Notes under the pieces: model-generated
The model's database searches: none
The model's input: the letters and a program-made list of their open reading frames with translations, nothing else
What the model was told of the DNA's origin: nothing
Assembly (NCBI RefSeq): GCF_008629675.1
Contig: NZ_VWOX01000009.1
Span: 62,001-126,000 of the forward strand
Direction of reading: 5' to 3'
DNA length: 64,000 nt
Origin: Roseiconus nitratireducens
GTDB taxonomy: Bacteria > Planctomycetota > Planctomycetia > Pirellulales > Pirellulaceae
Program-made: the position numbers and the translations under genes
Shown: piece after piece, positions 1-64,000 of the stretch
Layout: each line of letters starts with the position of its first letter
Position numbering within the stretch: position 1 is the first letter of the stretch

Positions 1-86
1 GAATCCTGCGACTGTTGCATGACCGTCGCGCGAAACTCTTCCACGTGTTCTGGATGAATCTCAAATTGCACCGTGACGACGTACAT
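1..86 (-). CDS. ABM-family (antibiotic biosynthesis monooxygenase-like) protein, N-terminal fragment
   Basis: The minus strand opens with an ATG at 86 and reads MYVVTVQFEIHPEHVEEF and onward to the window edge, so only the first 28 residues are visible. A beta-strand of hydrophobic residues followed by a 'xPEHVEEF' helix start is the usual beginning of the small ABM/YgiN ferredoxin-fold monooxygenases (about 100 aa). It lies 25 bp after the OtnC stop in the same direction and is probably the last visible gene of the sugar-acid operon. The family call rests on a short N-terminus. Members act as heme- or cofactor-free monooxygenases or as mutarotase-like proteins, so the role here is open. Confidence 0.6.
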   Translation of the reverse strand, partial: MYVVTVQFEIHPEHVEEFRATVMQQSQD

Positions 87-111
87 CGAACACACACCGG
101 GTTTTGGAAAA

Positions 112-747
112 CTATTGATGGGGAAATCGCTCTGCCAACTCTCGAACTTGGTCGGGGCTGAGGCAATTGATTCTTTCGTTGCGTAGCATCAGGTACAACT
201 TCGCGGTCGCCTCCAACTCCTCCATCGCGTCCACCGCCGCCTCCAACGATCCGGCCGAAACCAGTGGTCCGTGGTTGGACAACAAAACCGCGTGCGCCGA
301 CTTCGCGGCCTGCTCGATTGCTTCGGCAAGCTTTCTGTCGCCTGGCGGGAAATAGGGGACCAGTGGAAGGGAACCCACCCGCATCACGTAGTACGCGGTG
401 ATCGGCGGCAGGACATTGGCCGGATCGACATCGGCCAAACAGGACACGGCGACCGAATGTGTCGAGTGCAAATGCACGATCGCACGCTCGGCGGGACGAC
501 AGTGATACATCGATTGATGCAAAAAAGCTTCCTTGGACGGCTTGTCACCGGCGACCCATTTTCCGCTGGAGTCCAACTTCGCGATTCGGTCGGGATCCAA
601 TCGCCCCAAACAGGAATTCGTCGGCGTGATCAACATGCCATCGGGCAGTCGGGCACTGAGGTTTCCAGAGTTGCCGGCGGTCAAGCCTCGCTCAAACATC
701 GACCGGGCCAGCCGAACCATCTGTTCACGAAGTTCGCGTTCGCTCAT
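112..747 (-). CDS. otnC: Class II aldolase family, probable 3-oxo-tetronate 4-phosphate decarboxylase
   Basis: 211 aa, normal for class II aldolase/adducin proteins. It shows the N-terminal helix plus GNSGNLSAR loop (about residues 25-34), the catalytic acid segment SKEAFLH, the paired zinc histidines in HLHSTHS, and the later LSNHGPL histidine. OtnC decarboxylates a 3-oxo-tetronate 4-phosphate to dihydroxyacetone phosphate. The ATG overlaps the stop of the upstream kinase gene by 4 bp, which indicates translational coupling. The OtnC assignment over a fuculose/ribulose-phosphate aldolase comes from the adjacent OtnK-type kinase. Cytoplasmic. Confidence 0.85.
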   Translation of the reverse strand: MSERELREQMVRLARSMFERGLTAGNSGNLSARLPDGMLITPTNSCLGRLDPDRIAKLDSSGKWVAGDKPSKEAFLHQSMYHCRPAERAIVHLHSTHSVAVSCLADVDPANVLPPITAYYVMRVGSLPLVPYFPPGDRKLAEAIEQAAKSAHAVLLSNHGPLVSAGSLEAAVDAMEELEATAKLYLMLRNERINCLSPDQVRELAERFPHQ

Positions 748-2054
748 CCGAACTGCTCCAACGCTGCCTGGAAAAAATCTTCTCCACCGAAGTTGCCCGA
801 CTTCAGCGCCAGAGCCAGCGGCGGATCACTCCCAAGGGTCTGCGTCCATGGCACACCGGGACAGATCTCTGGACCAATCTCCAAAACCCGGACGCCCAAT
901 CGGTCGGCGACGGCGCCAGAAGTTTCTCCTCCCGCCAAGACCAGACGCCGAACCGACAATCGTTCAACCAGCAAAACGGCCACCAAAGCAAAGAAACGTT
1001 CGAGCGCCGTCGCCACGTTTTCCCTGCCGAAGCGCTGCTGCAACCGCTCGACGTGCTCGGGCGAGGCGGAAGAGGTAATCATGAGTGGTAACTCGGCCGA
1101 GACGTTGGTCGCCCAGTCGAACAGCTTGCGGACTTGCATTTCGGGATCCGCCAAAACCGCTTCGACATCCACCTCCCAACACGCGCTCCGCCGCTTCATC
1201 CATCGCACCTGGGCCTGCGTCGCCGGCGAACAACTGCCCGCGATGATGGCGCTGCGACCGTCAATCGCGAAAGCTTGCCCTCCGTCTCCGACCGGACCCC
1301 AGAGGCCGCGCGTCTGATAGGCCGCGGGAAGAAACCTGCCCAACCCCGATCCACCCGTCACCAACGGCAAGTCCGCAGCGACGGCCGCCAGACTTTCCAG
1401 ATGCGGCGGCCGGCAAGTGTCGGCAATGACCAATTTCAAGCCGCGTTTTTGCAACTGATCCAGGTGCTCCGTGATCGCCGCGGCGCCGTTGTCGATCACT
1501 CCGGCCGGCAACAGCCCGACTTCGCCATGCGTCTGCTTGCGCAGCACGCGCACCAGGTTGGCATCGGTCATCGGATTCAACGGATGATGCTGCATCCCGG
1601 ACTCGTGCAACAACTTGTCACCGACGAACAGGTGTCCTTGATAAACGGTTCGCCCCGCATCGGGAAACGCGGGACAAAAAATGGTTTGGTCGCAGGCAAG
1701 CCGCTCCATCAAGGCTTCGGCCACCGGTCCGATATTCCCCTCGTCGGTCGAATCAAAGGTCGAACAGTATTTGAAATAGATCCGCTCGATGCCGGCCGTC
1801 AGCAACTGATCCAATACGGCGAGGGATTGCTGGACCGACACCGATGCGGTGACCGACCGAGTCTTCAAGGCAACCACCACGGCGTCGAATCCCTCGACGC
1901 GTGCCCAGGCAGACGGCTCCGGGATGCCCAGTAACTGCACCACACGCATCCCACCCTGAACCAGGTTCAGAGCCAGATCGGTCGCACCGGTCACGTCGTC
2001 GGCGAGACAACCGAGTACGGGGCTTCTTCGGCGGGTGTGGGGCAGGACAGCCAT
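744..2054 (-). CDS. otnK: Four-carbon acid sugar kinase family (3-oxo-tetronate kinase type)
   Basis: About 436 aa from ATG 2054. A TTG at 2063 that overlaps the upstream stop is an alternative start. The N-terminal half has the family signature LADDVTGATD near residue 16. The C-terminal half has the nucleotide-binding segment LAGGETSGAVADRL, as in DUF1537 sugar-acid kinases. These enzymes phosphorylate 3-oxo-tetronates at C4 before OtnC decarboxylation. It sits between the cyclase gene and otnC with almost no spacing, so it is expressed as part of the minus-strand operon. Substrate stereochemistry (threonate or erythronate) cannot be read from sequence. Confidence 0.85.
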   Translation of the reverse strand: MAVLPHTRRRSPVLGCLADDVTGATDLALNLVQGGMRVVQLLGIPEPSAWARVEGFDAVVVALKTRSVTASVSVQQSLAVLDQLLTAGIERIYFKYCSTFDSTDEGNIGPVAEALMERLACDQTIFCPAFPDAGRTVYQGHLFVGDKLLHESGMQHHPLNPMTDANLVRVLRKQTHGEVGLLPAGVIDNGAAAITEHLDQLQKRGLKLVIADTCRPPHLESLAAVAADLPLVTGGSGLGRFLPAAYQTRGLWGPVGDGGQAFAIDGRSAIIAGSCSPATQAQVRWMKRRSACWEVDVEAVLADPEMQVRKLFDWATNVSAELPLMITSSASPEHVERLQQRFGRENVATALERFFALVAVLLVERLSVRRLVLAGGETSGAVADRLGVRVLEIGPEICPGVPWTQTLGSDPPLALALKSGNFGGEDFFQAALEQFG

Positions 2055-2059
2055 CGGAT

Positions 2060-2698
2060 TCAAGTCTCGCTTTCGATCGCCACCGCACGCACCGGAGAAC
2101 CATCGCCGCCAACAATCCGTAACGGCAACGCCACAAACTGCACCACGGGAGTGCGGATCTGGTCCAAATTCGCCAGTCCTTCAACGATCACGATGTTGCC
2201 GCGGAAGAGAGTCTGATGCACCTCAGTCAGCTCGGTCGGGTTGTTCACATCGGCCACCGATGGCGGCTCCACACCGACCATTGCGACCTTCCGCTGCACC
2301 AGCCATTGTGCCAAGTCCAGCGAGAGACGCGGTAGCTCGTCGCGATAGGCCGGGGTTCCGTATCGCTTGTACCAGTCGGTGCGGAACAACAACCTCGCCC
2401 CAGGCCGGATCTCTTCGGCCAAATGGCCGAGGCTGGCCACGTCGATCCGTTGCCGGGGCTCCGCGGGTGCCAGATTGATTACGGTGGCAGGACCGAAGCA
2501 GACGGACAGGTCCTGTTGATCCAACGTGCGTCCCCCCGGCAAAAAGTGGCGCGGCGCATCCATGTGCGTCCCGCAGTGCGAATAGAGCGACAAGGTCGTG
2601 GCGTTCCAGCCGTCTCGCTCCAGCGTCTTGGCCTCGGCAAGCTTCACGCCGGGCATTTGATCGCTGATCGGCAGACTCAGGTCGATGTACTTGGTCAT
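2060..2698 (-). CDS. Cyclase-family metal-dependent hydrolase (kynurenine formamidase-like), cytoplasmic
   Basis: 212 aa starting MTKYIDLSLPISDQMPG. The frame stays open upstream, but this ATG overlaps the stop of the preceding oxidoreductase by 4 bp (ATGA) and begins the family's conserved DLS strand. The metal-binding motif HCGTHMDAPRHF matches the PF04199 pattern HxGTHxDxPxH. There is no signal peptide, unlike the paralogue at 6467-7291. Family members hydrolyse formyl-kynurenine, cyclic amides or lactone-like bonds. In this operon a lactone- or ester-opening step before the dehydrogenase/kinase is a reasonable inference, but not demonstrated. Confidence 0.8.
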   Translation of the reverse strand: MTKYIDLSLPISDQMPGVKLAEAKTLERDGWNATTLSLYSHCGTHMDAPRHFLPGGRTLDQQDLSVCFGPATVINLAPAEPRQRIDVASLGHLAEEIRPGARLLFRTDWYKRYGTPAYRDELPRLSLDLAQWLVQRKVAMVGVEPPSVADVNNPTELTEVHQTLFRGNIVIVEGLANLDQIRTPVVQFVALPLRIVGGDGSPVRAVAIESET

Positions 2699-3735
2699 CC
2701 CCCGTTTTCCTCCATCGACACGTACCGACGTGATTCCGCCGAACGGTAAATGCCTTCGACGACGTCCAATGTTTTCAGGTACTCGCGCCCCGCCGTCTCG
2801 AAAGGCGTCTCCGCCCGCAACGAATCGATGAAGTGCTGTTGGGTAGCCAACACGCAATCGCCGGCAAAACCACGCCGAGCGTAGGAATACTCGATCGGCC
2901 GCACCGGTTCTCCCAGCCTTTGCCAAGTCAGTTGCCCGTCACCGCGCAGACGAAGCGAGCCGCCATTGCCCTCGATCAATGCCTCGCCGAACGTCAGTCG
3001 GGCTTCGGCCGACGTCGGCTCGTTGTACCGATTCCCATCCCACAGTCCGGCGGCTCCGGAGCGGAAATCGAACATCACCGTCGCGCAATCTTCGCCGGCG
3101 ATTGCCGAGTTCCAACGTCGCAAAGACGCAAAGACGCCGCTGATCTCGCCAGCCAAAAAGCGGAACGTATCCACGAAATGGACTCCAGTCTCAAAAACCA
3201 GCAGCCGCGACATCTCGCGAAAATAGGGCTGGCGGTCCAAGTAAGCGTCGGTCCCCCAACCATCCCCGGTGCGGCACTGGAAAGACACCGAGTGCAGCCG
3301 ATCGCCGATGGCGCCGTGGTCGATCTGCCGCCGCAATTCACGATACCAAGGCTGAAACCGAAAGTTCTCATGCACCATCAAGCGAACGCGGGCAGCGTCA
3401 CACAGGTTCACAATCTGTTTGGCTTCGTCGAAGGTTGGTGCGAGCGCCTTCTGACAAATGACCGGTAGCGACCGCTCGGCGGCCTGACTCACCAGGCTCA
3501 GGTGTGATTCGGGGCGGGTGACGATGTCGACAAAGTCGGGTCGTTCCCGGTCCAGCATCTGTTCAAAGTCGGCATAGGTCGATTCGATGCCGAATCGATC
3601 CGCGGCGGCCGCTGCCGCGTCCAAGTCCTGGTCACACACCGCGCCAATCTGCGCGCCCTCGATTCGCGACCAGGCGTCCAGGTGAAACTGACTGAAATAG
3701 CCCGCTCCGACCACCACCCCTTTCAACACTCCCAT
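2695..3735 (-). CDS. Gfo/Idh/MocA family NAD(P)-dependent oxidoreductase
   Basis: 346 aa from MGVLKGVVVGAGYFSQFHLDAW. A GGAGG lies just upstream of this ATG, which favours it over an in-frame ATG 8 codons earlier. The N-terminal Rossmann fold is seen in GAGYFSQFH. The EKP-like position is present as QKALAPTFDEA, followed by the alpha/beta C-terminal domain with DGWGTD and HFVDTFRFL. These enzymes oxidise sugar hydroxyls, sugar acids or inositols. Between the transporter and otnK/otnC genes it is the candidate for making the 3-oxo acid that OtnK phosphorylates, a job done by other dehydrogenase families in described otn clusters. It overlaps the transporter gene end by 13 bp. Confidence 0.85.
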   Translation of the reverse strand: MGVLKGVVVGAGYFSQFHLDAWSRIEGAQIGAVCDQDLDAAAAAADRFGIESTYADFEQMLDRERPDFVDIVTRPESHLSLVSQAAERSLPVICQKALAPTFDEAKQIVNLCDAARVRLMVHENFRFQPWYRELRRQIDHGAIGDRLHSVSFQCRTGDGWGTDAYLDRQPYFREMSRLLVFETGVHFVDTFRFLAGEISGVFASLRRWNSAIAGEDCATVMFDFRSGAAGLWDGNRYNEPTSAEARLTFGEALIEGNGGSLRLRGDGQLTWQRLGEPVRPIEYSYARRGFAGDCVLATQQHFIDSLRAETPFETAGREYLKTLDVVEGIYRSAESRRYVSMEENGG

Positions 3736-5198
3736 CGCGACACCTCCCAAGTCTGCCACCCGACTCTTTCAGACGCGGGGGATTCCAAGTGCGAGGCCTG
3801 TTTCTTTTGACTCGACGGCAGCAGGAACTTGCTGTAGACCAGCATGCCAACGACGGCCAGGATCAACAATACGAACCACACCACTCGCCTTCGCAACGCC
3901 GCAGCGGAAAGTTTCGTCAGGGGACGCTGCGGATTCATGAACATCCAGGCGACCACGGCCAAGACGTTCATCATCGCGGCAAAGGCGAAGAACGAGTTCG
4001 CCGTCCCGGTGGACTCCGCGATCACGGGCAACGTGACGTGTGCCACAAAGAAAGGAAACGCGACAGCGCTCACCGCCGCCCCCAGATTCCCGACCATGTT
4101 CATCGCGGCGGACACGGCCCCTGACCGCGCCCCGCCGACGTCCATGCAGAATGCCCAACTGGGGCTGAGCGTCATTTCCACGCCAAACGTCGCCAACGAA
4201 AAGCAGGCGATGAAGGTCCAAACCGAAGCGGACGGTCCCAATTGCGTCGTCAGCAACAACCCCAGGGCCCCCAACGTGTAGCCGACAATTGCCGGCAAGC
4301 GACGCGACCAGACGTGCATTCCGCGGCGATGCAATCCGGTGACGGCGTATCCGGATACCCACAGCGCCACCGCGCCACACAACAGTGGCAGGGATGCCAG
4401 ATAGGCATACGACTCACCAAACGTCTGGCTCAAGTAGGGCTGCAGCCAGGTAATGCTGATGAAGAACGTCATGTTGCTGGCTGCATACTGAAACATGGCC
4501 AACAACACGTTGGCCGAGGTGACGATCTGGATGTAGGGCACGGCCGACCGCGCGGCTTGCTCTCCCTCGATGCCGTCGTGGATCAGCCCCAGTTCCGCTT
4601 GATTGACACGTCGATGGTTGGCCGGCAGGTCACGATACCAGATCCACCACACGCCACCCCAAATCAGGCCGAGCACGCCGTTGGCGACGAACGTCATCCG
4701 CCAGCCGATCTGATCGATCAGCCAGGGCATCAGCACCAACGACAACGCCGCGCCAATTCTCGCCCCGGAATGAAAGATCCCCTGACCGATCCCCCGCTCG
4801 TTAGCCGGAAGCCAGCTGTACAAAGCCCGGGTCGCGCCCGGATAAGCGCCCGCTTCGCCCACACCGAACAAGAACCGCACGACCAGCAAACTGATCGCGG
4901 TGGACACCGCTCCGGTCAACGCCGTGAAGATGCTCCACACGAGCACCACGATGGTCAGGGCACGCCGCGGCCCGGCTCGGTCACTGAACCAACCCGCCGG
5001 GATTTGAAACAGCGCGTAGCCGATGGCGAAAATGCCGAACACGTAACCCATCATCTGGTCGTCCAGACCGACGATGTCCTCCTGCATCGACCCCTTGGCC
5101 GCCGAGATGCAGACTCGGTCCATGTACGTGTTGACCGTGTGCAGGAACAACAGGAACACCAGCCAGAATCGCTGACGTGTTGCGATCGTCTGGTTCAT
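3723..5198 (-). CDS. MFS transporter, anion:cation symporter (sugar acid) type
   Basis: 491 aa from MNQTIATRQRFWLVFLLFL. An 18-codon upstream extension is open but Arg-rich and unlike the family. About 12 hydrophobic segments are present, with the early motif NTYMDRVCIS, a loop GWFSDRAGPRRAL (MFS motif A) and the pair VWSIFTALTG, typical of hexuronate/galactonate:H+ symporters. It is the first gene of the operon, directly after the divergent promoters. Its likely cargo is the sugar acid that the downstream dehydrogenase, kinase and decarboxylase consume. The C-terminus carries one extra TM (VVWFVLLILAVVGMLVY) before a charged tail. Confidence 0.85.
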   Translation of the reverse strand: MNQTIATRQRFWLVFLLFLHTVNTYMDRVCISAAKGSMQEDIVGLDDQMMGYVFGIFAIGYALFQIPAGWFSDRAGPRRALTIVVLVWSIFTALTGAVSTAISLLVVRFLFGVGEAGAYPGATRALYSWLPANERGIGQGIFHSGARIGAALSLVLMPWLIDQIGWRMTFVANGVLGLIWGGVWWIWYRDLPANHRRVNQAELGLIHDGIEGEQAARSAVPYIQIVTSANVLLAMFQYAASNMTFFISITWLQPYLSQTFGESYAYLASLPLLCGAVALWVSGYAVTGLHRRGMHVWSRRLPAIVGYTLGALGLLLTTQLGPSASVWTFIACFSLATFGVEMTLSPSWAFCMDVGGARSGAVSAAMNMVGNLGAAVSAVAFPFFVAHVTLPVIAESTGTANSFFAFAAMMNVLAVVAWMFMNPQRPLTKLSAAALRRRVVWFVLLILAVVGMLVYSKFLLPSSQKKQASHLESPASERVGWQTWEVSRWEC

Positions 5199-5268
5199 TC
5201 CGATGAAGATCCGGCGGAAGCAAAAACGGCGCCGGGCGGGAATTCCCGGCAAAGGCGAGGAGCCCGCA

Positions 5269-5296
5269 ATTGTATCCCCGAATTCGTTTTGTACAA
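5269..5296 (-). promoter_or_regulatory. Candidate sigma-70 promoter for the sugar-acid operon
   Basis: On the minus strand TTGTAC (5296-5291) is followed after 16 bp by TACAAT (5274-5269), about 70 bp ahead of the MFS start. It almost coincides with a plus-strand promoter, so the two cannot both be occupied. Sequence match only. Confidence 0.45.
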
Positions 5297-5297
5297 T
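5270..5297 (+). promoter_or_regulatory. Candidate sigma-70 promoter for the LysR gene
   Basis: TTGTAT (5270-5275), 16 bp, TACAAT (5292-5297), about 80 bp before the LysR ATG. It overlaps the minus-strand promoter head-on in the same DNA. The dyad 5318-5332 would lie just downstream of its expected start site, which would suit autorepression. Confidence 0.4.
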
Positions 5298-5317
5298 GAA
5301 ACAACTCCAAAGACTTA

Positions 5318-5332
5318 TTTCGAATTACGAAA
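5318..5332. promoter_or_regulatory. LysR-type operator (T-N11-A dyad)
   Basis: TTTCGAATTACGAAA is a perfect 5-bp inverted repeat with a 5-bp centre and fits the T-N11-A LysR box. It lies between the divergent lysR-type gene and the operon. Its centre is roughly 60 bp upstream of the start site predicted from the minus-strand promoter, the usual place for the recognition site of LysR activators. Confidence 0.6.
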
Positions 5333-5375
5333 CGAAACCTTTCCCTCCTCCTCCGGCCGCATCGCGTCGAACACC

Positions 5376-6305
5376 ATGCCTCACGTTCCCGACTCCGACG
5401 GTGGACGCTCGGCCGACCTGAGCGTCGCTCAACTGCACACTTTTCGCCAAGTCATGCAAGAGGGCGGCTACGCCGCGGCGGCCAAGGTCTCGCACCTGTC
5501 GGTCCCATCTGTGTGGCAGCACATCCGATCCTTGGAAAAGGTATACGGCGTTCAACTGTTCGATCGCGAGGGCCGTCAGGTACGTCCCACCGAAGCGGCG
5601 CGACGCCTGTACGAGCAAGTCGACCGGATCTTGGTTCAGCTGGAATCGACCTTCGACCTGGTCGACGCATCGGCCGGCGACAAGACGATCCGAATCGTCA
5701 CCGGCGTGCGAATGATGCTGGAAGACCTTGCCGGTCCGCTGGCCGCGTTTCGCCAGCGGCACCCCAATCGCCTGGTCATCCGGCAAGGCAACGAACATCG
5801 CGCCGAAGAATTATTGCTGGCGGACGAAGTGGACCTGGCAATGACCTTGGAGCCGGGCTTGAAACAGGCATCGCCTTACCTGCACTATGAACCCGCCTAC
5901 ACGGTGGAGTTTCTCGCGGTGGCCAAGAAAGGACATCCGTACGCGACCGCGCGATCCGGCAGTTTGAAAGAGCTTGCCAAACACGACCTGATCGTGACGA
6001 CGACCGGCACCCACGGCCGCGACGCCCTGGACCAGGCATTTCACCGCGAAGGCCTGAAAGCGAGGATCGTGGCGGAAACCGACAACAGCGCCTTCACCAT
6101 CGCTTGTGTTGCCGCGGGAATGGGCGTGGGCATCCTTGCCGGACGTGCCAACGGCGATCTGTGTCGCAAGCTCGCGACGCGTTCAATGAACAAGCACTTC
6201 GGCCGCCGCCGCATCAGCTGGATGTGGCGGAAAGGCAGGTTGCTGTCCGAGCCGATGTTGGAATTGATTGAAGCGGTCAAACAACTGGATCGCGCGGAGT
6301 CCTGA
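5376..6305 (+). CDS. LysR-family transcriptional regulator
   Basis: 309 aa from MPHVPDSDGGRSADLSVAQL. The long open frame upstream only mirrors the antisense transporter gene. The winged HTH (about residues 15-74) contains FRQVMQEGGYAAAAKVSHLSVPSVWQHIRSLE, slightly degenerate compared with the usual SFTRAA pattern. The periplasmic-binding-like effector domain runs from about residue 100 (IRIVTGVRMML) to the end. It is transcribed away from the sugar-acid operon and shares its 177-bp control region, so it is the likely regulator of that operon, responding to the substrate or an intermediate. It is slightly long at the N-terminus, with a 12-residue leader rich in Asp and Gly. Confidence 0.88.
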   Translation: MPHVPDSDGGRSADLSVAQLHTFRQVMQEGGYAAAAKVSHLSVPSVWQHIRSLEKVYGVQLFDREGRQVRPTEAARRLYEQVDRILVQLESTFDLVDASAGDKTIRIVTGVRMMLEDLAGPLAAFRQRHPNRLVIRQGNEHRAEELLLADEVDLAMTLEPGLKQASPYLHYEPAYTVEFLAVAKKGHPYATARSGSLKELAKHDLIVTTTGTHGRDALDQAFHREGLKARIVAETDNSAFTIACVAAGMGVGILAGRANGDLCRKLATRSMNKHFGRRRISWMWRKGRLLSEPMLELIEAVKQLDRAES

Positions 6306-6311
6306 GGGCGG

Positions 6312-6327
6312 GACGCGATCGCGTCCG
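6312..6327. terminator. Hairpin just after the LysR stop
   Basis: GGACGCGATCGCGTCC can fold into a 6-bp stem with a GATC loop and lies 6 bp after the stop codon, between convergent genes. There is no T-tract, so it would be a weak intrinsic terminator at best. Confidence 0.35.
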
Positions 6328-6466
6328 CAATCCGACGCATCGCAACCGTGGTGGCGTCCGATTACGGGAGCCCCGAGTGCAGAGGCATCGTGCAAGCGAA
6401 GTGAAGGATGCGGTCCACCGTCGTCTGGCCACGGTGGCGACGCCGCGTCCAGTCATGCAAGACGGC

Positions 6467-7291
6467 TCAATTGCTGGGCAGCGACGCGATGATTCGCAGC
6501 GGCGCACCGGTACCTTTCGCGATCTTCATCGGGAGTGCGACCACCGTCGCCCCCTGGGCCGGCAACCGGCTCAGATCGGCCACATTTTCAAACACCGGGA
6601 TGTTGTGCTTGAACAGCGTGACGTGACTTTGAAACCGTTCCGATTGTCCGTGATCGATGCTCGCGGTGTCGATCCCGATCGCTTTGACCGGGCGGTGGTC
6701 GGCCAGCCAGCGGGCGGCCATCGGATCCAGCCCGGGAAAGTGCAGCTGGGACACCGCGTCCGGTCCGGTTTGGTCGGTGCCGAGGTACCGCCGCCGATCC
6801 TGCCAGAACGTCGCATAACCGGTTCGAATCAGGACGATCACGTCCACCAACTGTCGCCCTTGCTGGGTTTCCCAGCGGTGCAAATCTCCCACACCCACCT
6901 GATAGTCCGGGTCGTCACGGCAGGCATCCCGGACGTCAATCACCGCCGCCTCCCCGATCAACCGATCCAGCGTCACCTGGTCAACGGTGTGGCCCTCCTT
7001 GGAAAAATGAATCGGGGCATCCAGGTGCGTGCCGCCGTGCTCGGCCGCGGCAAACCGCTTGGATGCGTAGAAATAACCCTTCTCGGTCATCCCGAATTTG
7101 TCGACCGTCAATTGGAACCCGGACTCGGTCGGCCAATAGATCGTCGATGCGTCAAAGTCATGCGTCAGGTCGACCCACTGGGCACCGGCGGACACCGACA
7201 GTGATTGAACCTGGCCATGAGCCACACTGGCCCCGGCAACCAGCATGACGCCGAGCAACCGCACGACTCCCGCGAAGCGAATGATGTTCAT
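6467..7291 (-). CDS. Secreted cyclase-family hydrolase
   Basis: 274 aa. The N-terminus MNIIRFAGVVRLLGVMLVAGASVAHG is a Sec signal peptide with an AHG-type cleavage site, so the enzyme is exported. The mature part follows PF04199: WVDLTHDFDASTIYWP at the start, the metal site HGGTHLDAPIHF, and GIDTASIDHGQS near the C-terminal active region. It is a second member of the same family as 2060-2698, converging on the LysR gene that faces that operon. An extracytoplasmic hydrolysis step feeding the transporter is possible, but only proximity supports it. It may equally work alone, with its own promoter upstream of 7291. Confidence 0.85.
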   Translation of the reverse strand: MNIIRFAGVVRLLGVMLVAGASVAHGQVQSLSVSAGAQWVDLTHDFDASTIYWPTESGFQLTVDKFGMTEKGYFYASKRFAAAEHGGTHLDAPIHFSKEGHTVDQVTLDRLIGEAAVIDVRDACRDDPDYQVGVGDLHRWETQQGRQLVDVIVLIRTGYATFWQDRRRYLGTDQTGPDAVSQLHFPGLDPMAARWLADHRPVKAIGIDTASIDHGQSERFQSHVTLFKHNIPVFENVADLSRLPAQGATVVALPMKIAKGTGAPLRIIASLPSN

Positions 7292-7360
7292 CGGAACCTC
7301 TGGTGATCGGTGGAAAACTCCGTGGTCGGGAACTTTGGGCCGCGAGGAACCAACCTGTTC

Positions 7361-8557
7361 TCATGGTTTTTCGACGAACCCGTTTCCGTCCAGCAGGATC
7401 TTGCGACATTGTCCCTCTTGCCGGACCGCTTCGGTGCTGAGATGGGAAAAGAGGTTTCCCGACAACACAATCCCCTGGCACTCTTCCAGCAGAACGCCGG
7501 CCGCTTCATTCGGATTGGGTTCCTGTTTGGTGGGATCGTCCGAACGTCGTTGCAGCGGATTACCATCCGCATCGTTGCCGATCCAGGTGTCGCTGAAGTT
7601 GTTTCCGCTGATGGTGATGCTGGCGGATTCGGGACGGACCGCAATCCCGATCTTTTTGACAATCGTGAAGGTGTTGGCCGACACGGCGCACCCGTGAGCG
7701 TCTCGCAGATCGATCCCGCCGGTGAATTCGTGGGCGATGACATTGGCGGAAAGCGTGATGCCGTAACAGTCCCGATCCAACACGATGCCCCAGCCCTGGC
7801 ACTCTTCGATCATGTTGCCGGAGACCACCGAACCGTAGGTATTTTCGATCACCACTCCGTCTCCCAAGTGATCATCCAGGTTGTTTCCTGACATTGCCAA
7901 GTTGAAGGAGTCGATGCATTTCAAACCGTCGACATTCTCTTCGAACTGATTGGCCGACACGATGATGTCATGGCAACCTTCCAGATAAACGCCACAGCGT
8001 TTGTTGTAGGTGAACAGGCAATCGCTGATTCGAGGGTCTTCGTAACAGAACCACAGCCGCAATCCGTCCCCGCCGTTCTCGCTGCTGCTGACGCCGTGAA
8101 CCTGGATTTCCTCGATGTAGCGGGCTTCGATCCCGGCGCCACTGTCGGGGTTGCCGGTGACCCTCAGGTCGGCGATGGAAACCCGCCACAACCGCTCGGG
8201 GTGGGGCGTCGGCTTGCCGGCGTATTTCGGGTTCTCGATCAAAATGGCCGGCTGACCATCGGTGTTTCGATTCACGAGGTGCGTCGCTGTCCCTACGCCT
8301 TCCACACGCGTGTCCCCCGTTTTGATTCGTAGCGGCTGGTCGATCTCGTGAACTCCGGCGGGCAGACGGAGAACGCCGCCGCTGGTCGGAATGGCGTCGG
8401 CCGCAGCCTGGAGCGAATGATACTCGCCGGCATCCACCACCGCGTCGCCGGCCGCCCAACACGTCGTCGAAAGCGACATCACAGCCAGACAGACCGCGAA
8501 CAGGGCGACGGAGCACGACACCGCTGGAGAACGTGCCCAAAGCGTCTGTCGCTCCAT
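7361..8557 (-). CDS. Secreted right-handed parallel beta-helix protein
   Basis: 398 aa from MERQTLWARSPAVSCSVALF. Earlier in-frame codons lack signal-peptide character. After a Sec signal ending near TTCWAAG come the pectate-lyase-3-like start EYHSLQAAADAIPTSGGVLRLPAG and many beta-helix coils of about 22-25 residues (ISDCLFTYNKRCGVYLEG, IIVSANQFEENVDGLKC, LSANVIAHEFTGGIDLRD, and so on). Such folds bind or cleave polysaccharides. I see no clear catalytic triad, so the enzyme class is undecided. It lies 69 bp upstream of the secreted cyclase gene in the same direction and may be cotranscribed. A perfect minus-strand TATAAT (8732-8727) lies about 170 bp before the start. Confidence 0.8.
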   Translation of the reverse strand: MERQTLWARSPAVSCSVALFAVCLAVMSLSTTCWAAGDAVVDAGEYHSLQAAADAIPTSGGVLRLPAGVHEIDQPLRIKTGDTRVEGVGTATHLVNRNTDGQPAILIENPKYAGKPTPHPERLWRVSIADLRVTGNPDSGAGIEARYIEEIQVHGVSSSENGGDGLRLWFCYEDPRISDCLFTYNKRCGVYLEGCHDIIVSANQFEENVDGLKCIDSFNLAMSGNNLDDHLGDGVVIENTYGSVVSGNMIEECQGWGIVLDRDCYGITLSANVIAHEFTGGIDLRDAHGCAVSANTFTIVKKIGIAVRPESASITISGNNFSDTWIGNDADGNPLQRRSDDPTKQEPNPNEAAGVLLEECQGIVLSGNLFSHLSTEAVRQEGQCRKILLDGNGFVEKP

Positions 8558-8962
8558 CAACGTCGGGTGTGCAGCTTTCAGCACTGTTTTTTTCAGCACT
8601 GCTTTGTCGCAACCACCTTGATCGGCTTGATTGGGGATCCGGATTCGCATCATCAGTAGCTCGTTTGCCGTCGAGGGCGGTGCGGGCCCGGGATCGCCAG
8701 TCGGCCCGATTGCCCGAATCCGCCTGATTATAAAGCGGCTCCATCCTCACGGGGTTGTTCTCAATGGCGTCTCTGTCAGATCGCTGCCGCGAAGGCGACG
8801 GCCCGGCAATCGAACTGGGAGACCGGGACGACGCCGGCCTGTGATTTGCACGCGCCGAAATCCCCTCCCCGGGCGAACTTTGCCCACCGCCGCTTGCGAC
8901 CTTCATGGGCGACGCAGCAGACCTGGCGATCTCTCGCGCAGCTTCAGACACCAGGATGAACG
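8558..8962. other. Divergent intergenic region (405 bp)
   Basis: The spacer lies between the beta-helix gene (minus) and the VKOR-like gene (plus). It contains a minus-strand TATAAT at 8727-8732 without a convincing -35, and AGGA just ahead of the ATG at 8963. No protein or RNA gene is seen; the open frames here lack family features. Confidence 0.5.
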
Positions 8963-10633
8963 ATGAACGATCACGACAAACACAACATGATGGGCTCACG
9001 TGGAGTGACCCGTCCGATGGCCGAAATGAAACTCCAAAACGGCCAACAGGACCACGGCGACCACGGCGACCACGAGCATCACGAGCATCACGAGCATCAC
9101 GACCAGAGTGGTCACAGCCAAGGCGATCACAGCTCGAATCACGAAGGATCGAATCACGGAACGGGACACAGCAGCGGTCACGCAATGAGCCATGACGACC
9201 GGCTGCAGATGCTGTCGATGCATCACAAGCAGACGTTGTGGATCTACTGGACGCTTCCCTTGCTGGGAATCTGGTTGCTGACGGCTCCCTTCAACTTCGG
9301 CTACCTGAATGAAGCCTTGTGGGTGGACCCGAGCGGAGGGCGAGGGCCGTGGTTTGCCGAACAGTCGACGCCGGAACTTCAGCACCAGCGTGCGTTACTG
9401 ATGACCGGCAGCGACGTGCTTTGTGGGTTGCTGTTGCTGATCTTCGGCTGGCGGTCATTGAAGCCGAATCGTCCCTACAGCCTGTGGACTTGCTGTTTTG
9501 TCGGGGTGTGGCTGACGTTTGCCCCGATCCTTTTTTGGGCACCGACGGCGTCGTCCTATGCCAACGATTCGTTGATCGGAATCTTGGTAATGGCATTGAC
9601 CATACTGATTCCGGGCATGCCGAACATGATCATGTACATGCAGCACGGAGCGGCAACGCCGCCGGGTTGGAGCTACAACCCGTCCAGTTGGCCGCAGCGG
9701 TGGATCATGATTGCGACCGGCTTTCTGGGGTTCCTGGTCTCGCGATACCTCGCCATGTTCCAATTGGGCTACATCGACTACGTCTGGGATCCGCTGTTCG
9801 GATTCACCCAGGGCACGGAGAAGGTGCTCAACTCCGACATGTCGCATCTGTGGCCCATTTCGGACGGCGGGCTGGGTGTGATTTCCTACACGTTCGAGTT
9901 CTTGATGGGCTACATGGGCAGCCCGTCGCGCTGGCGTACGATGCCGTGGATGGTTTGCTTCTTTGGAATCCTGGTCATCCCGTTGGGTCTAACGCACATT
10001 GTGCTGGTGATCTCGCAACCGGTGATCGTTCATCGCTGGTGCGCCTTCTGTTTGCTGGCGGCCTTGGTGATGCTTCCGATGATCCCGTTGGAGGTCGACG
10101 AGGTGGTCGCAATGATCCAACATGTGAGGCAAGCCAAGGCCCGCGGCGACCGCGGTGGATCGCTGTGGAAGATCTTCTGGAAGGGTGGCCGGGCCGACGG
10201 TTGCACGATGGACGAACGGTCGCCGGAGATGATCAGCCTGCCCGATCAGCCCGGAGCGGTGCTGAAGGCATCGATTTGGGGCATGAGCTTTCCCTGGACC
10301 CTGATCACGACGTCCGCATTGGGGCTGTTGCTGATGTGTCTACCAACTTGGTTTTCCATCGACATCAAGACCCACGCGGCCGACATCGGACACCTCGGCG
10401 GCGCGTTGATCGTCACGGTCTCGGTCATCTGCATGGGAGAAGTGATTCGAACCGGTCGATTCCTGAACCTGTTGCTCGCCGCGGCCGTCGCCGTGGGCCC
10501 CTGGATGGTCGCGGAAGCCACGACCGGATACGCGGCGTTGTGTTCGGTGATCGCCGTGGCGGTCGCTGCGTTGTCGCTGCCCCGCGGACAAATCACGGAA
10601 TCCTACGGCAGCTGGGATCGATTCATTCGGTAG
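8963..10633 (+). CDS. Vitamin K epoxide reductase-like membrane protein with SPW region and His-rich N-terminus
   Basis: 556 aa. Residues about 30-80 are a cytosol-side or exported tail packed with His, Asp, Glu and Gly (HEHHEHHEHHD, GHSSGHAMSHDD), coded partly by a 9-bp tandem repeat around 9070-9100. It could bind metal. About ten TM segments follow. From about residue 250 the sequence matches VKOR proteins of planctomycetes and cyanobacteria, with RYLAMFQLGYIDYVWDP and the redox motif CAFC at C360/C363. The loop Cys pair typical of VKOR is absent (GTEKVLNSD where a Cys is expected). The C-terminal part (IWGMSFPWTL to GPWMVAEATTG) resembles SPW repeats. The role is probably disulfide or quinone redox chemistry in the membrane; the partner is unknown. 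Confidence 0.8.
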   Translation: MNDHDKHNMMGSRGVTRPMAEMKLQNGQQDHGDHGDHEHHEHHEHHDQSGHSQGDHSSNHEGSNHGTGHSSGHAMSHDDRLQMLSMHHKQTLWIYWTLPLLGIWLLTAPFNFGYLNEALWVDPSGGRGPWFAEQSTPELQHQRALLMTGSDVLCGLLLLIFGWRSLKPNRPYSLWTCCFVGVWLTFAPILFWAPTASSYANDSLIGILVMALTILIPGMPNMIMYMQHGAATPPGWSYNPSSWPQRWIMIATGFLGFLVSRYLAMFQLGYIDYVWDPLFGFTQGTEKVLNSDMSHLWPISDGGLGVISYTFEFLMGYMGSPSRWRTMPWMVCFFGILVIPLGLTHIVLVISQPVIVHRWCAFCLLAALVMLPMIPLEVDEVVAMIQHVRQAKARGDRGGSLWKIFWKGGRADGCTMDERSPEMISLPDQPGAVLKASIWGMSFPWTLITTSALGLLLMCLPTWFSIDIKTHAADIGHLGGALIVTVSVICMGEVIRTGRFLNLLLAAAVAVGPWMVAEATTGYAALCSVIAVAVAALSLPRGQITESYGSWDRFIR

Positions 10634-10650
10634 TTCGCGGTAAGCGAACT
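10632..10650. terminator. Hairpin at the VKOR-like gene end
   Basis: AGTTCGC and GCGAACT form a 7-bp stem with a 5-nt loop that overlaps the stop codon, between convergent genes. No T-run follows. Confidence 0.35.
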
Positions 10651-10753
10651 GGACAGCGTCCTGGTGAGTCGGCGACGTTCGCCCAAGCATCGCCGTCCGC
10701 CGTCCGCCGTCGCACGACGGCAGCTACGGAGTGGAAGAGTGAGCCGCGTGAGA

Positions 10754-11491
10754 CTAGCCGCGGTATCGCACCAGGTACCATCCGCCGCCCAGTTCCAACG
10801 ATGCCTGCAAATCGTGGTGCTCGTTCAGTCCTCCGGTGAACGATCCCGGTTGGCTTGACGGCGGATGCCACTCGGCCCAGTCACCGCCATCGGGGCCGGC
10901 CAACTGTAACTTCAATGCGCCGGAATCGCAGCGTTCAATCGCGCTGATGCAAAGTTGCGTCCCAGTGACCGAAGGGGATGTCAACAGAATCAGAGTCCGT
11001 GGCTTGCCAAACGGGTAAGCCATGTAGGGCCCCAAGTGCTGTAACGAGCCGTCGCGCGTCGGCCAATCGTTTCGCAGCGGCCGGGCGATCGAATCGAACC
11101 GATCACGCTGCAGTGCCAGCCGGACACGTTTTCCCTGCCAAGCGATCGCGCTGTGGTTGAGAAACAAGCTGCACCAAAGCGCCATCACGCCCGTCAGCGC
11201 CACCAACGAACGCAGCGAGACCAGGGAGCGGTCGTGTCCGGCGCGTCGGCAGAGCGCCATCACCCAAACCGCCGCGCCTCCACCGGCGACAGTGACCAAC
11301 AGCAGTAGCGACAGCAACCGCCCCAGCCCAACCCAGGCCATCGTTTCCTGGATCGTCGCGGCGGGAGCCACGAACAAGCCCTGCAAATGCTGCAGCATGA
11401 TCTCGAACCATGGGTCCGATGCCGCCCACAGTGAGAGGGCAGCCATCGCCAGAGCTTGCAGGAACAAGAGGGGGCGCAGGGAAACGATCAT
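10754..11491 (-). CDS. Hypothetical membrane protein
   Basis: 245 aa, family not recognised. It has an N-terminal hydrophobic segment (LLFLQALAMAALSLWAA), a second (LGRLLSLLLLVTVAGGGAAVWVMAL) and a third (SLVALTGVMALWCSLFLNHSAIAW), then a soluble C-terminal half of about 130 residues with several Trp and Tyr. The topology suggests a membrane-anchored domain outside the cytosol. It lies 47 bp downstream of the squalene-cyclase-like gene in the same direction and probably belongs to that transcript. ATG 11491 is preceded by GAGCGG. No catalytic pattern is evident. Confidence 0.65.
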   Translation of the reverse strand: MIVSLRPLLFLQALAMAALSLWAASDPWFEIMLQHLQGLFVAPAATIQETMAWVGLGRLLSLLLLVTVAGGGAAVWVMALCRRAGHDRSLVSLRSLVALTGVMALWCSLFLNHSAIAWQGKRVRLALQRDRFDSIARPLRNDWPTRDGSLQHLGPYMAYPFGKPRTLILLTSPSVTGTQLCISAIERCDSGALKLQLAGPDGGDWAEWHPPSSQPGSFTGGLNEHHDLQASLELGGGWYLVRYRG

Positions 11492-11538
11492 CCGCTCAAA
11501 TAGATCCGTCGAAGTTTTTCAAATGGCTGCGTGCCGGT

Positions 11539-12747
11539 TCATTTCCCCGGCGATGACTTGGGCGGGTCGCAGTAGGCCAACGCGAGCAATGCGAAACTGG
11601 TTGCCAAGTCCTTGTCATTTTCGAACCACCGCTCATTCTGGTTGGCCCACGATCCGTCGTCGTTTTGCCGTCTGGCGAGTTCTTGGACCAAGTCGGCTCG
11701 CCAGTCGTGCACATCACCATCTTCGTCTTTTAGTTCGTCAACGCCGGCGGCTTTCAGTGCGGCCGCGAAGGTGTGGTAGTAGTAATACAAACCGGCCGAT
11801 CCCATCCCGGGATTGTTTTCGACATCGTAGAATTCGCTGATCCAATCCACGGCCGCCTTGACGCGTGGATCGTTGCTGGTCAGGCCCGCGTAAATCATGC
11901 TTTTCAAGCCGGTGTAGGTCATCGAGCCATAACTTCGCAAGCCTCCGTTGGGCGTGTAACGTTCCTCGGAAGTACTCGGGTCGATCTTTGTCGTCGGGAT
12001 CTCGTAGTAGAAACCGCCGTCGTCAACTTTGCCGGCCAATGGGGTGTCGTTGAACTTCGCGTCCAGGTTTTGGCAACGGGAGACAAACGCCAGCGCACGT
12101 TGGATCGCCGGATCTTCGGGGCCGGCCTCGGTCGCCCGCAGGGCTTCGATGAAGTAACCGGTGTTGGACAGATCGGGTCGTCCGGCGCCACCGTAGCCGA
12201 CGCCGCCATACCAGGGATCCGATGGATCCCGCTTGACCTCTCCGTACTGCATCTCGGTCACAAAGTCCTTGGCCCGCCCGAGCAATTCGTTGTAGCGGCC
12301 GTCGGCATTTGCTTCAGCGAAGCACAGCATGGCGACGCAGGTCTCATAGTTCCGAAGTCGTCCGTTTCCGTAGATGCCGCCGTCGGGTTTGACGAATCCC
12401 TGCAGGGCCTTCAGGCCTTTGGCGACCATCGGATCGTCCACCGTGCGGCCGTTGCGGAGGGCCGCCGTAATCGCCAGGGCGGTCACGCCCGGCCCGACAC
12501 GCGGCGAAAACATCCCGGCGTCGGTTTGGCCCTCGCCCGCCAAGTACTCCAGCCCCTTGCGAACGATCGCCTGGCGCTGCGTCTCGACCGCTTCACCCGA
12601 TTGGGATTCCGCGGTGGCCGCCTGTCCGGTCGGGGCCGCCTGTCCGGTCGCGACGTCCTGTGCAGTCAGCGGGACACCCAACCCGGCAACCAACAGACCG
12701 GTGACAAAAATGCGTCGGCCGCGGTGAAAATTCCATCGTCTGTTCAT
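11539..12747 (-). CDS. Secreted prenyltransferase/squalene-cyclase-like alpha-toroid repeat protein
   Basis: 402 aa. It has a signal peptide (RRIFVTGLLVAGLGVPLTAQ), then a low-complexity stretch with two GQAA units, then alpha/alpha-toroid repeats: GLEYLAGEGQTDAGMFSP, GLKALQGFVKPDGGIYGN, WISEFYDVENNPGM and a final QNDDGSWANQNERWFEND. These QW-like repeats are shared by squalene-hopene cyclases and prenyltransferase beta subunits. Export and the lack of a clear DXDD acid motif argue against terpene cyclisation, so a structural or binding role is more likely. The gene precedes the small membrane-protein gene and follows a LssY-C gene on the same strand. Confidence 0.8.
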   Translation of the reverse strand: MNRRWNFHRGRRIFVTGLLVAGLGVPLTAQDVATGQAAPTGQAATAESQSGEAVETQRQAIVRKGLEYLAGEGQTDAGMFSPRVGPGVTALAITAALRNGRTVDDPMVAKGLKALQGFVKPDGGIYGNGRLRNYETCVAMLCFAEANADGRYNELLGRAKDFVTEMQYGEVKRDPSDPWYGGVGYGGAGRPDLSNTGYFIEALRATEAGPEDPAIQRALAFVSRCQNLDAKFNDTPLAGKVDDGGFYYEIPTTKIDPSTSEERYTPNGGLRSYGSMTYTGLKSMIYAGLTSNDPRVKAAVDWISEFYDVENNPGMGSAGLYYYYHTFAAALKAAGVDELKDEDGDVHDWRADLVQELARRQNDDGSWANQNERWFENDKDLATSFALLALAYCDPPKSSPGK

Positions 12748-12873
12748 CGATCAGCTCCCAAAAACCCGTGATTTGCGGGTTCAACGCGAAAACCCATTGG
12801 ACGCCCACACCACTTTGCACACCGCGTGCCGCAGCCCGAGTCAGCGTTCAGCGATGCGTGCCCAGACGATGCG

Positions 12874-13632
12874 TCAGTCCGTCGCCGTGATGCGGAGCTT
12901 GGCCAGGGACAACCGGCCGTCGGTGTGCCAAGGGTCTCCGCCCCCGTTGCGCCCCTGCCGAACCTGATGGAAATCGTCGACGAATTCGATATCGATCAGC
13001 CGCCCGGTTTGGCGGAGTTCGCCAACCAAGTGGTCCCGTTCCAAGTCGACATCGGCAGCAATGTGGTGGGTGATCTGCCCCGTCGTGTGACTCAAACCGA
13101 CGCGCCTGTCGAACGTCGCCGAACCGGCCCACAACGGGTTGCCCTGATCGTCGGTCTGACCGGATTTCCAGAATCGGACGTGGTGTCGTTGCCGCGGGTC
13201 GTCGCCGACGGGCTGTTCAAAGGCCAAGTCTTCGGGGCGGCCCCACAGGTACAGCCTGCTGACCGGTGCCGCGTCGTAAGGACGTTCGGCGACCGAGTCG
13301 ACGGCAATCCGAAGGTCGCTTCTCATGCCGAGCGGGTCCGCCGTGTACCATCCGGCGGCACGTAACGCCGCCTTCAGCTCTTGCTCCATGCCGATCAGTG
13401 CCAGATTGATCGGATCACCTGGATGACCATCACTGGTTTCGGTGACCCCTGGCATGTCATCCAGTGCCGGATGGCGGCCGGTGTAGTGCTCCCAAAACAC
13501 CGGCATCAACCAGTACGCCACAACCAGATAGACCAGCAGCAAGATGCCCAGGGCCGACGAGATCCGTTGCCAAAGAACGTCTCGACGCGCGGGCACCACG
13601 GGGTCCGATGGATTGTCGGAATGTTCACTCAT
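12874..13632 (-). CDS. LssY C-terminal domain protein, membrane-anchored
   Basis: 252 aa. One N-terminal TM (ISSALGILLLVYLVVAYWLM) leads into the LssY C-terminal-like domain: HPGDPINLALIGMEQELKAA, AGWYTADPLG, SRLYLWGRPEDLAFEQPVG, RHHVRFWKSG and the closing HHIAADVDLERD. In other bacteria this domain is often fused to PAP2 phosphatase or DedA-type membrane parts. Here it stands alone behind an anchor. Function is unknown; envelope or lipid-linked roles are suggested by the fusions. It is upstream of the squalene-cyclase-like gene with a 126-bp gap, so cotranscription is possible but not certain. Confidence 0.8.
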   Translation of the reverse strand: MSEHSDNPSDPVVPARRDVLWQRISSALGILLLVYLVVAYWLMPVFWEHYTGRHPALDDMPGVTETSDGHPGDPINLALIGMEQELKAALRAAGWYTADPLGMRSDLRIAVDSVAERPYDAAPVSRLYLWGRPEDLAFEQPVGDDPRQRHHVRFWKSGQTDDQGNPLWAGSATFDRRVGLSHTTGQITHHIAADVDLERDHLVGELRQTGRLIDIEFVDDFHQVRQGRNGGGDPWHTDGRLSLAKLRITATD

Positions 13633-13842
13633 GGCTGCAACGCTTTCACAAACAAATGAAGACGACGGCGAATCGAACGCGACCGGTTCATTCTAGCCAG
13701 CGACGCGATTCGCAGCCTGCCCTCTCGAATCACTGCTCGCGAATCGGCTCGCGCGGCTGTCCATCGAACCGCTGCCGCGCTTCGCCGCGTTGGATACGAA
13801 TCGCCCCTTCAACTCAGCGGAAACCGGCGTCGCCACGGTCCT

Positions 13843-15258
13843 TCAATCGTCGATCCCATAGGCCCGCAATCGGTCTCGCAGCGTGCCGCGGTGGATCCCC
13901 AACATTTCCGCCGCTTTGGCGCGGTTGCCCCCGGTGTGTTCGAGCACTCGCCTGAGTAATGCGGGCTCGGCCGCGGTAAGGAATTGGGCGTGCAAAGGCT
14001 CTCCCTGCTCCTCCCAACGCGCGATCGCCTCGCCGGCCCATTCGCGGACCGCATGATCGACCGACGCACGCGTCGAAGGTGACGCCGGATCGCGACCAGG
14101 TTTTGGCGGAGGAAAGTCCCCAATCGCCAAACTTCGTCCACGGGCCACGACGGCGGCGTGTCCGACGGCATTCTTCAATTCACGGACGTTCCCGGACCAC
14201 GGGCGTTTGACCAGCTCGGCCAACAAGGCGGAATCGATCGCCGTCTCCGCGGCGGGATAGTTCATTGCATGCAGAAAATGATGACAGAGGACCCCGATGT
14301 CTTCGGTCCTTTCTCGCAGTGGTGGCAAATGGATTTGAACGCCGCTCAACCGATGAAACAAGTCTTCCCGAAACTCGCCGTCGCCAACCGCCTGGTGCAA
14401 ATCGCTGTTGGTTGCCGCGAGGATTCGGACATCGGCTTGCCGTGGCTGGATGTCGCCGACGCGACAGTATTCCCCCTGTTCCAAGACACGCAGCAACTTC
14501 ACCTGGGTGCCGATCGGCAAGTCACCGATTTCATCCAACAACACGGTGCCGCCCTCGGCCCGCTCAAACAAACCGGGTCGGTCATCGACGGCGCCGGTGA
14601 AGGCACCCTTGATGTGACCGAACAATTCGCTCTCGATCAGATCGGTATTCAACGCGACCGGCGCGATCGGCAAGTACGGTTTGTCCGCTCGACGGCTGTG
14701 CCGATGGATGGCGGCAGCTACCAATTCCTTGCCCGTCCCGGTTTCTCCGGTGATCAGCACCGACAGGTCGCTGTCAGCCACCAACGCGATCTGCCGAAAG
14801 ACCTGTTGCATGGCGGGCGATCCGCCGACCAGAGCGGCGTTGTCGGTCGCCATCGGCTGCGTTTGCACGGGCGCGGCGACCGTCCGCGATTTGCGGAGCG
14901 CCTGGCGGCACGTTCGCAGCGCATCTTCCAACTTGAACGGCTTGGTCAAATAGTCCGTCGCACCGTTCTTGACCGCCGCAACTGCCGTTTCCAAATCTCC
15001 GAAGGCGGTGATGATGATCACCGGCGCGTCCCCCGTCGCCGAGAGAAACTTGGGCAAGGCGGTGATCCCGTCTTCCTTGGGCAGCCGAACATCCAAGATG
15101 ACCATGACCGGACGATGTTCCGCCGCCAAACGCAGCCCTTCCTCGGCCGAGGACGCGGTCACCACGCGGTGGCCCTCCTGGGTCAGCATTTTTTCCAACG
15201 CCCAACAAATCGACGGTTCATCGTCGACGACCAACACCGGCGCGGCTGTGTTCATCAT
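13843..15258 (-). CDS. Sigma-54-dependent response regulator (NtrC family)
   Basis: 471 aa. It has a receiver domain with DDE at residues 12-14, phospho-acceptor D56 in ILDVRLP, and K in LTKPFK. The AAA+ domain has Walker A GETGTGKE, the sigma-54 loop GAFTGA (within HIKGAFTGAVDD) and Walker B GTVLLDEIGD. A Fis-type HTH closes the protein (NRAKAAEMLGIHRGTLRDRL). All residues needed to drive sigma-54 RNA polymerase are present. The ATG overlaps the kinase stop by 4 bp (ATGA; a second ATG follows immediately), so regulator and kinase are made together. Targets are unknown. Confidence 0.92.
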   Translation of the reverse strand: MMNTAAPVLVVDDEPSICWALEKMLTQEGHRVVTASSAEEGLRLAAEHRPVMVILDVRLPKEDGITALPKFLSATGDAPVIIITAFGDLETAVAAVKNGATDYLTKPFKLEDALRTCRQALRKSRTVAAPVQTQPMATDNAALVGGSPAMQQVFRQIALVADSDLSVLITGETGTGKELVAAAIHRHSRRADKPYLPIAPVALNTDLIESELFGHIKGAFTGAVDDRPGLFERAEGGTVLLDEIGDLPIGTQVKLLRVLEQGEYCRVGDIQPRQADVRILAATNSDLHQAVGDGEFREDLFHRLSGVQIHLPPLRERTEDIGVLCHHFLHAMNYPAAETAIDSALLAELVKRPWSGNVRELKNAVGHAAVVARGRSLAIGDFPPPKPGRDPASPSTRASVDHAVREWAGEAIARWEEQGEPLHAQFLTAAEPALLRRVLEHTGGNRAKAAEMLGIHRGTLRDRLRAYGIDD

Positions 15259-16685
15259 GTCTCCTCCTGAATGGTCACCGTGACCATTAACTCAAACACG
15301 GTTTTTCCATCGGCTCGCGTCCATTTGACATCGCCGCCGAGAAACTCCGCGGCGCGGCGCACCACGGGCAATCCCAAACCCAACCCTTCCGGTTTGGACG
15401 TCACCAACGGCTCGAACAAGTCCTCGGCAACTTCCTCGGGGATGCCGGGACCATTGTCGGCCACCCGAACGCGCAGCTGGGGTGGTCCGCCGGCGTCGCT
15501 CGTCGCTTCGGCGTCCACCCAGACTTGGTCGCCGGCCTGCATCGCGTTGTGCACCAGGTTGGTCAGCGCCGCGACCCACGTGGGGCCGTCACCGATCTGA
15601 TATCGCGACAATGAGCCGTCGTCCTGCCAGCGGATCTCCACTCTCAAGTGACGAGCGATCGGCGTCAAGCTCAACCGCACGTCGTTCCAACAAACCATCG
15701 CCGACATCGGACGGTTCTGGTCCTGCCGACCGGACGCGACCAACAGCAAACGCCGCACGTAACTTTCGGCCGACTCGATTTGGCTGATCGCCACCTGCAA
15801 TCCCTCGTCGTCGGCGTGCGGACAGTCGGCGGCATGCAACTCCACGGCCATTCGCGCACCGGTCAGGCTGTTGCGCAGCTGGTGCGCCATGCCGCCCGCA
15901 ATCTGATGCAACAACTTCTCGCTCTGCTGTCGATTCACCCGTCCCCACAAGCGGCTCAACTGGTTGGCCATGGAATCGACCGCACCGCCCAATCGACCCA
16001 CTTCGTCGCCGACGTCGTCGGAGACGGTCGAGTCGAAATCGCCATCCGCGACGGCTTCCACACGATGCTGCAATTTGGCCAACCGTCCGACCAGCCGCGA
16101 GGACAGCACCAGCGCGACCGAACTGATCGCGGCAATTGTCGACAATCCGGTGACCAGGGGAAGCAGCGCGGCACGCCGCCGACTGGCGCGCAACAAGGCT
16201 TCGTCAAACAGAACGGCCACTCCGGCGACACCGTCGGAGCGCACCGGCGCGTCGTTCATGGAAAAAAAATAGACGCGGTAGCGACGTGAACCGACGGTCA
16301 ACCCCGCCGGCTGCGTGTGCTCATCGCGGCCGCCAGATTCGCGGCCTAGCGTCCGAGCCAGGTTCGCCGCCAGTGGCTCGTTCGGCGGAGGGATCACCGT
16401 CGCCTGCAACAACTGGCCGTTCGCGTTCACCGTCGCCAATTCGGTTTGCGTCAGGTCCGCCAACAGATTCAACACGACGGCGTTCAGCGGAAACGTCGAA
16501 CCGGAAAGCGTGTCCCGGATCCCGACAAACCGATCCTGCATCTGCTCACTGGCCCAGCTGGCACCCCACCAGGACGATCCCAACGCCACCGCAACCGCCG
16601 CCATCAGTGCCGACGCCAGCATGGGTGCGAGCAATCGGAGTCGAAGCGAACGAAAGGGAGGCGTTGGCGGCAAGAGTCGGCTCAA
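15255..16685 (-). CDS. Membrane sensor histidine kinase
   Basis: About 476 aa. No ATG precedes the first TM, so a TTG at 16685 (before SRLLPPTPPFRSLRLRLLAP) is chosen; TTG 16754 or ATG 16619 are alternatives. Two TMs (LASALMAAVAVALGSSWW and LPLVTGLSTIAAISSVALVLSS) bracket an extracytoplasmic sensor of about 150 residues. HAMP follows (RLVGRLAKLQHRVEAVADGDF), then a H-box variant GGMAHQLRNSLTGARMAVEL with the phospho-His, and a GHKL ATPase with NLVHNAMQAG, DNGPGIPEEV and GLGLGLPVV. It pairs with the NtrC-type regulator just downstream. Confidence 0.88.
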   Translation of the reverse strand: MSRLLPPTPPFRSLRLRLLAPMLASALMAAVAVALGSSWWGASWASEQMQDRFVGIRDTLSGSTFPLNAVVLNLLADLTQTELATVNANGQLLQATVIPPPNEPLAANLARTLGRESGGRDEHTQPAGLTVGSRRYRVYFFSMNDAPVRSDGVAGVAVLFDEALLRASRRRAALLPLVTGLSTIAAISSVALVLSSRLVGRLAKLQHRVEAVADGDFDSTVSDDVGDEVGRLGGAVDSMANQLSRLWGRVNRQQSEKLLHQIAGGMAHQLRNSLTGARMAVELHAADCPHADDEGLQVAISQIESAESYVRRLLLVASGRQDQNRPMSAMVCWNDVRLSLTPIARHLRVEIRWQDDGSLSRYQIGDGPTWVAALTNLVHNAMQAGDQVWVDAEATSDAGGPPQLRVRVADNGPGIPEEVAEDLFEPLVTSKPEGLGLGLPVVRRAAEFLGGDVKWTRADGKTVFELMVTVTIQEET

Positions 16686-16793
16686 GCGGTTCGGAGAATG
16701 ATCTTGGCATTTTAGACCAAACCGCCGGGCGGAAAATCCGCCACGCCTGGCCAAAGCAACACCGCCGTGGCCGCACCGCTTTTGAGACCGGGG

Positions 16794-18200
16794 TTATTCG
16801 ATGCAGTACAGGTGCTCCTTCCCGCGGAAGAAGATCTGCTTGCCGACGATCGCCGCCGACGCATCGATTTCCTCGTCCAACCGGTTCGTCGCCACCAGCT
16901 CAAACGTCTTGCCGTGTTTGAATACCAGCGTCGTCCCGTCGCGTCCGGTCAAGTAAATGTGATCTCCGGCGGCAACCGGCGACGCGTACACGCTTGAAAT
17001 CCCAGGCAGGCGGGTCTGATCGATCAGCAACTCGCCGGTCTCCGCGCTCCGCGAAACCAGGATGCCGTTGTTCGACTTCACGAAATACAGCTGACCGTCA
17101 TACAGCAGTGGCGATGACACGTACGGTGCGGCATCCGTCTCCACCCAGCTGACTTGATCCGTGTCCGTCAGATCCCCTTTCGAATCCAGCGGGATCGAAT
17201 AGATGGCGTAGCCCCGGTATCCCGTCATCACGATCACATTGTCTTTGTAACGAATCGGGGAAGGGATCGGATTGCTGGCCTGGCCTCCGCATTCCCAGAT
17301 CAAGCTCCCGTCGGCAAGGTCATAACTGCGGACGCGGTTGTCGCCATTGGTGATCACTTGGGTCCGCCCTTGAAACTCGGTGATCAGTGGCGTTGCCCAA
17401 GTGGTGGGTTCGTCGCGACTTTGACGCCAGCGTTCCTGTCCGTCGGCGGCGCCCAAGGCGACGATGAACGATTCGCCCTCATGATCCCACGGTACGACCA
17501 CGGTCCCATCGTGCACGGCGGGGGAACTGCCCTCGCCGAATTGTGCCCGGGTCTGCATTTTCCCCAGATCTTTTTGCCACAGCACGTTCCCGTCCAGATC
17601 CAAGGCGTACACGCCACGAGACCCGAAGGACACGTAAAGCCGCTGGCCGTCGTACACCGGCGATGAGGACGCAAAGGTGTTGGTGTTGTGCCCGGGTTCG
17701 TGCGGAACCTCTTCGGTCAATGTTTTCCGCCACACTTCTTTCCCGGACTGCCGATCGAACGCGACAACCATGAAAGCGAAAAAATTTGTCGGGGGTGCGC
17801 CGCCGCCAAACCCTCGTCGGCCAAATCGTCCCCGTCCGCCGCGACCTGGACGGTCACCCGCCGGTTGGGATTGGTCGTCTTGCTCCGCCGTCGACTCCGC
17901 TTCGGAGGCGCCCTCTTTGACCCGGTCCGTCTTGACGGCGGTGCTCACGAACACGCGGTCGCCGACCACGATCGGTGTGGAACTTCCCTGACCGGGAACC
18001 TCGACTTTCCAGCGGACGTTTTCGCTTTCGCTCCATTGCACCGGAGGCCGTGCCTCCGGCTGGGCGCCGTTCGCCTCGGGTCCACGCCAGCGGGGCCACG
18101 TTTCCTTGACGTCGCTCTCCGCGGCGCCGGCGATGCCCCCTGGCATCGAAAAAACACTCAAGAGCGCGGCGGCAAGCAACAGCGAGGATGTTCGGCCCAT
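16794..18200 (-). CDS. Secreted PQQ-like beta-propeller repeat protein
   Basis: 468 aa from MGRTSSLLLAAALLSVFSMPGG (signal peptide). The frame is open 21 codons further upstream, without signal character. The mature start ETWPRWRGPEANG is characteristic of planctomycete PQQ/BamB-like propellers. Repeats follow with the VYALDLDGNVLWQKDLG, RVRSYDLADGSLIWECGG and TLVFKHGKTFELVATN patterns. An unusual insertion of Arg/Gly repeats (GDRPGRGGRGRFGRRGF) interrupts the first blades. There are no obvious PQQ catalytic residues, so a binding or scaffold role outside the cytoplasm is more likely than dehydrogenase activity. It stands alone on the minus strand after the two-component pair. Confidence 0.82.
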   Translation of the reverse strand: MGRTSSLLLAAALLSVFSMPGGIAGAAESDVKETWPRWRGPEANGAQPEARPPVQWSESENVRWKVEVPGQGSSTPIVVGDRVFVSTAVKTDRVKEGASEAESTAEQDDQSQPAGDRPGRGGRGRFGRRGFGGGAPPTNFFAFMVVAFDRQSGKEVWRKTLTEEVPHEPGHNTNTFASSSPVYDGQRLYVSFGSRGVYALDLDGNVLWQKDLGKMQTRAQFGEGSSPAVHDGTVVVPWDHEGESFIVALGAADGQERWRQSRDEPTTWATPLITEFQGRTQVITNGDNRVRSYDLADGSLIWECGGQASNPIPSPIRYKDNVIVMTGYRGYAIYSIPLDSKGDLTDTDQVSWVETDAAPYVSSPLLYDGQLYFVKSNNGILVSRSAETGELLIDQTRLPGISSVYASPVAAGDHIYLTGRDGTTLVFKHGKTFELVATNRLDEEIDASAAIVGKQIFFRGKEHLYCIE

Positions 18201-18335
18201 GACATTTCTCCGGATCAAAGATGTTCGGAACGTTCCGGTGGTGGAACACCGATCGGTCGTCATGGTATTGCCAATTCAAGGACGGTTCCGCCAAATCGGC
18301 TGGATTCCGCGGGCATCGGGTTCGCCGAACAGCGA

Positions 18336-18914
18336 TCAGCCGAGCAGCATTTTCCGGAAGAAATCACCGCTAGCGGTCCCGAAAGACGGATCCCGCTGGT
18401 GCCTTCGGCACTGCTGCCGGTAATCGGAGATCGCCGCCAATTCGCTGACACGGGCGTTGGAGTCCAACAGGGAAACCGACTGGCCCAATTCTTCCGCGAC
18501 GACCTGTTCGAGTTCCGCTGCCCGAAACGGCGTGTCGGCGGCGTGATCTGGCGTCAGCGTCCCGATTCGCCGCAGTTCGCTTGAGCTGGGCGGATTCTCC
18601 TTCGTCGCGAACTCGCCGGTCGTCCCATCGGAGGCCGCCTCCGTCGAGGGCGGCGTCGACGCGTGATGATGGGATGCCGTCGGCGGCAGATAGATCGCCC
18701 CGGTGTAGAAGTCGACGACGAACGCAATCACGCCGGGCACGAAAAACAGCGTCAAACCCAGTCCGTTGAGCGCGGCCACCTTCCAATCCAGGTCACGACT
18801 GTGGGGCCGGTGAATCCGCTCGCTGTACAGAATACTGCCGCAACCGGTGAACGCCACGGCACCACTGCCGATTCCCCAGCACGCCATCCGACACAATAAC
18901 GTTCGTCGCCGCAT
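18336..18914 (-). CDS. Hypothetical lipoprotein with a membrane segment
   Basis: 192 aa from MRRRTLLCRMACWGIGSG. The signal ends in FTGC, a passable lipobox with Cys at residue 25. A hydrophobic hairpin follows (VAALNGLGLTLFFVPGVIAFVVDFYTGAIYLP), then a His/Ser/Thr-rich linker and a charged helical tail with EELGQSVSLLDSN and RHQRDPSFG. The double-glycine hydrophobic stretch resembles small planctomycete envelope proteins, but I do not recognise a named family. It lies 135 bp upstream of the propeller gene, same strand. Confidence 0.65.
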   Translation of the reverse strand: MRRRTLLCRMACWGIGSGAVAFTGCGSILYSERIHRPHSRDLDWKVAALNGLGLTLFFVPGVIAFVVDFYTGAIYLPPTASHHHASTPPSTEAASDGTTGEFATKENPPSSSELRRIGTLTPDHAADTPFRAAELEQVVAEELGQSVSLLDSNARVSELAAISDYRQQCRRHQRDPSFGTASGDFFRKMLLG

Positions 18915-19237
18915 CCTTTCGCCTCGCAAATCTCTGGCCGTTGCCGGTCGGCCATCGGCCGCCGCTTCTAGGACCCTATCGACGCGAATAACCGGCACAC
19001 TTCAACAAACCAAGCTTGGAGCGGAAAGGCCGAGTGAAAACCTGCGGGGGAGGTTTGGCTAGCGAACGGACGTGCAACGGACACTGCGGATCAGTCCACC
19101 TCCCAGTGGACCATCTGGCCCCGGCCCGGGAAACCTGCAGCACCGCCAAGGCGTGGGCACGCCTGTGCCCCAGAGCGGTGCGGGTACCAGAGCGTTGCGG
19201 GTCCCAGAACACTGCAGGCACCAGTGCGCCGCGTCGA
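18915..19237. other. Intergenic region (323 bp) with a 17-bp tandem repeat
   Basis: It lies between the cytochrome stop and the lipoprotein start, both on the minus strand. It holds three imperfect 17-bp units (19171-19221) and is otherwise without recognised features. Confidence 0.5.
19171..19221. repeat. Three imperfect 17-bp tandem repeats
   Basis: The units begin CAGAGCGGTGCGGGTAC, CAGAGCGTTGCGGGTCC and CAGAACACTGCAGGCAC, exactly head-to-tail. They lie just past the cytochrome stop codon (17 bp beyond it on the minus strand). Confidence 0.7.
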
Positions 19238-20770
19238 TCACTGCGACGAAGTGGCCTCGCTTTGGTGACGCTGGAGAAACTCGTCGGTGGCCTGTTGGTC
19301 GACTCGCACGAAGTGATCCCGCAGAGAGGGAAACACGTCTCCGGCGATCGATCGCAAGCGAAGGTCCTCGGTCGGACGTGTCGGCATGTGGCAGTCGATG
19401 CAATTGTCGGCCAAATCGATCCCGCCCGGCGGCGTGAAATGACAGGACTCCGTCTGGTGGCACTGCAGACACTTGTCGGAAAACAACCGCATGTTGCCAC
19501 GTTCGTTTTCGTGTGGATTGTGACAATCCGTGCACGTCATCTCGGATTGCCGAAAACATTCGCTTTCGGCCATGCGGTCGGCTTGATTGCTGGTGTGCAC
19601 GCTGTTCGCCGCATCGGATCCTTCCGGTGGCGGAGTGTAGTATTGGGTCAGCTCATCGCCCGGACGAAATTGAAAGGGTTCCCCGCGCAATCGGGTTGAA
19701 CCGGCATGACATTGGCCACAGATGTCCAGCTGACGTTGGCGCGATAGCTCGCTAGGCAACACAATTTCATGGGCATCCTTTTGTTCAGGATGCTGTTGAT
19801 GGAACTGGACGTGTGCTTCGCCGGGTCCGTGGCAACGTTCGCAGGTGACGCCAAAGATGATCGAGTTGGGGGTGTAGTGATTCGGCGGAGCCCGGTAGTC
19901 AAAGTAGGTCATGTGGCAATCCAAGCAGCGGGCCGGAACCGGTCGGGCGTACGCCGCATCCCCGTCGATGTATCCGGGGCTGTTGATCCACTTGTCGCCC
20001 TCGGTCAGGTGAGTGACGTTGTGCTGGTACAAGCCGTCACCGTGCCAATACAGATAGGTCTGCGCCATCTTGGAAGATCCCGTAATGATTTGCATTGGGA
20101 CTTCGAAGTGCCAATCGAAAAACCGCACGCGTTGAAAAAACTGATCGTCGCGTCGCAACATTTCGAAGGCAAGATTGGGTTCCTTGGTCCGCAGCACGTT
20201 CTGACCTTCGACAAAACTGCCGTCGATCGTTTCGGGCGAACAAGGCCGCGTGGTCCGATAGTGGGCGGTTGATTGAAACGACTGGTAGTACTGCGGGTGG
20301 CACTCCTGACAACTTTGCGGCCCGACGTAGCCGGGATTGGCATGCTGTGGCGGTTCATCGGCCGGCGGTTCGGGACGACGTCCGGGCGGGAACGGAATCT
20401 CCACCCCGCCACCGTCTTCGTACTTTCCAATGAACCAGTAGTCACCGTCATCCACCAACGCGACCACCATGTCGTTGGGCGGCAGCGGCGTCCTGTCGTC
20501 TGACGCACCTCGCGGGGAATCAACACGACCGGCTTGCTGATCTGCCTGTCGCTGCAACCGTTCGATCGCGGCCTCGTCGATCGAGACCGAATCCGGCAAC
20601 ACAAAAAAGAAGATCACGACGGCGATCGTGATGATGGCAAGAATCCAACCGGCAGTTTTCAATGTCCGACGTCGCAGAAAGAAGGTTTTTGGGACCAGGA
20701 CGTGGCTACCGGCCGGGCCGGGACACGACTCCAATGACCACAGTCTAGACCTCTTTGCAGCGACGAACAA
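19238..20770 (-). CDS. Membrane-anchored multiheme c-type cytochrome (seven CxxCH)
   Basis: About 510 aa. No ATG exists at the N-terminus; TTG codons at 20770, 20734 or 20662 are the options. An anchor (GWILAIITIAVVIFFFVLPD) is followed by seven heme-binding motifs in order: CQECH, CLDCH, CERCH, CGQCH, CTDCH, CLQCH, CIDCH. The layout, with SFQSTAHYRTT after the first motif, resembles the cytochrome c554/NrfB-like multiheme family, used for electron transfer or small N/S compound redox outside the cytoplasm. The protein ends with a Gln/His/Ser tail. It is adjacent to the DUF1552 gene on the same strand but separated by 89 bp. Confidence 0.85.
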   Translation of the reverse strand: MFVAAKRSRLWSLESCPGPAGSHVLVPKTFFLRRRTLKTAGWILAIITIAVVIFFFVLPDSVSIDEAAIERLQRQADQQAGRVDSPRGASDDRTPLPPNDMVVALVDDGDYWFIGKYEDGGGVEIPFPPGRRPEPPADEPPQHANPGYVGPQSCQECHPQYYQSFQSTAHYRTTRPCSPETIDGSFVEGQNVLRTKEPNLAFEMLRRDDQFFQRVRFFDWHFEVPMQIITGSSKMAQTYLYWHGDGLYQHNVTHLTEGDKWINSPGYIDGDAAYARPVPARCLDCHMTYFDYRAPPNHYTPNSIIFGVTCERCHGPGEAHVQFHQQHPEQKDAHEIVLPSELSRQRQLDICGQCHAGSTRLRGEPFQFRPGDELTQYYTPPPEGSDAANSVHTSNQADRMAESECFRQSEMTCTDCHNPHENERGNMRLFSDKCLQCHQTESCHFTPPGGIDLADNCIDCHMPTRPTEDLRLRSIAGDVFPSLRDHFVRVDQQATDEFLQRHQSEATSSQ

Positions 20771-20859
20771 CGATTCACGGCTGTCGGCCGAAGGCGGGCG
20801 TGGGCGTCATCGATCCGCCACCGTGGATCTTCAACGCTGGACGCTGTGCCCTGATCGGT

Positions 20860-22293
20860 TCAGGCCAACACGCCGGGCAGGACGCCGGTGCTGTCGGCAA
20901 ACCGATCCGTTCCGGTTCCGAAGGCCTGCAGCATGGCGGCGTACAGGTTCGCCAGGGGCGTGTCTCGACCGAAGGACAGGTGCTGTCCGGTCGCCAATCG
21001 GCCTCCGCCGCTGCCGCCCACCAGTATCGGCAGATTGTGGGGGCTGTGACTGTTGCCGTCCCGCAACCCCGATCCGTACAGAATCATGGAATGATCCAAG
21101 ACCGTTCCGTCACGTTCCTGCATGCTGTCCAGCTTGCCCAGAAGGTACGCGTACTGTTCGACGTGCCAGCGGTTGATCAATTGATACTGTCGCAGTTTTT
21201 CCTGATCGTTCTGGTGGTGTGAGGTGTCATGGTGGCCTCCCGAGACGCCCTCCAAAAACGAAAAGTTGCGACCGCTGACGGCGTTGCCAAACATGAACGT
21301 GCAGACCCGCGTGGTGTCAGTTTGGAAAGCCAAAGCGATCATGTCCAACATCAACCGGACCTGGTCCTGGTAACTGTCGGGACGTTCCTCCGGAGGACGC
21401 TGTTTGGAATCCAACGCCACCAACGGCTCCCACGACTGGCGGTCGCCGTCTTGATGCTGTTGCAGCCGTGATTCGATGGTGCGAACGGACTGCAGGTATT
21501 CATCCATCCGCTGTCGGTCCGAAGCTCCCAGCCGCTGTTTCAACTGCTTGGCGTCGGCCAGCACGCGATCGAGCAACAACACATCGCGCTGGGCACCGGC
21601 GGCGGTCGGATGCGCCGCGCGGAACAGTCGATCGAAGACCAACGACGGGTTTAGCTCACGTGCGAGCGGGCTGGTTGGCCCGTTCCAAGCGATGTGAGAC
21701 CCGTACACTCGCGTGTAGCCGACGTTCGTGTCGACACCGGTGGTGACCGGGTCAATCCCCAGCTCCAACGACCGCAGCGGTGTGGAGGCGCCGGAATGAT
21801 CCGCGGCAACCTGGTCCATGGAGCGACCGTTGCAGTTCAGATCGATCCCCAAAGATTTGTTGATCGTGGTGCAGGTCAGGAACCCGGAGGTTTTGACGTA
21901 GTGTCCGTCACCCACGTTGCTGGCCTGGTTCCAAAGATTGGACAACACCAGCAGTTGATCTTTCAGTTCAGCCAACGGTTGCAGCGTCGGAGAAAGTTCA
22001 AACTGGTGTCCTTCCCCCTCGGGCGTCCACATGTCTTCGCGCACCCCGTTGGGCACGAACAGGGCCGCCATCCGGACCGGAGCATCCTCAGGGCGTTGGC
22101 CCTCGGCCTGAGCGGCATCGGCTGCAGCGGGCATCATGGCTTCCAGCCACGGCAGCGCTAGCGCCGCTCCGGCACCGCGCAGCAATGTGCGTCGCGAAAG
22201 CGGAAATCCGCGGTTGCGTTGGTCGTCCAAATACACCGGTTGGCGGGACAGCGCGTGACGGGATGCCAGTTGTTTATTCACTGAGTTGCTCAT
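20860..22293 (-). CDS. DUF1552 family protein (Tat-exported)
   Basis: 477 aa from MSNSVNKQLASRHALSRQ. The N-terminus has a twin-arginine signal, SRRTLLRGAGAALALPWLEAM. The body is typical DUF1552: RMAALFVPNGVREDMWTP, LSNLWNQASNVGDGHYVKTS, SMDQVAADHSG, GSHIAWNGPTSP and a C-terminal LDHSMILYGSGLRDGNSH that recalls alkaline-phosphatase-like DUF1501 folds. Catalytic activity is unproven. The start lies inside the last 20 bp of the upstream DUF1592 gene, so the two are translationally linked, the usual planctomycete pair. Confidence 0.9.
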   Translation of the reverse strand: MSNSVNKQLASRHALSRQPVYLDDQRNRGFPLSRRTLLRGAGAALALPWLEAMMPAAADAAQAEGQRPEDAPVRMAALFVPNGVREDMWTPEGEGHQFELSPTLQPLAELKDQLLVLSNLWNQASNVGDGHYVKTSGFLTCTTINKSLGIDLNCNGRSMDQVAADHSGASTPLRSLELGIDPVTTGVDTNVGYTRVYGSHIAWNGPTSPLARELNPSLVFDRLFRAAHPTAAGAQRDVLLLDRVLADAKQLKQRLGASDRQRMDEYLQSVRTIESRLQQHQDGDRQSWEPLVALDSKQRPPEERPDSYQDQVRLMLDMIALAFQTDTTRVCTFMFGNAVSGRNFSFLEGVSGGHHDTSHHQNDQEKLRQYQLINRWHVEQYAYLLGKLDSMQERDGTVLDHSMILYGSGLRDGNSHSPHNLPILVGGSGGGRLATGQHLSFGRDTPLANLYAAMLQAFGTGTDRFADSTGVLPGVLA

Positions 22294-24475
22294 GGGTTGG
22301 ATCCTGATCCTGGACGGCAGCCGGTACGGGCCCGACCACCGCCTGTTCATTCTGGCCTTGTTTGAATCGAAACGGGACACTTTTGACGATTTCGACGACC
22401 AAAGTTTGCGCCCGGTAGTCGTCTTGCGCCAGTTTTTCGGCGATCGCCTCGGCAACGCACCGATCCTCATTGGTCAGTCCGCGGGCGAGCGCGTAACCGA
22501 GCATTTTGCTGGTCAGGTGCCGAATGAATTGATCCTTTCGCTGCAGCAACAGCGACTTCAATTCGCCCGGACCGGCAAACGTGGCCCCACCGGGCAGCAC
22601 ACCGCTGGCGTCGATCGGAACGCCGTCGGCCTCGGTCCGCCAACGGCCAAGCACGTCAAAGTTTTCCAGGCCGAATCCCAGTGGATCCATCGCGTTGTGG
22701 CAAGAGGCACAGGTCGGGTCGGCTCGGTGCTGTTCCAACCGTTCGCGCAGCGAAGTCGGCTGTGCGGTCTCCCCGCCCTCATCCAACTCCGGAACATTCG
22801 GTGGTGGCGGGGGCGGGGGCGTCCCCAACAGCGTTTCCAGAATCCATTTGCCACGGAGCACCGGGCTCGTGCGGTGGGCATAGGAAGAAACTGCCAGCAC
22901 GGCGCTCATCCCCAACACGCCTCCCCGCGGACTGTCTTCGGGCAGATCGACGCGTTTGGGTTGCTCGCGAAACTCTCCCTTGACCCGGTAATGCCCGGCC
23001 AGCCGCCGATTGACATAAGTGAAATCGGAATCGATCAGGTTGAGTAGCGATCTGTTTTCTGACAGCAGATCTTCGAAAAAGAAAATCGGCTCGTATTTCA
23101 TGCCGCCCTCGAGCTCGGAGTCATAGCGGCCGGCCACCGACTTGTCGGGCTTGAACTCACGACCGAGCGCTCGTGTCCCCAACCATTGTTCGATGAAGCT
23201 GGTCGCAAAGCCGCGGACTTTGGAATCCCGTCGCAGCCCACGCCGGTCGACGTCGCTGTGCAGCATCCGGGCAACCTGAGTGGCCAACACATCATCCTGG
23301 TGAAGCTTTCCCTCCGCTGCCAGCTTCATCAATTCCTGGTCGGGCATCGAGGACCACAGGAAATACGACAGCCGCGATGCCAGCTCGTACTGCGAAATCG
23401 GTTGTGGCGTCTCCGATCGGTTGGGCTCCTCCCACAGAAACAGAAACTTTGGGGACACCATCGCTCCTTCCAGCGCGAACCGGATCGCAGGCAGGAACGA
23501 TTGGTCCTGGTCATAGACCGACTGAAACAGGTCCAAATATTGGTCAACCTCCGAAGCGTCGACCGGTCGCCGAAACGCGCGCGGCAAGAAAGCATTCAAC
23601 ACGGCGGCGGCGGCTTCCCGTGGCGTCCGCTCCGCGTCGGGTTCGGCCACGATGATCCGGTTGCGAGCCCCCGGGTCCCTCAACGCGTGCCCGAGTGCCG
23701 AGCGGGCGGCGTCCAAATACTTTTCCGCGTAGATCGGTGAGATGAATAGCGTCTCGGCGGCATTGTCAAAGCCCTCCCCGCCGGCCCCGTCGACCGGCAG
23801 CGCATGTCCGGCATTGACGTGGATTCCCAACAGGTCGCGCACCGTATTGGCGTACTCGGTGCGATTGAGCCGCCGCAACATCGGCCCGCCCGGCGAAATC
23901 CCGTCCTCGCAAACGGCCCGATGGATGGTCTTTCGGATCCAAGTCACCATCGCACCGCGGACGTCACCCGTCGGTGCGTCGCTGCCTTCCGGCGGCATCT
24001 GGCCTTCATGAATCCTGTCGGCGATCTTGTTCCAAGTCTCGATCGAGTCCACGACCTCCGCGGCCGATGAAAACTCCGCCAGATCCAACCCGGCTTCTGC
24101 ACCCTCTCCTTGGTGACAGTCGACGCAGTACTGACGCACCAGTTCGACGGCATCCGATTCGGTCATCAGCGGGACGTCATGACCGTCACCCTGCTGGTCG
24201 TCTCCTGCAGCGTTCGATGACGCTGCTTCCGATGGCGCGCTTGCTGACGGCACAGCGGACGGCACATCCGCCGGGGGTTCCGCGGCCCGCACGCTGTCGA
24301 CCAGCGCCACCGGCCAGCAAGATATCGTCGCCAGACCTGCCCAGCACAGCGCCGTCCGGCACAGCCACGCCCACCGCGGCACCGTCCGGCGAACGTCACC
24401 GGCTCGCCACGGCGTTTCGACGCGTGGCGCGCGAGCCCGTGGCCATTTCCAATGGCCCGTCGGGGCGGCGAACAT
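22274..24475 (-). CDS. DUF1592 family planctomycete cytochrome-type protein
   Basis: 733 aa from MFAAPTGHWKWPRARAP. It has an export segment (TALCWAGLATISCWPVALVDSVRA), then a c-type heme motif CVDCH in the N-terminal PSCyt domain. The DUF1587 (RRLNRTEYANTVRDLLGIHV), DUF1595, DUF1592 (YELASRLSYFLWSSMPDQEL), DUF1588 (VLGMSAVLAVSSYAHRTSPVLRGKWILETLLG) and DUF1585 blocks follow in order, with a second CASCH before DPLGFGLENFD. It probably sits in the periplasm or paryphoplasm and forms a complex with the DUF1552 partner, in redox or polymer-processing work. The N-terminal 57 codons upstream of this ATG are open but unconvincing. Confidence 0.9.
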   Translation of the reverse strand: MFAAPTGHWKWPRARAPRVETPWRAGDVRRTVPRWAWLCRTALCWAGLATISCWPVALVDSVRAAEPPADVPSAVPSASAPSEAASSNAAGDDQQGDGHDVPLMTESDAVELVRQYCVDCHQGEGAEAGLDLAEFSSAAEVVDSIETWNKIADRIHEGQMPPEGSDAPTGDVRGAMVTWIRKTIHRAVCEDGISPGGPMLRRLNRTEYANTVRDLLGIHVNAGHALPVDGAGGEGFDNAAETLFISPIYAEKYLDAARSALGHALRDPGARNRIIVAEPDAERTPREAAAAVLNAFLPRAFRRPVDASEVDQYLDLFQSVYDQDQSFLPAIRFALEGAMVSPKFLFLWEEPNRSETPQPISQYELASRLSYFLWSSMPDQELMKLAAEGKLHQDDVLATQVARMLHSDVDRRGLRRDSKVRGFATSFIEQWLGTRALGREFKPDKSVAGRYDSELEGGMKYEPIFFFEDLLSENRSLLNLIDSDFTYVNRRLAGHYRVKGEFREQPKRVDLPEDSPRGGVLGMSAVLAVSSYAHRTSPVLRGKWILETLLGTPPPPPPPNVPELDEGGETAQPTSLRERLEQHRADPTCASCHNAMDPLGFGLENFDVLGRWRTEADGVPIDASGVLPGGATFAGPGELKSLLLQRKDQFIRHLTSKMLGYALARGLTNEDRCVAEAIAEKLAQDDYRAQTLVVEIVKSVPFRFKQGQNEQAVVGPVPAAVQDQDPTHEQLSE

Positions 24476-25030
24476 CCTGCAGCGGTTGGTCACAAACGTA
24501 TCCGGTCGAGGGGTGGGTTCGGGCGGCGGGGACAGGCACGACTGGAGCGCCTGTTGTTCTGAAGCGTCTGTTGAACGGACGGAACAAACGTGACGTTCGG
24601 CCCGCGAGGGGCGCGTGTCAAACCGGCCCGACTGACGGGCAGGCACATCAAGGAGTGGGGGGCATCGGAACGAGCCTGGGCATCAATCTGCCTGATGCTC
24701 CGTTTCGTCCCAACGGTCGGTCCAACGTTCGGTGGGGTGGGTCGGCGGTGGGTGGGACACTTTCGGGGACCTCGGCCGTCGAAGTCTCCTGTCCATGGTG
24801 ACATCCATCAACAATCGCCTTGTCGTGCCACGGTCGTTCATGGCGGTGGACGCCCAAATGCAGGCCGACAATTTGATTCGAACGGTGGCAGAATCCGAGC
24901 GATCGCACCCGCCAGTTTGTCCGGTGATATCTTGAGGGATTATAGACACCGGTGAAGCCGACGGACAATTGAGATCCCGACTGGCCCCTCCTCCACGCCC
25001 GCCCCACCCCGCCCGCCGGAGAACCGAATC
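24476..25030. other. Divergent intergenic region (555 bp)
   Basis: It lies between the DUF1592 gene (minus) and the hydrolase gene (plus). A GT/GG-rich patch occurs around 24720-24770. A promoter-like pair is listed separately. No supported gene; open frames on both strands have shadow character. Confidence 0.5.
24917..24946 (+). promoter_or_regulatory. Candidate promoter for the alpha/beta hydrolase gene
   Basis: TTGTCC, 18 bp, TATAGA, about 85 bp ahead of the ATG at 25031. Sequence match only. Confidence 0.35.
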
Positions 25031-27169
25031 ATGAGCGTCGATTCTGCCCCCCCGATCGTCCACCACAACCGCCGGCAATGGATGCGGCAAATGGCCGGCC
25101 AAATCGCTGCCGGATCCGCCCTGTTGGCGTGGCCGGAGCGGTCGGTTCTGGGGGCGTCCGAAACCGAACCTCTCAATCGGTTTCCGCGGATGGTCCACGA
25201 GTTTATGGTCCGCCAAGCGAGGCAGTCCGCACGACGACATCAACGACAGCTGCAGCAATTGAAAACCAAAGCGGACGCGGAGCAATACGTCCGTCAGGCT
25301 CAGCTTCGATGCCGGCAATCGTTTGGTGCGGAACCGGAACGCACGCCACTGAACCCGCGGGTCACCGGGACGGTCCAACGTGACACCTATCGCATCGAGA
25401 ATGTGATTTTCGACAGTCGACCGGGGTTTCCGGTCACCGCCAACCTGTACATCCCAAACGGAAGCGGAGGACCGATGCCGGCGGTCGTGGGAACGTGTGG
25501 TCATTCGACCAACGGAAAGGCGGCGGAGGCCTATCAGTCGTTCGCCCAGGGGTTGGCCCGGCTCGGTCACGTTTGCTTGATCTACGATCCGATCGGTCAG
25601 GGAGAACGCCTGCAATACGTCGATGAGGATCTGGCGTCGACCGTCGGGATCGGCGTCCGCGAACACTTGCACGCTGGCAACCAACAGTTTCTGGTTGGCG
25701 AATTTTTTGGGATGTGGCGAGCCTGGGACGGCATCCGCGCGCTTGATTACCTGTTGACGCGTCCGGAGGTCGATCCGCAGCGCGTGGGCGTGACCGGGAA
25801 TTCTGGCGGCGGGACCATGACGACCTGGTTGTGTGGCTTGGAGTCCCGGTGGAGTGTTGCCGCGCCCAGCTGTTTTGTGACCACGTTCCTGAGAAACCTG
25901 GAAAACGAGTTGCCGCAGGATACGGAACAGTGCCCACCCGACGCCTTTCCTCTGAACCTGGATCACGCGGATTTCTTGGCGGCGATGGCCCCCAAACCGG
26001 TGATCATCTTGGCCAAGGAAAAGGACTTCTTTGATGTCCGCGGATCCGAGCAAACGTACCAACAGCTCAAACGGCTGTATCGATTGCTGGACGCCGAAGA
26101 CAACGTCGCTTTGTTCATCGGACCAACCGGACACGGCTACTCTCAGGAGAACCGTGAGGCGATGTTCTCCTGGTTCCAGCGCGCCGCGGGAAACTCCGGC
26201 GGCGATTCGAACGGATCCTTTGATGGCGTTCTGCAGGCCTCGGCGACGGTCCCGTTCATCGCGGAGCCGGAGATCCAAATTGAGGATGACGCCACGCTGT
26301 GGTGCACACCCACGGGCCAGGTTGCTTCGCTGCCAGGAACTCGGACGGTCTTTGATTTCACACGTGAAAAGTCAAACCGTCTGTCGCAGGCTCGGGGACA
26401 GCTGCGGGGTGAATCACTCAAGCAGGCGATCAAGGAAGTCCTGGCATTGGAGCTTGAAGGTCGCTCGGTGCCCGATTACCGAAACTGGCGTTACCTCGGG
26501 TCACGCGGGTATCCCAAACCACACGCGATGGCCTACACCGTCGACACCGAACCCGGCGTGCACGCAATCGTGTACCGCTTGACGGACGAACCCTGGCACT
26601 CGCGACCACCGCGGTCGGGAAGCAAGGCGATCCTGTACGTGTCGCACCTTTCCAGCGACCAGGAATTGCGTGACGAACCGCTGATCGGTCAGGTCTTGGC
26701 AGACAACCCGGCGCCGTTGTTCACGTGCGATGTCCGCGGAATCGGTGAGTCGCTTCCGGGAACCAGCCAACCGGGATCGTTTCACAGTCCTTACGGAAGC
26801 GATTACTTCTACGCGATCCACAGCATCATGTTGGGCCGGCCGTACGTGGGCCAAAAGACATTTGACGTCTTGCGGGTGTTGCGTTGGCTGGAATCGCTCG
26901 GACACACGGACATCCATTTGGTCGCCAGCGGCTGGGGCACCCTGCCCGCCACCTTCGCGGCGGTGCTGTCTGATCGGGTCGTCCGGGTCAGCCTGAAGCA
27001 CGCGTTGACCTCGTACGCCGAGATCGCCGAAAGCGAGCACTACGATTGGCCCCTGTCGACCTTGGTGCCCGACGTCCTGGCACGATTCGATCTTCCCGAT
27101 TGCTATGCCGAACTGGCTGCCAAGCAATTGACCCTGCAGGATCCGTGGGGAGCCTCCGGGGCGTCCTAA
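25031..27169 (+). CDS. Tandem-domain alpha/beta hydrolase (acetyl xylan esterase-like), exported
   Basis: 712 aa. The N-terminus NRRQWMRQMAGQIAAGSALLAWP is a weak Tat/Sec-like export segment. The first hydrolase domain (about residues 80-390) is complete: oxyanion region GTCGHSTNGKAA, nucleophile elbow GNSGGG, acid in EKDFFDVRG and His in GPTGHGYS. The second half (about 480-712) repeats the fold (AILYVSHLSSDQE, DVRGIGESLPG, LVASGWGTLPATFAAV), but the elbow has Trp where Ser is expected, so this copy looks inactive. Likely a deacetylase or esterase of sugars or natural products; the substrate is unknown. Monocistronic, with its own promoter. Confidence 0.82.
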   Translation: MSVDSAPPIVHHNRRQWMRQMAGQIAAGSALLAWPERSVLGASETEPLNRFPRMVHEFMVRQARQSARRHQRQLQQLKTKADAEQYVRQAQLRCRQSFGAEPERTPLNPRVTGTVQRDTYRIENVIFDSRPGFPVTANLYIPNGSGGPMPAVVGTCGHSTNGKAAEAYQSFAQGLARLGHVCLIYDPIGQGERLQYVDEDLASTVGIGVREHLHAGNQQFLVGEFFGMWRAWDGIRALDYLLTRPEVDPQRVGVTGNSGGGTMTTWLCGLESRWSVAAPSCFVTTFLRNLENELPQDTEQCPPDAFPLNLDHADFLAAMAPKPVIILAKEKDFFDVRGSEQTYQQLKRLYRLLDAEDNVALFIGPTGHGYSQENREAMFSWFQRAAGNSGGDSNGSFDGVLQASATVPFIAEPEIQIEDDATLWCTPTGQVASLPGTRTVFDFTREKSNRLSQARGQLRGESLKQAIKEVLALELEGRSVPDYRNWRYLGSRGYPKPHAMAYTVDTEPGVHAIVYRLTDEPWHSRPPRSGSKAILYVSHLSSDQELRDEPLIGQVLADNPAPLFTCDVRGIGESLPGTSQPGSFHSPYGSDYFYAIHSIMLGRPYVGQKTFDVLRVLRWLESLGHTDIHLVASGWGTLPATFAAVLSDRVVRVSLKHALTSYAEIAESEHYDWPLSTLVPDVLARFDLPDCYAELAAKQLTLQDPWGASGAS

Positions 27170-27348
27170 CCGGCCAACGGCGTCAACCGCGGCGGCTGCG
27201 ATACCGATTGGAGTGTTTCCGCGGTGGGCATGGTACACTGTGGGAGTTCAGGAAACCCGTCTCGCGGGAACGCGATGCCGCATCGGCTGGCCGTTCGCGA
27301 CCCGAAACGGACCGTTGCCTCGTCGAGCGTCCACCGCCAACGGTTCCC

Positions 27349-30300
27349 ATGTCCGACCCTTCCGCACCCGTCTCCGATGATTCGCTTGAAAGGCTGTTGA
27401 CCGAGTGCTTGCAAGCGGTCGAACGTGGCGAATCGATCGATCGAGAACAGCTTCGGCGCGACCACCCCCGGCATGCCGATTCCGTCTGTGAGTTTCTGGA
27501 CAATCACCTGCTGGTTCACCGAGCGATGGGGGCGTTTCGCGAAGTCCCGGGTGAACGGCCGGTGGATTCGGCGTTCGAGCGGACCCGTCTGGCATCCGGC
27601 GTCGAATCGGATCCGGAATTGGTGATCGGAGAGCACCTGAAGTACATCGGCGAGTACGAGGTCTTGAGCGAGATCGCGCGGGGCGGCATGGGCATTGTGT
27701 TCAAAGCCAGGCAGAGGAGTCTGGGGCGGATCGTGGCGTTGAAAATGATTCTGGCCGGCCGCCTCGCCTCGGAAATCGACGTCGATCGCTTTCGTCGGGA
27801 AGCCCGAGCCGCCGCAGCGCTGCAACACCCCAACATCGTCGGTGTCCACGAAGTCGGTCAACACGAAGGACACCATTACTTCACGATGGACCTGATCGAC
27901 GGGGAAAGCTTGGCGGACCGCTTGGCGGAGGGCTCGCTCTCGCCGCAGCGGACGGCGTCAATGACTCGGACCGTTGCCCAGGCAATCGACTACGCCCATC
28001 GTCACGGCGTGTTGCACCGCGACATCAAACCCGCCAACGTGTTAATCGATCGCGAGGGCAATCCGCACGTGACCGATTTCGGCTTGGCCAAATCATGCCT
28101 GGACGACAACGATCGGATCATCAGTTTGACTGCGACCGGTCAAATCTTGGGAACCCCCAGCTACATGTCGCCCGAGCAGGCGGCTGCCAATCACCACCTG
28201 GTCAGTGTCGCCAGCGACGTTTACTCGATCGGCGCGGTGATGTACGCCTGCCTGATCGGTCGGGCGCCGTTCATCGCCGACTCCACCGTTGACACGATCC
28301 GTCAAGTCATCGAACGCGATCCGGTCCCTCCTCGGCTGCTCAGCCCGAACGTTCCAAAGGACCTCGAAACGATCTGCCTGAAGTGTCTTCACAAGGAGCC
28401 CCAACGCCGATACGCAACGGCGGGTGAATTGTCGGACGACCTGGATCGCTTCTTGACCGGCGTGCCCATCCGTGCCCGGCGCACCGGCCCGGCGTATCGG
28501 GTCTGGAAATGGTGCAAACGTCGCCCGGAAATCGCAGGCTTGGCGGCAAGCCTGCTGCTGGCACTCCTGGTTGGGATCGTCTCGGTCGGTTTTTGGTGGC
28601 GAGAAGCGGTGGTCGCCCGGGAGGCATCCGATCAGGCGAAATTGGATGCGACCGAGAACCTCTTCCAGTCACAACTTCGCGAGGCCGAAGCGTTACGTTT
28701 GGCCAGACAGAGTGGCTACCGCGACCAGGTCTGGTCGCTGTTGAAGAATGCATCCGGTCTCTCCGGTATCGACATCGATTGGCCGGCGATCCGCCAACAG
28801 GCGGTCGCCTGCTTGGGAGATTTTGTTGGACTGCAACCCATCACGATCGACGGCCCGGTCCTGGAAGACGGAGAGGACTGCGCGGTTTTCCTGGATGAAG
28901 ACCGTGTGGCGGTGGCGTTACCTGACGGCAACGTTTCGGTTCGGTCGCTGGCCACCGGCCAAGAGGAATCACATATCTTTCGGGAGGGATTGATGGGATG
29001 GGGCTTTGCCGCATCCAAAGATGGCAAGACGTTGCTGGTTGCGGACCGGAAGAGCCTGGAGAGTTGGCAGCAGCAGGCCGGCGGAGAATGGTTGCGTCAG
29101 TGGCGAACCAATCTGCCGTTCAACAGCTTGTTCATGGAGCTCAGTCTGTTTCAAAACCGCGTCGCCGCAATCGACGGCCACCAGATTCGGATCATGAATC
29201 TGGACGACGGAAAGGTGATTCGCCGGTTGAAACCGCCTTCGCTGTACAAGTTTCGCTACCCGCAAATGGGTTTCTTGTCGGTGACAGCCAGCCCGGATGG
29301 CCGATTCGTTGCCGCGGCGGACGCGCCCGAGAGCATCTTTGTCTGGGATGCGGAAACCGGCGAACTGTTTCGCCGACTTGCAGCGCCGACGACGGGCGTG
29401 CCCGATCTACGTTTCACGTCGGATAATCGCTTCCTGGTCGTGGGCTCCGACCAGGGCATCGTGACTTATTCATGCAAGGACTTTCAGCAGTGGTCCAACT
29501 GGCGGATGGATCCCGTGTGCAATATCAGCTCCAGCCCCGATGGCCGACATCTGCTGCTGCAAACCCGGTCCGGCTCCGTCCAACTTTGGAACATGGCGAC
29601 CCAGCGGATGGTCGCACTGCTAAAACATCCCGGATCGGCCCTCACCGTTGGCTCCGCGGATTTCAGCCCATCGGGCGAAAGGATTCTGTCGGCCGGTGCC
29701 AACAAGATCCGCGTGTGGGATTTCAACCAGACCGAGGAAAAGTTGATCCTGCGAGGGCATAACCAAGCCGTTCATTGCTTGGCGTTCCATCCGACCGCCC
29801 CCATCCTGGCCAGCGGTTCGCAGGATGGCCGCATCACCTTCTGGGACTCGCTGTCCGGCCGTGAACTCAACACGCTTGCTTTGGACGGGGCGGTGCTGGG
29901 GATCGCCTATTCACCCAACGGATCCTTGTTTGCCGCCGTCACCACCGAATCCTTTTCGGTGTGGCGCGCCGATGGAGTCGGCAACGCACCGGTCCGCGAT
30001 CAACGTCAGGGGCACAAGGTTTACCAGGACGTCTGCTTTAGCAGCGATGGTCGCTACGTGGCGACCTGTGGGACGCAGGGAACACAGGTCTGGGAAGTTC
30101 TTCCCGCACCCGAAGACGAACCCCCAAGACTGGTCCAGCGACTTCAGCACCCCGTGTTTGGTAAGACGGTCACCTTCGATGGCAGCGACCGCCACGTGGC
30201 GGTCGCTTCACCGCGCCACTTCAGTTGGTTTGCAATCGATGGGAAAGAGGGCAGCGGAGTGACGACCATCAACCGTCCCACCGCCACCAGCAATCTCTGC

Positions 30301-31674
30301 CCCGACCCATCGCGGAGTGTTGTCTACGCCGCTGCGATCGATGGCACCATCCAAGCTTGGGATCTGGATCGGGGGCAAGTGATTCAAACGCTCTCGGATC
30401 AGGAAACGTTGAGCGCCTCCAGGATGGCCCTGACGGATGGGGGAAACCTGATCGCCGCCAACGTCACGCCCTCAACCCTCGGCCTATTTGACGTCAACGC
30501 CGGAACCCCTCTGTTCCGGCTTGCCGATGAAGGTGCCGCCATCGGATCGGTCGATTGGGAACCGTCCGGACGCAGGTTGGCGGTGGGACTGTCCGACGGC
30601 AGCGTGGCCATCTGGGACCTTTCCTGCACCGTACGACTGATTCGGACCGCCGGACTGGCGGGAGACTTGGCTTTGTACCGCGATGACTCCGAGCCAAAAT
30701 ACGCAACCGAAGCGGTCCAGACTCACGAACAGACGTGGCGGGTCCCCGATCCCGTTTCCCAGGCGACGCGCCAGGCGCAGCAGCTGGTCGCGGACTGGGT
30801 GACGCGACACGATCCACCCCAAACATCCTTCCCAGCAGGTCTGGAAAGCGGACTGGCGTTCGACAAAATCCACGCGGCCTCCGGAGCGGTTTCCCGCAGC
30901 GGTGCATTTGCCTTGATGCTTCAGCCGATCGATTTGAACGCTGTCGCCTCGGGACTTCAATCACACGGGTACATCCCGCAGTCCCTTCGTCCGTATCGCC
31001 ACGAAGGCACGTTGCGGATTGCCGCCAGCTGGAAGCGAAGCGACCGAGCGGCGCGCTACCAATGGAATCTCACGCGAGAGGAGTTGGAGTTTCAGCAAGC
31101 ACAAATGCTTGCCGACAGCTATCAGTTGGTCGACCTGACCGGCTATCTGGCCGACGGTGACGCCAAGGACGAACGATACGCTGCCGTCTGGCAACAAGAT
31201 GCCTCGACGGCGCAGACCCAGATCGTGACCTTCTCGAACGACAAACAGCAGTCCGACCTGAATTTCCAGCTGATGAAGGACCACTACGAACCGGTGGTGC
31301 GAAACGCCTACGTGGGCCGAGACGGGCTTGAAAAGGTCTGCGACGTGTGGGAGGAATTCTCCGAACCGGACTTGGACCCTTGGCACAGCTTCTTTTCGGG
31401 TATCGAGAACCTGCCAGAACGACTGCCAGAGTTCTCCCGGCACCCAGCCTGCTACCTGCACCTCAGCTACGATCCGAGAACAAAACAAACGCTCTACTCG
31501 GGTGTCTGGCGCAGTGATCATGCCCCGACGTTGTCCCTTTGCAACGAACCGATCGAGCTGGTTCGTCTCACCGGCGAACAGATGCTGCGGAAAGGATTTC
31601 AGCCAAAGAATCTCTGCGTGTCGCCGTCGGAAGAATCCGGGCTGATCGCGGCCTGCGTCTGGGAAGCGCCGTAG
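27349..31674 (+). CDS. Ser/Thr protein kinase with WD40 propellers and C-terminal tandem-repeat domain
   Basis: 1441 aa from MSDPSAPVSDDSLERLL. The frame extends upstream but without homology. The N-terminal 95 residues are a helical region with ADSVCEFLD. The kinase domain (about 103-370) has the G-loop ARGGMGIVF, K132, HRDIKPANV with D225, DFG at 243-245 and GTPSYMSPEQ, so it should be active. A single TM (about 397-418, AGLAASLLLALLVGIVSVGFWW) puts the rest outside. WD40-type blades follow (SPDGRHLLLQ, LAFHPTAPILASGSQDGRITFWD, VDWEPSGRRLAVGLSDGSVAIWDL). The last ~290 residues carry GYIPQSLRPYRHEG and YQLVDLTGYLADGDAKDERYAAVW, like bacterial tandem repeat domain 1. Confidence 0.9.
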   Translation: MSDPSAPVSDDSLERLLTECLQAVERGESIDREQLRRDHPRHADSVCEFLDNHLLVHRAMGAFREVPGERPVDSAFERTRLASGVESDPELVIGEHLKYIGEYEVLSEIARGGMGIVFKARQRSLGRIVALKMILAGRLASEIDVDRFRREARAAAALQHPNIVGVHEVGQHEGHHYFTMDLIDGESLADRLAEGSLSPQRTASMTRTVAQAIDYAHRHGVLHRDIKPANVLIDREGNPHVTDFGLAKSCLDDNDRIISLTATGQILGTPSYMSPEQAAANHHLVSVASDVYSIGAVMYACLIGRAPFIADSTVDTIRQVIERDPVPPRLLSPNVPKDLETICLKCLHKEPQRRYATAGELSDDLDRFLTGVPIRARRTGPAYRVWKWCKRRPEIAGLAASLLLALLVGIVSVGFWWREAVVAREASDQAKLDATENLFQSQLREAEALRLARQSGYRDQVWSLLKNASGLSGIDIDWPAIRQQAVACLGDFVGLQPITIDGPVLEDGEDCAVFLDEDRVAVALPDGNVSVRSLATGQEESHIFREGLMGWGFAASKDGKTLLVADRKSLESWQQQAGGEWLRQWRTNLPFNSLFMELSLFQNRVAAIDGHQIRIMNLDDGKVIRRLKPPSLYKFRYPQMGFLSVTASPDGRFVAAADAPESIFVWDAETGELFRRLAAPTTGVPDLRFTSDNRFLVVGSDQGIVTYSCKDFQQWSNWRMDPVCNISSSPDGRHLLLQTRSGSVQLWNMATQRMVALLKHPGSALTVGSADFSPSGERILSAGANKIRVWDFNQTEEKLILRGHNQAVHCLAFHPTAPILASGSQDGRITFWDSLSGRELNTLALDGAVLGIAYSPNGSLFAAVTTESFSVWRADGVGNAPVRDQRQGHKVYQDVCFSSDGRYVATCGTQGTQVWEVLPAPEDEPPRLVQRLQHPVFGKTVTFDGSDRHVAVASPRHFSWFAIDGKEGSGVTTINRPTATSNLCPDPSRSVVYAAAIDGTIQAWDLDRGQVIQTLSDQETLSASRMALTDGGNLIAANVTPSTLGLFDVNAGTPLFRLADEGAAIGSVDWEPSGRRLAVGLSDGSVAIWDLSCTVRLIRTAGLAGDLALYRDDSEPKYATEAVQTHEQTWRVPDPVSQATRQAQQLVADWVTRHDPPQTSFPAGLESGLAFDKIHAASGAVSRSGAFALMLQPIDLNAVASGLQSHGYIPQSLRPYRHEGTLRIAASWKRSDRAARYQWNLTREELEFQQAQMLADSYQLVDLTGYLADGDAKDERYAAVWQQDASTAQTQIVTFSNDKQQSDLNFQLMKDHYEPVVRNAYVGRDGLEKVCDVWEEFSEPDLDPWHSFFSGIENLPERLPEFSRHPACYLHLSYDPRTKQTLYSGVWRSDHAPTLSLCNEPIELVRLTGEQMLRKGFQPKNLCVSPSEESGLIAACVWEAP

Positions 31675-31726
31675 CACGCGTGGCCGTGCACGCGATGCAC
31701 CCGAAACGACCTGGCTGCCGACAACT

Positions 31727-31840
31727 TTGCCACCGAGGGTTTGCCACCGAGGACACGGAGGCCACCGAGAAAAGCCCGGTTCCCAAACGATGCGGTTAGG
31801 CTAAATCTTCGACTCCGTGTGCTCGGTGCTCTCGGTGGCT
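31727..31840. repeat. Left flanking repeat of the GxxExxE unit (hairpin-forming)
   Basis: Two close TTTGCCACCGAGG copies open the element. The segment 31755-31840 (86 bp) has a direct copy at 32379-32464 with 79 of 86 positions identical by eye; six of the seven differences are transitions. GCCACCGAG (31743-31751) pairs with CTCGGTGGC (31831-31839). The 5' arm has a 9-nt periodicity (CACCGAGGA, CACGGAGGC, CACCGAGAA). Confidence 0.85.
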
Positions 31841-31883
31841 CCCCCCTTCCGTGAACAATCGCTTCCATGCAACACACAATTGA

Positions 31884-32252
31884 TTAAAGGCATAGTCGCT
31901 TGATTCCGTCGACCAACTTGGATTGGCTGAAATTGATCAACAAGGCCCGCTTCAAACCGGTTGATTTCAAGCAGGACAGCGTTTGGGCCGTGGCAACTTC
32001 GGGAAGTTTGGCAACCGCTTTCAATTCCAGCACCACCTCTCGCTCAACCAGAACATCTAGCTTCTGGCCTTTGATCACGCGTTGTTTGTAGACGACATCA
32101 ATCGCCTTTTGACGTTCACACGCAATCCCCCGCAATTGCAGTTCGTGGCACAATGCCTCCTCATAGATCGACTCCAGTAATCCCGGCCCCAGGATGCGAT
32201 GAACCTCGATTGCCGCGCCAATAATCGCTTCGGTAAGTCGGTCAAGCATCAT
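31884..32252 (-). CDS. GxxExxE family protein
   Basis: 122 aa from MMLDRLTEAIIGAAIEVH. A 10-codon longer start (ATG 32282) is possible, but 122 aa fits the family length of about 125. Recognised by AAIEVHRILGPGLLESIYEEALCHEL, GIACERQKAIDVVYK, LDVLVEREVVLELKAV and the final LINFSQSKLVDGIKRL. The GPGLLES..YE motif plus the D/E..ELK pattern is nuclease-like (PD-D/ExK-type layout), but no function is established. The gene lies between two 86-bp direct repeats and is not in an operon. Base composition looks more AT-rich than its neighbours, which would suit acquisition as a unit. Confidence 0.88.
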   Translation of the reverse strand: MMLDRLTEAIIGAAIEVHRILGPGLLESIYEEALCHELQLRGIACERQKAIDVVYKQRVIKGQKLDVLVEREVVLELKAVAKLPEVATAQTLSCLKSTGLKRALLINFSQSKLVDGIKRLCL

Positions 32253-32378
32253 GTCTTTTGCCCCAATATTTTCGGTCACCATCGATACTCGTGTGGTGTA
32301 AAACCACGGTGCGAATCGCAACAACTTGCCAGTTTACCAGCCTGGCTCCCTGGCCTTTCGTTCGTGAAAGTCGTTGCC

Positions 32379-32464
32379 ACGGAGGCCACTGAGAAAAGCC
32401 CGGTTCCCAAACGATGCGGTCAGGCCAGATCTCCGGCTCCGTGTCCTCGGTGCTCTCGGTGGCT
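32379..32464. repeat. Right flanking direct repeat of the GxxExxE unit
   Basis: Direct copy of 31755-31840, same length and orientation, starting ACGGAGGCCACTGAG and ending CTCTCGGTGGCT. It ends 63 bp before the CorA start. The inverted arms are also present here (GGAGGCCACTGAG against CTCGGTGCTC...GGTGGC), so each flank is a palindrome and the pair is direct. Confidence 0.85.
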
Positions 32465-32527
32465 ATTCTTTCCGAGCTGGCTTGATGCCGCGAAGCCCTG
32501 TCCGTCACCGCCCCGAGAAGCTTTCCC

Positions 32528-33670
32528 GTGACACGTCACCGAAACCGACGCGGACGTCGAGCCACCCCGCGAGTCACCAAACGCAATCCGCCCGGTAGCC
32601 CTCCCGGAACGCTGCACAGCGCCCCCGGATCCTCTGCGCCGTCGTTTCATCTGATTCGCTACTGCGAGGACGAATTGCGTGAGCATCGCACATCGTCGGT
32701 CCAGGATCTTGCTTCGAAGATTGACGATTGCCAGGTCCATTGGATCAACGTCTCAGGACTGGGCGATACCGAGCAATTGGAAAAGCTCCAAGAGCTGTTC
32801 GGGTTGCATTCGCTGGCATTCGAAGACGCCGTCAACCACCACCAGAGACCCAAGGTCGAGGTCTACGACGACCATCTGTTCGTCGTGATCTGGATGATCT
32901 CCCGGCCCGACGGCGGATCCATCCGCTACGATCAGCTGAGCCTGTTTTTGGGCAGCAATTTTGTGATGACGCTTCAAGAGCAGACGCTCGATTGCCTGGA
33001 TCCGGTGCGCGAACGTCTGCGTCGCAACCGAGGCAGCATCCGCGCCTCCGGCAGCGACTTTTTGGCCTACGCACTGATCGACACCGTGATTGACGCTTAC
33101 TTTCCCATCGTCGACGCGTTCGGGGAGCAGATCGACGAATTGGACGAACTGATCACCGGGCCGCGTTCGGTGCCGGTGATGGGACATGTTCATGAAATGC
33201 GTGGAGACTTGATGAACCTGCGACGCGCCATCCGTCCGCTGCGAGATTCGCTGGTGCACCTGATGCCCGACCCGCACTCGTTGATCAAACGCGAGACACA
33301 GTTCTACATTCGCGACTGCTACGACCACACGGTGCAGCTGATGGACTTGTTGGACACCTATCGCGAGATGGCATCGGATCTTCGCGATTACTACATGTCA
33401 ACGGTCAGCAACCGAATGAACGAGATCATGAAGGTGTTGACCATCATTGCGACCATCTTCATCCCGCTGAGCTTCGTGGCAGGCGTCTATGGGATGAACT
33501 TCAACACGAACAAGCCGGGAAACATGCCCGAGTTGAACTGGCCGTACGGCTACCTCTTCGCATGGTTGGTGATGTTGCTATTGGCGTCCGGTTTGATCTG
33601 GTTCATCTGGCGAAAGGGTTGGTTTGCCGACGATCTTGCCGAGGACCACGACAACGGTTCGGCGGAATGA
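32528..33670 (+). CDS. corA: CorA-type magnesium/cobalt transporter
   Basis: 380 aa from a GTG at 32528. It has an Arg/Pro-rich leader of about 40 residues, then the cytosolic funnel domain (WINVSGLGDTEQLEKLQELFGLHSLAFEDAVN), the long stalk helix with MRGDLMNLRRAI and DLRDYYMSTVSNRMNEIMKVLT, and TM1 ending in the YGMNF selectivity motif. An acidic loop and TM2 (LFAWLVMLLLASGLIWFIW) follow. All hallmarks of a functional pentameric divalent-cation channel of the inner membrane are present. The basic N-terminal leader is longer than usual. The right GxxExxE repeat lies directly upstream and may hold or disrupt its promoter. Confidence 0.93.
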   Translation: MTRHRNRRGRRATPRVTKRNPPGSPPGTLHSAPGSSAPSFHLIRYCEDELREHRTSSVQDLASKIDDCQVHWINVSGLGDTEQLEKLQELFGLHSLAFEDAVNHHQRPKVEVYDDHLFVVIWMISRPDGGSIRYDQLSLFLGSNFVMTLQEQTLDCLDPVRERLRRNRGSIRASGSDFLAYALIDTVIDAYFPIVDAFGEQIDELDELITGPRSVPVMGHVHEMRGDLMNLRRAIRPLRDSLVHLMPDPHSLIKRETQFYIRDCYDHTVQLMDLLDTYREMASDLRDYYMSTVSNRMNEIMKVLTIIATIFIPLSFVAGVYGMNFNTNKPGNMPELNWPYGYLFAWLVMLLLASGLIWFIWRKGWFADDLAEDHDNGSAE

Positions 33671-33922
33671 TCCCCGGCGAACCGGAAAACCTTTTTCAGT
33701 TGCTGGCAAACATGTTTCCAATGCAACTGTCTCTTTCCGGGTGGCTCCCAAGACACTTGGCGGGGCGTCGGTGATCGACGGGACTTTCCAAGGATGAGAA
33801 CGCGCACCGGGGATTTTTTTGCGATTGGTCCGCGACGTGCTTACTCGCAAAATCCCCCCACCGCCCCGCCGCCGACAGACAGTCTGTTCTCGCCGCGGTC
33901 GGAGATCTCCTTGAGTCCATCG

Positions 33923-36199
33923 ATGGTGCACCGTTCGCTACTGCGAGCCGTCTTGCCGGCCTTTGCTTTTGTCTCCGTTGTATTCACGCTCGCCGGCCAG
34001 CTTTCGGCCGCAAACGATCCGATGGATTGGCCTGCCTGGCGCGGACCGCACCAGGACGGCACCTCCCGCGAGATCGGTTTGATCGATCGGTTTGACCCCC
34101 GCGGCGGACCGCAATCCAACGTGCTTTGGAAAAGCGAAGCGGCTGCGGGCATCTCCACCCCGATCGCGTTCAACGGTCGTGTCATGACCATCGTCCGCGA
34201 TTCTCCGGGCACGATCCGCGACGCTGAAAAGGTGATCTGCCTGGACGCCGAAACCGGAGAAGTCGTTTGGGAGAACATTTACAACGTCTTTCTATCCGAC
34301 TTGCCTGCCGAGCGTGTCGGGTGGTCCAACTTGTGCGGGGATCCCTCCACGAATCGCGTGTACGCGTTGGGCGCCTGTTGCCTGCTTCAATGCATCGACG
34401 CGGAGACGGGAGAAACCCAGTGGGCCCGGTCTCTGAGCGAAGAATTCGGGATGCTCAGCACCTACGGAGGACGCACCAACACGCCGGTCCTGTTCGAAAA
34501 CCTGGTGATCATCAGCGGCGTCACCACCGGCTGGGATGAAACGGCGCGGCCGGCGCATCGCTTCTACGCATTTGATCGCTTCAACGGACAATTGGTCTGG
34601 GTGACCGGGACGCGACCGTTGCCCGAGGACACCACCTACAGCACGCCGGTCATTCGCAACATCGATGGGCAACCGGTTTTGATCGCCGGTTCCGGCGATG
34701 GCAGCCTGTATGCCATGCAACCGCGGACCGGAAAGATCCTGTGGAGCGTCCCGCTCTCGCGTCGCGGCATCAATACCTCGCCGGCGGTTGACGATTCTGG
34801 CCACATTTACGCCGGACACGGCGAAGAAAACCCGCGTGGAACGGCGATGGGTGCGATCGTGCGGATCGACGCCCACTTGAAGGGTGAAAACGCCGACGAA
34901 ACGGGAGCCCCCGGTGCCGAACCATTGGAACGTTGGCGGACCGAGGAATTGATGGTCGGCAAAAGTTCTCCGCTGCTTGTGCGGGACCGACTGTACGTCG
35001 TAGAGGATTCTTCGCGGCTGCATGTGCTGGATGTCGTCACCGGCCAGCAGATCGGGGAGCCGATGAAGTTGGGCACCGCCATGCGGGGAAGTCTTTTGTA
35101 CGCCGACGGAAAGATCTTTGCGTGCACGTCCAGCGGCGTTTTCCACATCCTGCGTCCCAGCGATTCGGGCGTGGAGTCCCTGTTCAAAGTCCGACTGCCG
35201 CGAGGCCACGAAGTCGGAGGTTCGCCCATCGTTTCCCACGGACGTCTGTACCTGCCGACGACCGGCGGTCTGTTTTGTCTGGGCAACGCGTCGATCCAAC
35301 CCCAGCTGGCGGGTGAAGATTCACCGGAAGCCCCAAACCGACACGAACAGCCAGAAGGTCCCGTCAAAGATCTGGCCATCGCCACCCTGCGACTGGTGCC
35401 GGCAGAAGCATTGATCCGTCCCGGCGATCCGATGAAGTTTCAGTTGACGGCCTTCAACGCTGCCGGACAACCGCTCGCGGAACTCCCGGCGGATCTGCAC
35501 GTTGAAGTCAGCGGAGGAGGATCGATCGACAACGAACTCAACTTCACCGCGGATGCCTCATCAGGCCACCAAGCCGCCACCGTCACCGTGTCGGCCGGCG
35601 GCCAAACGGCTGCGTCGCGTCTGCGGATCATCCCGCCGCTGCCCTGGTCATTCGATTTTTCGGACGGTGAAGTGCCGGTCACGTGGATCGGTGCCCGCTA
35701 CCGGCACGAGATCAAAAAGGTCGATGGAAAGTTCGCGATGGTCAAGATCACCACCATTCCCAAGGGAACCCGCAGCCAAACCTGGTTTGGTCCCACGGAC
35801 CTGCACGACTACACCGTGACCGCCGACATGATGGCTCAATCCGGGCCCAACAAGCTTCCCGACATGGGACTGATCGCCCAACGCTACACGTTGGACCTGA
35901 TGGGCGAATCGCAACAATTGCAGATTCGCACGTGGACGGCGCAATTGCGGATGGCACAAAGCATCTCGTTGGCCTGGCAACCGGGCGTCTGGTACACCCT
36001 GAAATTCCAAGCGTCGACCGTCGACGGGACGTCGGTGTTGCGGGGAAAGGTCTGGCCCCGCGATGAACCGGAACCGGAAGTCTGGATGCTGACCGCCACC
36101 GATCCGTCGCCCAACTTGCAAGGCAGCCCGGGACTGTTCGGGAACGCCACCAACGCGGAAATCACCATTGATCATGTGCGAGTCGAATCCAACGAATGA
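33923..36199 (+). CDS. Secreted PQQ-like beta-propeller protein with C-terminal beta domains
   Basis: 758 aa from MVHRSLLRAVLPAFAFVSVV (signal peptide). The upstream frame is open but not signal-like. Mature WPAWRGPHQDGTSRE opens the propeller, with repeats such as VICLDAETGEVVWENI, LLQCIDAETGETQWARS and YAMQPRTGKILWSVPLS. From about residue 490 an Ig-like segment appears (LRLVPAEALIRPGDPMKFQLTAF), then a lectin/laminin-G-like domain (FDFSDGEVPVTWIGARYRHE to NAEITIDHVRVES). The mix suggests carbohydrate binding at the cell surface. The stop overlaps the start of an MFS gene by 4 bp, an odd coupling of a secreted propeller with a transporter. Confidence 0.82.
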   Translation: MVHRSLLRAVLPAFAFVSVVFTLAGQLSAANDPMDWPAWRGPHQDGTSREIGLIDRFDPRGGPQSNVLWKSEAAAGISTPIAFNGRVMTIVRDSPGTIRDAEKVICLDAETGEVVWENIYNVFLSDLPAERVGWSNLCGDPSTNRVYALGACCLLQCIDAETGETQWARSLSEEFGMLSTYGGRTNTPVLFENLVIISGVTTGWDETARPAHRFYAFDRFNGQLVWVTGTRPLPEDTTYSTPVIRNIDGQPVLIAGSGDGSLYAMQPRTGKILWSVPLSRRGINTSPAVDDSGHIYAGHGEENPRGTAMGAIVRIDAHLKGENADETGAPGAEPLERWRTEELMVGKSSPLLVRDRLYVVEDSSRLHVLDVVTGQQIGEPMKLGTAMRGSLLYADGKIFACTSSGVFHILRPSDSGVESLFKVRLPRGHEVGGSPIVSHGRLYLPTTGGLFCLGNASIQPQLAGEDSPEAPNRHEQPEGPVKDLAIATLRLVPAEALIRPGDPMKFQLTAFNAAGQPLAELPADLHVEVSGGGSIDNELNFTADASSGHQAATVTVSAGGQTAASRLRIIPPLPWSFDFSDGEVPVTWIGARYRHEIKKVDGKFAMVKITTIPKGTRSQTWFGPTDLHDYTVTADMMAQSGPNKLPDMGLIAQRYTLDLMGESQQLQIRTWTAQLRMAQSISLAWQPGVWYTLKFQASTVDGTSVLRGKVWPRDEPEPEVWMLTATDPSPNLQGSPGLFGNATNAEITIDHVRVESNE

Positions 36200-37572
36200 A
36201 TCAGGACTTTACCTCCCCACCCTCCGCGATCGTCAAATGGACCGTGTGCGTGATCGCGGCGATCGGTTTTGCGTTCGACATCTACGAACTGCTGATGCTG
36301 CCCCTGATCCTGCGTCCGGCTTTGTCGGAGCTGGCGGGAGTCGCCCCCGGGACGCCGGAATTTGAATACTGGCGAGGGATTCTATTCTTCGTGCCGGCGA
36401 TGGTCGGTGGCGTGTTCGGATTGCTGGGCGGATACCTGACGGACCTCTGGGGCCGACGACGTGTGCTGGTTATCAGCATCTTGCTGTACGCGTTCAGCGC
36501 GTTGGCCAGCGGGTTTGTGCAGTCGGTCGAATGGCTGCTGTTCTTTCGCTGCACGACATTCATCGGCGTGTGCGTGGAGTTCGTCGCGGCCGTGGCATGG
36601 CTGGCGGAATTGTTTCCCCAACCGAAGCAACGGGAAGCGGTGTTGGGCTACACCCAAGCCTTCTCGTCGATCGGAGGATTGTTAGTGACCGCGGCAAATT
36701 ACCTGGCCGTCCAGTACGCGTCGCAGCTGCCGGAAATCGCCGGTGGGCACGAAGCCTGGCGTTACACGGTCATCTCGGGGGTGATCCCGGCGATCCCATT
36801 GATCGTGATCCGCCCCTTCCTGCCGGAATCACCGGCCTGGGCCCAGCAGAAGGCAGCCGGAACACTGAAGCGTCCCAGTTTGGCGGAACTGTTCTCACCG
36901 ACCTACCGTCGCACGACGGTCGTCACGACGTTGATGTTCGCATGCAGCTACGGGGCCGCGTTTGGGGCGCTTCAGCAAACTCCGTCGATTGTTCCCAGCT
37001 TGCCCGAAGTCCGCGCCCAGACCGAAAAGCTGAGCGTCCCGGAAAAGAAACGGTTCGAACAGCAAGTCGCCGCAACCGTCAACGGCTACCAGGAGCTTGG
37101 CGGGCTGGCGGGACGTTTTGCGCTGGCGACCCTGGCGATCGTGATCGTCAGCCGTCGCTGGTTGTTCCGCATCTTTCAGTGGCCCGGTTTGGTGATCGTT
37201 CCGCTGTTGTACTTTTACCCGGCACGGGAAGACCTTTCGATGCTGAAAGTCGGCATCTTCGTGGCGGGGTTGCTGACGGTGGCCCAATTCAGCTTCTGGG
37301 GAAACTATTTGCCGCGTGTCTATCCGCTGCACTTGCGTGGAACCGGCGAAAGCTTTGCGGCCAACATCGGCGGTCGCATGATCGGGACCTCCTTCGCCGC
37401 GCTCACCGCGTACCTGGCCACACAATTGCCCAGCGGCGAAACGGCCGTGGCCGCCGGCATCGTGGCCCTGCTGGTGTATGCCGTGGGAGCGGTGCTGTCG
37501 TTCTTCCTGCCGGAACCGGAATTGGCCGCCGAAACGGCGGCGGAACTGAACGAGCCGTCTGTGTCCGACTAA
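36196..37572 (+). CDS. MFS transporter
   Basis: 458 aa with about 12 TM segments. The start FAFDIYELLMLPLILRPAL and the loop GYLTDLWGRRRVLV (motif A) resemble the sugar-porter/metabolite:H+ symporters. A long cytosolic loop between TM6 and TM7 (PSLPEVRAQTEKLSVPEKKRFEQ) is characteristic of planctomycete members. The ATG overlaps the upstream propeller stop (ATGA), so the two proteins are coexpressed. Import of a product released or bound by the propeller protein is a reasonable inference. The substrate is unknown. Confidence 0.85.
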   Translation: MNQDFTSPPSAIVKWTVCVIAAIGFAFDIYELLMLPLILRPALSELAGVAPGTPEFEYWRGILFFVPAMVGGVFGLLGGYLTDLWGRRRVLVISILLYAFSALASGFVQSVEWLLFFRCTTFIGVCVEFVAAVAWLAELFPQPKQREAVLGYTQAFSSIGGLLVTAANYLAVQYASQLPEIAGGHEAWRYTVISGVIPAIPLIVIRPFLPESPAWAQQKAAGTLKRPSLAELFSPTYRRTTVVTTLMFACSYGAAFGALQQTPSIVPSLPEVRAQTEKLSVPEKKRFEQQVAATVNGYQELGGLAGRFALATLAIVIVSRRWLFRIFQWPGLVIVPLLYFYPAREDLSMLKVGIFVAGLLTVAQFSFWGNYLPRVYPLHLRGTGESFAANIGGRMIGTSFAALTAYLATQLPSGETAVAAGIVALLVYAVGAVLSFFLPEPELAAETAAELNEPSVSD

Positions 37573-37704
37573 GGACGGATGCCCGGGTGGGCGGCTACGT
37601 GGCTGGGCAGATACGTGGCTGGACAACATCACGTTGTCGCGGATTGTTCGTCCGTCACGAAGTCGATGGCGCAATGGTTCACAGACGGTCGCAAGGTGGT
37701 ATCA

Positions 37705-37763
37705 CCACGCTCTGGCGAGCGTGGCTACATCAACTTGCGTCTTCCACGCTCTGGTGAGCGTGG
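37705..37763. repeat. Two copies of a 20-bp perfect hairpin, possible bidirectional terminator
   Basis: CCACGCTCTGGCGAGCGTGG (37705-37724) and the same with TGGT loop (37744-37763) each form an 8-bp stem, 39 bp apart, followed by CTACRTCAA. They lie between the convergent MFS and 130-aa genes. A second small stem, GACAAC/GTTGTC, occurs at 37622-37638. Confidence 0.75.
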
Positions 37764-37768
37764 CTACG

Positions 37769-38161
37769 TCAATTCGTGGTGCCGCGTCCGGAGCTCGATT
37801 CAGCCAAGGGCCGACATCGGGCGTAGAACGACTCCGTACGATACTGGCATTCGATTCGGGCGGCCTGGGCCAACAGACGCTGGGCCAGATCCAGGTTGCC
37901 GCTGTTGAATGATTGGACGGCCAGCGAAGCCAGAGCGGCGGCCCGATCGGCGTCACGTTCGACCCGCGAGAGCCAGCACGCGGCCTCTTGCCAACAGCGA
38001 CGCTCCGCCCCGCGCAACGCATTGGCGGCTAACGCGGCTTGCCGACTGCGCAAACCGCAGAGGTTCAGTTTCAGCGGCCCAAATTCCGTCGGCCAAACAC
38101 ATCCCCGCCAAGCGGACTGCGCCTCTTGGATGCTTGTCTGAAACGCTTGCAAATTCACCAC
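37769..38161 (-). CDS. Conserved-looking small helical protein
   Basis: About 130 aa starting at GTG 38161 (or 38158), reading VVNLQAFQTSIQEAQSAWRG. I do not recognise a family, but it looks real: composition is helical (RQAALAANALRGAERRCWQEAACWLSRVERDADRAAALA), Arg/Ala-rich with a TPR-like spacing, and the region has no other use. The frame also runs on upstream, antisense to a kinase gene, where it is a shadow. It lies between the tandem hairpins and the divergent kinase start. Confidence 0.6.
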   Translation of the reverse strand: MVNLQAFQTSIQEAQSAWRGCVWPTEFGPLKLNLCGLRSRQAALAANALRGAERRCWQEAACWLSRVERDADRAAALASLAVQSFNSGNLDLAQRLLAQAARIECQYRTESFYARCRPLAESSSGRGTTN

Positions 38162-38366
38162 GTCAACTCTTTGCAAAACAGAAAACTTTACGGCTGCTGA
38201 GATGCTTCTCCGGCGTTTAGACTTTAGCGCCAATGCGAATGGCGTGCCGTATGGAGCGGCGGGCTGACGTTTTCGTGCTTTTGGCGATTCCGTTGGGATC
38301 GCGTCCATCGATCTCAAGGACAGGCCATTGACCGGGCTTACCAACCACCCCCGTGGTCCAACGTCC

Positions 38367-39230
38367 ATGGACCACACCCCCAGTTCAACGGTCTCGGATG
38401 CGGGACCGGCCACGTTGGAACAGGTCGCCACGCTGGAACAGGTCGAACGAAGGCGACAGCGATTGGAATCGTTGGGGACCTTGGCCGGTGGGATCGCCCA
38501 TGACCTGAACAACTTGCTGACGCCGATTCTGATGAGTTGCAAGATGCTCCAGCGTGAGCAGTCCAACGTCGATCGGGAGGCGCTCTTGCAGACCATCGGA
38601 TCGGCCGCCGCACGCGGTGCCGACCTGATCGCGCAACTGCTGACCTTCACACGCGGCGGTGACGCCCAACACCGCCCGACCCAGATCGCGGATTTCTTGC
38701 CGGAGATCGTCGCCATCCTTCGCCGGACCCTCCGCGAGGACGTGCGTGTGACCCTGGAAATCGAACCGGACCTGCCGGAGGTACTGGGCGATGAAACGGA
38801 ACTCAGCCAGGTCGTGATGAATCTTGCGATCAACGCCCGCGATGCCATGCCCGAAGGTGGCGATCTTGGAATCCGCGCCGCCCGACTGACTCTGACCACG
38901 GAGCGAGCCTTCTTGACCAAGACCCTTGCCCCGGGCGAGTACGTGATCCTGGAGGTTTCGGACACGGGGCGGGGGATTCCGTCCAATATTTGCGACCGGA
39001 TCTTTGACCCGTTCTTCACGACCAAAGAACGGGGCCAGGGAACCGGGCTGGGGCTCAGCACCACGCTGGGGATCGTCAAGAGCCATCAAGGTTGCATCGG
39101 AATTGATTCCACCCTTGGTCGGGGAAGCACATTTTCGATCGTGCTGCCGCCCCACGCGTCCGCAACGGAGCGTCAACCGACGGCGGATCCGCAAGAGGTT
39201 CGCTTGCCCACGGCAGAGGACGGTTGCTGA
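38367..39230 (+). CDS. Soluble histidine kinase without sensor domain
   Basis: 287 aa from ATG 38367. A TTG 13 codons earlier is possible. A short N-terminus with a doubled ATLEQV is followed directly by the H-box GTLAGGIAHDLNNLLTPIL (H45), then the ATPase core with NLAINARDAMPEGG, DTGRGIP, FDPFFTTKERGQGTGLGL and GRGSTFSIVLP. There is no TM, PAS or GAF region, so the input must come from a partner protein or from the regulator encoded next. The stop shares one base with the next start, so kinase and regulator are linked. Confidence 0.88.
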   Translation: MDHTPSSTVSDAGPATLEQVATLEQVERRRQRLESLGTLAGGIAHDLNNLLTPILMSCKMLQREQSNVDREALLQTIGSAAARGADLIAQLLTFTRGGDAQHRPTQIADFLPEIVAILRRTLREDVRVTLEIEPDLPEVLGDETELSQVVMNLAINARDAMPEGGDLGIRAARLTLTTERAFLTKTLAPGEYVILEVSDTGRGIPSNICDRIFDPFFTTKERGQGTGLGLSTTLGIVKSHQGCIGIDSTLGRGSTFSIVLPPHASATERQPTADPQEVRLPTAEDGC

Positions 39231-40675
39231 TGAGCTCCGTACCCGGCGCCCGTACATTGCTGGTCGTTGATGACGACCCGTTGATCCTGCAGTGCATGAA
39301 GTTGTGCTTGCCCGAACCGGATTACCACGTGCTGGTGGCCGATTCGGCTGAACGCGGGCTGGAGGCGTTTCGCAGTCATCGGCCCGATGCGGTCCTGCTG
39401 GACGTCCAATTGCCCGATCGGTCGGGCCTGGCCGCGGTCCATGACTTTCATGAGCTTGACCGACGCGTTCCCGTCATCGTCATGACCGGCCACGGCAGCG
39501 CGGAAGTCGCGATCACGGCGATGTCGGGGGGCGCGTTTGAGTATGTCACCAAGCCCTTCGAACCGGACGAGATCCTGCCCCTGATCGACTCCGCTTTGGA
39601 AACCAGCCAGATGGCTCGGCGGCCCGCGGTGCTGCCCACGCAGACGCTGGACCAGCCGCCCGAAAGTGCCGACCGGATGCTCGGCGACTGCCCGGCGATG
39701 GTCGACGTCTTCCGCCAAATCGGTCGGGTTGCCTCACGCGACGTTGCAGTATTGATCCTGGGCGAAACCGGAACCGGCAAGGAAGTCGTCGCGCGAGCGA
39801 TCTTCCAGCACAGCCGGCGCTTCGACCAGACATTCCATGCGATCAACTGCGCCGCGATCCCCGAGACGCTGTTGGAAAGCGAACTGTTCGGCCACGAGAA
39901 AGGTTCGTTCACCGGGGCCGACCAGCGTCGCATTGGTAAATTCGAGATCTGTCACCGCGGCACGTTGTTCCTGGACGAGATCGGTGAGATGTCTCCGATC
40001 ATGCAAACGAAACTGCTGCGCGTGCTGCAAGAGAAAGAATTCGAACGCGTCGGCGGAAGCACCCCGATCAAGACCGACGTTCGAATCATTGCCGCGACCA
40101 ACCGCGACTTGGAAGCCGCGATCACTGAGGGAAGCTTTCGCAGCGACCTGTTTTACCGCTTGAACGAGTTCACGATTCGACTGCCCCCGCTTCGCGAACG
40201 CGGCGACGACATCGGCCGCATGGCCGAGTATTTCTTTGCCGTGTATGCCCGCACGCTAGGAAAAGACTTTGTGGCGATCGCCGACGAAACCATGCGTCGG
40301 TTGCTTGCACATCGCTGGCCGGGCAACGTCCGCGAACTGCAGGGGATCGTCAAACAAACTCTGTTGAAAGCGAGCGGACCGGTCATTGTGCCGGCCTTCC
40401 TGCCGACCGGTTTTGCCGGAGGCGATCCGGCGGCGCCCGAACCGGGGCCCACCGCCGACTGGCACAAGCCGCTCGGGGAAGAGATTGCCGCCCGACTGAA
40501 CGACGGTTCGCACAACTTGAGCGATGAGATTCACGCCGCGGTCGATCTGCTTCTGATCCAAACGGTGCTCAAAGCCACCGGGGGAAACTTGAGCGAAACC
40601 AGCCTGCGGTTGGGCGTCAGTCGCCCGACCTTGCGGAACCGCATGAAACAGTTGGGACTCGATCGCCCGGCCTGA
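39230..40675 (+). CDS. Sigma-54-dependent response regulator (NtrC family)
   Basis: 481 aa from MSSVPGARTLLVVDDDP. Receiver with D58 in LLDVQLPD and the TKPFE lysine; AAA+ domain with GETGTGKE, loop GSFTGADQRR (a Ser variant of GAFTGA, still common in active members) and GTLFLDEIGEM; Fis HTH at the end (GGNLSETSLRLGVSRPTLRNRMKQL). Together with the kinase directly upstream it forms the second NtrC-type system in the window. Targets unknown. Confidence 0.92.
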   Translation: MSSVPGARTLLVVDDDPLILQCMKLCLPEPDYHVLVADSAERGLEAFRSHRPDAVLLDVQLPDRSGLAAVHDFHELDRRVPVIVMTGHGSAEVAITAMSGGAFEYVTKPFEPDEILPLIDSALETSQMARRPAVLPTQTLDQPPESADRMLGDCPAMVDVFRQIGRVASRDVAVLILGETGTGKEVVARAIFQHSRRFDQTFHAINCAAIPETLLESELFGHEKGSFTGADQRRIGKFEICHRGTLFLDEIGEMSPIMQTKLLRVLQEKEFERVGGSTPIKTDVRIIAATNRDLEAAITEGSFRSDLFYRLNEFTIRLPPLRERGDDIGRMAEYFFAVYARTLGKDFVAIADETMRRLLAHRWPGNVRELQGIVKQTLLKASGPVIVPAFLPTGFAGGDPAAPEPGPTADWHKPLGEEIAARLNDGSHNLSDEIHAAVDLLLIQTVLKATGGNLSETSLRLGVSRPTLRNRMKQLGLDRPA

Positions 40676-40857
40676 CCATCGCGGGCAACGACCGACCACG
40701 CCGGCCCGGGTTCCGGCAGACCGTCCGGTCGACCGGCGGCGTTCAAGAGTTTCCTATGGATCTCGACGGGCCGCATATCGTCTCCCGCCACGGAATGTTA
40801 AAGTGAGCCGCTTTCAAGCAGCCCGGTTTCGCACGTTCTAGCAAGGGTCCAGCAACG

Positions 40858-42921
40858 TTGGCGCAGAGAATCAATGATCCGTGGACGGTCCAAGACGCAG
40901 CTTCGGAGTATGGCATCGATCGCTGGGGGGACGGGTACTTTTCCATCTCCCCGGATGGGACGGTGCTGGTCACACCCGACCGAGACCCCGCTTCCGGAAT
41001 CGATCTGAAATCGCTGGTCGATCGCCTGCGCGACCGCGGCTTGGAACTTCCGATTCTGTTGCGCTTCAACGGGATTCTGCGTGACCGACTGCACCGCTTG
41101 GACGATTGCTTCTCCAAGGCGATCGCCGAACAAGGCTATCAGAATCGCTACCGTTGCGTGTTTCCCATCAAGGTGAACCAGCAACGCGAAGTCGTCCAGC
41201 AAATCGTGGGCGAAGGTGCCAAACTGGGATTCGGGATCGAGGCGGGCAGTAAGCCGGAACTCTTGGCGGCCATCGCGATGAGTGAGCCGTGCGTCCCGAT
41301 CGTCTGCAACGGATTCAAAGACGAGGAATTCATCCGGCTGGTGATGATGGCCCAGCGTCTGGGACGAAAGATGCTGCCGGTGATCGAGAAGATGTCCGAG
41401 CTGGATTTGATTCTCCGCGTGGCCTCCGAAATCGGAGTCCGGCCGACCTTCGGCATGCGGGTCAAACTGGCGACGCGAGGCAGCGGGCGATGGCAGGCCA
41501 GCGGCGGTTACCGCAGCAAATTCGGTTTGACGGTGGCCGAGGTTCTTTCGGCCCTGGACCGTTTGATCGACATGGACATGGCCGACTGTTTCCAACTGCT
41601 GCATTTTCACGTGGGAAGTCAGATCGGAAACATCCGCCAGCTGAAGTCCGCCATTCTGGAAGCGGCCAGGATTTACGTCGACCTGCAACGTCGTGGCGCA
41701 GCCATGGGCTATCTGGACGTCGGCGGCGGTCTGGGCGTCGACTACGATGGATCGCGGAGCGACACCGAATCGAGCATGAACTATTCCATGCAGGAATACG
41801 CCAACGACGTGGTCTTTCACGTGCAAAGCGTGTGCGATGAGACCGGGGTTCCCCATCCCCAGCTGATTTCCGAAAGTGGGCGCGCCCTGACCGCCCAGCA
41901 CAGCGTGCTGGTGATGGAAACCCTCGGCGTGACCTCCCAAGGCAACACGGTCCTGCCGCCCTGGGCGACGCCTGACGAAGCGGAGTCCGGGATCGACGGA
42001 GGTCCGCCGGAGGATTATGAAAAGCCGGTGCACGATCTGTGGAGCGCCTACACGACGCTGTCCGCGGAAAACATGATGGAGACGTTTCACGATGCTCAGG
42101 TCGCACTGGACCTGTGCATGAACCTGTTCAGCGGCGGCTACCTGCCGCTGGAGCAACGCGTCGCCGCGGAGAACCTGTATTTCGCGCTCTGCCATCGGCT
42201 TCGCCAGCTTTCCAGCGAACAGCAGCACGTGTCATCAGAGCTGAAACAGTTGGACCGCATGTTGTCGGACATCTATTTCGTCAACTTCTCCTTGTTCCAA
42301 TCGATGCCGGACTCCTGGGCGATCGACCAGCTGTTCCCGATCATGCCCATCCATCGACTGGATGAACCCCCGACCCGCCATGCGGTGCTCGGTGATATCA
42401 CCTGCGACAGCGACGGCAAAGTCGATTCGTTCGTTTGCAGTGGCGAACGACGCAGCACCGTGCGGCTGCACTCAATTCAGAACGGTGATTCCTATCAGTT
42501 GGGCGTCTTCATGGTGGGGGCCTATCAGGAAATTCTGGGAGACCTGCACAACCTGTTCGGCGACACGCATGCCGTGCACGTCGAGTCCGAAGGCGGTGCG
42601 GTCCGCGTTCGTTCGATCGTCAAGGGTGACACCGTCTCGGAAGTGCTCTCGTACGTCCAATACGACGACCGCGAACTGATCGAGAAACTTCAGGAATCGG
42701 TCGAAGAAGCTATTTCGCAAGGCTGGATCGACCACCAGCAAGCCGGACAGACGGTCGCCACCTTCGAGCAAGCCCTGACCGGTTACACTTATCTGACACG
42801 GACCAAGACGACCGGCCACCCCGACGACCTGCATCTGCCGGCCAGGAAGGATGAGGACATGCCGGAGCTGCCGCGTCAAACGGCCGACGGAAGCTACGCT
42901 GCACACGCCGACCGAAACTGA
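40858..42921 (+). CDS. speA: Biosynthetic arginine decarboxylase
   Basis: 687 aa from a TTG start (AQRINDPWTVQDAASEYGIDRWGDGYF), the usual SpeA beginning and close to the family length (about 630-660). The PLP lysine is K105 in VFPIKVNQQREVV. The alanine-racemase-like barrel has the substrate/PLP signatures HFHVGSQIGNI and GGGLGVDYDGSRSD. The C-terminal domain closes with DTHAVHV and DTVSEVLSYVQYD. It converts arginine to agmatine in polyamine synthesis and acts in the cytoplasm. Single gene; the tail of about 30 charged residues is extra. Non-ATG start noted, no alternative ATG nearby. Confidence 0.93.
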   Translation: MAQRINDPWTVQDAASEYGIDRWGDGYFSISPDGTVLVTPDRDPASGIDLKSLVDRLRDRGLELPILLRFNGILRDRLHRLDDCFSKAIAEQGYQNRYRCVFPIKVNQQREVVQQIVGEGAKLGFGIEAGSKPELLAAIAMSEPCVPIVCNGFKDEEFIRLVMMAQRLGRKMLPVIEKMSELDLILRVASEIGVRPTFGMRVKLATRGSGRWQASGGYRSKFGLTVAEVLSALDRLIDMDMADCFQLLHFHVGSQIGNIRQLKSAILEAARIYVDLQRRGAAMGYLDVGGGLGVDYDGSRSDTESSMNYSMQEYANDVVFHVQSVCDETGVPHPQLISESGRALTAQHSVLVMETLGVTSQGNTVLPPWATPDEAESGIDGGPPEDYEKPVHDLWSAYTTLSAENMMETFHDAQVALDLCMNLFSGGYLPLEQRVAAENLYFALCHRLRQLSSEQQHVSSELKQLDRMLSDIYFVNFSLFQSMPDSWAIDQLFPIMPIHRLDEPPTRHAVLGDITCDSDGKVDSFVCSGERRSTVRLHSIQNGDSYQLGVFMVGAYQEILGDLHNLFGDTHAVHVESEGGAVRVRSIVKGDTVSEVLSYVQYDDRELIEKLQESVEEAISQGWIDHQQAGQTVATFEQALTGYTYLTRTKTTGHPDDLHLPARKDEDMPELPRQTADGSYAAHADRN

Positions 42922-42938
42922 TCCCGAACCGGCGTTCT

Positions 42939-42978
42939 GTCCCCGCACAATGCTCGCCGTCCCCGCGCGATGCTCGGA
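42939..42978. repeat. 20-bp direct tandem repeat
   Basis: GTCCCCGCACAATGCTCGCC followed at once by GTCCCCGCGCGATGCTCGGA, in the gap between speA and the membrane operon. It resembles the GTCCCCGYRCGGAATGC tails in the repeat array at 56 kb. Confidence 0.65.
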
Positions 42979-43102
42979 GGCGGGTGCTGCAAATTGATTC
43001 GACAGTCGCTTCGCCTCGACTTTCACCGTTTTGCGGACCGTCGGACGCTTCGGTTTGGCGATCATCCTTACCCGATTCCGCGCGGCGGGAGGGCGCGACA
43101 AC

Positions 43103-43882
43103 ATGCGAATCGCGATCTTGCTGTTGAGCTTCCTGCCGTTTCTCTACTACGCATCCAAAGACAACGCTTTTCACTTTCGCGGCCGACGGGTGACGATGGC
43201 CGAACATTTGCTGCACCTGGCAATCGGCGTGACCCTGTTTCTGGTGTTCGCCCAGGCGGTGCTGGGAAACCTGGTCCTGATGACCGTGGCACTGATACTG
43301 TTCCTGATCGCCGGTGCGGTCGACGAGTACGTTTGGCACCGCGGGATCCCGGCCGAAGAGTCAGACCTGCACGCCAAGGAACATCTCGCGTTGCTGATCT
43401 TTGTCGTCGTGGCCTTGGTCGTCGACTGGTTGGACGGCCACCAGTGGACATTGCCACCAGAACTGTCCGGACCCTTCGGCTGGGAATCCGCGATCGACGG
43501 AGCGCCACGTCCGACTCACGCACACGATTGGTGGCGAGCGGTGGCGTTCCCGGCCTTTCTGCTGCCGTATGCTTACTACGGCCTGAATGACAACTTGCAT
43601 CATTTTCGCCACCGCGCCGTCAGTTGGAACGAACGCCTGCTGCACGTGACAATCGTGCTTGCGCTGTTGACGGTCATTTCGCACGCGATCGCCGGGCACA
43701 CCTCGCTGATGCTGGTCGGACTGGTGCTGTTTCTGTCGGCGAGATCAGCGGACGAATGGATCTTTCACCGACGTCTGCATCCCTCCGAGATCGAACAACA
43801 CGCCAAGACCCACTTCGCATTTCTCGGTTTCTTGATCGCCGTCACCGCCACCGATGTGTTCGCGCGGCTGGCCGGAACCTGA
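43103..43882 (+). CDS. Polytopic membrane protein with internal duplication, possible metal-binding enzyme
   Basis: 259 aa from MRIAILLLSFLPFLYYASKD. Two halves (about residues 11-108 and 154-250) align without gaps. Each has LPxxYY, N..HFR, E..LLH, a TM, LFL, then DE...HR and HAK.H. The conserved pairs are H24/H167, E34/E177, H38/H181, D74-E75/D217-E218, H79/H222, H90/H233 and H94/H237. That His/acidic pattern within membrane helices resembles a metal-site layout, but I know no family that fits. It is the first gene of the six-gene operon that also codes for an Lgt-like protein, a ferritin-like protein and a radical SAM enzyme. Stop to next ATG is 16 bp. Confidence 0.7.
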   Translation: MRIAILLLSFLPFLYYASKDNAFHFRGRRVTMAEHLLHLAIGVTLFLVFAQAVLGNLVLMTVALILFLIAGAVDEYVWHRGIPAEESDLHAKEHLALLIFVVVALVVDWLDGHQWTLPPELSGPFGWESAIDGAPRPTHAHDWWRAVAFPAFLLPYAYYGLNDNLHHFRHRAVSWNERLLHVTIVLALLTVISHAIAGHTSLMLVGLVLFLSARSADEWIFHRRLHPSEIEQHAKTHFAFLGFLIAVTATDVFARLAGT

Positions 43883-43898
43883 CTGTAAAAGAACGTTC

Positions 43899-44666
43899 AT
43901 GGATCTTTCCATTCCCCACTTGTATCCACTTTACGCGTTGCCAGTGCTGCTGGCGCTGCTGGTGGGGATGTGGTTCCCCGTGACCGGACATTTGCGAGAT
44001 CAGCAGCTGAAACGCCAGTACTACCGCGTGCAGCTGGTGACATTCGTCAGCGCGGTGCTGGGAGCCAAGCTGACTTTTCTATTCGGTGAGTTCCTGTGGC
44101 CGCTGCGTCCGCTGGACAGCTGGGAACAGGTCGTCTATTCGGGTCGATCGATTGTGGGGGCACTGATCTTCGGTCTGTTGGGCGCCGAGTTGGCAAAACC
44201 GTTCTTCCGCTATCCACTTCCGCCCAACGACCGGTTCGCCGCTCAGTTGCCGTTTGCCTTTGCGATCGGAAGATTGGGGTGCTTGTTCTCCGGATGCTGC
44301 CGCGGCACCCCCTTTGAAAGTCCCTGGTCGGTGACGTACTCCGACGGGATCGCCCGCCACCCGGCGCCCCTCTATGAAATCCTGTTTCAACTGCTGGCCG
44401 GGTGCGTGGCGCTCTGGCTGGTCAAAAAACAACGGCTGTCTGGCTGCGTGTTTTCGGTCTATCTGATGGCGTACGGGAGCTTCCGGTTTTTCTCCGAGTT
44501 TCTGCGTGAGACGCCGAAACCGATGGGCTCTCTGTCGGGATATCAATGGTTGTCAATTCTGATGGTGGTTTTGGGTGGGATTTTTTATCGCCGCAATCTG
44601 CTCCGAAGAGAACGAGATCGGCAGACGAACGACTTGTCTGACCCGACCGTCGCCACCAGCCTTTAA
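43899..44666 (+). CDS. Lgt-like (prolipoprotein diacylglyceryl transferase family) membrane protein
   Basis: 255 aa, about 7 TM segments. Lgt-type landmarks: GRSIVGALIFGLLGAELAKP (83-101), GRLGCLFSGCC (124-134), SPWSVTYSDGIARHPAPLYE (141-160) and RFFSEFLRE (196-204). Against true Lgt the HGG loop is replaced by VGA, and a C128/C133/C134 cluster appears. So it belongs to the divergent Lgt-like group rather than being the housekeeping enzyme. Lipid (diacylglycerol) transfer or modification is inferred from the fold. The operon places it next to a radical SAM enzyme of lipid-synthase type, which makes a lipid substrate attractive. Confidence 0.8.
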   Translation: MDLSIPHLYPLYALPVLLALLVGMWFPVTGHLRDQQLKRQYYRVQLVTFVSAVLGAKLTFLFGEFLWPLRPLDSWEQVVYSGRSIVGALIFGLLGAELAKPFFRYPLPPNDRFAAQLPFAFAIGRLGCLFSGCCRGTPFESPWSVTYSDGIARHPAPLYEILFQLLAGCVALWLVKKQRLSGCVFSVYLMAYGSFRFFSEFLRETPKPMGSLSGYQWLSILMVVLGGIFYRRNLLRRERDRQTNDLSDPTVATSL

Positions 44667-44680
44667 CGGGGAACAATGGG

Positions 44681-44983
44681 ATGTCGAATCATGAAAAACC
44701 CGGTGACGGTGGCGAGCAGCGGCAAAACCGTGAACCAAGCGGCGGAAAGCAAGCTGGCGACCAGCAGGCCGCGGAGACGCCGCCCGAAAACCCGTCGCCC
44801 TATGCTCGCCCGATCGAATCCACCACGCCCGGGCCGCGGCCCCAATCCGTTCCACGGAAATCACACAGCACAGCGGCTTCGATCTTCACCAGCCTGATCG
44901 TGATCAGCCTGCTGGCCGTGGTCGTCATTTTTGGGTTGTTCTTTGGCTTGTGCGTTGCCGGTCCAGGGATACAAGGAAACTGA
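44681..44983 (+). CDS. Small single-TM hypothetical protein
   Basis: 100 aa from MSNHEKPGDGGEQRQNREPS. A hydrophilic, Pro/Gln-rich N-terminal 65 residues precede one TM (IFTSLIVISLLAVVVIFGLFFGLCVAG). Disordered cytosolic tail plus anchor; no known family. It is 14 bp after the Lgt-like stop and 1 bp before the ferritin-like ATG, so it is clearly a cistron of the operon and may act as a membrane adaptor for the soluble enzymes. Confidence 0.7.
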   Translation: MSNHEKPGDGGEQRQNREPSGGKQAGDQQAAETPPENPSPYARPIESTTPGPRPQSVPRKSHSTAASIFTSLIVISLLAVVVIFGLFFGLCVAGPGIQGN

Positions 44984-44984
44984 C

Positions 44985-45701
44985 ATGTTCATCATCAACG
45001 CCATCAAGTCGCGGCTCCACCGCGATGTGGTTGCCAACCCGATCGCTCATGGTTGGGTTCTGAATCTTTACCTGCATGGGGAACGCTACCCGGAAACGGT
45101 GTGCGATTATTTCCAAAGCGAATTTGCTCCCACGCGTGACCTGGCGGACAGCATCGACCGCCACGCATCTGACGAAGCAAAGCATGTGCGACTTTACACC
45201 CACGCGTTGACGACGATTGGCCAACCCATCGTCCCAATTGCGCCCCCGTTCGTTTTCAACGATGTGGTCCGATCCTTCACTCCGGGGACGTTCCACGTCC
45301 TACCGGACGACCCCGACGAGGTCCGCCGTTTCAAATTGGCAAACTTCATGGCCCACGCCCATTTTCTGGAGAAGCGTGTCGGTCATTCGATCGAATACCA
45401 CGCCGAAGCGTGCGGCGCTGGCGGCCGCGGTGCGGCGGAGAAATGTGTGTTCGCTGTCATGCGGGACGAAGCCCGGCACGTCGACTACACCCTGGAGGCG
45501 GTCCGCGACCTGGTCACCCGTCGACGGGCGACCGCGATCCTGGAAACACACCGGCGTGCCGAAGCCAAGGCCAATCTCCATTTTTCGCGCCGGCTGTTGC
45601 GGACGTTTCGACACCGCTTTGACGACGGGATTCGCCCTCACCAAATACTGCTCAATCGGATCTGCCAACTTTTCCTCGACGGAGCCGACCGGTTTGCGTG
45701 A
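44985..45701 (+). CDS. Ferritin-like di-metal protein
   Basis: 238 aa from MFIINAIKSRLHRDVVAN. AAGGA lies upstream of the ATG. Helix pairs carry the ligand motifs DEAKH (about 63-67) and DEARH (about 161-165), with further acidic candidates near E129. Two ExxH sites 98 residues apart are the signature of ferritin-like di-iron or mixed-metal oxygenases (MiaE- or AurF-like layouts). Probably an oxygenase or hydroxylase on a bulky substrate; soluble. It overlaps nothing and is followed after 4 bp by the radical SAM gene, which suggests stoichiometric expression. Confidence 0.8.
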   Translation: MFIINAIKSRLHRDVVANPIAHGWVLNLYLHGERYPETVCDYFQSEFAPTRDLADSIDRHASDEAKHVRLYTHALTTIGQPIVPIAPPFVFNDVVRSFTPGTFHVLPDDPDEVRRFKLANFMAHAHFLEKRVGHSIEYHAEACGAGGRGAAEKCVFAVMRDEARHVDYTLEAVRDLVTRRRATAILETHRRAEAKANLHFSRRLLRTFRHRFDDGIRPHQILLNRICQLFLDGADRFA

Positions 45702-45705
45702 CAGG

Positions 45706-47223
45706 ATGAAAATCTCGCTGCCCGTTTTGAATCTGGAATCCGCCCAGCCGTCCGATCTGCCCCTGACTCCGATTCGAACCCGCCTTCAGGGACTGAGTCA
45801 ACGCGACGTCGTGGTGTGGTTCGAATTGCGTGACAGCGATCGGCTGCTGAAGACCACGATCAGCTTATGCCCGAGTTGCCTTCGGCATGTTCCCGCCGCC
45901 GTCTACACGGCCGACGGTCGCGTCTGGATCAAAAAGCAATGTCCGGAACACGGATTGAGCGAAGCGGTCATCGAGAACGACGAACAGTTTTACTTTCTGT
46001 CTAACAAGGATTGCTGCGGGAAGCGGTATCGCGACGACCGCTTGTTGACGTTCCCGACCTACCAGACGGGCTGCTGCGGCGGCGACCAGACCTGCGGAGA
46101 CGGCCCGGCAAACGCCAGCGATCCGCGATTCCCGTGGACCGACCAGTCCCAAAACAAGAGTTGCACGGTGCTGGTCGAAATCACCAACGCATGCAACCTG
46201 AGTTGCAAGGTTTGCTACAGCGACGCCCGCGGCGATCGGGTCCTGTCACTGGACGCGTTTCGGTCTTACATGACGCAGTTGATCCACGAAAAGAACGGCT
46301 TGGACTCTGTTCAATTGACCGGTGGTGAAGCGTTGCTGCACCCGCAGTTTTGGGAAATGATCGGCTTTTTGAATGATCAACCGGGAGTGCGAAAGATCTA
46401 CCTGCCCACCAACGGACTGCTGCTCGATCGTCCGGAAGTCGCCCAACGACTGGTACCGTTTCGTGACAAGTTGATGGTGCTGCTGCAGTTCGATGGCCAC
46501 TCGGCCGACGCCAACCTCAATCTGCGTGCCGCAAACCCGACGCATGTTCGTGAAAGGGTGATCCAGCGGCTGGAAAAGTTGGGGATCGTCATGCAACTGA
46601 CCATGACGCTGACTCGAGGTGTCAATGACGCTGAAGTCGGCTGGGTGATCGACACCGCCATGCGTCACTCCCATATCAAGTTGGTCGCGTTGCAGCCGGT
46701 AACCTACTCGGGACGTTACCAGCTGGCGCGAGAACCAATCGATCGATTGACTTTGTCGGACGTGGTGAAGTGCGTGACGAGCCAGGCAGCAACGCGGATC
46801 CGTGACCAGGATTTCGTCCCCATCCCGTGCAGCCATCCCAACTGCGGATGGTTGACGTTGTTCGTCCGGCGTCGGGCATTGAAATTCAACGTCACGCGAC
46901 ATGTCGATTTGGCCCGCGTGACCGAACAGGTCGCCTACAAAACCATCTTGGATCGGTCCCAGATTCGCAAGATGGTGGGATCCTCACGCCCGCAGTGGGG
47001 CAGCCGATTGCTCGGTGCGATCGGACGCCGACTGGTTCGACCAACGGACCTGTTCGGGATTGCGATCAAGCCCTTCATGGACTGCTACAACTATGACCAG
47101 GATCGGATCGCCAACTGCTGCCATCACTTGATGGACACCCACGGTCGCGCCGTTTCGTTTTGCGAGTACAATGCGCTGCTTCGTGAGCGAGATCCCTGGT
47201 CGGATCGTCCACGATTGGAATAA
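45706..47223 (+). CDS. Radical SAM enzyme of the MJ0619/tetraether lipid synthase type
   Basis: 505 aa from MKISLPVLNLESAQPSDLPL. The N-terminal Cys domain has C55-x2-C58 (CPSC) and the CPEHG at C79. The SAM cluster is C163-x3-C167-x2-C170 (CNLSCKVC), with GGE at 206-208. The C-terminal half has C375/C380 (CSHPNCG) and the C460...C471/C472 segment FMDCYNYDQDRIANCCHH, features of the MJ0619-like group, which includes methanogen pterin methyltransferases and archaeal tetraether lipid synthase (Tes). So extra iron-sulfur clusters are expected. The frame is open far upstream, but the ATG four bases after the ferritin-like stop is the natural start. Confidence 0.88.
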   Translation: MKISLPVLNLESAQPSDLPLTPIRTRLQGLSQRDVVVWFELRDSDRLLKTTISLCPSCLRHVPAAVYTADGRVWIKKQCPEHGLSEAVIENDEQFYFLSNKDCCGKRYRDDRLLTFPTYQTGCCGGDQTCGDGPANASDPRFPWTDQSQNKSCTVLVEITNACNLSCKVCYSDARGDRVLSLDAFRSYMTQLIHEKNGLDSVQLTGGEALLHPQFWEMIGFLNDQPGVRKIYLPTNGLLLDRPEVAQRLVPFRDKLMVLLQFDGHSADANLNLRAANPTHVRERVIQRLEKLGIVMQLTMTLTRGVNDAEVGWVIDTAMRHSHIKLVALQPVTYSGRYQLAREPIDRLTLSDVVKCVTSQAATRIRDQDFVPIPCSHPNCGWLTLFVRRRALKFNVTRHVDLARVTEQVAYKTILDRSQIRKMVGSSRPQWGSRLLGAIGRRLVRPTDLFGIAIKPFMDCYNYDQDRIANCCHHLMDTHGRAVSFCEYNALLRERDPWSDRPRLE

Positions 47224-47258
47224 ACGACCCGCGCCCGCTGGATAAGTTTCGCCTTGTC

Positions 47259-47969
47259 ATGAAACCGATCGTACAGATTTCTCTTGACGTCACTGAGATT
47301 ACCGAAGCCATTGAACTGGCCGAAATGGCAATGCGCTCCGGCGTGGATTGGTTGGAAGCCGGGACTCCGTTGATCATTGCCGAAGGCATGCATGGCGTTC
47401 GGGCACTTCGCGAACGATTCCCCGACGTCCCAATCGTCGCGGACCTGAAGACGATGGACGGCGGCTACCTGGAAGCGGAACTGATGGCCAAGGCCGGCGC
47501 GACCCACGTGGTGGTGATGTCGCAGGCCCACGACGAAACCATCAAGTGTGTGGTCCAAGCCGGAAAGGATTTTGGCGTCCGCGTGATGGGAGATAACCTG
47601 GCCAGCGAAAACATGGTGGACGGAGCCAAAAAGCTGGCCGATCTGGGATGCGATTTCGTGATCCATCACATCGGGTACGACGAGCGGCGTGGAATCGCCG
47701 CAGCCGGAGGACGATTCCCGAGCCCTATGGACCAACTGCGGGAGGTCGTCGCGGCGGTTCCCGTCCCGGTGCAAGCCGTCGGCGGCCTGTCCATTCAGCA
47801 GGCGATCCAGACGCCGCGTTATGGAGCCCCGCTGGTCGTTTTGGGCGCTCCGCTGACGATCGACGCCGACAGTTTCCAGACCGCCAGCGGCGACGTCGAA
47901 GGCGCCCTGCGTGAAATCTGCCAGCAGGTTCATGGCCACGGCGAAGTGCCGGTCGGCGGAACCGAATGA
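47259..47969 (+). CDS. 3-hexulose-6-phosphate synthase
   Basis: 236 aa. HUMPS/OMP-decarboxylase barrel with the ADLKTMDGG signature (D62, K64, D67) and HHIGYDERR later, typical of HPS. It condenses formaldehyde with ribulose 5-phosphate, or runs in reverse to make ribulose 5-phosphate in some lineages. It follows the radical SAM gene by 35 bp and ends the operon. Planctomycetes carry tetrahydromethanopterin-linked C1 genes, so a link with the pterin-methyltransferase reading of the radical SAM enzyme is possible. No phi (isomerase) gene is seen next to it. Confidence 0.87.
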   Translation: MKPIVQISLDVTEITEAIELAEMAMRSGVDWLEAGTPLIIAEGMHGVRALRERFPDVPIVADLKTMDGGYLEAELMAKAGATHVVVMSQAHDETIKCVVQAGKDFGVRVMGDNLASENMVDGAKKLADLGCDFVIHHIGYDERRGIAAAGGRFPSPMDQLREVVAAVPVPVQAVGGLSIQQAIQTPRYGAPLVVLGAPLTIDADSFQTASGDVEGALREICQQVHGHGEVPVGGTE

Positions 47970-48085
47970 ACCGCTGCACTGCAAAGCACAGCACTGCACT
48001 GTACTGCCCTGCCCCACCCTGCTCTGCTCCGCCGTGCGACGGTTCGGCATCGGCCGGCACGCCTGCCAGCAGCGGCGACGGCGGC
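47970..48085. other. Short-motif-rich spacer between convergent genes
   Basis: The gap is packed with short CACTGC/CCCTGC-like motifs on the plus strand (GCACTGCAAAGCACAGCACT and onward). No clear hairpin with a T-run; its origin may be slippage. Confidence 0.5.
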
Positions 48086-49459
48086 TTACAGTCCTGCCAA
48101 TCGCCGGTCGGAGTCGCCAAACCGATCTTGCTTGACGTCCATCCGATCCATGATCGACAGGTACATGCTGCACAGCCGTCGGTCGTCGTCGTCCTTGCCG
48201 ACATAGTCAAGCACGCGACCGGTTTCCAACGTCCCGCGAAGACCGCCGGTCAATAACACGGGCACCTTGCTGGAGTCGTGCGCGTTGCCTGACCACATGC
48301 TGGAAATGAACAGCAGACAGGAATTGTCCAGCACGGTGGAGTCACCTTCGGGCATCGAGTCCAGTTTTTTCGCCAGGTAGGCATACTGACTGCAGTAGTA
48401 ACGTGAAATCCGTTCGTACTCGTCGGACTTGTCACGGTGTGACGCAGAGTGGTGCGTGCTTTTGACATCCAGGAATGGGTAAAACAATCCGGACAGGTCA
48501 CGGTTCAACAGCAGTGTCGCCACCCGTGACTTGTCGGTCTGGAATCCCAACGCCACGATGTCGCACATCAGCCGCATGTGATCGCGGATGTCTTCGGGCA
48601 GCCCGTCATCGGGACGCGGCATGCGGGCCAATTCTTTGCCGCGATCGTTGGCCCGTTCCTGCGCCTTTTCGCGTGCCGTCCGCATCGAAGCCGCACGCTT
48701 CTCGACCTCCCGAACGCTATTCAAGTATTCGTCCAACTTCGCACGGTCGCTGCGGCTGACGCGCAGTGCCAGCGACTTTGCGTCCTCGCGAACACGATCC
48801 AGAATACTCTCATTCCGCCGACTGCCCTGGTTGTCAAACAACGCGTCGAATGCCAACGAGGGATACACCTCCATCGGAACGGGCGACGTTTTGTTCTGCC
48901 AGGAAATGTGTGAACTGTAGGCCATTGAGAAGTTGGTCTCGTGATAGCCCGTCACCGGCTGCTCGCAACCGAGCACCAGGCTGGGAACGACCGTCTGATC
49001 CTGGAAATGGTTGGCCAGCACCTGGTCCATGCTGATGTCGCCGCGAAGCTCCGCGCCCCTCTGCAGCGAAGCCCCGGAAAGAATGTTTCCCGTCTGGCCC
49101 GGGTGAATCCCCACGTCGGTCGCATTCTCGTTGAACAGGCCGGTGATGAAATTCATCTTGTGCTTGATCGGCTCCATCGGTGCCAGGCTTTTGCCCAACT
49201 CCATCTGCTCTCCGGAACCCTTGGCCCACCAGTGATCACTGTTGATCCCGCAGCCCATGAAGACGGCGGCAAAGCGCTTGGGTGCGTCGGTCGGACTGCC
49301 GCCGACCACGGTCTCGCTTCCCCAGACCGGAATCGATTCCATCCACGGCAACGTCATTGCGACACCGGCACCGCGCAGAACCGTTCGACGCGACAGTCGC
49401 GAATCCACGGCTGCGGATCGGCCAGACGGCGTCCCGAAATTCAATTTGGATTGTTTCAT
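48086..49459 (-). CDS. DUF1552 family protein (Tat-exported)
   Basis: 457 aa. Twin-arginine signal LSRRTVLRGAGVAMTLPWME, then family body: KRFAAVFMGCGINSDHWW, ISMDQVLANHF, SSHISWQNKTSPVP and LDNSCLLFISSMWSGNAHDSSKVPVLL. It is the second DUF1552 gene in the window, shorter than 20860-22293 and different in detail, so not a recent copy. It lies 27 bp downstream of a DUF1592 gene on the same strand, forming the standard pair. Confidence 0.9.
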   Translation of the reverse strand: MKQSKLNFGTPSGRSAAVDSRLSRRTVLRGAGVAMTLPWMESIPVWGSETVVGGSPTDAPKRFAAVFMGCGINSDHWWAKGSGEQMELGKSLAPMEPIKHKMNFITGLFNENATDVGIHPGQTGNILSGASLQRGAELRGDISMDQVLANHFQDQTVVPSLVLGCEQPVTGYHETNFSMAYSSHISWQNKTSPVPMEVYPSLAFDALFDNQGSRRNESILDRVREDAKSLALRVSRSDRAKLDEYLNSVREVEKRAASMRTAREKAQERANDRGKELARMPRPDDGLPEDIRDHMRLMCDIVALGFQTDKSRVATLLLNRDLSGLFYPFLDVKSTHHSASHRDKSDEYERISRYYCSQYAYLAKKLDSMPEGDSTVLDNSCLLFISSMWSGNAHDSSKVPVLLTGGLRGTLETGRVLDYVGKDDDDRRLCSMYLSIMDRMDVKQDRFGDSDRRLAGL

Positions 49460-49486
49460 CAGTTCGATCGTGTTTGGAAAACCGTG

Positions 49487-52400
49487 TTACCGTTCAAGTT
49501 TGACGTTGATTCGCTGGTTCAAAAACGCGGGGCTCGTGACAATGACTTCGACCAGCGAGGAGAATCGATGGTCGCTTTTCTCGAGCGTCGTTTTCATCTG
49601 AGCAATCGTCAACTCGTCAGAAAGTTGCAACGATCGGCTCAGGGCGTAGGTGAGTAGCTTCCGGCAGAAATTCTCGACAAAGTCGTCCTGCCGCTCGCGT
49701 CGAATGTAGTCCCGTAGCCCCGACAGTCCCTCACCCTCGCTGTCGTCGGGGAACATGACGTGAGAATCGACCGCGCGTCCACCGAAGTCTTCCAGTCGCC
49801 GCTCGCCGACCGGACCGTAGTTCTCAAACACCAGGCCGAAGGAGTCGATTCGTTCATGGCAGGCGGCGCAGCTGGGATCGGCGCGGTGCCTCGCGAGGGC
49901 TTCGCGTAATGTCAATTCGCCCAGCTTGGACTCATCTTCGGGCAACTCCGGAACCGCTGCCGGGGGCGCGGGAATCTGTTCCCCCAGAATGCGTTTGACG
50001 ACCCAGTTACCACGTTTGACGGGGCTGGTGCGCAGTCCAGGTGAGTTTGCCGTCAGGAACACGCCCATGGGCAACAAGCCGCCGCGGCCAAACCGCCCGG
50101 TATTCTCCATCCGGATCCAACCGCCGTTGGTTGCCGACACCTTGTCGACTTGTGCCGCGTACGCATCGCTCATCCCGTAGTGGCGGGCAAGTTGTTCGTC
50201 GACAAACGTGAAATCCCCGTACAGCAGATCCAGCACCGAGGCCTGATCGGAAATCACATGCATCATCAACCGGATCGGCTCTTCGTACATGGATTGACGC
50301 AAGCCGTCGGTGAACCCCTGGAACCGTTCCCGGTCCACCCCGTTGTGTTCTTGAAACCGGCGAAAATCAAGCCAATTGCCGGCGAATTCCGTGACGAAGC
50401 CACGCGCCCGCGGGTCACGCGACATGCGCCGCGTTTGCGCTTCCAGGACGTCGTGTCGATGCAGCTCGCCTGCTCGGGCCAGGTCCAACAGCTCGTCGTC
50501 CGGCATGCTGGCCCACAGGAAGTAACTCAAGCGACTTGCCAAAGCAAAATCGTCCAGCGGCTGAATCTCCGTCGGTTGTTCACCGTCGCCAGAGCGGCTG
50601 GGCAAGTCCACCCGATAGCAGAAATGGGGCGACATCAACGTTGCGACCACACAATCCCGGATGGCTTCATCGTGACTGAGCCCATCTTGATCCCGCAACG
50701 AATGATAGAAGGATCGCAGCTGGTCACGCTCTGGCTGAGTCAACGGTCGTCGAAACGCCCGCTGGGCAAAATCGATCATCGCTTCGACGTGAACCGATTG
50801 CGACGCTTCCCATTGATCTTCCCACCACCGAAACGATTGCGACATGTCGTCGAAGTAGCGGCCGATGGCCTGCAGCGCCTCAGGATTGCCGCCCACACGT
50901 TCCGCTTTCTCCAAATAGGCGGCTTTCAGCCCCTGCACCTTGGCTTCCGAAGTGCAATCTTTGTCTTCGGCCCGGTAGCGGTCGAACTGCGAATCTCGCA
51001 TGAAGCTGGAATCGGTTCGGTCGAACCAGATGAACGCCGCATACTGACGCTGCGGCGCCCTGCAGACAAAATCCAGCTCGGTCCACAAGCGGTCCAACTC
51101 GCGACGCTCCGCATCGCTGAGCATCAGATCGTACAGCGGAGCGTCGTCGCGAAAGTAGCCGGCCTGGTTGTGAAATCCCGCGCTCAAATAACGACCGGTC
51201 CGCTCCTTTTCCTCTTCCGGATCCAGATAGACGCGTGCTCGTTCGGAAACGTAAAACTTGTCGGGAAAAATCGAACAAAACTCTTCAAACGTTTGCTCGT
51301 ATTGCTCCAGAGCGGCGGGATCATCGGGCAGTTTCATCGCCGCGGAAGCTTCCGAACCGGCCGGCAAGGAAAGATCGTCCAGCTTCGCTTCGATCACGTC
51401 CGGGGCACCTCCGGCGTAGCGACGACGATTGGCGACGAATTGACGGTTCTTCCACAGCACCAACGGTTGCGATCCGTCATGAACCTCTGGCGTCGTCAAG
51501 TTGCTGACGTTGTGGACCAATTGTCGGCGGAGCGTGACGATGAAGTCCCGCATCTGCTCGCACTGTTGCCTGGCCTGGGAGGTTGCTTCGGGTCCATCGC
51601 CGGTTGGAAGCTGACGCCACAAGTGTTGCAGGGCGGCGATCGGCCCTTGCTGACGTGGTGGACCCGTCAGGATTTGCCATAGCGTGGACGCGTAGCGGGC
51701 GCTGAGCGGTTTGGTCCCATCGGATTGGGCTGAATCGTGCTGGCCGCTTTCGCGAGCGGAAAGGAACTCTTGCAACGCCTTCCGATCCCCGTCGGTCCGC
51801 GAAGGATCGGCCTGTTGAAAATGCCATAAGGCCAGCAGGTAGTCGGCATAGTCGGTCCGCTGCCGATGGTAGAAATCGATGATTCGATTGACGCAGTACT
51901 TGTCGCGGTCCGTAAAAGTCATCACCGGGTGCGGCGCGAACTCCAGCCCTCCCGGGGCGAGCACGAGATGGTCCGAAACCATCCTCGCCGCTTCCAAGTA
52001 TTTCTTGATCAGGGAAGGCGACATCGTCAACGATTCACCCGTGTTGTCGAAACCGGCCTCGTTGGCGGGATCCACCGGGAAGGACTCCGCCGGTCGGATA
52101 TCAACACCTGTCAGATCGCGGATGGTGTAGTTGTACTCCGCATTACTCAACCGACGTGCCAGAACAATCCCCGGATCGCCGCTGGTGCGTTTGGCCTCCG
52201 AGTCGCGAAGTTCAGTGATCCAGTGCAGGACTTTCTTCACCTCCGAATCTGATGGCCGCTCACCGGCATCCGGAGGCGGCATCTCGCCGGCTTCCAAGCG
52301 ATCCATCACGACCGCCCAGCGACGAAAGTTACCAGCCACCGAGGCGGCGTCTTGGTCGGCGGTCAGGTCCAGGTCCCCTTGAGCGTCGGCCGCGGAATGG

Positions 52401-52525
52401 CAATCCAAACAGTAGCGTTGGACGAACGGCTGGACCGATTTCTGAAAGCTTGAATCGAGCGTGTCCGCGGCACCGCTGCTGGGTAGCCAGATCAGAAGTG
52501 GCAAGAGAAGAAGCAGCAAACGCAT
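49487..52525 (-). CDS. DUF1592 family planctomycete cytochrome-type protein, long version
   Basis: 1012 aa, about 280 more than the other copy (22274-24475). Signal peptide MRLLLLLLPLLIWLPSSGAA; heme motif CLDCH; DUF1587 block RRLSNAEYNYTIRDLTGVD; then a large insertion (about residues 200-560) with no recognised domain, containing long charged helices (REREL-type) and several Trp. The canonical FALASRLSYFLWASMPDDELL, LRTSPVKRGNWVVKRILG and CAACHERIDSFGLVFENYG blocks follow, then the DUF1585-like end. It pairs with the DUF1552 gene downstream. The insertion is the odd part and might give substrate specificity. Confidence 0.88.
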   Translation of the reverse strand: MRLLLLLLPLLIWLPSSGAADTLDSSFQKSVQPFVQRYCLDCHSAADAQGDLDLTADQDAASVAGNFRRWAVVMDRLEAGEMPPPDAGERPSDSEVKKVLHWITELRDSEAKRTSGDPGIVLARRLSNAEYNYTIRDLTGVDIRPAESFPVDPANEAGFDNTGESLTMSPSLIKKYLEAARMVSDHLVLAPGGLEFAPHPVMTFTDRDKYCVNRIIDFYHRQRTDYADYLLALWHFQQADPSRTDGDRKALQEFLSARESGQHDSAQSDGTKPLSARYASTLWQILTGPPRQQGPIAALQHLWRQLPTGDGPEATSQARQQCEQMRDFIVTLRRQLVHNVSNLTTPEVHDGSQPLVLWKNRQFVANRRRYAGGAPDVIEAKLDDLSLPAGSEASAAMKLPDDPAALEQYEQTFEEFCSIFPDKFYVSERARVYLDPEEEKERTGRYLSAGFHNQAGYFRDDAPLYDLMLSDAERRELDRLWTELDFVCRAPQRQYAAFIWFDRTDSSFMRDSQFDRYRAEDKDCTSEAKVQGLKAAYLEKAERVGGNPEALQAIGRYFDDMSQSFRWWEDQWEASQSVHVEAMIDFAQRAFRRPLTQPERDQLRSFYHSLRDQDGLSHDEAIRDCVVATLMSPHFCYRVDLPSRSGDGEQPTEIQPLDDFALASRLSYFLWASMPDDELLDLARAGELHRHDVLEAQTRRMSRDPRARGFVTEFAGNWLDFRRFQEHNGVDRERFQGFTDGLRQSMYEEPIRLMMHVISDQASVLDLLYGDFTFVDEQLARHYGMSDAYAAQVDKVSATNGGWIRMENTGRFGRGGLLPMGVFLTANSPGLRTSPVKRGNWVVKRILGEQIPAPPAAVPELPEDESKLGELTLREALARHRADPSCAACHERIDSFGLVFENYGPVGERRLEDFGGRAVDSHVMFPDDSEGEGLSGLRDYIRRERQDDFVENFCRKLLTYALSRSLQLSDELTIAQMKTTLEKSDHRFSSLVEVIVTSPAFLNQRINVKLER

Positions 52526-52921
52526 AAGAACCTATTCGACGCGGCGATGGCCGGCGGGACGGGGTCAGTCGACAGACAGGGTGCGCCGTGAGGGTGGGGC
52601 GATCGCGCACCGGGCGGGTGGGCCCTCATTTTAACCGCCCCGCAGTCGATCTGGCCATCCGATTTTTCCGACTTGCCCCCCTCCACGGTCGCTCCGGGGC
52701 GCCGAGCAATTGCTCAGGAACGCCGAGCAATCGGCGAAAACCCGCCATTCGGATCAACCCGCATGGATCCAGAAAACCGTTCCAGATTCGGCATCGCCCC
52801 AGACTTGCCGCGGACTTGCCGCGAAAAAGCCGCGGCGCGTGGCGACCGGGCCCCGGCCAACAGCGGGGGCATTGGGAGTTGTCGGTGCTTTGCCGGCAAT
52901 GATGTCGCGTCCGAAACCAGC
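52526..52921. other. Intergenic region (396 bp)
   Basis: It lies between the DUF6159 stop and the DUF1592 start, both on the minus strand. It contains the perfect palindrome GAGCAATTGCTC (52704-52715), a CGCCGAGCAAT copy pair (52700 and 52721) and a GACTTGCCGCG tandem pair (52802-52823). No supported gene. Confidence 0.5.
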
Positions 52922-53779
52922 TCAACGTGCCGCGAATGCACCACGCAGGTTGGAGGCCTCGAATCCACGGGGCGCGCTGCCACTGGATCCGTACATGTAA
53001 ATCGCTGCCTGAACGATCGCTGAGAGTGCGCTGGACACAAGCGAAACGATCAGCAGTCCGATCACGCCGAACGCGAGCAGAGCAATTCCCAGGACGGCCG
53101 ACTGGGACATCAAGACGCCGCCACCGATGATCAGTGCGATGCAAGGCAGCATCGCCAGGAAGCAAAAGAACCCGATTCCACCTTTCGCTCCCACGGCTTC
53201 ACCCCAAGAGCTTTTCAGAATGGCGCCGGAGCGTTTGACCGCTTCAATCGGGCCGGCCTTTTCGATGACCAGCACGGGGACCACGAAGTACGTCACGGCA
53301 GTCCAGGCCATGCCCAACAGTCCGGACACGATCGCGCCAAACTTTTCGCTCTGATTCTCAATCACCCGCAGCACCAAACCGACCGTCGCACTGACCAGCG
53401 CCCATCCGGCAATTTGTGGCAACCGTGCCATCGATGCCGAGATGCCTTCTCCGATCGTCGGTCGCTCCCCGTAAAAGCTCTTCACCGCGCACGCGATCAA
53501 GGCACTGTTAAAGAACACGATGACAAAGTAGTTGACGAAGTAGAACGTGAACAGCACCGCCAGATAGAGAGGGTTCTCCATCGGATCCTGGGCCCGTTCC
53601 AGATCGTCCATCCCGAGATCCGCTCCGCCGGCCAGAAACAGGGGAATGGCAAACGACGCCATCACCAGCAAACAGCAGATGCCGCTCAACAGCGGGAACA
53701 CCAATAAGTGTTTGTCGGCCTTGAGCACATGCCAACTCTGACGTGCGAGCTCAAAGCCGTTGCTGAATCTTTCAAACAT
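52922..53779 (-). CDS. DUF6159-like membrane protein
   Basis: 285 aa from MFERFSNGFELARQSWHVLK, the typical beginning of the family. Six or more TM segments: FPLLSGICCLLVMASFAIP, YLAVLFTFYFVNYFVIVFF, WALVSATVGLVLRV, AWTAVTYFVVPVLVI, GGIGFFCFLAMLPCIALIIGG and LGIALLAFGVIGLLIVSLV. Acidic stretch MDDLERAQDPMEN between TM1 and TM2. The frame upstream is open but lacks family features. Function unknown; integral inner-membrane protein, probably monocistronic. Confidence 0.82.
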   Translation of the reverse strand: MFERFSNGFELARQSWHVLKADKHLLVFPLLSGICCLLVMASFAIPLFLAGGADLGMDDLERAQDPMENPLYLAVLFTFYFVNYFVIVFFNSALIACAVKSFYGERPTIGEGISASMARLPQIAGWALVSATVGLVLRVIENQSEKFGAIVSGLLGMAWTAVTYFVVPVLVIEKAGPIEAVKRSGAILKSSWGEAVGAKGGIGFFCFLAMLPCIALIIGGGVLMSQSAVLGIALLAFGVIGLLIVSLVSSALSAIVQAAIYMYGSSGSAPRGFEASNLRGAFAAR

Positions 53780-54278
53780 TCCAGACGCTCCCGATCGGAG
53801 AAGAGAAGTGGTCCGGGCACACGTGGGCCCCCGCCGGGTGACGATTGTAGACCGCCCCGACGCCCGATGCGAGGATTCGAGGCCCCCCTGACGAACCGCC
53901 GATTCAAAACCGCTGCCGCAACCTGGCAGGGATCGTCCGCATGGAAAAATGAGCTGGCGAACGAGTCCAACCGTTCGATCCACACGATTTGCCTGCTCGC
54001 GGGTTAGAATGCTGGTCCGACTGGATTGCACCGCCGGGCCGGATCGCTCGAGTCTTGGAGGATGTTGCCCGTCCACCGTTGGTCCCGCGAGCGGCGTCTG
54101 ATTGGTCGCGTTAGCGACGCCTGACTCCGCGATCGTCGGTTGCTCTCTGCGGCCAACGTGGCGTTGCCCGCTGGCCTTGTCCGGTGGCCATGTCTAGCGA
54201 CTGGCCTTGTCTAGCGGGCTTTGTCTAGCGACTGGCGCTGTCCAGCTACTCCGTCCCTTCCCTGAAACGTGTTGACCG
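53780..54278. other. Divergent intergenic region (499 bp)
   Basis: It separates the DUF6159 gene (minus) and sulfatase gene (plus). It holds the GTCTAGCG repeat cluster (54192-54239) right before the sulfatase and no supported gene. No convincing promoter motif was found. Confidence 0.5.
54192..54239. repeat. GTCTAGCG repeats upstream of the sulfatase gene
   Basis: Units GTCTAGCGACTGGCCTT, GTCTAGCGGGCTTT and GTCTAGCGACTGGCGCT are head-to-tail (17, 14, 17 bp), then a decayed GTCCAGCTACT. They end 39 bp before the ATG at 54279. Confidence 0.7.
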
Positions 54279-55676
54279 ATGAAACGCCTGCTCCCCATCG
54301 TGCTTGGTCTGGCCGCAATGGCGGCGTCCCACGCGTGCGCCGCTGATGCGGCAAAACCAAATTTCTTGTTCATCATTGCCGACGACTGCACCTTCCGCGA
54401 CATCGGTTGCTACGGCGGCCAGGCGCACACCCCCAACATCGACAAACTGGCCGGGGAAGGCATGCGGATGACGCATTGCTTCCAGGCGGCTCCGATGTGC
54501 TCGCCAACACGTCACAACATTTATACCGGTCAGTATCCGGTCAAAACCGGGGCCTACCCGAACCACACCGAAACCTACCCAGACGTCAAGAACATCACCC
54601 ACTACCTGAAACCGTTGGGCTATCGCGTTGCCCTCTCGGGCAAAACGCACATCGGTCCACGTGAGGTGTTTGATTTCGAGTACAGCGGCAACCGAAACCC
54701 GGACATGCAGGCGGTGGACCAATTGATGTCGCAGTGCGCATCGGAGAACACACCAATGTGCTTGTTCGCTTGCAGCAACGAACCCCACACACCGTGGAAT
54801 CAGGGCGATCCCTCGCGCTACCCTCCCGAATCGATCAAGCTGCCTCCGTACATCCCTGACACTCCGGTCGTTCGCGACGGCTACAGTCGGTACCTGGCCG
54901 AAATCACCTACTTTGATGACCAGGTGGGTCAGCTGCTGCAGATGCTGGACAAACACCAGTTGTCTGACAACACGCTGGTGATGGTCGTCTCCGAGCAAGG
55001 CAATTCGATGCCGTTTGCCAAGTGGACCTGTTACGACAACGGCCTGCAGTCGGCGATGGTCGTCCGCTGGCCGGGAAAGGTGAAACCGGGCTCGGTCACC
55101 GACGCCATGGTGGAGTACGTGGACGTCACGCCGACGTTCGTGGATGCCGCCGGTGGAACACCCGCTCCAGCCTTGGACGGAAAGAGCATGATGGGCGTTT
55201 TGACCGGGGCGACTGATGAGCACAAGCAGTACGTGTACGGAATCATGACGACCAAGGGCATCATCAACGGCAACGATTCGTACCCGATCCGATCCGTTCG
55301 ATCACGAACGCACAAACTGATTCTGAATCTGCAGCCGGACCAGACATTTACCAACGCTTGCACGAAGTCGCCCGAGTTTCTCTCGATGGTCGAAGCAGCC
55401 AAGGACGGCGACGAGCCGTCGGAGCGAGCGGTGTTGCGCTACCAACATCGACCCGCGGTCGAATTCTACGACGTGATCAACGACCCCCTGGAAATGCACA
55501 ACTTGGCCGATCATCCGGAGTTCGCCGATGAGATCGCTGTGTTGCGAAAGGAACTGGAAAGCTGGATGAAATCCCAGGGCGATCAGGGGGTTGAAACCGA
55601 ACGCGTCGCGAACGCGCACAAGAAGAAGCGGACCCAGGCAAAGAACGCCGGCAAAAGAAAGAAACGCCGGCAATGA
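54279..55676 (+). CDS. Secreted sulfatase (formylglycine type)
   Basis: 465 aa. Signal peptide MKRLLPIVLGLAAMAASHACA; metal acids in FIIADDCTFRDIG; the modification motif C74-S-P-T-R78 with H-N-I-Y-T-G completes C-x-P-x-R-x4-T-G, so Cys74 should become formylglycine. K in SGKTHIG and the later VSEQGNSMPFAKWTCYDNGLQ block (usually G-x-H/K region) complete the site. The substrate is a sulfated polysaccharide or glycan, as usual in marine planctomycetes. The Lys/Arg tail (KKKRTQAKNAGKRKKRRQ) is unusual and may bind anionic polymers. It stands apart, ahead of the repeat array. Confidence 0.9.
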   Translation: MKRLLPIVLGLAAMAASHACAADAAKPNFLFIIADDCTFRDIGCYGGQAHTPNIDKLAGEGMRMTHCFQAAPMCSPTRHNIYTGQYPVKTGAYPNHTETYPDVKNITHYLKPLGYRVALSGKTHIGPREVFDFEYSGNRNPDMQAVDQLMSQCASENTPMCLFACSNEPHTPWNQGDPSRYPPESIKLPPYIPDTPVVRDGYSRYLAEITYFDDQVGQLLQMLDKHQLSDNTLVMVVSEQGNSMPFAKWTCYDNGLQSAMVVRWPGKVKPGSVTDAMVEYVDVTPTFVDAAGGTPAPALDGKSMMGVLTGATDEHKQYVYGIMTTKGIINGNDSYPIRSVRSRTHKLILNLQPDQTFTNACTKSPEFLSMVEAAKDGDEPSERAVLRYQHRPAVEFYDVINDPLEMHNLADHPEFADEIAVLRKELESWMKSQGDQGVETERVANAHKKKRTQAKNAGKRKKRRQ

Positions 55677-55756
55677 TTTCGCCCCGGTCGGTCAGCCGGT
55701 CGGCCGGTCGGGAGTGAAAGCAAGACCCGCCCGATCGCAAGCCCGAGTTAAACCGC

Positions 55757-56721
55757 GATAGCAAAGCAAGCAGACAGATTTGCCACCGAGGTCACAGAGA
55801 CCACGGAGAACGAATTCGTCGGCTCGGAGTATTCCTTTCGGGGGACTATTCCTTTCGTATTCCTTTCGGGGGACAGAGCACCAACAGAGACAACGGGTGC
55901 TGTGTCCCCGCACGGTCCACTGTTGGGGGACAGAGCACCAACGGGACAAAAGGAACTTTCGGGGGACAGAGCACGAGGTGCTGCGTCCCCGCACGGAGCC
56001 CAACGCGCCCAATCACAGGCCAGTTGATGCCGCGATAGCAAAGCAAGCAGACAGATTTGCCACCGAGGTCGCCGAGACCACGGAGTCCTTTCGGAGTCCT
56101 TTCGGGGGACAGAGCACCAACGGGACAAATGGTGCTGTGTCCCCGTACGGAATCGGATGCTGCGATAGCAAAGCAATCAGACAGACTTGCCACCGAGGTC
56201 ACCGAGACCACGGAGGACGAATATGTCGGCTCGGTGCTCTGGGCGTGCTGTGTGGCTATTCCTTTCGGGGGACAGACACTTTCGGGGGGAAAGCACTTTC
56301 GTATCTCTTTCGAGTATTCCTATCAGGGGACAGAGCACCAACAGAGACAACGTCCTATCAGGGGACAGAGCACCAACAGAGACAACGGGTGCTGTGTCCC
56401 CGCACGGACCACTGGTATTCTTTTCGGGGGACAGAGCACCAACGGGACAAATGGTGCTGTGTCCCCGTACGGAATCGGATGCTGCGATAGCAAAGCAATC
56501 AGACGGGCTCCTTTCGGGGGACAGAGCACCAACGGGACAAATGGTGCTGTGTCCCCATACGGAATCGGATGCTGCGCTAGCAAAGCAAAGCAGACAGATA
56601 TGCCACCGAGGTCGCCGAGACCACGGAGGACGAATATGTCGGCTCGGTGCTCTCGGCGTGCTCTGTGGCTATTCCTTTCGGGGGACAGAGCACCAACGGA
56701 GACAACTGGTGCTGTGTCCCC
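55757..56721. repeat. Interleaved array of two palindromic repeat families (A and B)
   Basis: Family A: four copies of a 27-nt arm beginning GCCACCGAGGTC at 55782, 56059, 56189 and 56602. Two have the full opposing arm (56230-56256, 56643-56669) around a 13-nt loop GACGAATATGTCG and pair at most positions. Family B: nine GGGGACAGAGCACC-type arms (start 55869, 55926, 55962, 56105, 56326, 56361, 56427, 56517, 56681), most with a matching ...GCTGTGTCCCC arm after a ~10-nt loop. An 82-bp block is identical at 56101-56182 and 56423-56504, and nearly so at 56513-56595. A 35-bp block is duplicated head-to-tail at 56319-56388. A decayed GTGTCCCCGTGCGG tail runs to ~56830. No gene is supported inside. 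Confidence 0.88.
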
Positions 56722-56920
56722 CTGCGGAATGCAGTGCCCCCGTGCGGCATGGTGGGTGCTGTGCCCCCCTGCGGAATGCAGTGTCCCCGCGCGGAATGCA
56801 CGTGCGGCATGGTGTCCCCGTGCGGCATGCAAAATCTGTTCACCGGGGCTATTTTGTGCGGCGGGTGTCCCGATTCACTACAATGGGGATCCCTCCTTCC
56901 GCCCACCCCTCCCACCTGCC

Positions 56921-59176
56921 ATGCGTTCCCGCAACGTTCCCCGTTGGTCCATTCGGCCATCCATGGTTGCCGCCGGCGCGCTGCCGATGTTGTTGCTGCT
57001 GTGGCCGCAATTCAGCGGCGTCGCTGCCGCCGATGCGCCACTGGGATCTCCTCCGAACCAATCCGACCCGGTCAGCTTCGAGCTGGACGTCCAGCCAATC
57101 CTCGCTGCGGCGGGCTGCAACGCCGGGGCCTGCCACGGCAAGCAGGGTGGGCAAAACGGATTCCAACTCTCCCTGCTGGGATTCGACTCCGAGTTTGATT
57201 TCGATTCGGTGGTCCGTCAGGCCCGCGGACGCCGATTGTCGATTTCGGCCCCCGCATCCAGCCTGCTGATCCGCAAAGCCACGGCCGAGATCCCTCACGG
57301 AGGCGGCGAACGGATCCAACCAGGCAGTGACCGCTACCAAACGTTGCTCACTTGGATCCGCCAGGGTGCCAACCGACGCACCGTCGATGAGCCGGTGCTG
57401 GAATCCGTCGAACTCGTCCGGGACGATTTCCTGCTGCAACCCGATGAGCACGCGGGACTGCAGGTCCTTGCCCATTACAGCGATGGGACCCAACGAGATG
57501 TCACCGCCGAAACGACTTACTTGTCCAATGATGCAGCCATCGTCTCGGTCGCTGCCGACGGCCAGATGAAGGCCGGACCGATTCCGGGCGAGACGGCCGT
57601 GATGGCGCGCTACATGAATCGCATTCGTGTCGCCAACGTCAACATTCCCCAGGCCAATCCGCTGCCGCCGGATTTCTACCCGCAGGCGCAACGAAACAAC
57701 TTTATCGATGAACTGGTTTACGAAAAGTTGAAGCGGACTGGGGTGAAGATTTCGGACCCGGCCAGCGATTCCACCTTCCTGCGTCGTGTCTACACGGACG
57801 TCATCGGACGCTTGCCGACTCCGGAGCAGGCCCGATCCTTCCTGGACTCCAAATCGCCCGACAAACGCCTTCACTTGGTCGATGAACTGCTGCAGCGTCG
57901 CGAGTATGTCGATCACTGGGCCAACCAGTGGGCCGACCTGCTGCGTCCCAATCCGTACCGTGTCGGCATCAAAGCCGTCTTGAACTACGACAATTGGATT
58001 CGCGAGCAGTTCAGGGACGACGTCCCCTACGACCAGTTTGTGCGTCGGTTGGTGACCGCCAAGGGAAGCACGTGGCACAACGGCGCCGCAACGCTGTACC
58101 GTGACCGCCGCAGCCCCGAAGAGGTGGCAACGTTAATCAGCCAGCTCTTTTTGGGCGTGCGACTGGAGTGCGCCAAGTGCCACCATCACCCGTTCGAGAA
58201 ATGGAGCCAGCGCGACTTCTATTCCTTCGCAGCGTTCTTCGGAAAGGTCGGTCGCAAGGGCACGGGCTTGTCACCTCCGATCTCCGGCGGCGAAGAGGTG
58301 ATTTACGCATCGGACAAGGGAGAGGTCCGGCATCCAGTCACCGGCAACGTTTTGCCGCCCGAACCGTTGTTCGGTACCGCCGGCGGCGAGGCGCAGGAGG
58401 ATCCCCGTGAAGCACTCGCTGATTGGATGACGTCCACAAACAACGACTACTTTGCCCAGGTCCATGCCAACCGGATTTGGGCGCACTTCATGGGGCGCGG
58501 CATCGTGGAACCGGTCGACGACCTGCGCAGCACCAACCCGCCCAGCAACCCTGCCCTCTTGGACGCACTCGCGCGCGAGTTCAGGGAGTCGGGCTACGAC
58601 CAAAAGCACTTGATCAAATCCATCGTTCTGTCGCATGCCTACTCACTCAGTTCCATCCCGAATGAAACGAATCGCGGCGATCGTTTGAATCACTCCCGTC
58701 ACTACCGTCATCGTCTGCGTGGCGAAGTGATCGCCGACGCGATTTCCGATGTCACGGAAACCGCCACGGATTATTCCGCTCTGGCTCCCCAATCGCGTGC
58801 CAACCAGGTCTGGACGCATCGCATCGATTCGATGTTGCTGGACACCTTCGGTCGCCCCAACGAAAACCAGGATCCTCCGTGCGAGCGGGTGTCCGATTCG
58901 TCGGTCACACAAACGCTGCACCTGATGAACTCTGTGGAGTTGGACCGCCGGGTACGATCTGACACCGGCCGAGCGGCACGGCTTGCCGACAGTGATCTTT
59001 CCAACGCGGCGGTTGTCGAGGAATTGTACTTGGCTTGTTTTTCTCGCCGCCCCACCCCGGAGGAACGGTCTTACGCCGAACCACTGCTGGGGATGACGAA
59101 AGGCGAACGTCGTCCGATCATTGAAGACCTGTTATGGGCGATGATCAATTCCCCCGAATTCATCATTCAAAACTGA
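56921..59176 (+). CDS. DUF1549/DUF1553 protein with Ig-like domain and heme motifs
   Basis: 751 aa from MRSRNVPRWSIRPSMVAAGA. The long open frame through the repeat array upstream is not coding. Export segment, then a CNAGACHG motif (CxxxCH) and LLIRKATAEIPHGGG, a BIG2-like Ig segment (LQVLAHYSDGTQRDVTAETTYLSND), DUF1549 (FIDELVYEKLKRTGVKISD) and DUF1553 (DPREALADWMTSTNNDYFAQVHANRIW, HFMGRGIVEPVDDLR) with CAKCHHHPFEKWSQRDFY. This is the PSD1-type module typical of Planctomycetes, always next to DUF1501. The following gene is that partner, 12 bp on. Confidence 0.92.
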   Translation: MRSRNVPRWSIRPSMVAAGALPMLLLLWPQFSGVAAADAPLGSPPNQSDPVSFELDVQPILAAAGCNAGACHGKQGGQNGFQLSLLGFDSEFDFDSVVRQARGRRLSISAPASSLLIRKATAEIPHGGGERIQPGSDRYQTLLTWIRQGANRRTVDEPVLESVELVRDDFLLQPDEHAGLQVLAHYSDGTQRDVTAETTYLSNDAAIVSVAADGQMKAGPIPGETAVMARYMNRIRVANVNIPQANPLPPDFYPQAQRNNFIDELVYEKLKRTGVKISDPASDSTFLRRVYTDVIGRLPTPEQARSFLDSKSPDKRLHLVDELLQRREYVDHWANQWADLLRPNPYRVGIKAVLNYDNWIREQFRDDVPYDQFVRRLVTAKGSTWHNGAATLYRDRRSPEEVATLISQLFLGVRLECAKCHHHPFEKWSQRDFYSFAAFFGKVGRKGTGLSPPISGGEEVIYASDKGEVRHPVTGNVLPPEPLFGTAGGEAQEDPREALADWMTSTNNDYFAQVHANRIWAHFMGRGIVEPVDDLRSTNPPSNPALLDALAREFRESGYDQKHLIKSIVLSHAYSLSSIPNETNRGDRLNHSRHYRHRLRGEVIADAISDVTETATDYSALAPQSRANQVWTHRIDSMLLDTFGRPNENQDPPCERVSDSSVTQTLHLMNSVELDRRVRSDTGRAARLADSDLSNAAVVEELYLACFSRRPTPEERSYAEPLLGMTKGERRPIIEDLLWAMINSPEFIIQN

Positions 59177-59188
59177 AGGACAGCGCAG

Positions 59189-60520
59189 ATGATTCAATCC
59201 TGGCGGAACCGCGATGGAACCACGCGGCGTGACTGTTTGCGTCTCGGGTTGGGCGGATTGATCGGCGGTGGTCTTTCCGGGGCATTGCGGGCGGCGGCTC
59301 GGGGCGCCGAACCGAGTGCGAACCCGCAACGACAGGCCGATGCCTGCATCCTGGTGTGGCAAGACGGCGGCCCCAGCCATTACGAGACCTTTGACCCCAA
59401 GCCGGATGCGCCGCTGGAGATTCGCGGTTCCTACGCACCGATCGCCACGCGGACGCCCGGAATCTTCTTCGCCGAACCGATGAAGAAGTTGGCGGCCCTC
59501 TCGGACTCCTTGGCGATCGTCCGTTCGATCCGGCACGATCAGGGCAATCACGGTGCCGGAAACCACTACATGATGACCGGCGCGCCGCCTCGGATTCCGG
59601 TCGGATGCGGCGCTTTCGTTAGCTTCCACCCCAGCTTGGGCAGCGTCGTCAGCAAGGAAGTCGGTGCCCCGCACGGCATTCCGGCGTACTTTTCGATTCC
59701 CAACATTTCCCGCTCCGGCGGCCCCAACTTCCTGGGCAGCAAGTACGCGCCCTTCGTGGTGCCGGACGATCCGAATCGCAGTTCCTTCCGCGTCCGTGAC
59801 GTGACCATTCCGTCCGGTCTGACCGACCAGCGATTTCAATCGCGTCAACAGATTCGCAAACACGTCGACAATTTGCTGCGGCTGAACGATCCCGCGACCG
59901 GTGACCCCACATTGGCGGTCGATGAGTTCTATCAGCAGAGCATGCAGATCATCAGCAGTCCGGAAGCGCAGGCGGCATTTGACATTCACCGGGAACCTGA
60001 TTCCGTCCGCGATGCGTATGGACGCGACCCGTTCGGCCAGCGTGCGTTGTTGGCTCGACGTTTGGTCAGCGCCGGTGTTCCCTTCGTCACGCTCTACCAC
60101 GGCGGCTGGGATCATCACACCGACATCTTTCAATCCTTGGACAAGAAACTTCCGCCGTTCGAGTCAACGGTGGCTGCACTCATCGAGGACTTGAAACAGC
60201 AAGGCATGCTGCAGCGCACCCTGGTTGTCGTGTTGGGCGAATTTGGTCGAACGCCCAAGATCAATGAGCGTGGCGGCCGAGACCATTGGTCAAACGCCAT
60301 GAGCGTTCTGTTTGCCGGCGGTGGGACAGCCGGAGGACAAGTCGTCGGCGCGACCGATCGCCAAGGATACGCTGCTGTCGAACGAATTTTGGCGCCGGAG
60401 AACTTTGTCAGCACGATCTACCGCAAACTCGGAATCGATCCGGGTCAGATCCTGTACACGCCCGAGGGTCGTCCGGTGCATTTGGTCAGCGACGCGACCC
60501 CCATCACCGAGTTGATGTGA
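59189..60520 (+). CDS. DUF1501 family protein (Tat-exported)
   Basis: 443 aa. Twin-arginine-type signal TRRDCLRLGLGGLIGGG. Family landmarks are CILVWQDGGPSHYETFDPKPDAP, HDQGNHGAGNHYMMTGAPP, GWDHHTDIFQSLD and GEFGRTPKINERGGRDHW, in an alkaline-phosphatase-like fold. Metal ligands appear conserved (His/Asp in those motifs). Activity unknown. Coupled to the DUF1549/DUF1553 gene, with the PPC gene starting 6 bp after its stop, so a three-gene operon. Confidence 0.92.
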   Translation: MIQSWRNRDGTTRRDCLRLGLGGLIGGGLSGALRAAARGAEPSANPQRQADACILVWQDGGPSHYETFDPKPDAPLEIRGSYAPIATRTPGIFFAEPMKKLAALSDSLAIVRSIRHDQGNHGAGNHYMMTGAPPRIPVGCGAFVSFHPSLGSVVSKEVGAPHGIPAYFSIPNISRSGGPNFLGSKYAPFVVPDDPNRSSFRVRDVTIPSGLTDQRFQSRQQIRKHVDNLLRLNDPATGDPTLAVDEFYQQSMQIISSPEAQAAFDIHREPDSVRDAYGRDPFGQRALLARRLVSAGVPFVTLYHGGWDHHTDIFQSLDKKLPPFESTVAALIEDLKQQGMLQRTLVVVLGEFGRTPKINERGGRDHWSNAMSVLFAGGGTAGGQVVGATDRQGYAAVERILAPENFVSTIYRKLGIDPGQILYTPEGRPVHLVSDATPITELM

Positions 60521-60525
60521 TCGTG

Positions 60526-62136
60526 ATGCCGCAGTCTCGAATGCTCTGGCTGGCGACAATGGTGTTCGCCTGCCCGTGGCCGGCTTCGGTGCAAGCCCAA
60601 GTCAAACTGGACCGGATCTTTCCGCCGGTGGTGGCCGTGGGCGCCGCAGGCGACTTGACCGCCGAAGGAGAATTCCCGAGCTGGCCGGCAGAGATCATCT
60701 GCGACCGCACCGACTTGGAGTGGAGCGTCGGCGACAAACCTGGCCAACTGCACGTCCGCGTCCCGGCGGAGTCCGCGCCGGGCGTTGCCTGGATTCGCTT
60801 GCACGATGCAACTGCGGCGACCTCGCTCGTCCCGCTCTTGGTTTCCACTGCTCCGGTGACTGTGGAGCACGAGCCGAACGATCGCCGCAGCGAAGCGAAC
60901 GCGCTGACGCTGCCCTGCACCGTCGCCGGACGTCTCGCCAAGCGAGGCGATAGCGACGCGTTTCGAGTTCCGCTGAAACAAGGAGACCGGTTGGTCGTTT
61001 CGGCGACGGCCCATCAAGTCCTGCGGTCGCCGATGGATGCGGTGTTGCAGCTAACTGACCCGCAAGGCAATGTGCTGGCGCAATCGGACGACGTCCGCGG
61101 CTTGGATCCCCAACTTGTCTACGAAGCGCCGGAGACGGGTGACGTCCTGATTCGGATCTTTGCGTTCCCCGAGACCCCAAACAGCACGATCGACTTTTCC
61201 GGATCCCCGTCGTTCGTTTATGTCCTGGACGTTACCACGGGCGCGTTTCTGGACCACGCCGTCCCTGGACAAGACGCCGTCCTCGGCTTTGGCTACGGGC
61301 TGCCATCGCCGGCGAAGGTGGTTGTCCAACCGGCGACGGATGTTTCTCCGCCGGTTGGTTTTGTTCATGACGCACTGGGCTGGTGCTGGTTGCCTGTTAC
61401 CGACGAGCAAACGTCCACAATTGTCAGCCAAGATGCCAAGTTCACGACGCTTCCGGCGATTGGACTGGGACACCTGAGCGGCCCCGACGACCTGGCTCGC
61501 TTCCGTTTTGAGGTGCGCAAAGGACAAACCTATCGGGCTGCCGTCGATTCGAGAGCGATGGGTTATCCGATCGATTCCAACCTCAGTCTCTACGAAACTT
61601 CTCCGCGACGCCTGATCGTCAGCAATGATGACGCATCGCGCAGCAACTTCGACGCCGAACTCAAGTTCACTGCTGAGAAGGATTCGGAGGTCGAAGTTGT
61701 TTTGTCGGATCGAGTGGCGGGGTTCGGCCCCCGGCATCTGTATCGGTTGCACATCGCCGAGTTCGAACCGGATTTTCGACTCTCCGTCGCCGAAGACCAT
61801 TTCAACCTTTCCGCGGACGGCCCCGCTGCTGTCACCGTTTCGGTCGACCGCGACCGGGGGTTTGATGCCATGATCCGTGTGTCGGCAATGGGGCTGCCCG
61901 ACGGGGTGACCTGCGAATCGGTGATTTCGGAAGCGAAAGGTGACACGGCAAAGAAGGTGACGTTGAAGCTGATGTCGACCGGCAAAAAACCTCGCCGCGG
62001 ATCGTTCCAGATCGTCGGTGCCGCGCTCAATGGTGAAAAGCAGCCTGGGGGATTGGAGCGAAAGGCTGCGCTTGCGTTGCGTCCTGCCGTGCCCGTCAAA
62101 ACGTTCTCATTGACGGGCCCGGCGGTACCTGAGTGA
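60526..62136 (+). CDS. Secreted pre-peptidase C-terminal (PPC) domain protein
   Basis: 536 aa from MPQSRMLWLATMVFACPWPASVQAQ (signal peptide). GTG starts 1 or 3 codons upstream are also possible. N-terminal beta region (LDRIFPPVVAVGAAGDLTAEG), then PPC repeats such as EHEPNDRRSEANALTLPCTVAGRLAKRGDSDAFRVPLKQGDRL and a second NSNLSLYE...FDAELKFTAEKD segment. These all-beta domains are binding or secretion modules. No protease domain is present, so this is a stand-alone carrier of them. It is the third gene after DUF1549/1553 and DUF1501. Confidence 0.8.
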   Translation: MPQSRMLWLATMVFACPWPASVQAQVKLDRIFPPVVAVGAAGDLTAEGEFPSWPAEIICDRTDLEWSVGDKPGQLHVRVPAESAPGVAWIRLHDATAATSLVPLLVSTAPVTVEHEPNDRRSEANALTLPCTVAGRLAKRGDSDAFRVPLKQGDRLVVSATAHQVLRSPMDAVLQLTDPQGNVLAQSDDVRGLDPQLVYEAPETGDVLIRIFAFPETPNSTIDFSGSPSFVYVLDVTTGAFLDHAVPGQDAVLGFGYGLPSPAKVVVQPATDVSPPVGFVHDALGWCWLPVTDEQTSTIVSQDAKFTTLPAIGLGHLSGPDDLARFRFEVRKGQTYRAAVDSRAMGYPIDSNLSLYETSPRRLIVSNDDASRSNFDAELKFTAEKDSEVEVVLSDRVAGFGPRHLYRLHIAEFEPDFRLSVAEDHFNLSADGPAAVTVSVDRDRGFDAMIRVSAMGLPDGVTCESVISEAKGDTAKKVTLKLMSTGKKPRRGSFQIVGAALNGEKQPGGLERKAALALRPAVPVKTFSLTGPAVPE

Positions 62137-62166
62137 TCTCCGTCGAGCGGTGTCCGGGCGCCGCGT

Positions 62167-62817
62167 CTACCGGAGAATCTCGTTCCAGAAAGGCACGGGA
62201 TTGACCAGCTCGGGATCGGCGGGGTAGATGTTGATTTCGTAGTCTCCGGCTGGATCGTCGCTGCGCGACTCGTCGTCATCTTCGGACTCATCTTCTTCGT
62301 CAGGTGTTCCCTGCAGGATCTGATCTTCGATGGGTCCACCGTTGGGATCGAAACCAGCGATGCTGTCATACCCGTCGTAGTCGGTTCCGAGGGTTGAGTC
62401 CCACGGATCGACGATCGGAATCGGACCGTCACCTTGTTGGATCAGCATCTTGCCGACGGGCGAATCCCACAGATTGGGAATCATTGCCTCGCCGCCCATG
62501 TCGGCAAATTCGCGGGCCAGTTGTTCGGCAATGTCTTTGGGCTTGGCCGTTTCTCCGTTGGCAGAATCGTCCGGGTTTGGATCACCCGCATCGGGGATTG
62601 GCCACTCCATGTAGACGCTGCCGAATTCGGTCTCCCATTTGACCCAGTAAGACCACTCCGAATGTCCGTCTCCGTACACGTGTTCAACAACCGCGTGCGT
62701 CGTCCCCGTGGATCCGTCGTGCATCTGCCACCAGACGATCGGTGTGGGATCCGCCCAGGCGGCACCGGCGGACAGAAACAGTGAGAACAACATCGCGGCA
62801 ATGGATTGGCGAAACAT
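62167..62817 (-). CDS. Acidic secreted protein of unknown function
   Basis: 216 aa. Signal peptide MFRQSIAAMLFSLFLSAGAAWA; mature part rich in Trp/Tyr at first (WSYWVKWETEFGSVYMEWP), then strongly acidic (PDEEDESEDDDESRSDD). Two GxD-type repeats (STLGTDYDGYDS, PNGGPIEDQ) suggest calcium-type turns, but no EF-hand or RTX consensus is complete. Convergent with the PPC gene. No family recognised. Confidence 0.7.
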   Translation of the reverse strand: MFRQSIAAMLFSLFLSAGAAWADPTPIVWWQMHDGSTGTTHAVVEHVYGDGHSEWSYWVKWETEFGSVYMEWPIPDAGDPNPDDSANGETAKPKDIAEQLAREFADMGGEAMIPNLWDSPVGKMLIQQGDGPIPIVDPWDSTLGTDYDGYDSIAGFDPNGGPIEDQILQGTPDEEDESEDDDESRSDDPAGDYEINIYPADPELVNPVPFWNEILR

Positions 62818-63151
62818 GTCGGGTCTCCTGAGAAAAGCATCTTTGGAAAAGAGTGGAATGGGAGGCGATGGATCGGCTTTGGCCTCGCCTGACCGCCGAT
62901 CGGATGCCCACCCACGTCGCCAAGCGGTCAGACGTCACCCGAGTTACAAACTTTTCCAGGATTCTTTTCGACCCGATAGGTTGTCGCTGCAGCCAACATC
63001 CCCTGCGTCCCCGTTGCGAATCGATCCTCAACGAGGCGATTGGAAGTCCACTCCACGCTGACGCCCGCCCTCCTTCAGCGTTGGAGGGACTTTAGCGTTA
63101 AAAGGACTTGAGCGTTGGGGTGAAGTCGGTGCCCCAAGGCAGCCTGACGCG
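62818..63151. other. Intergenic region (334 bp) with a 17-bp repeat
   Basis: It lies between the PAP2 stop and the acidic protein start, both minus. It contains three 17-bp imperfect units (63076-63126) and nothing else I can name. Confidence 0.5.
63076..63126. repeat. Three imperfect 17-bp tandem repeats
   Basis: CAGCGTTGGAGGGACTT, TAGCGTTAAAAGGACTT and GAGCGTTGGGGTGAAGT are head-to-tail, 26 bp past the PAP2 stop. Confidence 0.7.
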
Positions 63152-63859
63152 TCAGCTGTCCACTTCTGGATTCTGATGAAAACGCTGGCCCAGCCATCGA
63201 AAGACCAGCCAGGACGCGGCCGCCCAGGTCACGCCAAACATCCACCCCCCCAAAACGTCGGTCGGCCAGTGCACGCCCAAGTACACCCGGCTGCAGCCGA
63301 CCAGAATGGCCAAGAAAACAGCCACCGCCAGAAAGTAAACCTTCAGTTTTCGACGTGGCTGCACGCGTGCGACCAGGGCCCCCAGCGTCAGGTACACGAG
63401 GGCCGACATGGCGGAGTGACCGCTGGGAAAACTTTTGGTGTAGACCTCCGTCTCGTGCTGGACCAGATCGGGCCGCGCCCGATTGAATGCGGACTTCATT
63501 CCCGTGCTGACAAGCGTCCCGCCCACGATCGCGACAATCACAAACAGCGACACCCAGTTCTGCTTGGCCAGAAAGAGGTAGCCCACGACGATGGTGGTCA
63601 CGAACATCAACACGACCACGCTTCCCAGGGCCGTGACGTCTCGAGCCATCTCTTCAAACCAGCTTGGTCCCAGCGGGTCGCTGGCGTCATTGGGCTGCCG
63701 GAGCGAAAGCAAAATCTGGCGATCCAACGTCATGCTGTCACCCTCGGTGACTTCATCAGCCAGTTCGACAAAGCCCCAGATGCCGGCCCCCACAATTCCC
63801 ACCAACACCGCTGTCGCCAATTCATGTCCGCGGATCCAGCGTAGAAAACGACCCAGCAT
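63152..63859 (-). CDS. PAP2-family lipid phosphatase
   Basis: 235 aa with six TM segments. The three PAP2 signature parts are complete: KSAFNRARP, PSGHS and SRVYLGVHWPTD with the catalytic His residues. It hydrolyses phosphatidic acid or undecaprenyl-diphosphate-type substrates on the outer face of the inner membrane. The ATG comes right after a TAA that may end another gene, with GAGAGGA as ribosome site. Its usual partner LssY-C domain is encoded 50 kb away. Confidence 0.9.
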   Translation of the reverse strand: MLGRFLRWIRGHELATAVLVGIVGAGIWGFVELADEVTEGDSMTLDRQILLSLRQPNDASDPLGPSWFEEMARDVTALGSVVVLMFVTTIVVGYLFLAKQNWVSLFVIVAIVGGTLVSTGMKSAFNRARPDLVQHETEVYTKSFPSGHSAMSALVYLTLGALVARVQPRRKLKVYFLAVAVFLAILVGCSRVYLGVHWPTDVLGGWMFGVTWAAASWLVFRWLGQRFHQNPEVDS

Positions 63860-63862
63860 GCG

Positions 63863-64000
63863 TTAATCCTCTCGAAAATAGGGTGCAATCCGCGGTCGAG
63901 AATGGCTTGCGTCCGGCAGGACCTCTCGCCACTTTCCGGTCGCGCAGCTCGTCAGAGCATTCCAAAAAGCGGTCGATTCAGCGCCAGTCGATCCACCGCC
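63863..64000 (-). CDS. Possible 3' end of an upstream gene (partial)
   Basis: The frame is open from the window edge to a TAA at 63863, 3 bp before the PAP2 ATG, reading ...WREVLPDASHSRPRIAPYFRED. The close spacing and ribosome site inside its end favour a real gene. A second frame ending at a TGA near 63956 (AVDRLALNRPLFGML) is the main rival. Product unknown. Confidence 0.35.
   Translation of the reverse strand, partial: GGGSTGAESTAFWNALTSCATGKWREVLPDASHSRPRIAPYFRED

Follow-up and report, generated by a model that had tools for sequence, protein, structure and literature searches.

What does a run of closely spaced genes in Roseiconus nitratireducens do when it places an Lgt-like membrane protein, a ferritin-like protein and a radical SAM enzyme side by side? 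Six open reading frames, all on the plus strand, span positions 43103-47969 of the window, by which we mean the whole stretch of 64,000 nucleotides that was analysed, and the intergenic gaps from gene A to gene F are 16, 14, 1, 4 and 35 bp. We propose, with a probability of roughly 0.47, that genes A-E are one form of a widespread gene cassette for modifying small Cys-bearing membrane proteins, in which B would lipidate C, E would carry out radical chemistry, and D and probably A would act as oxidising enzymes. The features on which this proposal draws are as follows.

43103..43882, plus strand: gene A, 259 aa, membrane protein made of two repeats fused together, with D/E/H residues invariant
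43899..44666, plus strand: gene B, 255 aa, Lgt-like (PF01790) paralogue
44271..44273, plus strand: codon for R125 of B, the equivalent of E. coli Lgt Arg143, kept in 85/85 Lgt-like sequences
44484..44486, plus strand: codon for R196 of B, the equivalent of E. coli Lgt Arg239, kept in 85/85 Lgt-like sequences
44681..44983, plus strand: gene C, 100 aa, small one-TM protein, the probable substrate
44951..44953, plus strand: codon for Cys91 of C, which lies 9 residues from the C-terminus where the TM segment presumably ends on the outer side
44985..45701, plus strand: gene D, 238 aa, ferritin-like protein with a predicted MiaE/ADO-like diiron fold
45706..47223, plus strand: gene E, 505 aa, Tes/TrsS-group radical SAM enzyme
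45868..45951, plus strand: residues 55-82 of E, C-X2-C-X20-C-X2-H (C55, C58, C79, H82), the rubredoxin-like site of Tes
46192..46215, plus strand: residues 163-170 of E, the CX3CX2C radical SAM cluster motif (C163, C167, C170)
47259..47969, plus strand: gene F, 236 aa, neighbour of the HPS/OMPdecase family, not conserved with A-E

An earlier note on this DNA had described a six-gene operon; its six reading frames and all of its gaps are exact, but the operon proper comprises just five of them, A-E. The same A-B-C-D-E order occurs in another planctomycete genome (G297) and in three proteobacterial MAGs (L135-L137) and, among the matches listed, is kept in 5/5 loci, the window included, whose E is at least 50% identical to that of the window. 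Recurrence in four other records indicates that the grouping is more than chance, and the neighbourhood comparison agrees with the earlier suggestion that B, D and E belong together, since they co-occur in all five loci with a close E. Conversely, searches next to the other four A-E operons and at further loci turned up no homologue of F, which was therefore dropped as an operon member. F had been called an HPS, and its family membership stands, with 75.8 bits against a cut-off of 27 for PF00215 (OMPdecase/HUMPS), but the score of 144.3 bits misses the 200 bits of the curated HPS model TIGR03128. Searches of Pfam, NCBIfam and the literature returned no description of the A-E gene set.

The Pfam matches of E are PF04055 and the HMPTM zinc ribbon PF23545, and its best NCBIfam models are TrsS (NF045646, 215 bits, cut-off 490) and Tes (NF045702, 198.2 bits, cut-off 450). 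The next models are MoaA (54.9 bits) and ScmF (52.8 bits), the latter being the best of the peptide-maturase models; because E scores with Tes and TrsS and all other models lie far below, it does not fall in a peptide-maturase group. Both curated cut-offs are missed, so that E was not retained as Tes or TrsS proper; archaeal Tes from two genomes score 690-698 bits against NF045702. Nine of ten E relatives scanned also match TrsS best and the tenth, L127, matches Tes best, with TrsS scores for the ten of 188 to 388 bits, all below 490. PADLOC also matched E to viperin, but at 38.5 and 29.1 bits these hits fall well short of the Tes and TrsS scores and were interpreted as general radical SAM likeness. 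The extra Cys clusters read earlier in E are present beside CX3CX2C, in the form of the C-X2-C-X20-C-X2-H pattern described as a rubredoxin-like site of Tes in the available text of PMC9433317. The N-terminal auxiliary cluster of Tes (three Cys and a His) is altered in E, where the last Cys is replaced by Thr and the stretch is rearranged (CC..C), although the alignment is gapped here and the placement approximate; in addition, Cys375 of E aligns with Ser in both Tes compared.

To place these genes in a wider context, we examined the surroundings of E relatives in a quick LG+G4 tree of 127 rows, left after near-copies were removed from 142, in which rows marked as edge lie near the end of the available stretch and not always of a contig. 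Of the 101 evaluable E-clade loci, among them that of the window, 87 have a same-strand Lgt-like gene within 4 kb, compared with 0/3 evaluable rows of the Tes-containing clade and 0/6 of the fatty-acid-type clade. Fourteen E-clade rows lack a close Lgt-like gene: six have one elsewhere in the genome (L034, L043, L045, L049, L053 and L057), three are in a methyltransferase context (L102, L139 and L141), and five have no such explanation (L145, L166, L168, L184 and L203). The association was also seen between genomes. When 80 related genomes were split at an E-value below 1e-25 in a search with gene E, a second Lgt-like gene, told apart from the canonical gene by the length of the match and an open frame, was present in 25/27 radical-SAM-positive against 3/53 negative genomes (Fisher 2.8e-15), being unlinked to the radical SAM gene in 7 of the 25. 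The exceptions are two positive genomes without it (G008 and G029) and three negative ones counted with it (G020, where it is the only match, G022 and G045).

Two of the searches for relatives used E alone, and a search from alignment A1 kept the best 80 of 528; 14 of the 15 A1 proteins come from loci with an Lgt-like gene, so this search may be biased towards relatives of that kind. For unannotated loci, gene calling relied on a codon-usage script that misplaces starts and misses tiny ORFs. Judged by sequence comparison, E-type radical SAM and Lgt-like genes are a co-conserved pair in many phyla, often accompanied, as far as the gene calls indicate, by one to four small membrane proteins with a Cys at the end of the TM helix. 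At least six bacterial phyla contain the gene set. A small example is the L186 locus of Winogradskyella echinorum KCTC 22026, where an Lgt-like gene and a radical SAM gene are accompanied by genes for proteins of 65 and 67 aa.

Gene B matches PF01790 with 116.3 bits (cut-off 24.9), as its earlier description as Lgt-like implied, and scores below the curated Lgt equivalog cut-offs (TIGR00544, 63.8 of 118.9 bits; NF000778, 86.2 of 334). The genome also encodes a separate, longer, housekeeping-type Lgt. Arg143 and Arg239 are both given as essential for E. coli Lgt in the accessible part of PMC4728403, and the position of E. coli Asn146 is occupied by Cys in 84/85 Lgt-like sequences. The Cys-rich GCxxxGCC motif of B was discarded as a cassette signature because the housekeeping-type Lgt of the same genome shares it.

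The protein encoded by gene C has a single hydrophobic segment, read from its sequence, near the C-terminus, in line with its earlier description as a one-TM protein. In 5/5 A-E operons, the C protein has a Cys 2 to 9 residues from its C-terminus. The window's C does not start with a signal peptide bearing a lipobox, whose consensus is [LVI][ASTVI][GAS]C, and the context of its Cys, FGLC, departs from this consensus. For the C of G297, the charge leaves the membrane orientation ambiguous. By its sequence features, C represents in this operon a loosely related family of small membrane proteins with a Cys at the TM-helix end. In the main group of such adjacent proteins (75 from 54 loci, built by single linkage without low-complexity masking, with 37/118 proteins falling in groups under 4), the top column is Cys at 92% and the runner-up stands at 73%; only one Cys column is well conserved. 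Tandem copies of C-type genes, as expected of substrates, occur in L214 (four) and in L198, L188 and L049 (three each).

The Cys favours one side of the membrane, being at the outer versus the inner TM end in 110 versus 47 of 272 segments near the cassette and in 69 versus 48 of 257 segments of distant control genes. A TM-end Cys is, however, also carried by about half (95/194) of the distant small membrane ORFs, compared with 116/135 of the nearby ones. Automatic calling found a Cys-TM gene in only 69/110 loci; among the genes that it overlooks are the tiny C of G297 and that of L137. Among 63 C-type proteins (61 chosen from 114, plus those of the window and L137), comparison with NCBIfam and Pfam revealed no family common to most, with DUF4064 in 6/63 and zinc-ribbon families in a few. 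Where an Lgt-like gene lay apart from the radical SAM gene, no Cys-TM gene adjoined it in the stretches read. In G022 and at the second G037 locus, the neighbour of the Lgt-like gene is a lipoprotein-like gene.

Gene D contains the DEAKH and DEARH motifs that had led to its description as ferritin-like, and E33, ExxH 64-67, E129 and ExxH 162-165 are invariant in four aligned sequences. There was no family match for D in Pfam or NCBIfam, and a PDB sequence search gave nothing. A Foldseek search with the D model gave weak matches, all with E above 0.03, the best (E 0.037) being a de novo protein and the second MiaE. In a second structural comparison, ADO-like proteins and MiaE came top with Z about 16 and other ferritin-like families were lower; these matches are helical bundles of 11-16% identity. 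On this modelling, D is predicted to have a MiaE/ADO-like ferritin fold. Genes for FA_hydroxylase adjoin the three proteobacterial operons (two in L135, one each in L136 and L137), and no match to this family was found in the window genome.

The two repeats of A, recognised previously as a duplicated His-rich membrane protein, can be aligned to one another and to five relatives that have a single repeat, encoded by one gene each in L135, L136 and L137 and by two in G297/L095. Ten residues are invariant throughout (D20, H24, R28, E34, H38, D74, E75, H79, E86 and H90), with the spacing DxxxH, ExxxH, DExxxH and ExxxH. A is a possible membrane diiron protein. It had no family match in Pfam or NCBIfam, and a fold search with a model of pLDDT 71 and pTM 0.50 returned nothing below E 0.5.

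In the cassette that we propose, C would insert N-in/C-out, placing its Cys on the outward side of the inner membrane, which is also where Lgt encounters the lipobox Cys. B would move a diacylglyceryl (or similar lipid) unit from a phospholipid onto this Cys, and no signal peptide would need to be removed. E, as a presumably cytosolic, tetraether-synthase-like enzyme, would carry out a radical reaction, for example C-C coupling, on the chains of either the lipid donor or lipidated C, or would act on C itself. In the window's variant the chain would be oxidised by D, as a soluble MiaE/ADO-like diiron protein, and probably also by A through its paired D/E-x3-H motifs, whereas fatty-acid hydroxylases would join in proteobacterial versions; F would play no part. 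In favour of this scheme are the conservation of A-E, the pairing of Lgt-like and radical SAM genes within and between genomes, the conserved Cys, tandem copies and outer-end preference of the C-type proteins, the two arginines of B and the FA_hydroxylase neighbours. Counting against it are the sub-threshold Lgt scores of B, the Cys at the Asn146 position, the FGLC context in C, the loci in which no Cys-TM gene was called, the frequency of a TM-end Cys in distant ORFs, the distant Lgt-like genes that had no Cys-TM neighbour in the stretches read, the window genome's lack of an FA_hydroxylase match and the ambiguous orientation of the G297 C. A more specific form of this proposal is a new post-translational modification, in which a dedicated Lgt paralogue S-lipidates the C-terminal TM Cys and the Tes-like E joins or rebuilds the chains to yield uncleaved, radical-modified lipoproteins, the diiron-type proteins being an addition of the window's variant; we consider this form rather doubtful.

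The earlier note envisaged modification of membrane lipids with oxygenase and radical steps. Such steps on lipid chains are reasonable because fatty-acid hydroxylase genes adjoin three proteobacterial versions, and the Tes/TrsS-like E and the predicted fold of D also favour them. The target, however, is likelier a protein-bound lipid or the protein itself than bulk membrane lipid, because C bears the shared Cys and the set of Lgt-like, radical SAM and Cys-protein genes occurs in many phyla. Were free lipids the substrate, E would couple or alter their chains, D, A and FA_hydroxylase would oxidise them, B would remodel or make the lipid substrate and C would be a small scaffold. The Tes-like E with its rubredoxin-like site, the FA_hydroxylase neighbours and the presence of some E relatives in fatty-acid-type clusters fit this scheme, yet it leaves the highly conserved Cys and the tandem copies of C proteins unexplained, Lgt is a protein modifier, and E is under the Tes cut-off and differs at the Tes auxiliary ligands; we regard it as unlikely. 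It is also improbable that E modifies C directly, for instance through a thioether at the Cys, with C as a ribosomal membrane peptide product and B as a scaffold or later tailoring enzyme. The C genes are indeed small, variable, tandem and adjacent to the radical SAM gene, and their Cys is conserved, but E scores with TrsS (215 bits) and Tes instead of with maturases such as ScmF (52.8 bits), and it is presumably cytosolic, on the other side of the membrane from where the Cys is presumed to lie; neither a leader peptide nor an exporter happened to be noticed.

There is little likelihood of a membrane complex for redox or metal handling, built from the cysteines of C together with B and A/D, for which E makes the cofactor. 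The Cys-rich motif of B, the zinc-ribbon heads of some C proteins and the diiron-type D and A would suit such a complex, but C has just a single well-conserved Cys column, the housekeeping-type Lgt shares the GCC motif, and no electron-transfer genes were seen in the cassette. Finally, the C1/pterin chemistry fed by HPS that the earlier note offered as its alternative has F next in line, 35 bp downstream, and the zinc ribbon of E (PF23545, which we take to be named after a hydroxymethylpterin dimethyltransferase) in its favour, but it is most improbable given that the searches found F neither next to the other four A-E operons nor at further loci, and it leaves the Lgt-like and Cys-TM partners unexplained.

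Genes A-E look like part of a widespread, unstudied bacterial system in which an Lgt relative and a radical enzyme act on tiny membrane proteins with one conserved Cys. If so, bacteria chemically modify membrane proteins in an unrecognised way, and Lgt-type modification extends past classical lipoproteins. Bacterial "Tes homologues", of which 456 were retrieved, are proposed to make membrane-spanning lipids in the available text of PMC8941075. The E relatives that we examined, which may or may not be among those 456, are in most cases accompanied by an Lgt paralogue and in many by a Cys membrane protein; were our proposal true, such genes would need care as markers for bacterial tetraether lipids.

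Several known systems resemble parts of the cassette. B shares with Lgt its family and both arginines but is an extra paralogue beside the genome's own Lgt, and its partner protein has a C-terminal TM Cys in place of an N-terminal lipobox signal peptide. D may resemble MiaE and aldehyde-deformylating oxygenase in predicted fold (Z about 16) and in its E/ExxH/E/ExxH residue set, although identity is 11-16%, Foldseek E is above 0.03 and it lacks a family match. E has the radical SAM core, rubredoxin-like site and C-terminal Cys region of Tes/GDGT-MAS (MJ0619; 7tol; phmmer E 9.5e-45), from which it differs in its score, far below the cut-off, in its N-terminal auxiliary ligands and at Cys375; moreover, Tes falls outside the E clade, and the context of E is one of bacterial Lgt-like and Cys-protein genes. 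TrsS, named once, in a list of selenoproteins, within the accessible part of PMC13188914, is the best NCBIfam match of E and nine of ten relatives, but all of them score below its 490-bit cut-off. Another parallel is the sorting of MYXO-CTERM/JDVT-CTERM (myxosortase) proteins, for which the available text of PMC11980579 describes a Cys adjoining a C-terminal TM segment, proposed Lgt-like lipidation and pairs of genes for an enzyme and its single target; there, however, the TM orientation is opposite, a protease takes the place of the radical SAM enzyme, and the targets are larger, secreted proteins.

Six genes, A to F, span 43103-47969 on the + strand of the window in the 8.2 Mb genome of a planctomycete, with intergenic gaps of 16, 14, 1, 4 and 35 bp; on recheck, these values were the same as in the earlier note. 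In order on this strand they encode:

Gene A, + strand: membrane protein of two repeats
Gene B, + strand: member of the LGT family
Gene C, + strand: protein of 100 aa with one transmembrane (TM) segment
Gene D, + strand: ferritin-like protein with motifs DEAKH and DEARH
Gene E, + strand: radical SAM protein
Gene F, + strand: member of the OMPdecase/HPS superfamily

A, C and D had no Pfam or NCBIfam family match at a meaningful score. Searching D in 392 genomes of the phylum (E < 0.001) gave matches in six, including the window's own genome; the only other close one (54% identity) was in G297, a genome from another family, and the remaining four showed 21-32% identity. Next to D, G297 carries E (60% identity), B (51%), a very small C (41 aa) and A as two genes of one repeat each. 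Among the best 80 of 528 matches from a scan of named genomes, three loci contained E at 50-54% identity, L135 from a Woeseiaceae MAG and L136 and L137 from proteobacterial MAGs, with the next best at 35%. Each keeps the order of B, a C-like gene and D, with A upstream; the A of L135 was recognised by position and a shared motif and not by BLAST. The co-occurrence of Lgt-like, ferritin-like and radical SAM genes anticipated by the earlier note was found in all four loci. Its six-gene operon held in part: A to E recur together, and F was not found beside any of these four loci; the operon is A to E, without F. Fatty-acid hydroxylase genes adjoin A-E in L135 (two), L136 (one) and L137 (one), and this family had no match in the window's genome.

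An E-type gene occurs in 27 of 80 relatives (E < 1e-25). We inspected the surroundings of these genes, of phylum-wide matches and of 80 named-genome loci (the best 80 of 528 matches), and an Lgt-like gene often lay beside the radical SAM gene, upstream or downstream, with small membrane proteins bearing a Cys at a TM end (Cys-TM), some in tandem; we call this arrangement the cassette. Among those best 80 matches, an Lgt-like gene lies within about 4 kb in Lacinutrix, Tenacibaculum, Winogradskyella, Lewinella, Botrimarina, Roseibacillus, Paenibacillus, Ktedonosporobacter, an acidobacterial MAG and others, which, from their names, we take to represent at least six phyla. A second Lgt-like gene was present in 25 of the 27 radical-SAM-positive relatives versus 3 of 53 negative ones (Fisher 2.8e-15, a value that overstates independence because the genomes are related), and in 6/7 positive versus 0/7 negative genomes inside the genus. 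In seven positives (G063, G023, G041, G044, G032, G009 and G030) the Lgt-like gene is apart from the radical SAM gene, and the link therefore goes beyond adjacency. Separately, in L262:7396-8843 and L265:6809-8412 an Lgt-like gene lies directly 3' of a lipoprotein-like gene (motifs ..LGLMACVNHP.. and ..LGLTACVKHP.., respectively); the examined stretches contain no radical SAM gene, as would suit an Lgt paralogue dedicated to a substrate of its own.

In a tree of 127 radical SAM proteins, E grouped with those of G297 (L095), L135, L136 and L137 (SH-aLRT 100), apart from a 9-row clade holding two true archaeal Tes, a placement that the earlier note had proposed to check. That clade showed no close Lgt-like gene, with only three rows evaluable. 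Outside it lie 118 rows. A same-strand Lgt-like gene within 4 kb was present in 87 of these, including the window, and absent from 20; the other 11 sit too close to the end of their stretch to be judged. Removing a 7-row clade of another context (six without a close Lgt-like gene, one at an edge) leaves 87 of 101 evaluable rows.

Relatives of E also occur in other surroundings. A separate clade, often with several copies per locus (L127, L128, L129, L133), has neighbours that by eye resemble ketoreductase, acyl carrier, nitroreductase and hotdog proteins, and may represent a fatty-acid or polyketide cluster of unusual type; L058, absent from the tree, was likened to these loci by a ketoreductase-like neighbour only. 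A third context of the group is a methyltransferase with a CCAxFYxxD...HPGG-like start, following E relatives that lack a close Lgt-like gene in bacteria and Thaumarchaeota (L138, L139, L141, L155, L157, L159, L169, L181, L194). It lies one gene further downstream in L139, and L102 is a CobW-methyltransferase fusion; Pfam was checked for L102, L139 and L159.

B could be aligned to E. coli Lgt, matching arginines 144 and 240 of the solved chain, whose numbering thus runs one ahead of Arg143 and Arg239, reported to be essential (PMC4728403). R125 and R196 of B, and likewise Lys100, are present in 85/85 cassette Lgt-like proteins, and the Asn146 position is Cys in 84/85. The housekeeping-type Lgt of the window's genome, L001 (G000:C64:503467-504447), has a long mid-protein insert and, like B, a GCxxxGCC motif. 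The predicted structure of D (pLDDT 85.9) had ADO-like proteins and MiaE as top matches (Z about 16). A gave no match in the fold search; its invariant residues (D20 H24 E34 H38 E75 H79 E86 H90) could bind two metal ions.

C has a C-terminal hydrophobic segment in 5/5 operons, with a Cys 2 to 9 residues from the C-terminus (ends FFGLCVAGPGIQGN, LAGMCGLSFR, VFGVCLLG, MFALCGA and IVAVCGSH). Positive residues precede the segment in four of the five, so the Cys is expected to face outward; for G297, charge distribution does not settle the orientation. No Pfam or NCBIfam model fits most C proteins scanned. Of 118 small membrane proteins adjoining cassette genes, 75 (54 loci) fall into one loose group whose most conserved column is Cys (92%; runner-up 73%). 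A Cys at a TM end was found in 116/135 near proteins versus 95/194 small membrane ORFs lying further away in the same loci, and, among proteins of up to 180 aa, the last Cys lay ≤14 residues from the C-terminus in 53/83 near versus 23/94 distant ones. By an automatic count that misses some genes (G297, L137) and may include chance ones, 69/110 loci have a Cys-TM gene beside the cassette. Flavobacterial examples measure 65 to 68 aa and end GLGICGSML-like, and tandem arrays occur in L195 (three copies), L198 (three Cys-TM genes) and L214 (four). Before their TM segments, many C-type proteins have a zinc-ribbon CPECG..CWLC-like head and others an NPYxxP stretch (loci L035, L039, L047, L112, L188). 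The Cys-TM or radical SAM genes of many planctomycete loci (L035, L046, L047, L051, L104, L111, L112, L120 and others) are immediately preceded by the gene of a conserved membrane protein whose start is QWFIVxRWQ-like.

The Cys on which Lgt acts lies where an in-to-out membrane helix reaches the outer face. The C-terminal Cys of C has this geometry, with nothing to cleave, and the simplest reading is that B would lipidate it. E is similar to an enzyme whose targets are lipid chains, so it may alter such chains on the donor lipid or on lipidated C, and D, A and the hydroxylases might oxidise them. All of these steps, lipidation as well as radical and oxidative chemistry, are our inference.

In openly available papers, judged mostly by title and the start of the abstract, we found no account of the cassette. 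The nearest idea that we met in print is that MYXO-CTERM proteins undergo an Lgt-like lipidation, as proposed in PMC11980579, and bacterial Tes homologues have been proposed as possible makers of membrane-spanning lipids (PMC8941075). Every cassette radical SAM protein scanned scored below the TrsS and Tes cut-offs. Like Tes, E retains CX3CX2C and a rubredoxin-like C-X2-C-X20-C-X2-H site (described for Tes in PMC9433317); unlike Tes, it has an altered N-terminal auxiliary region, and a Cys at 375 where Tes has Ser.
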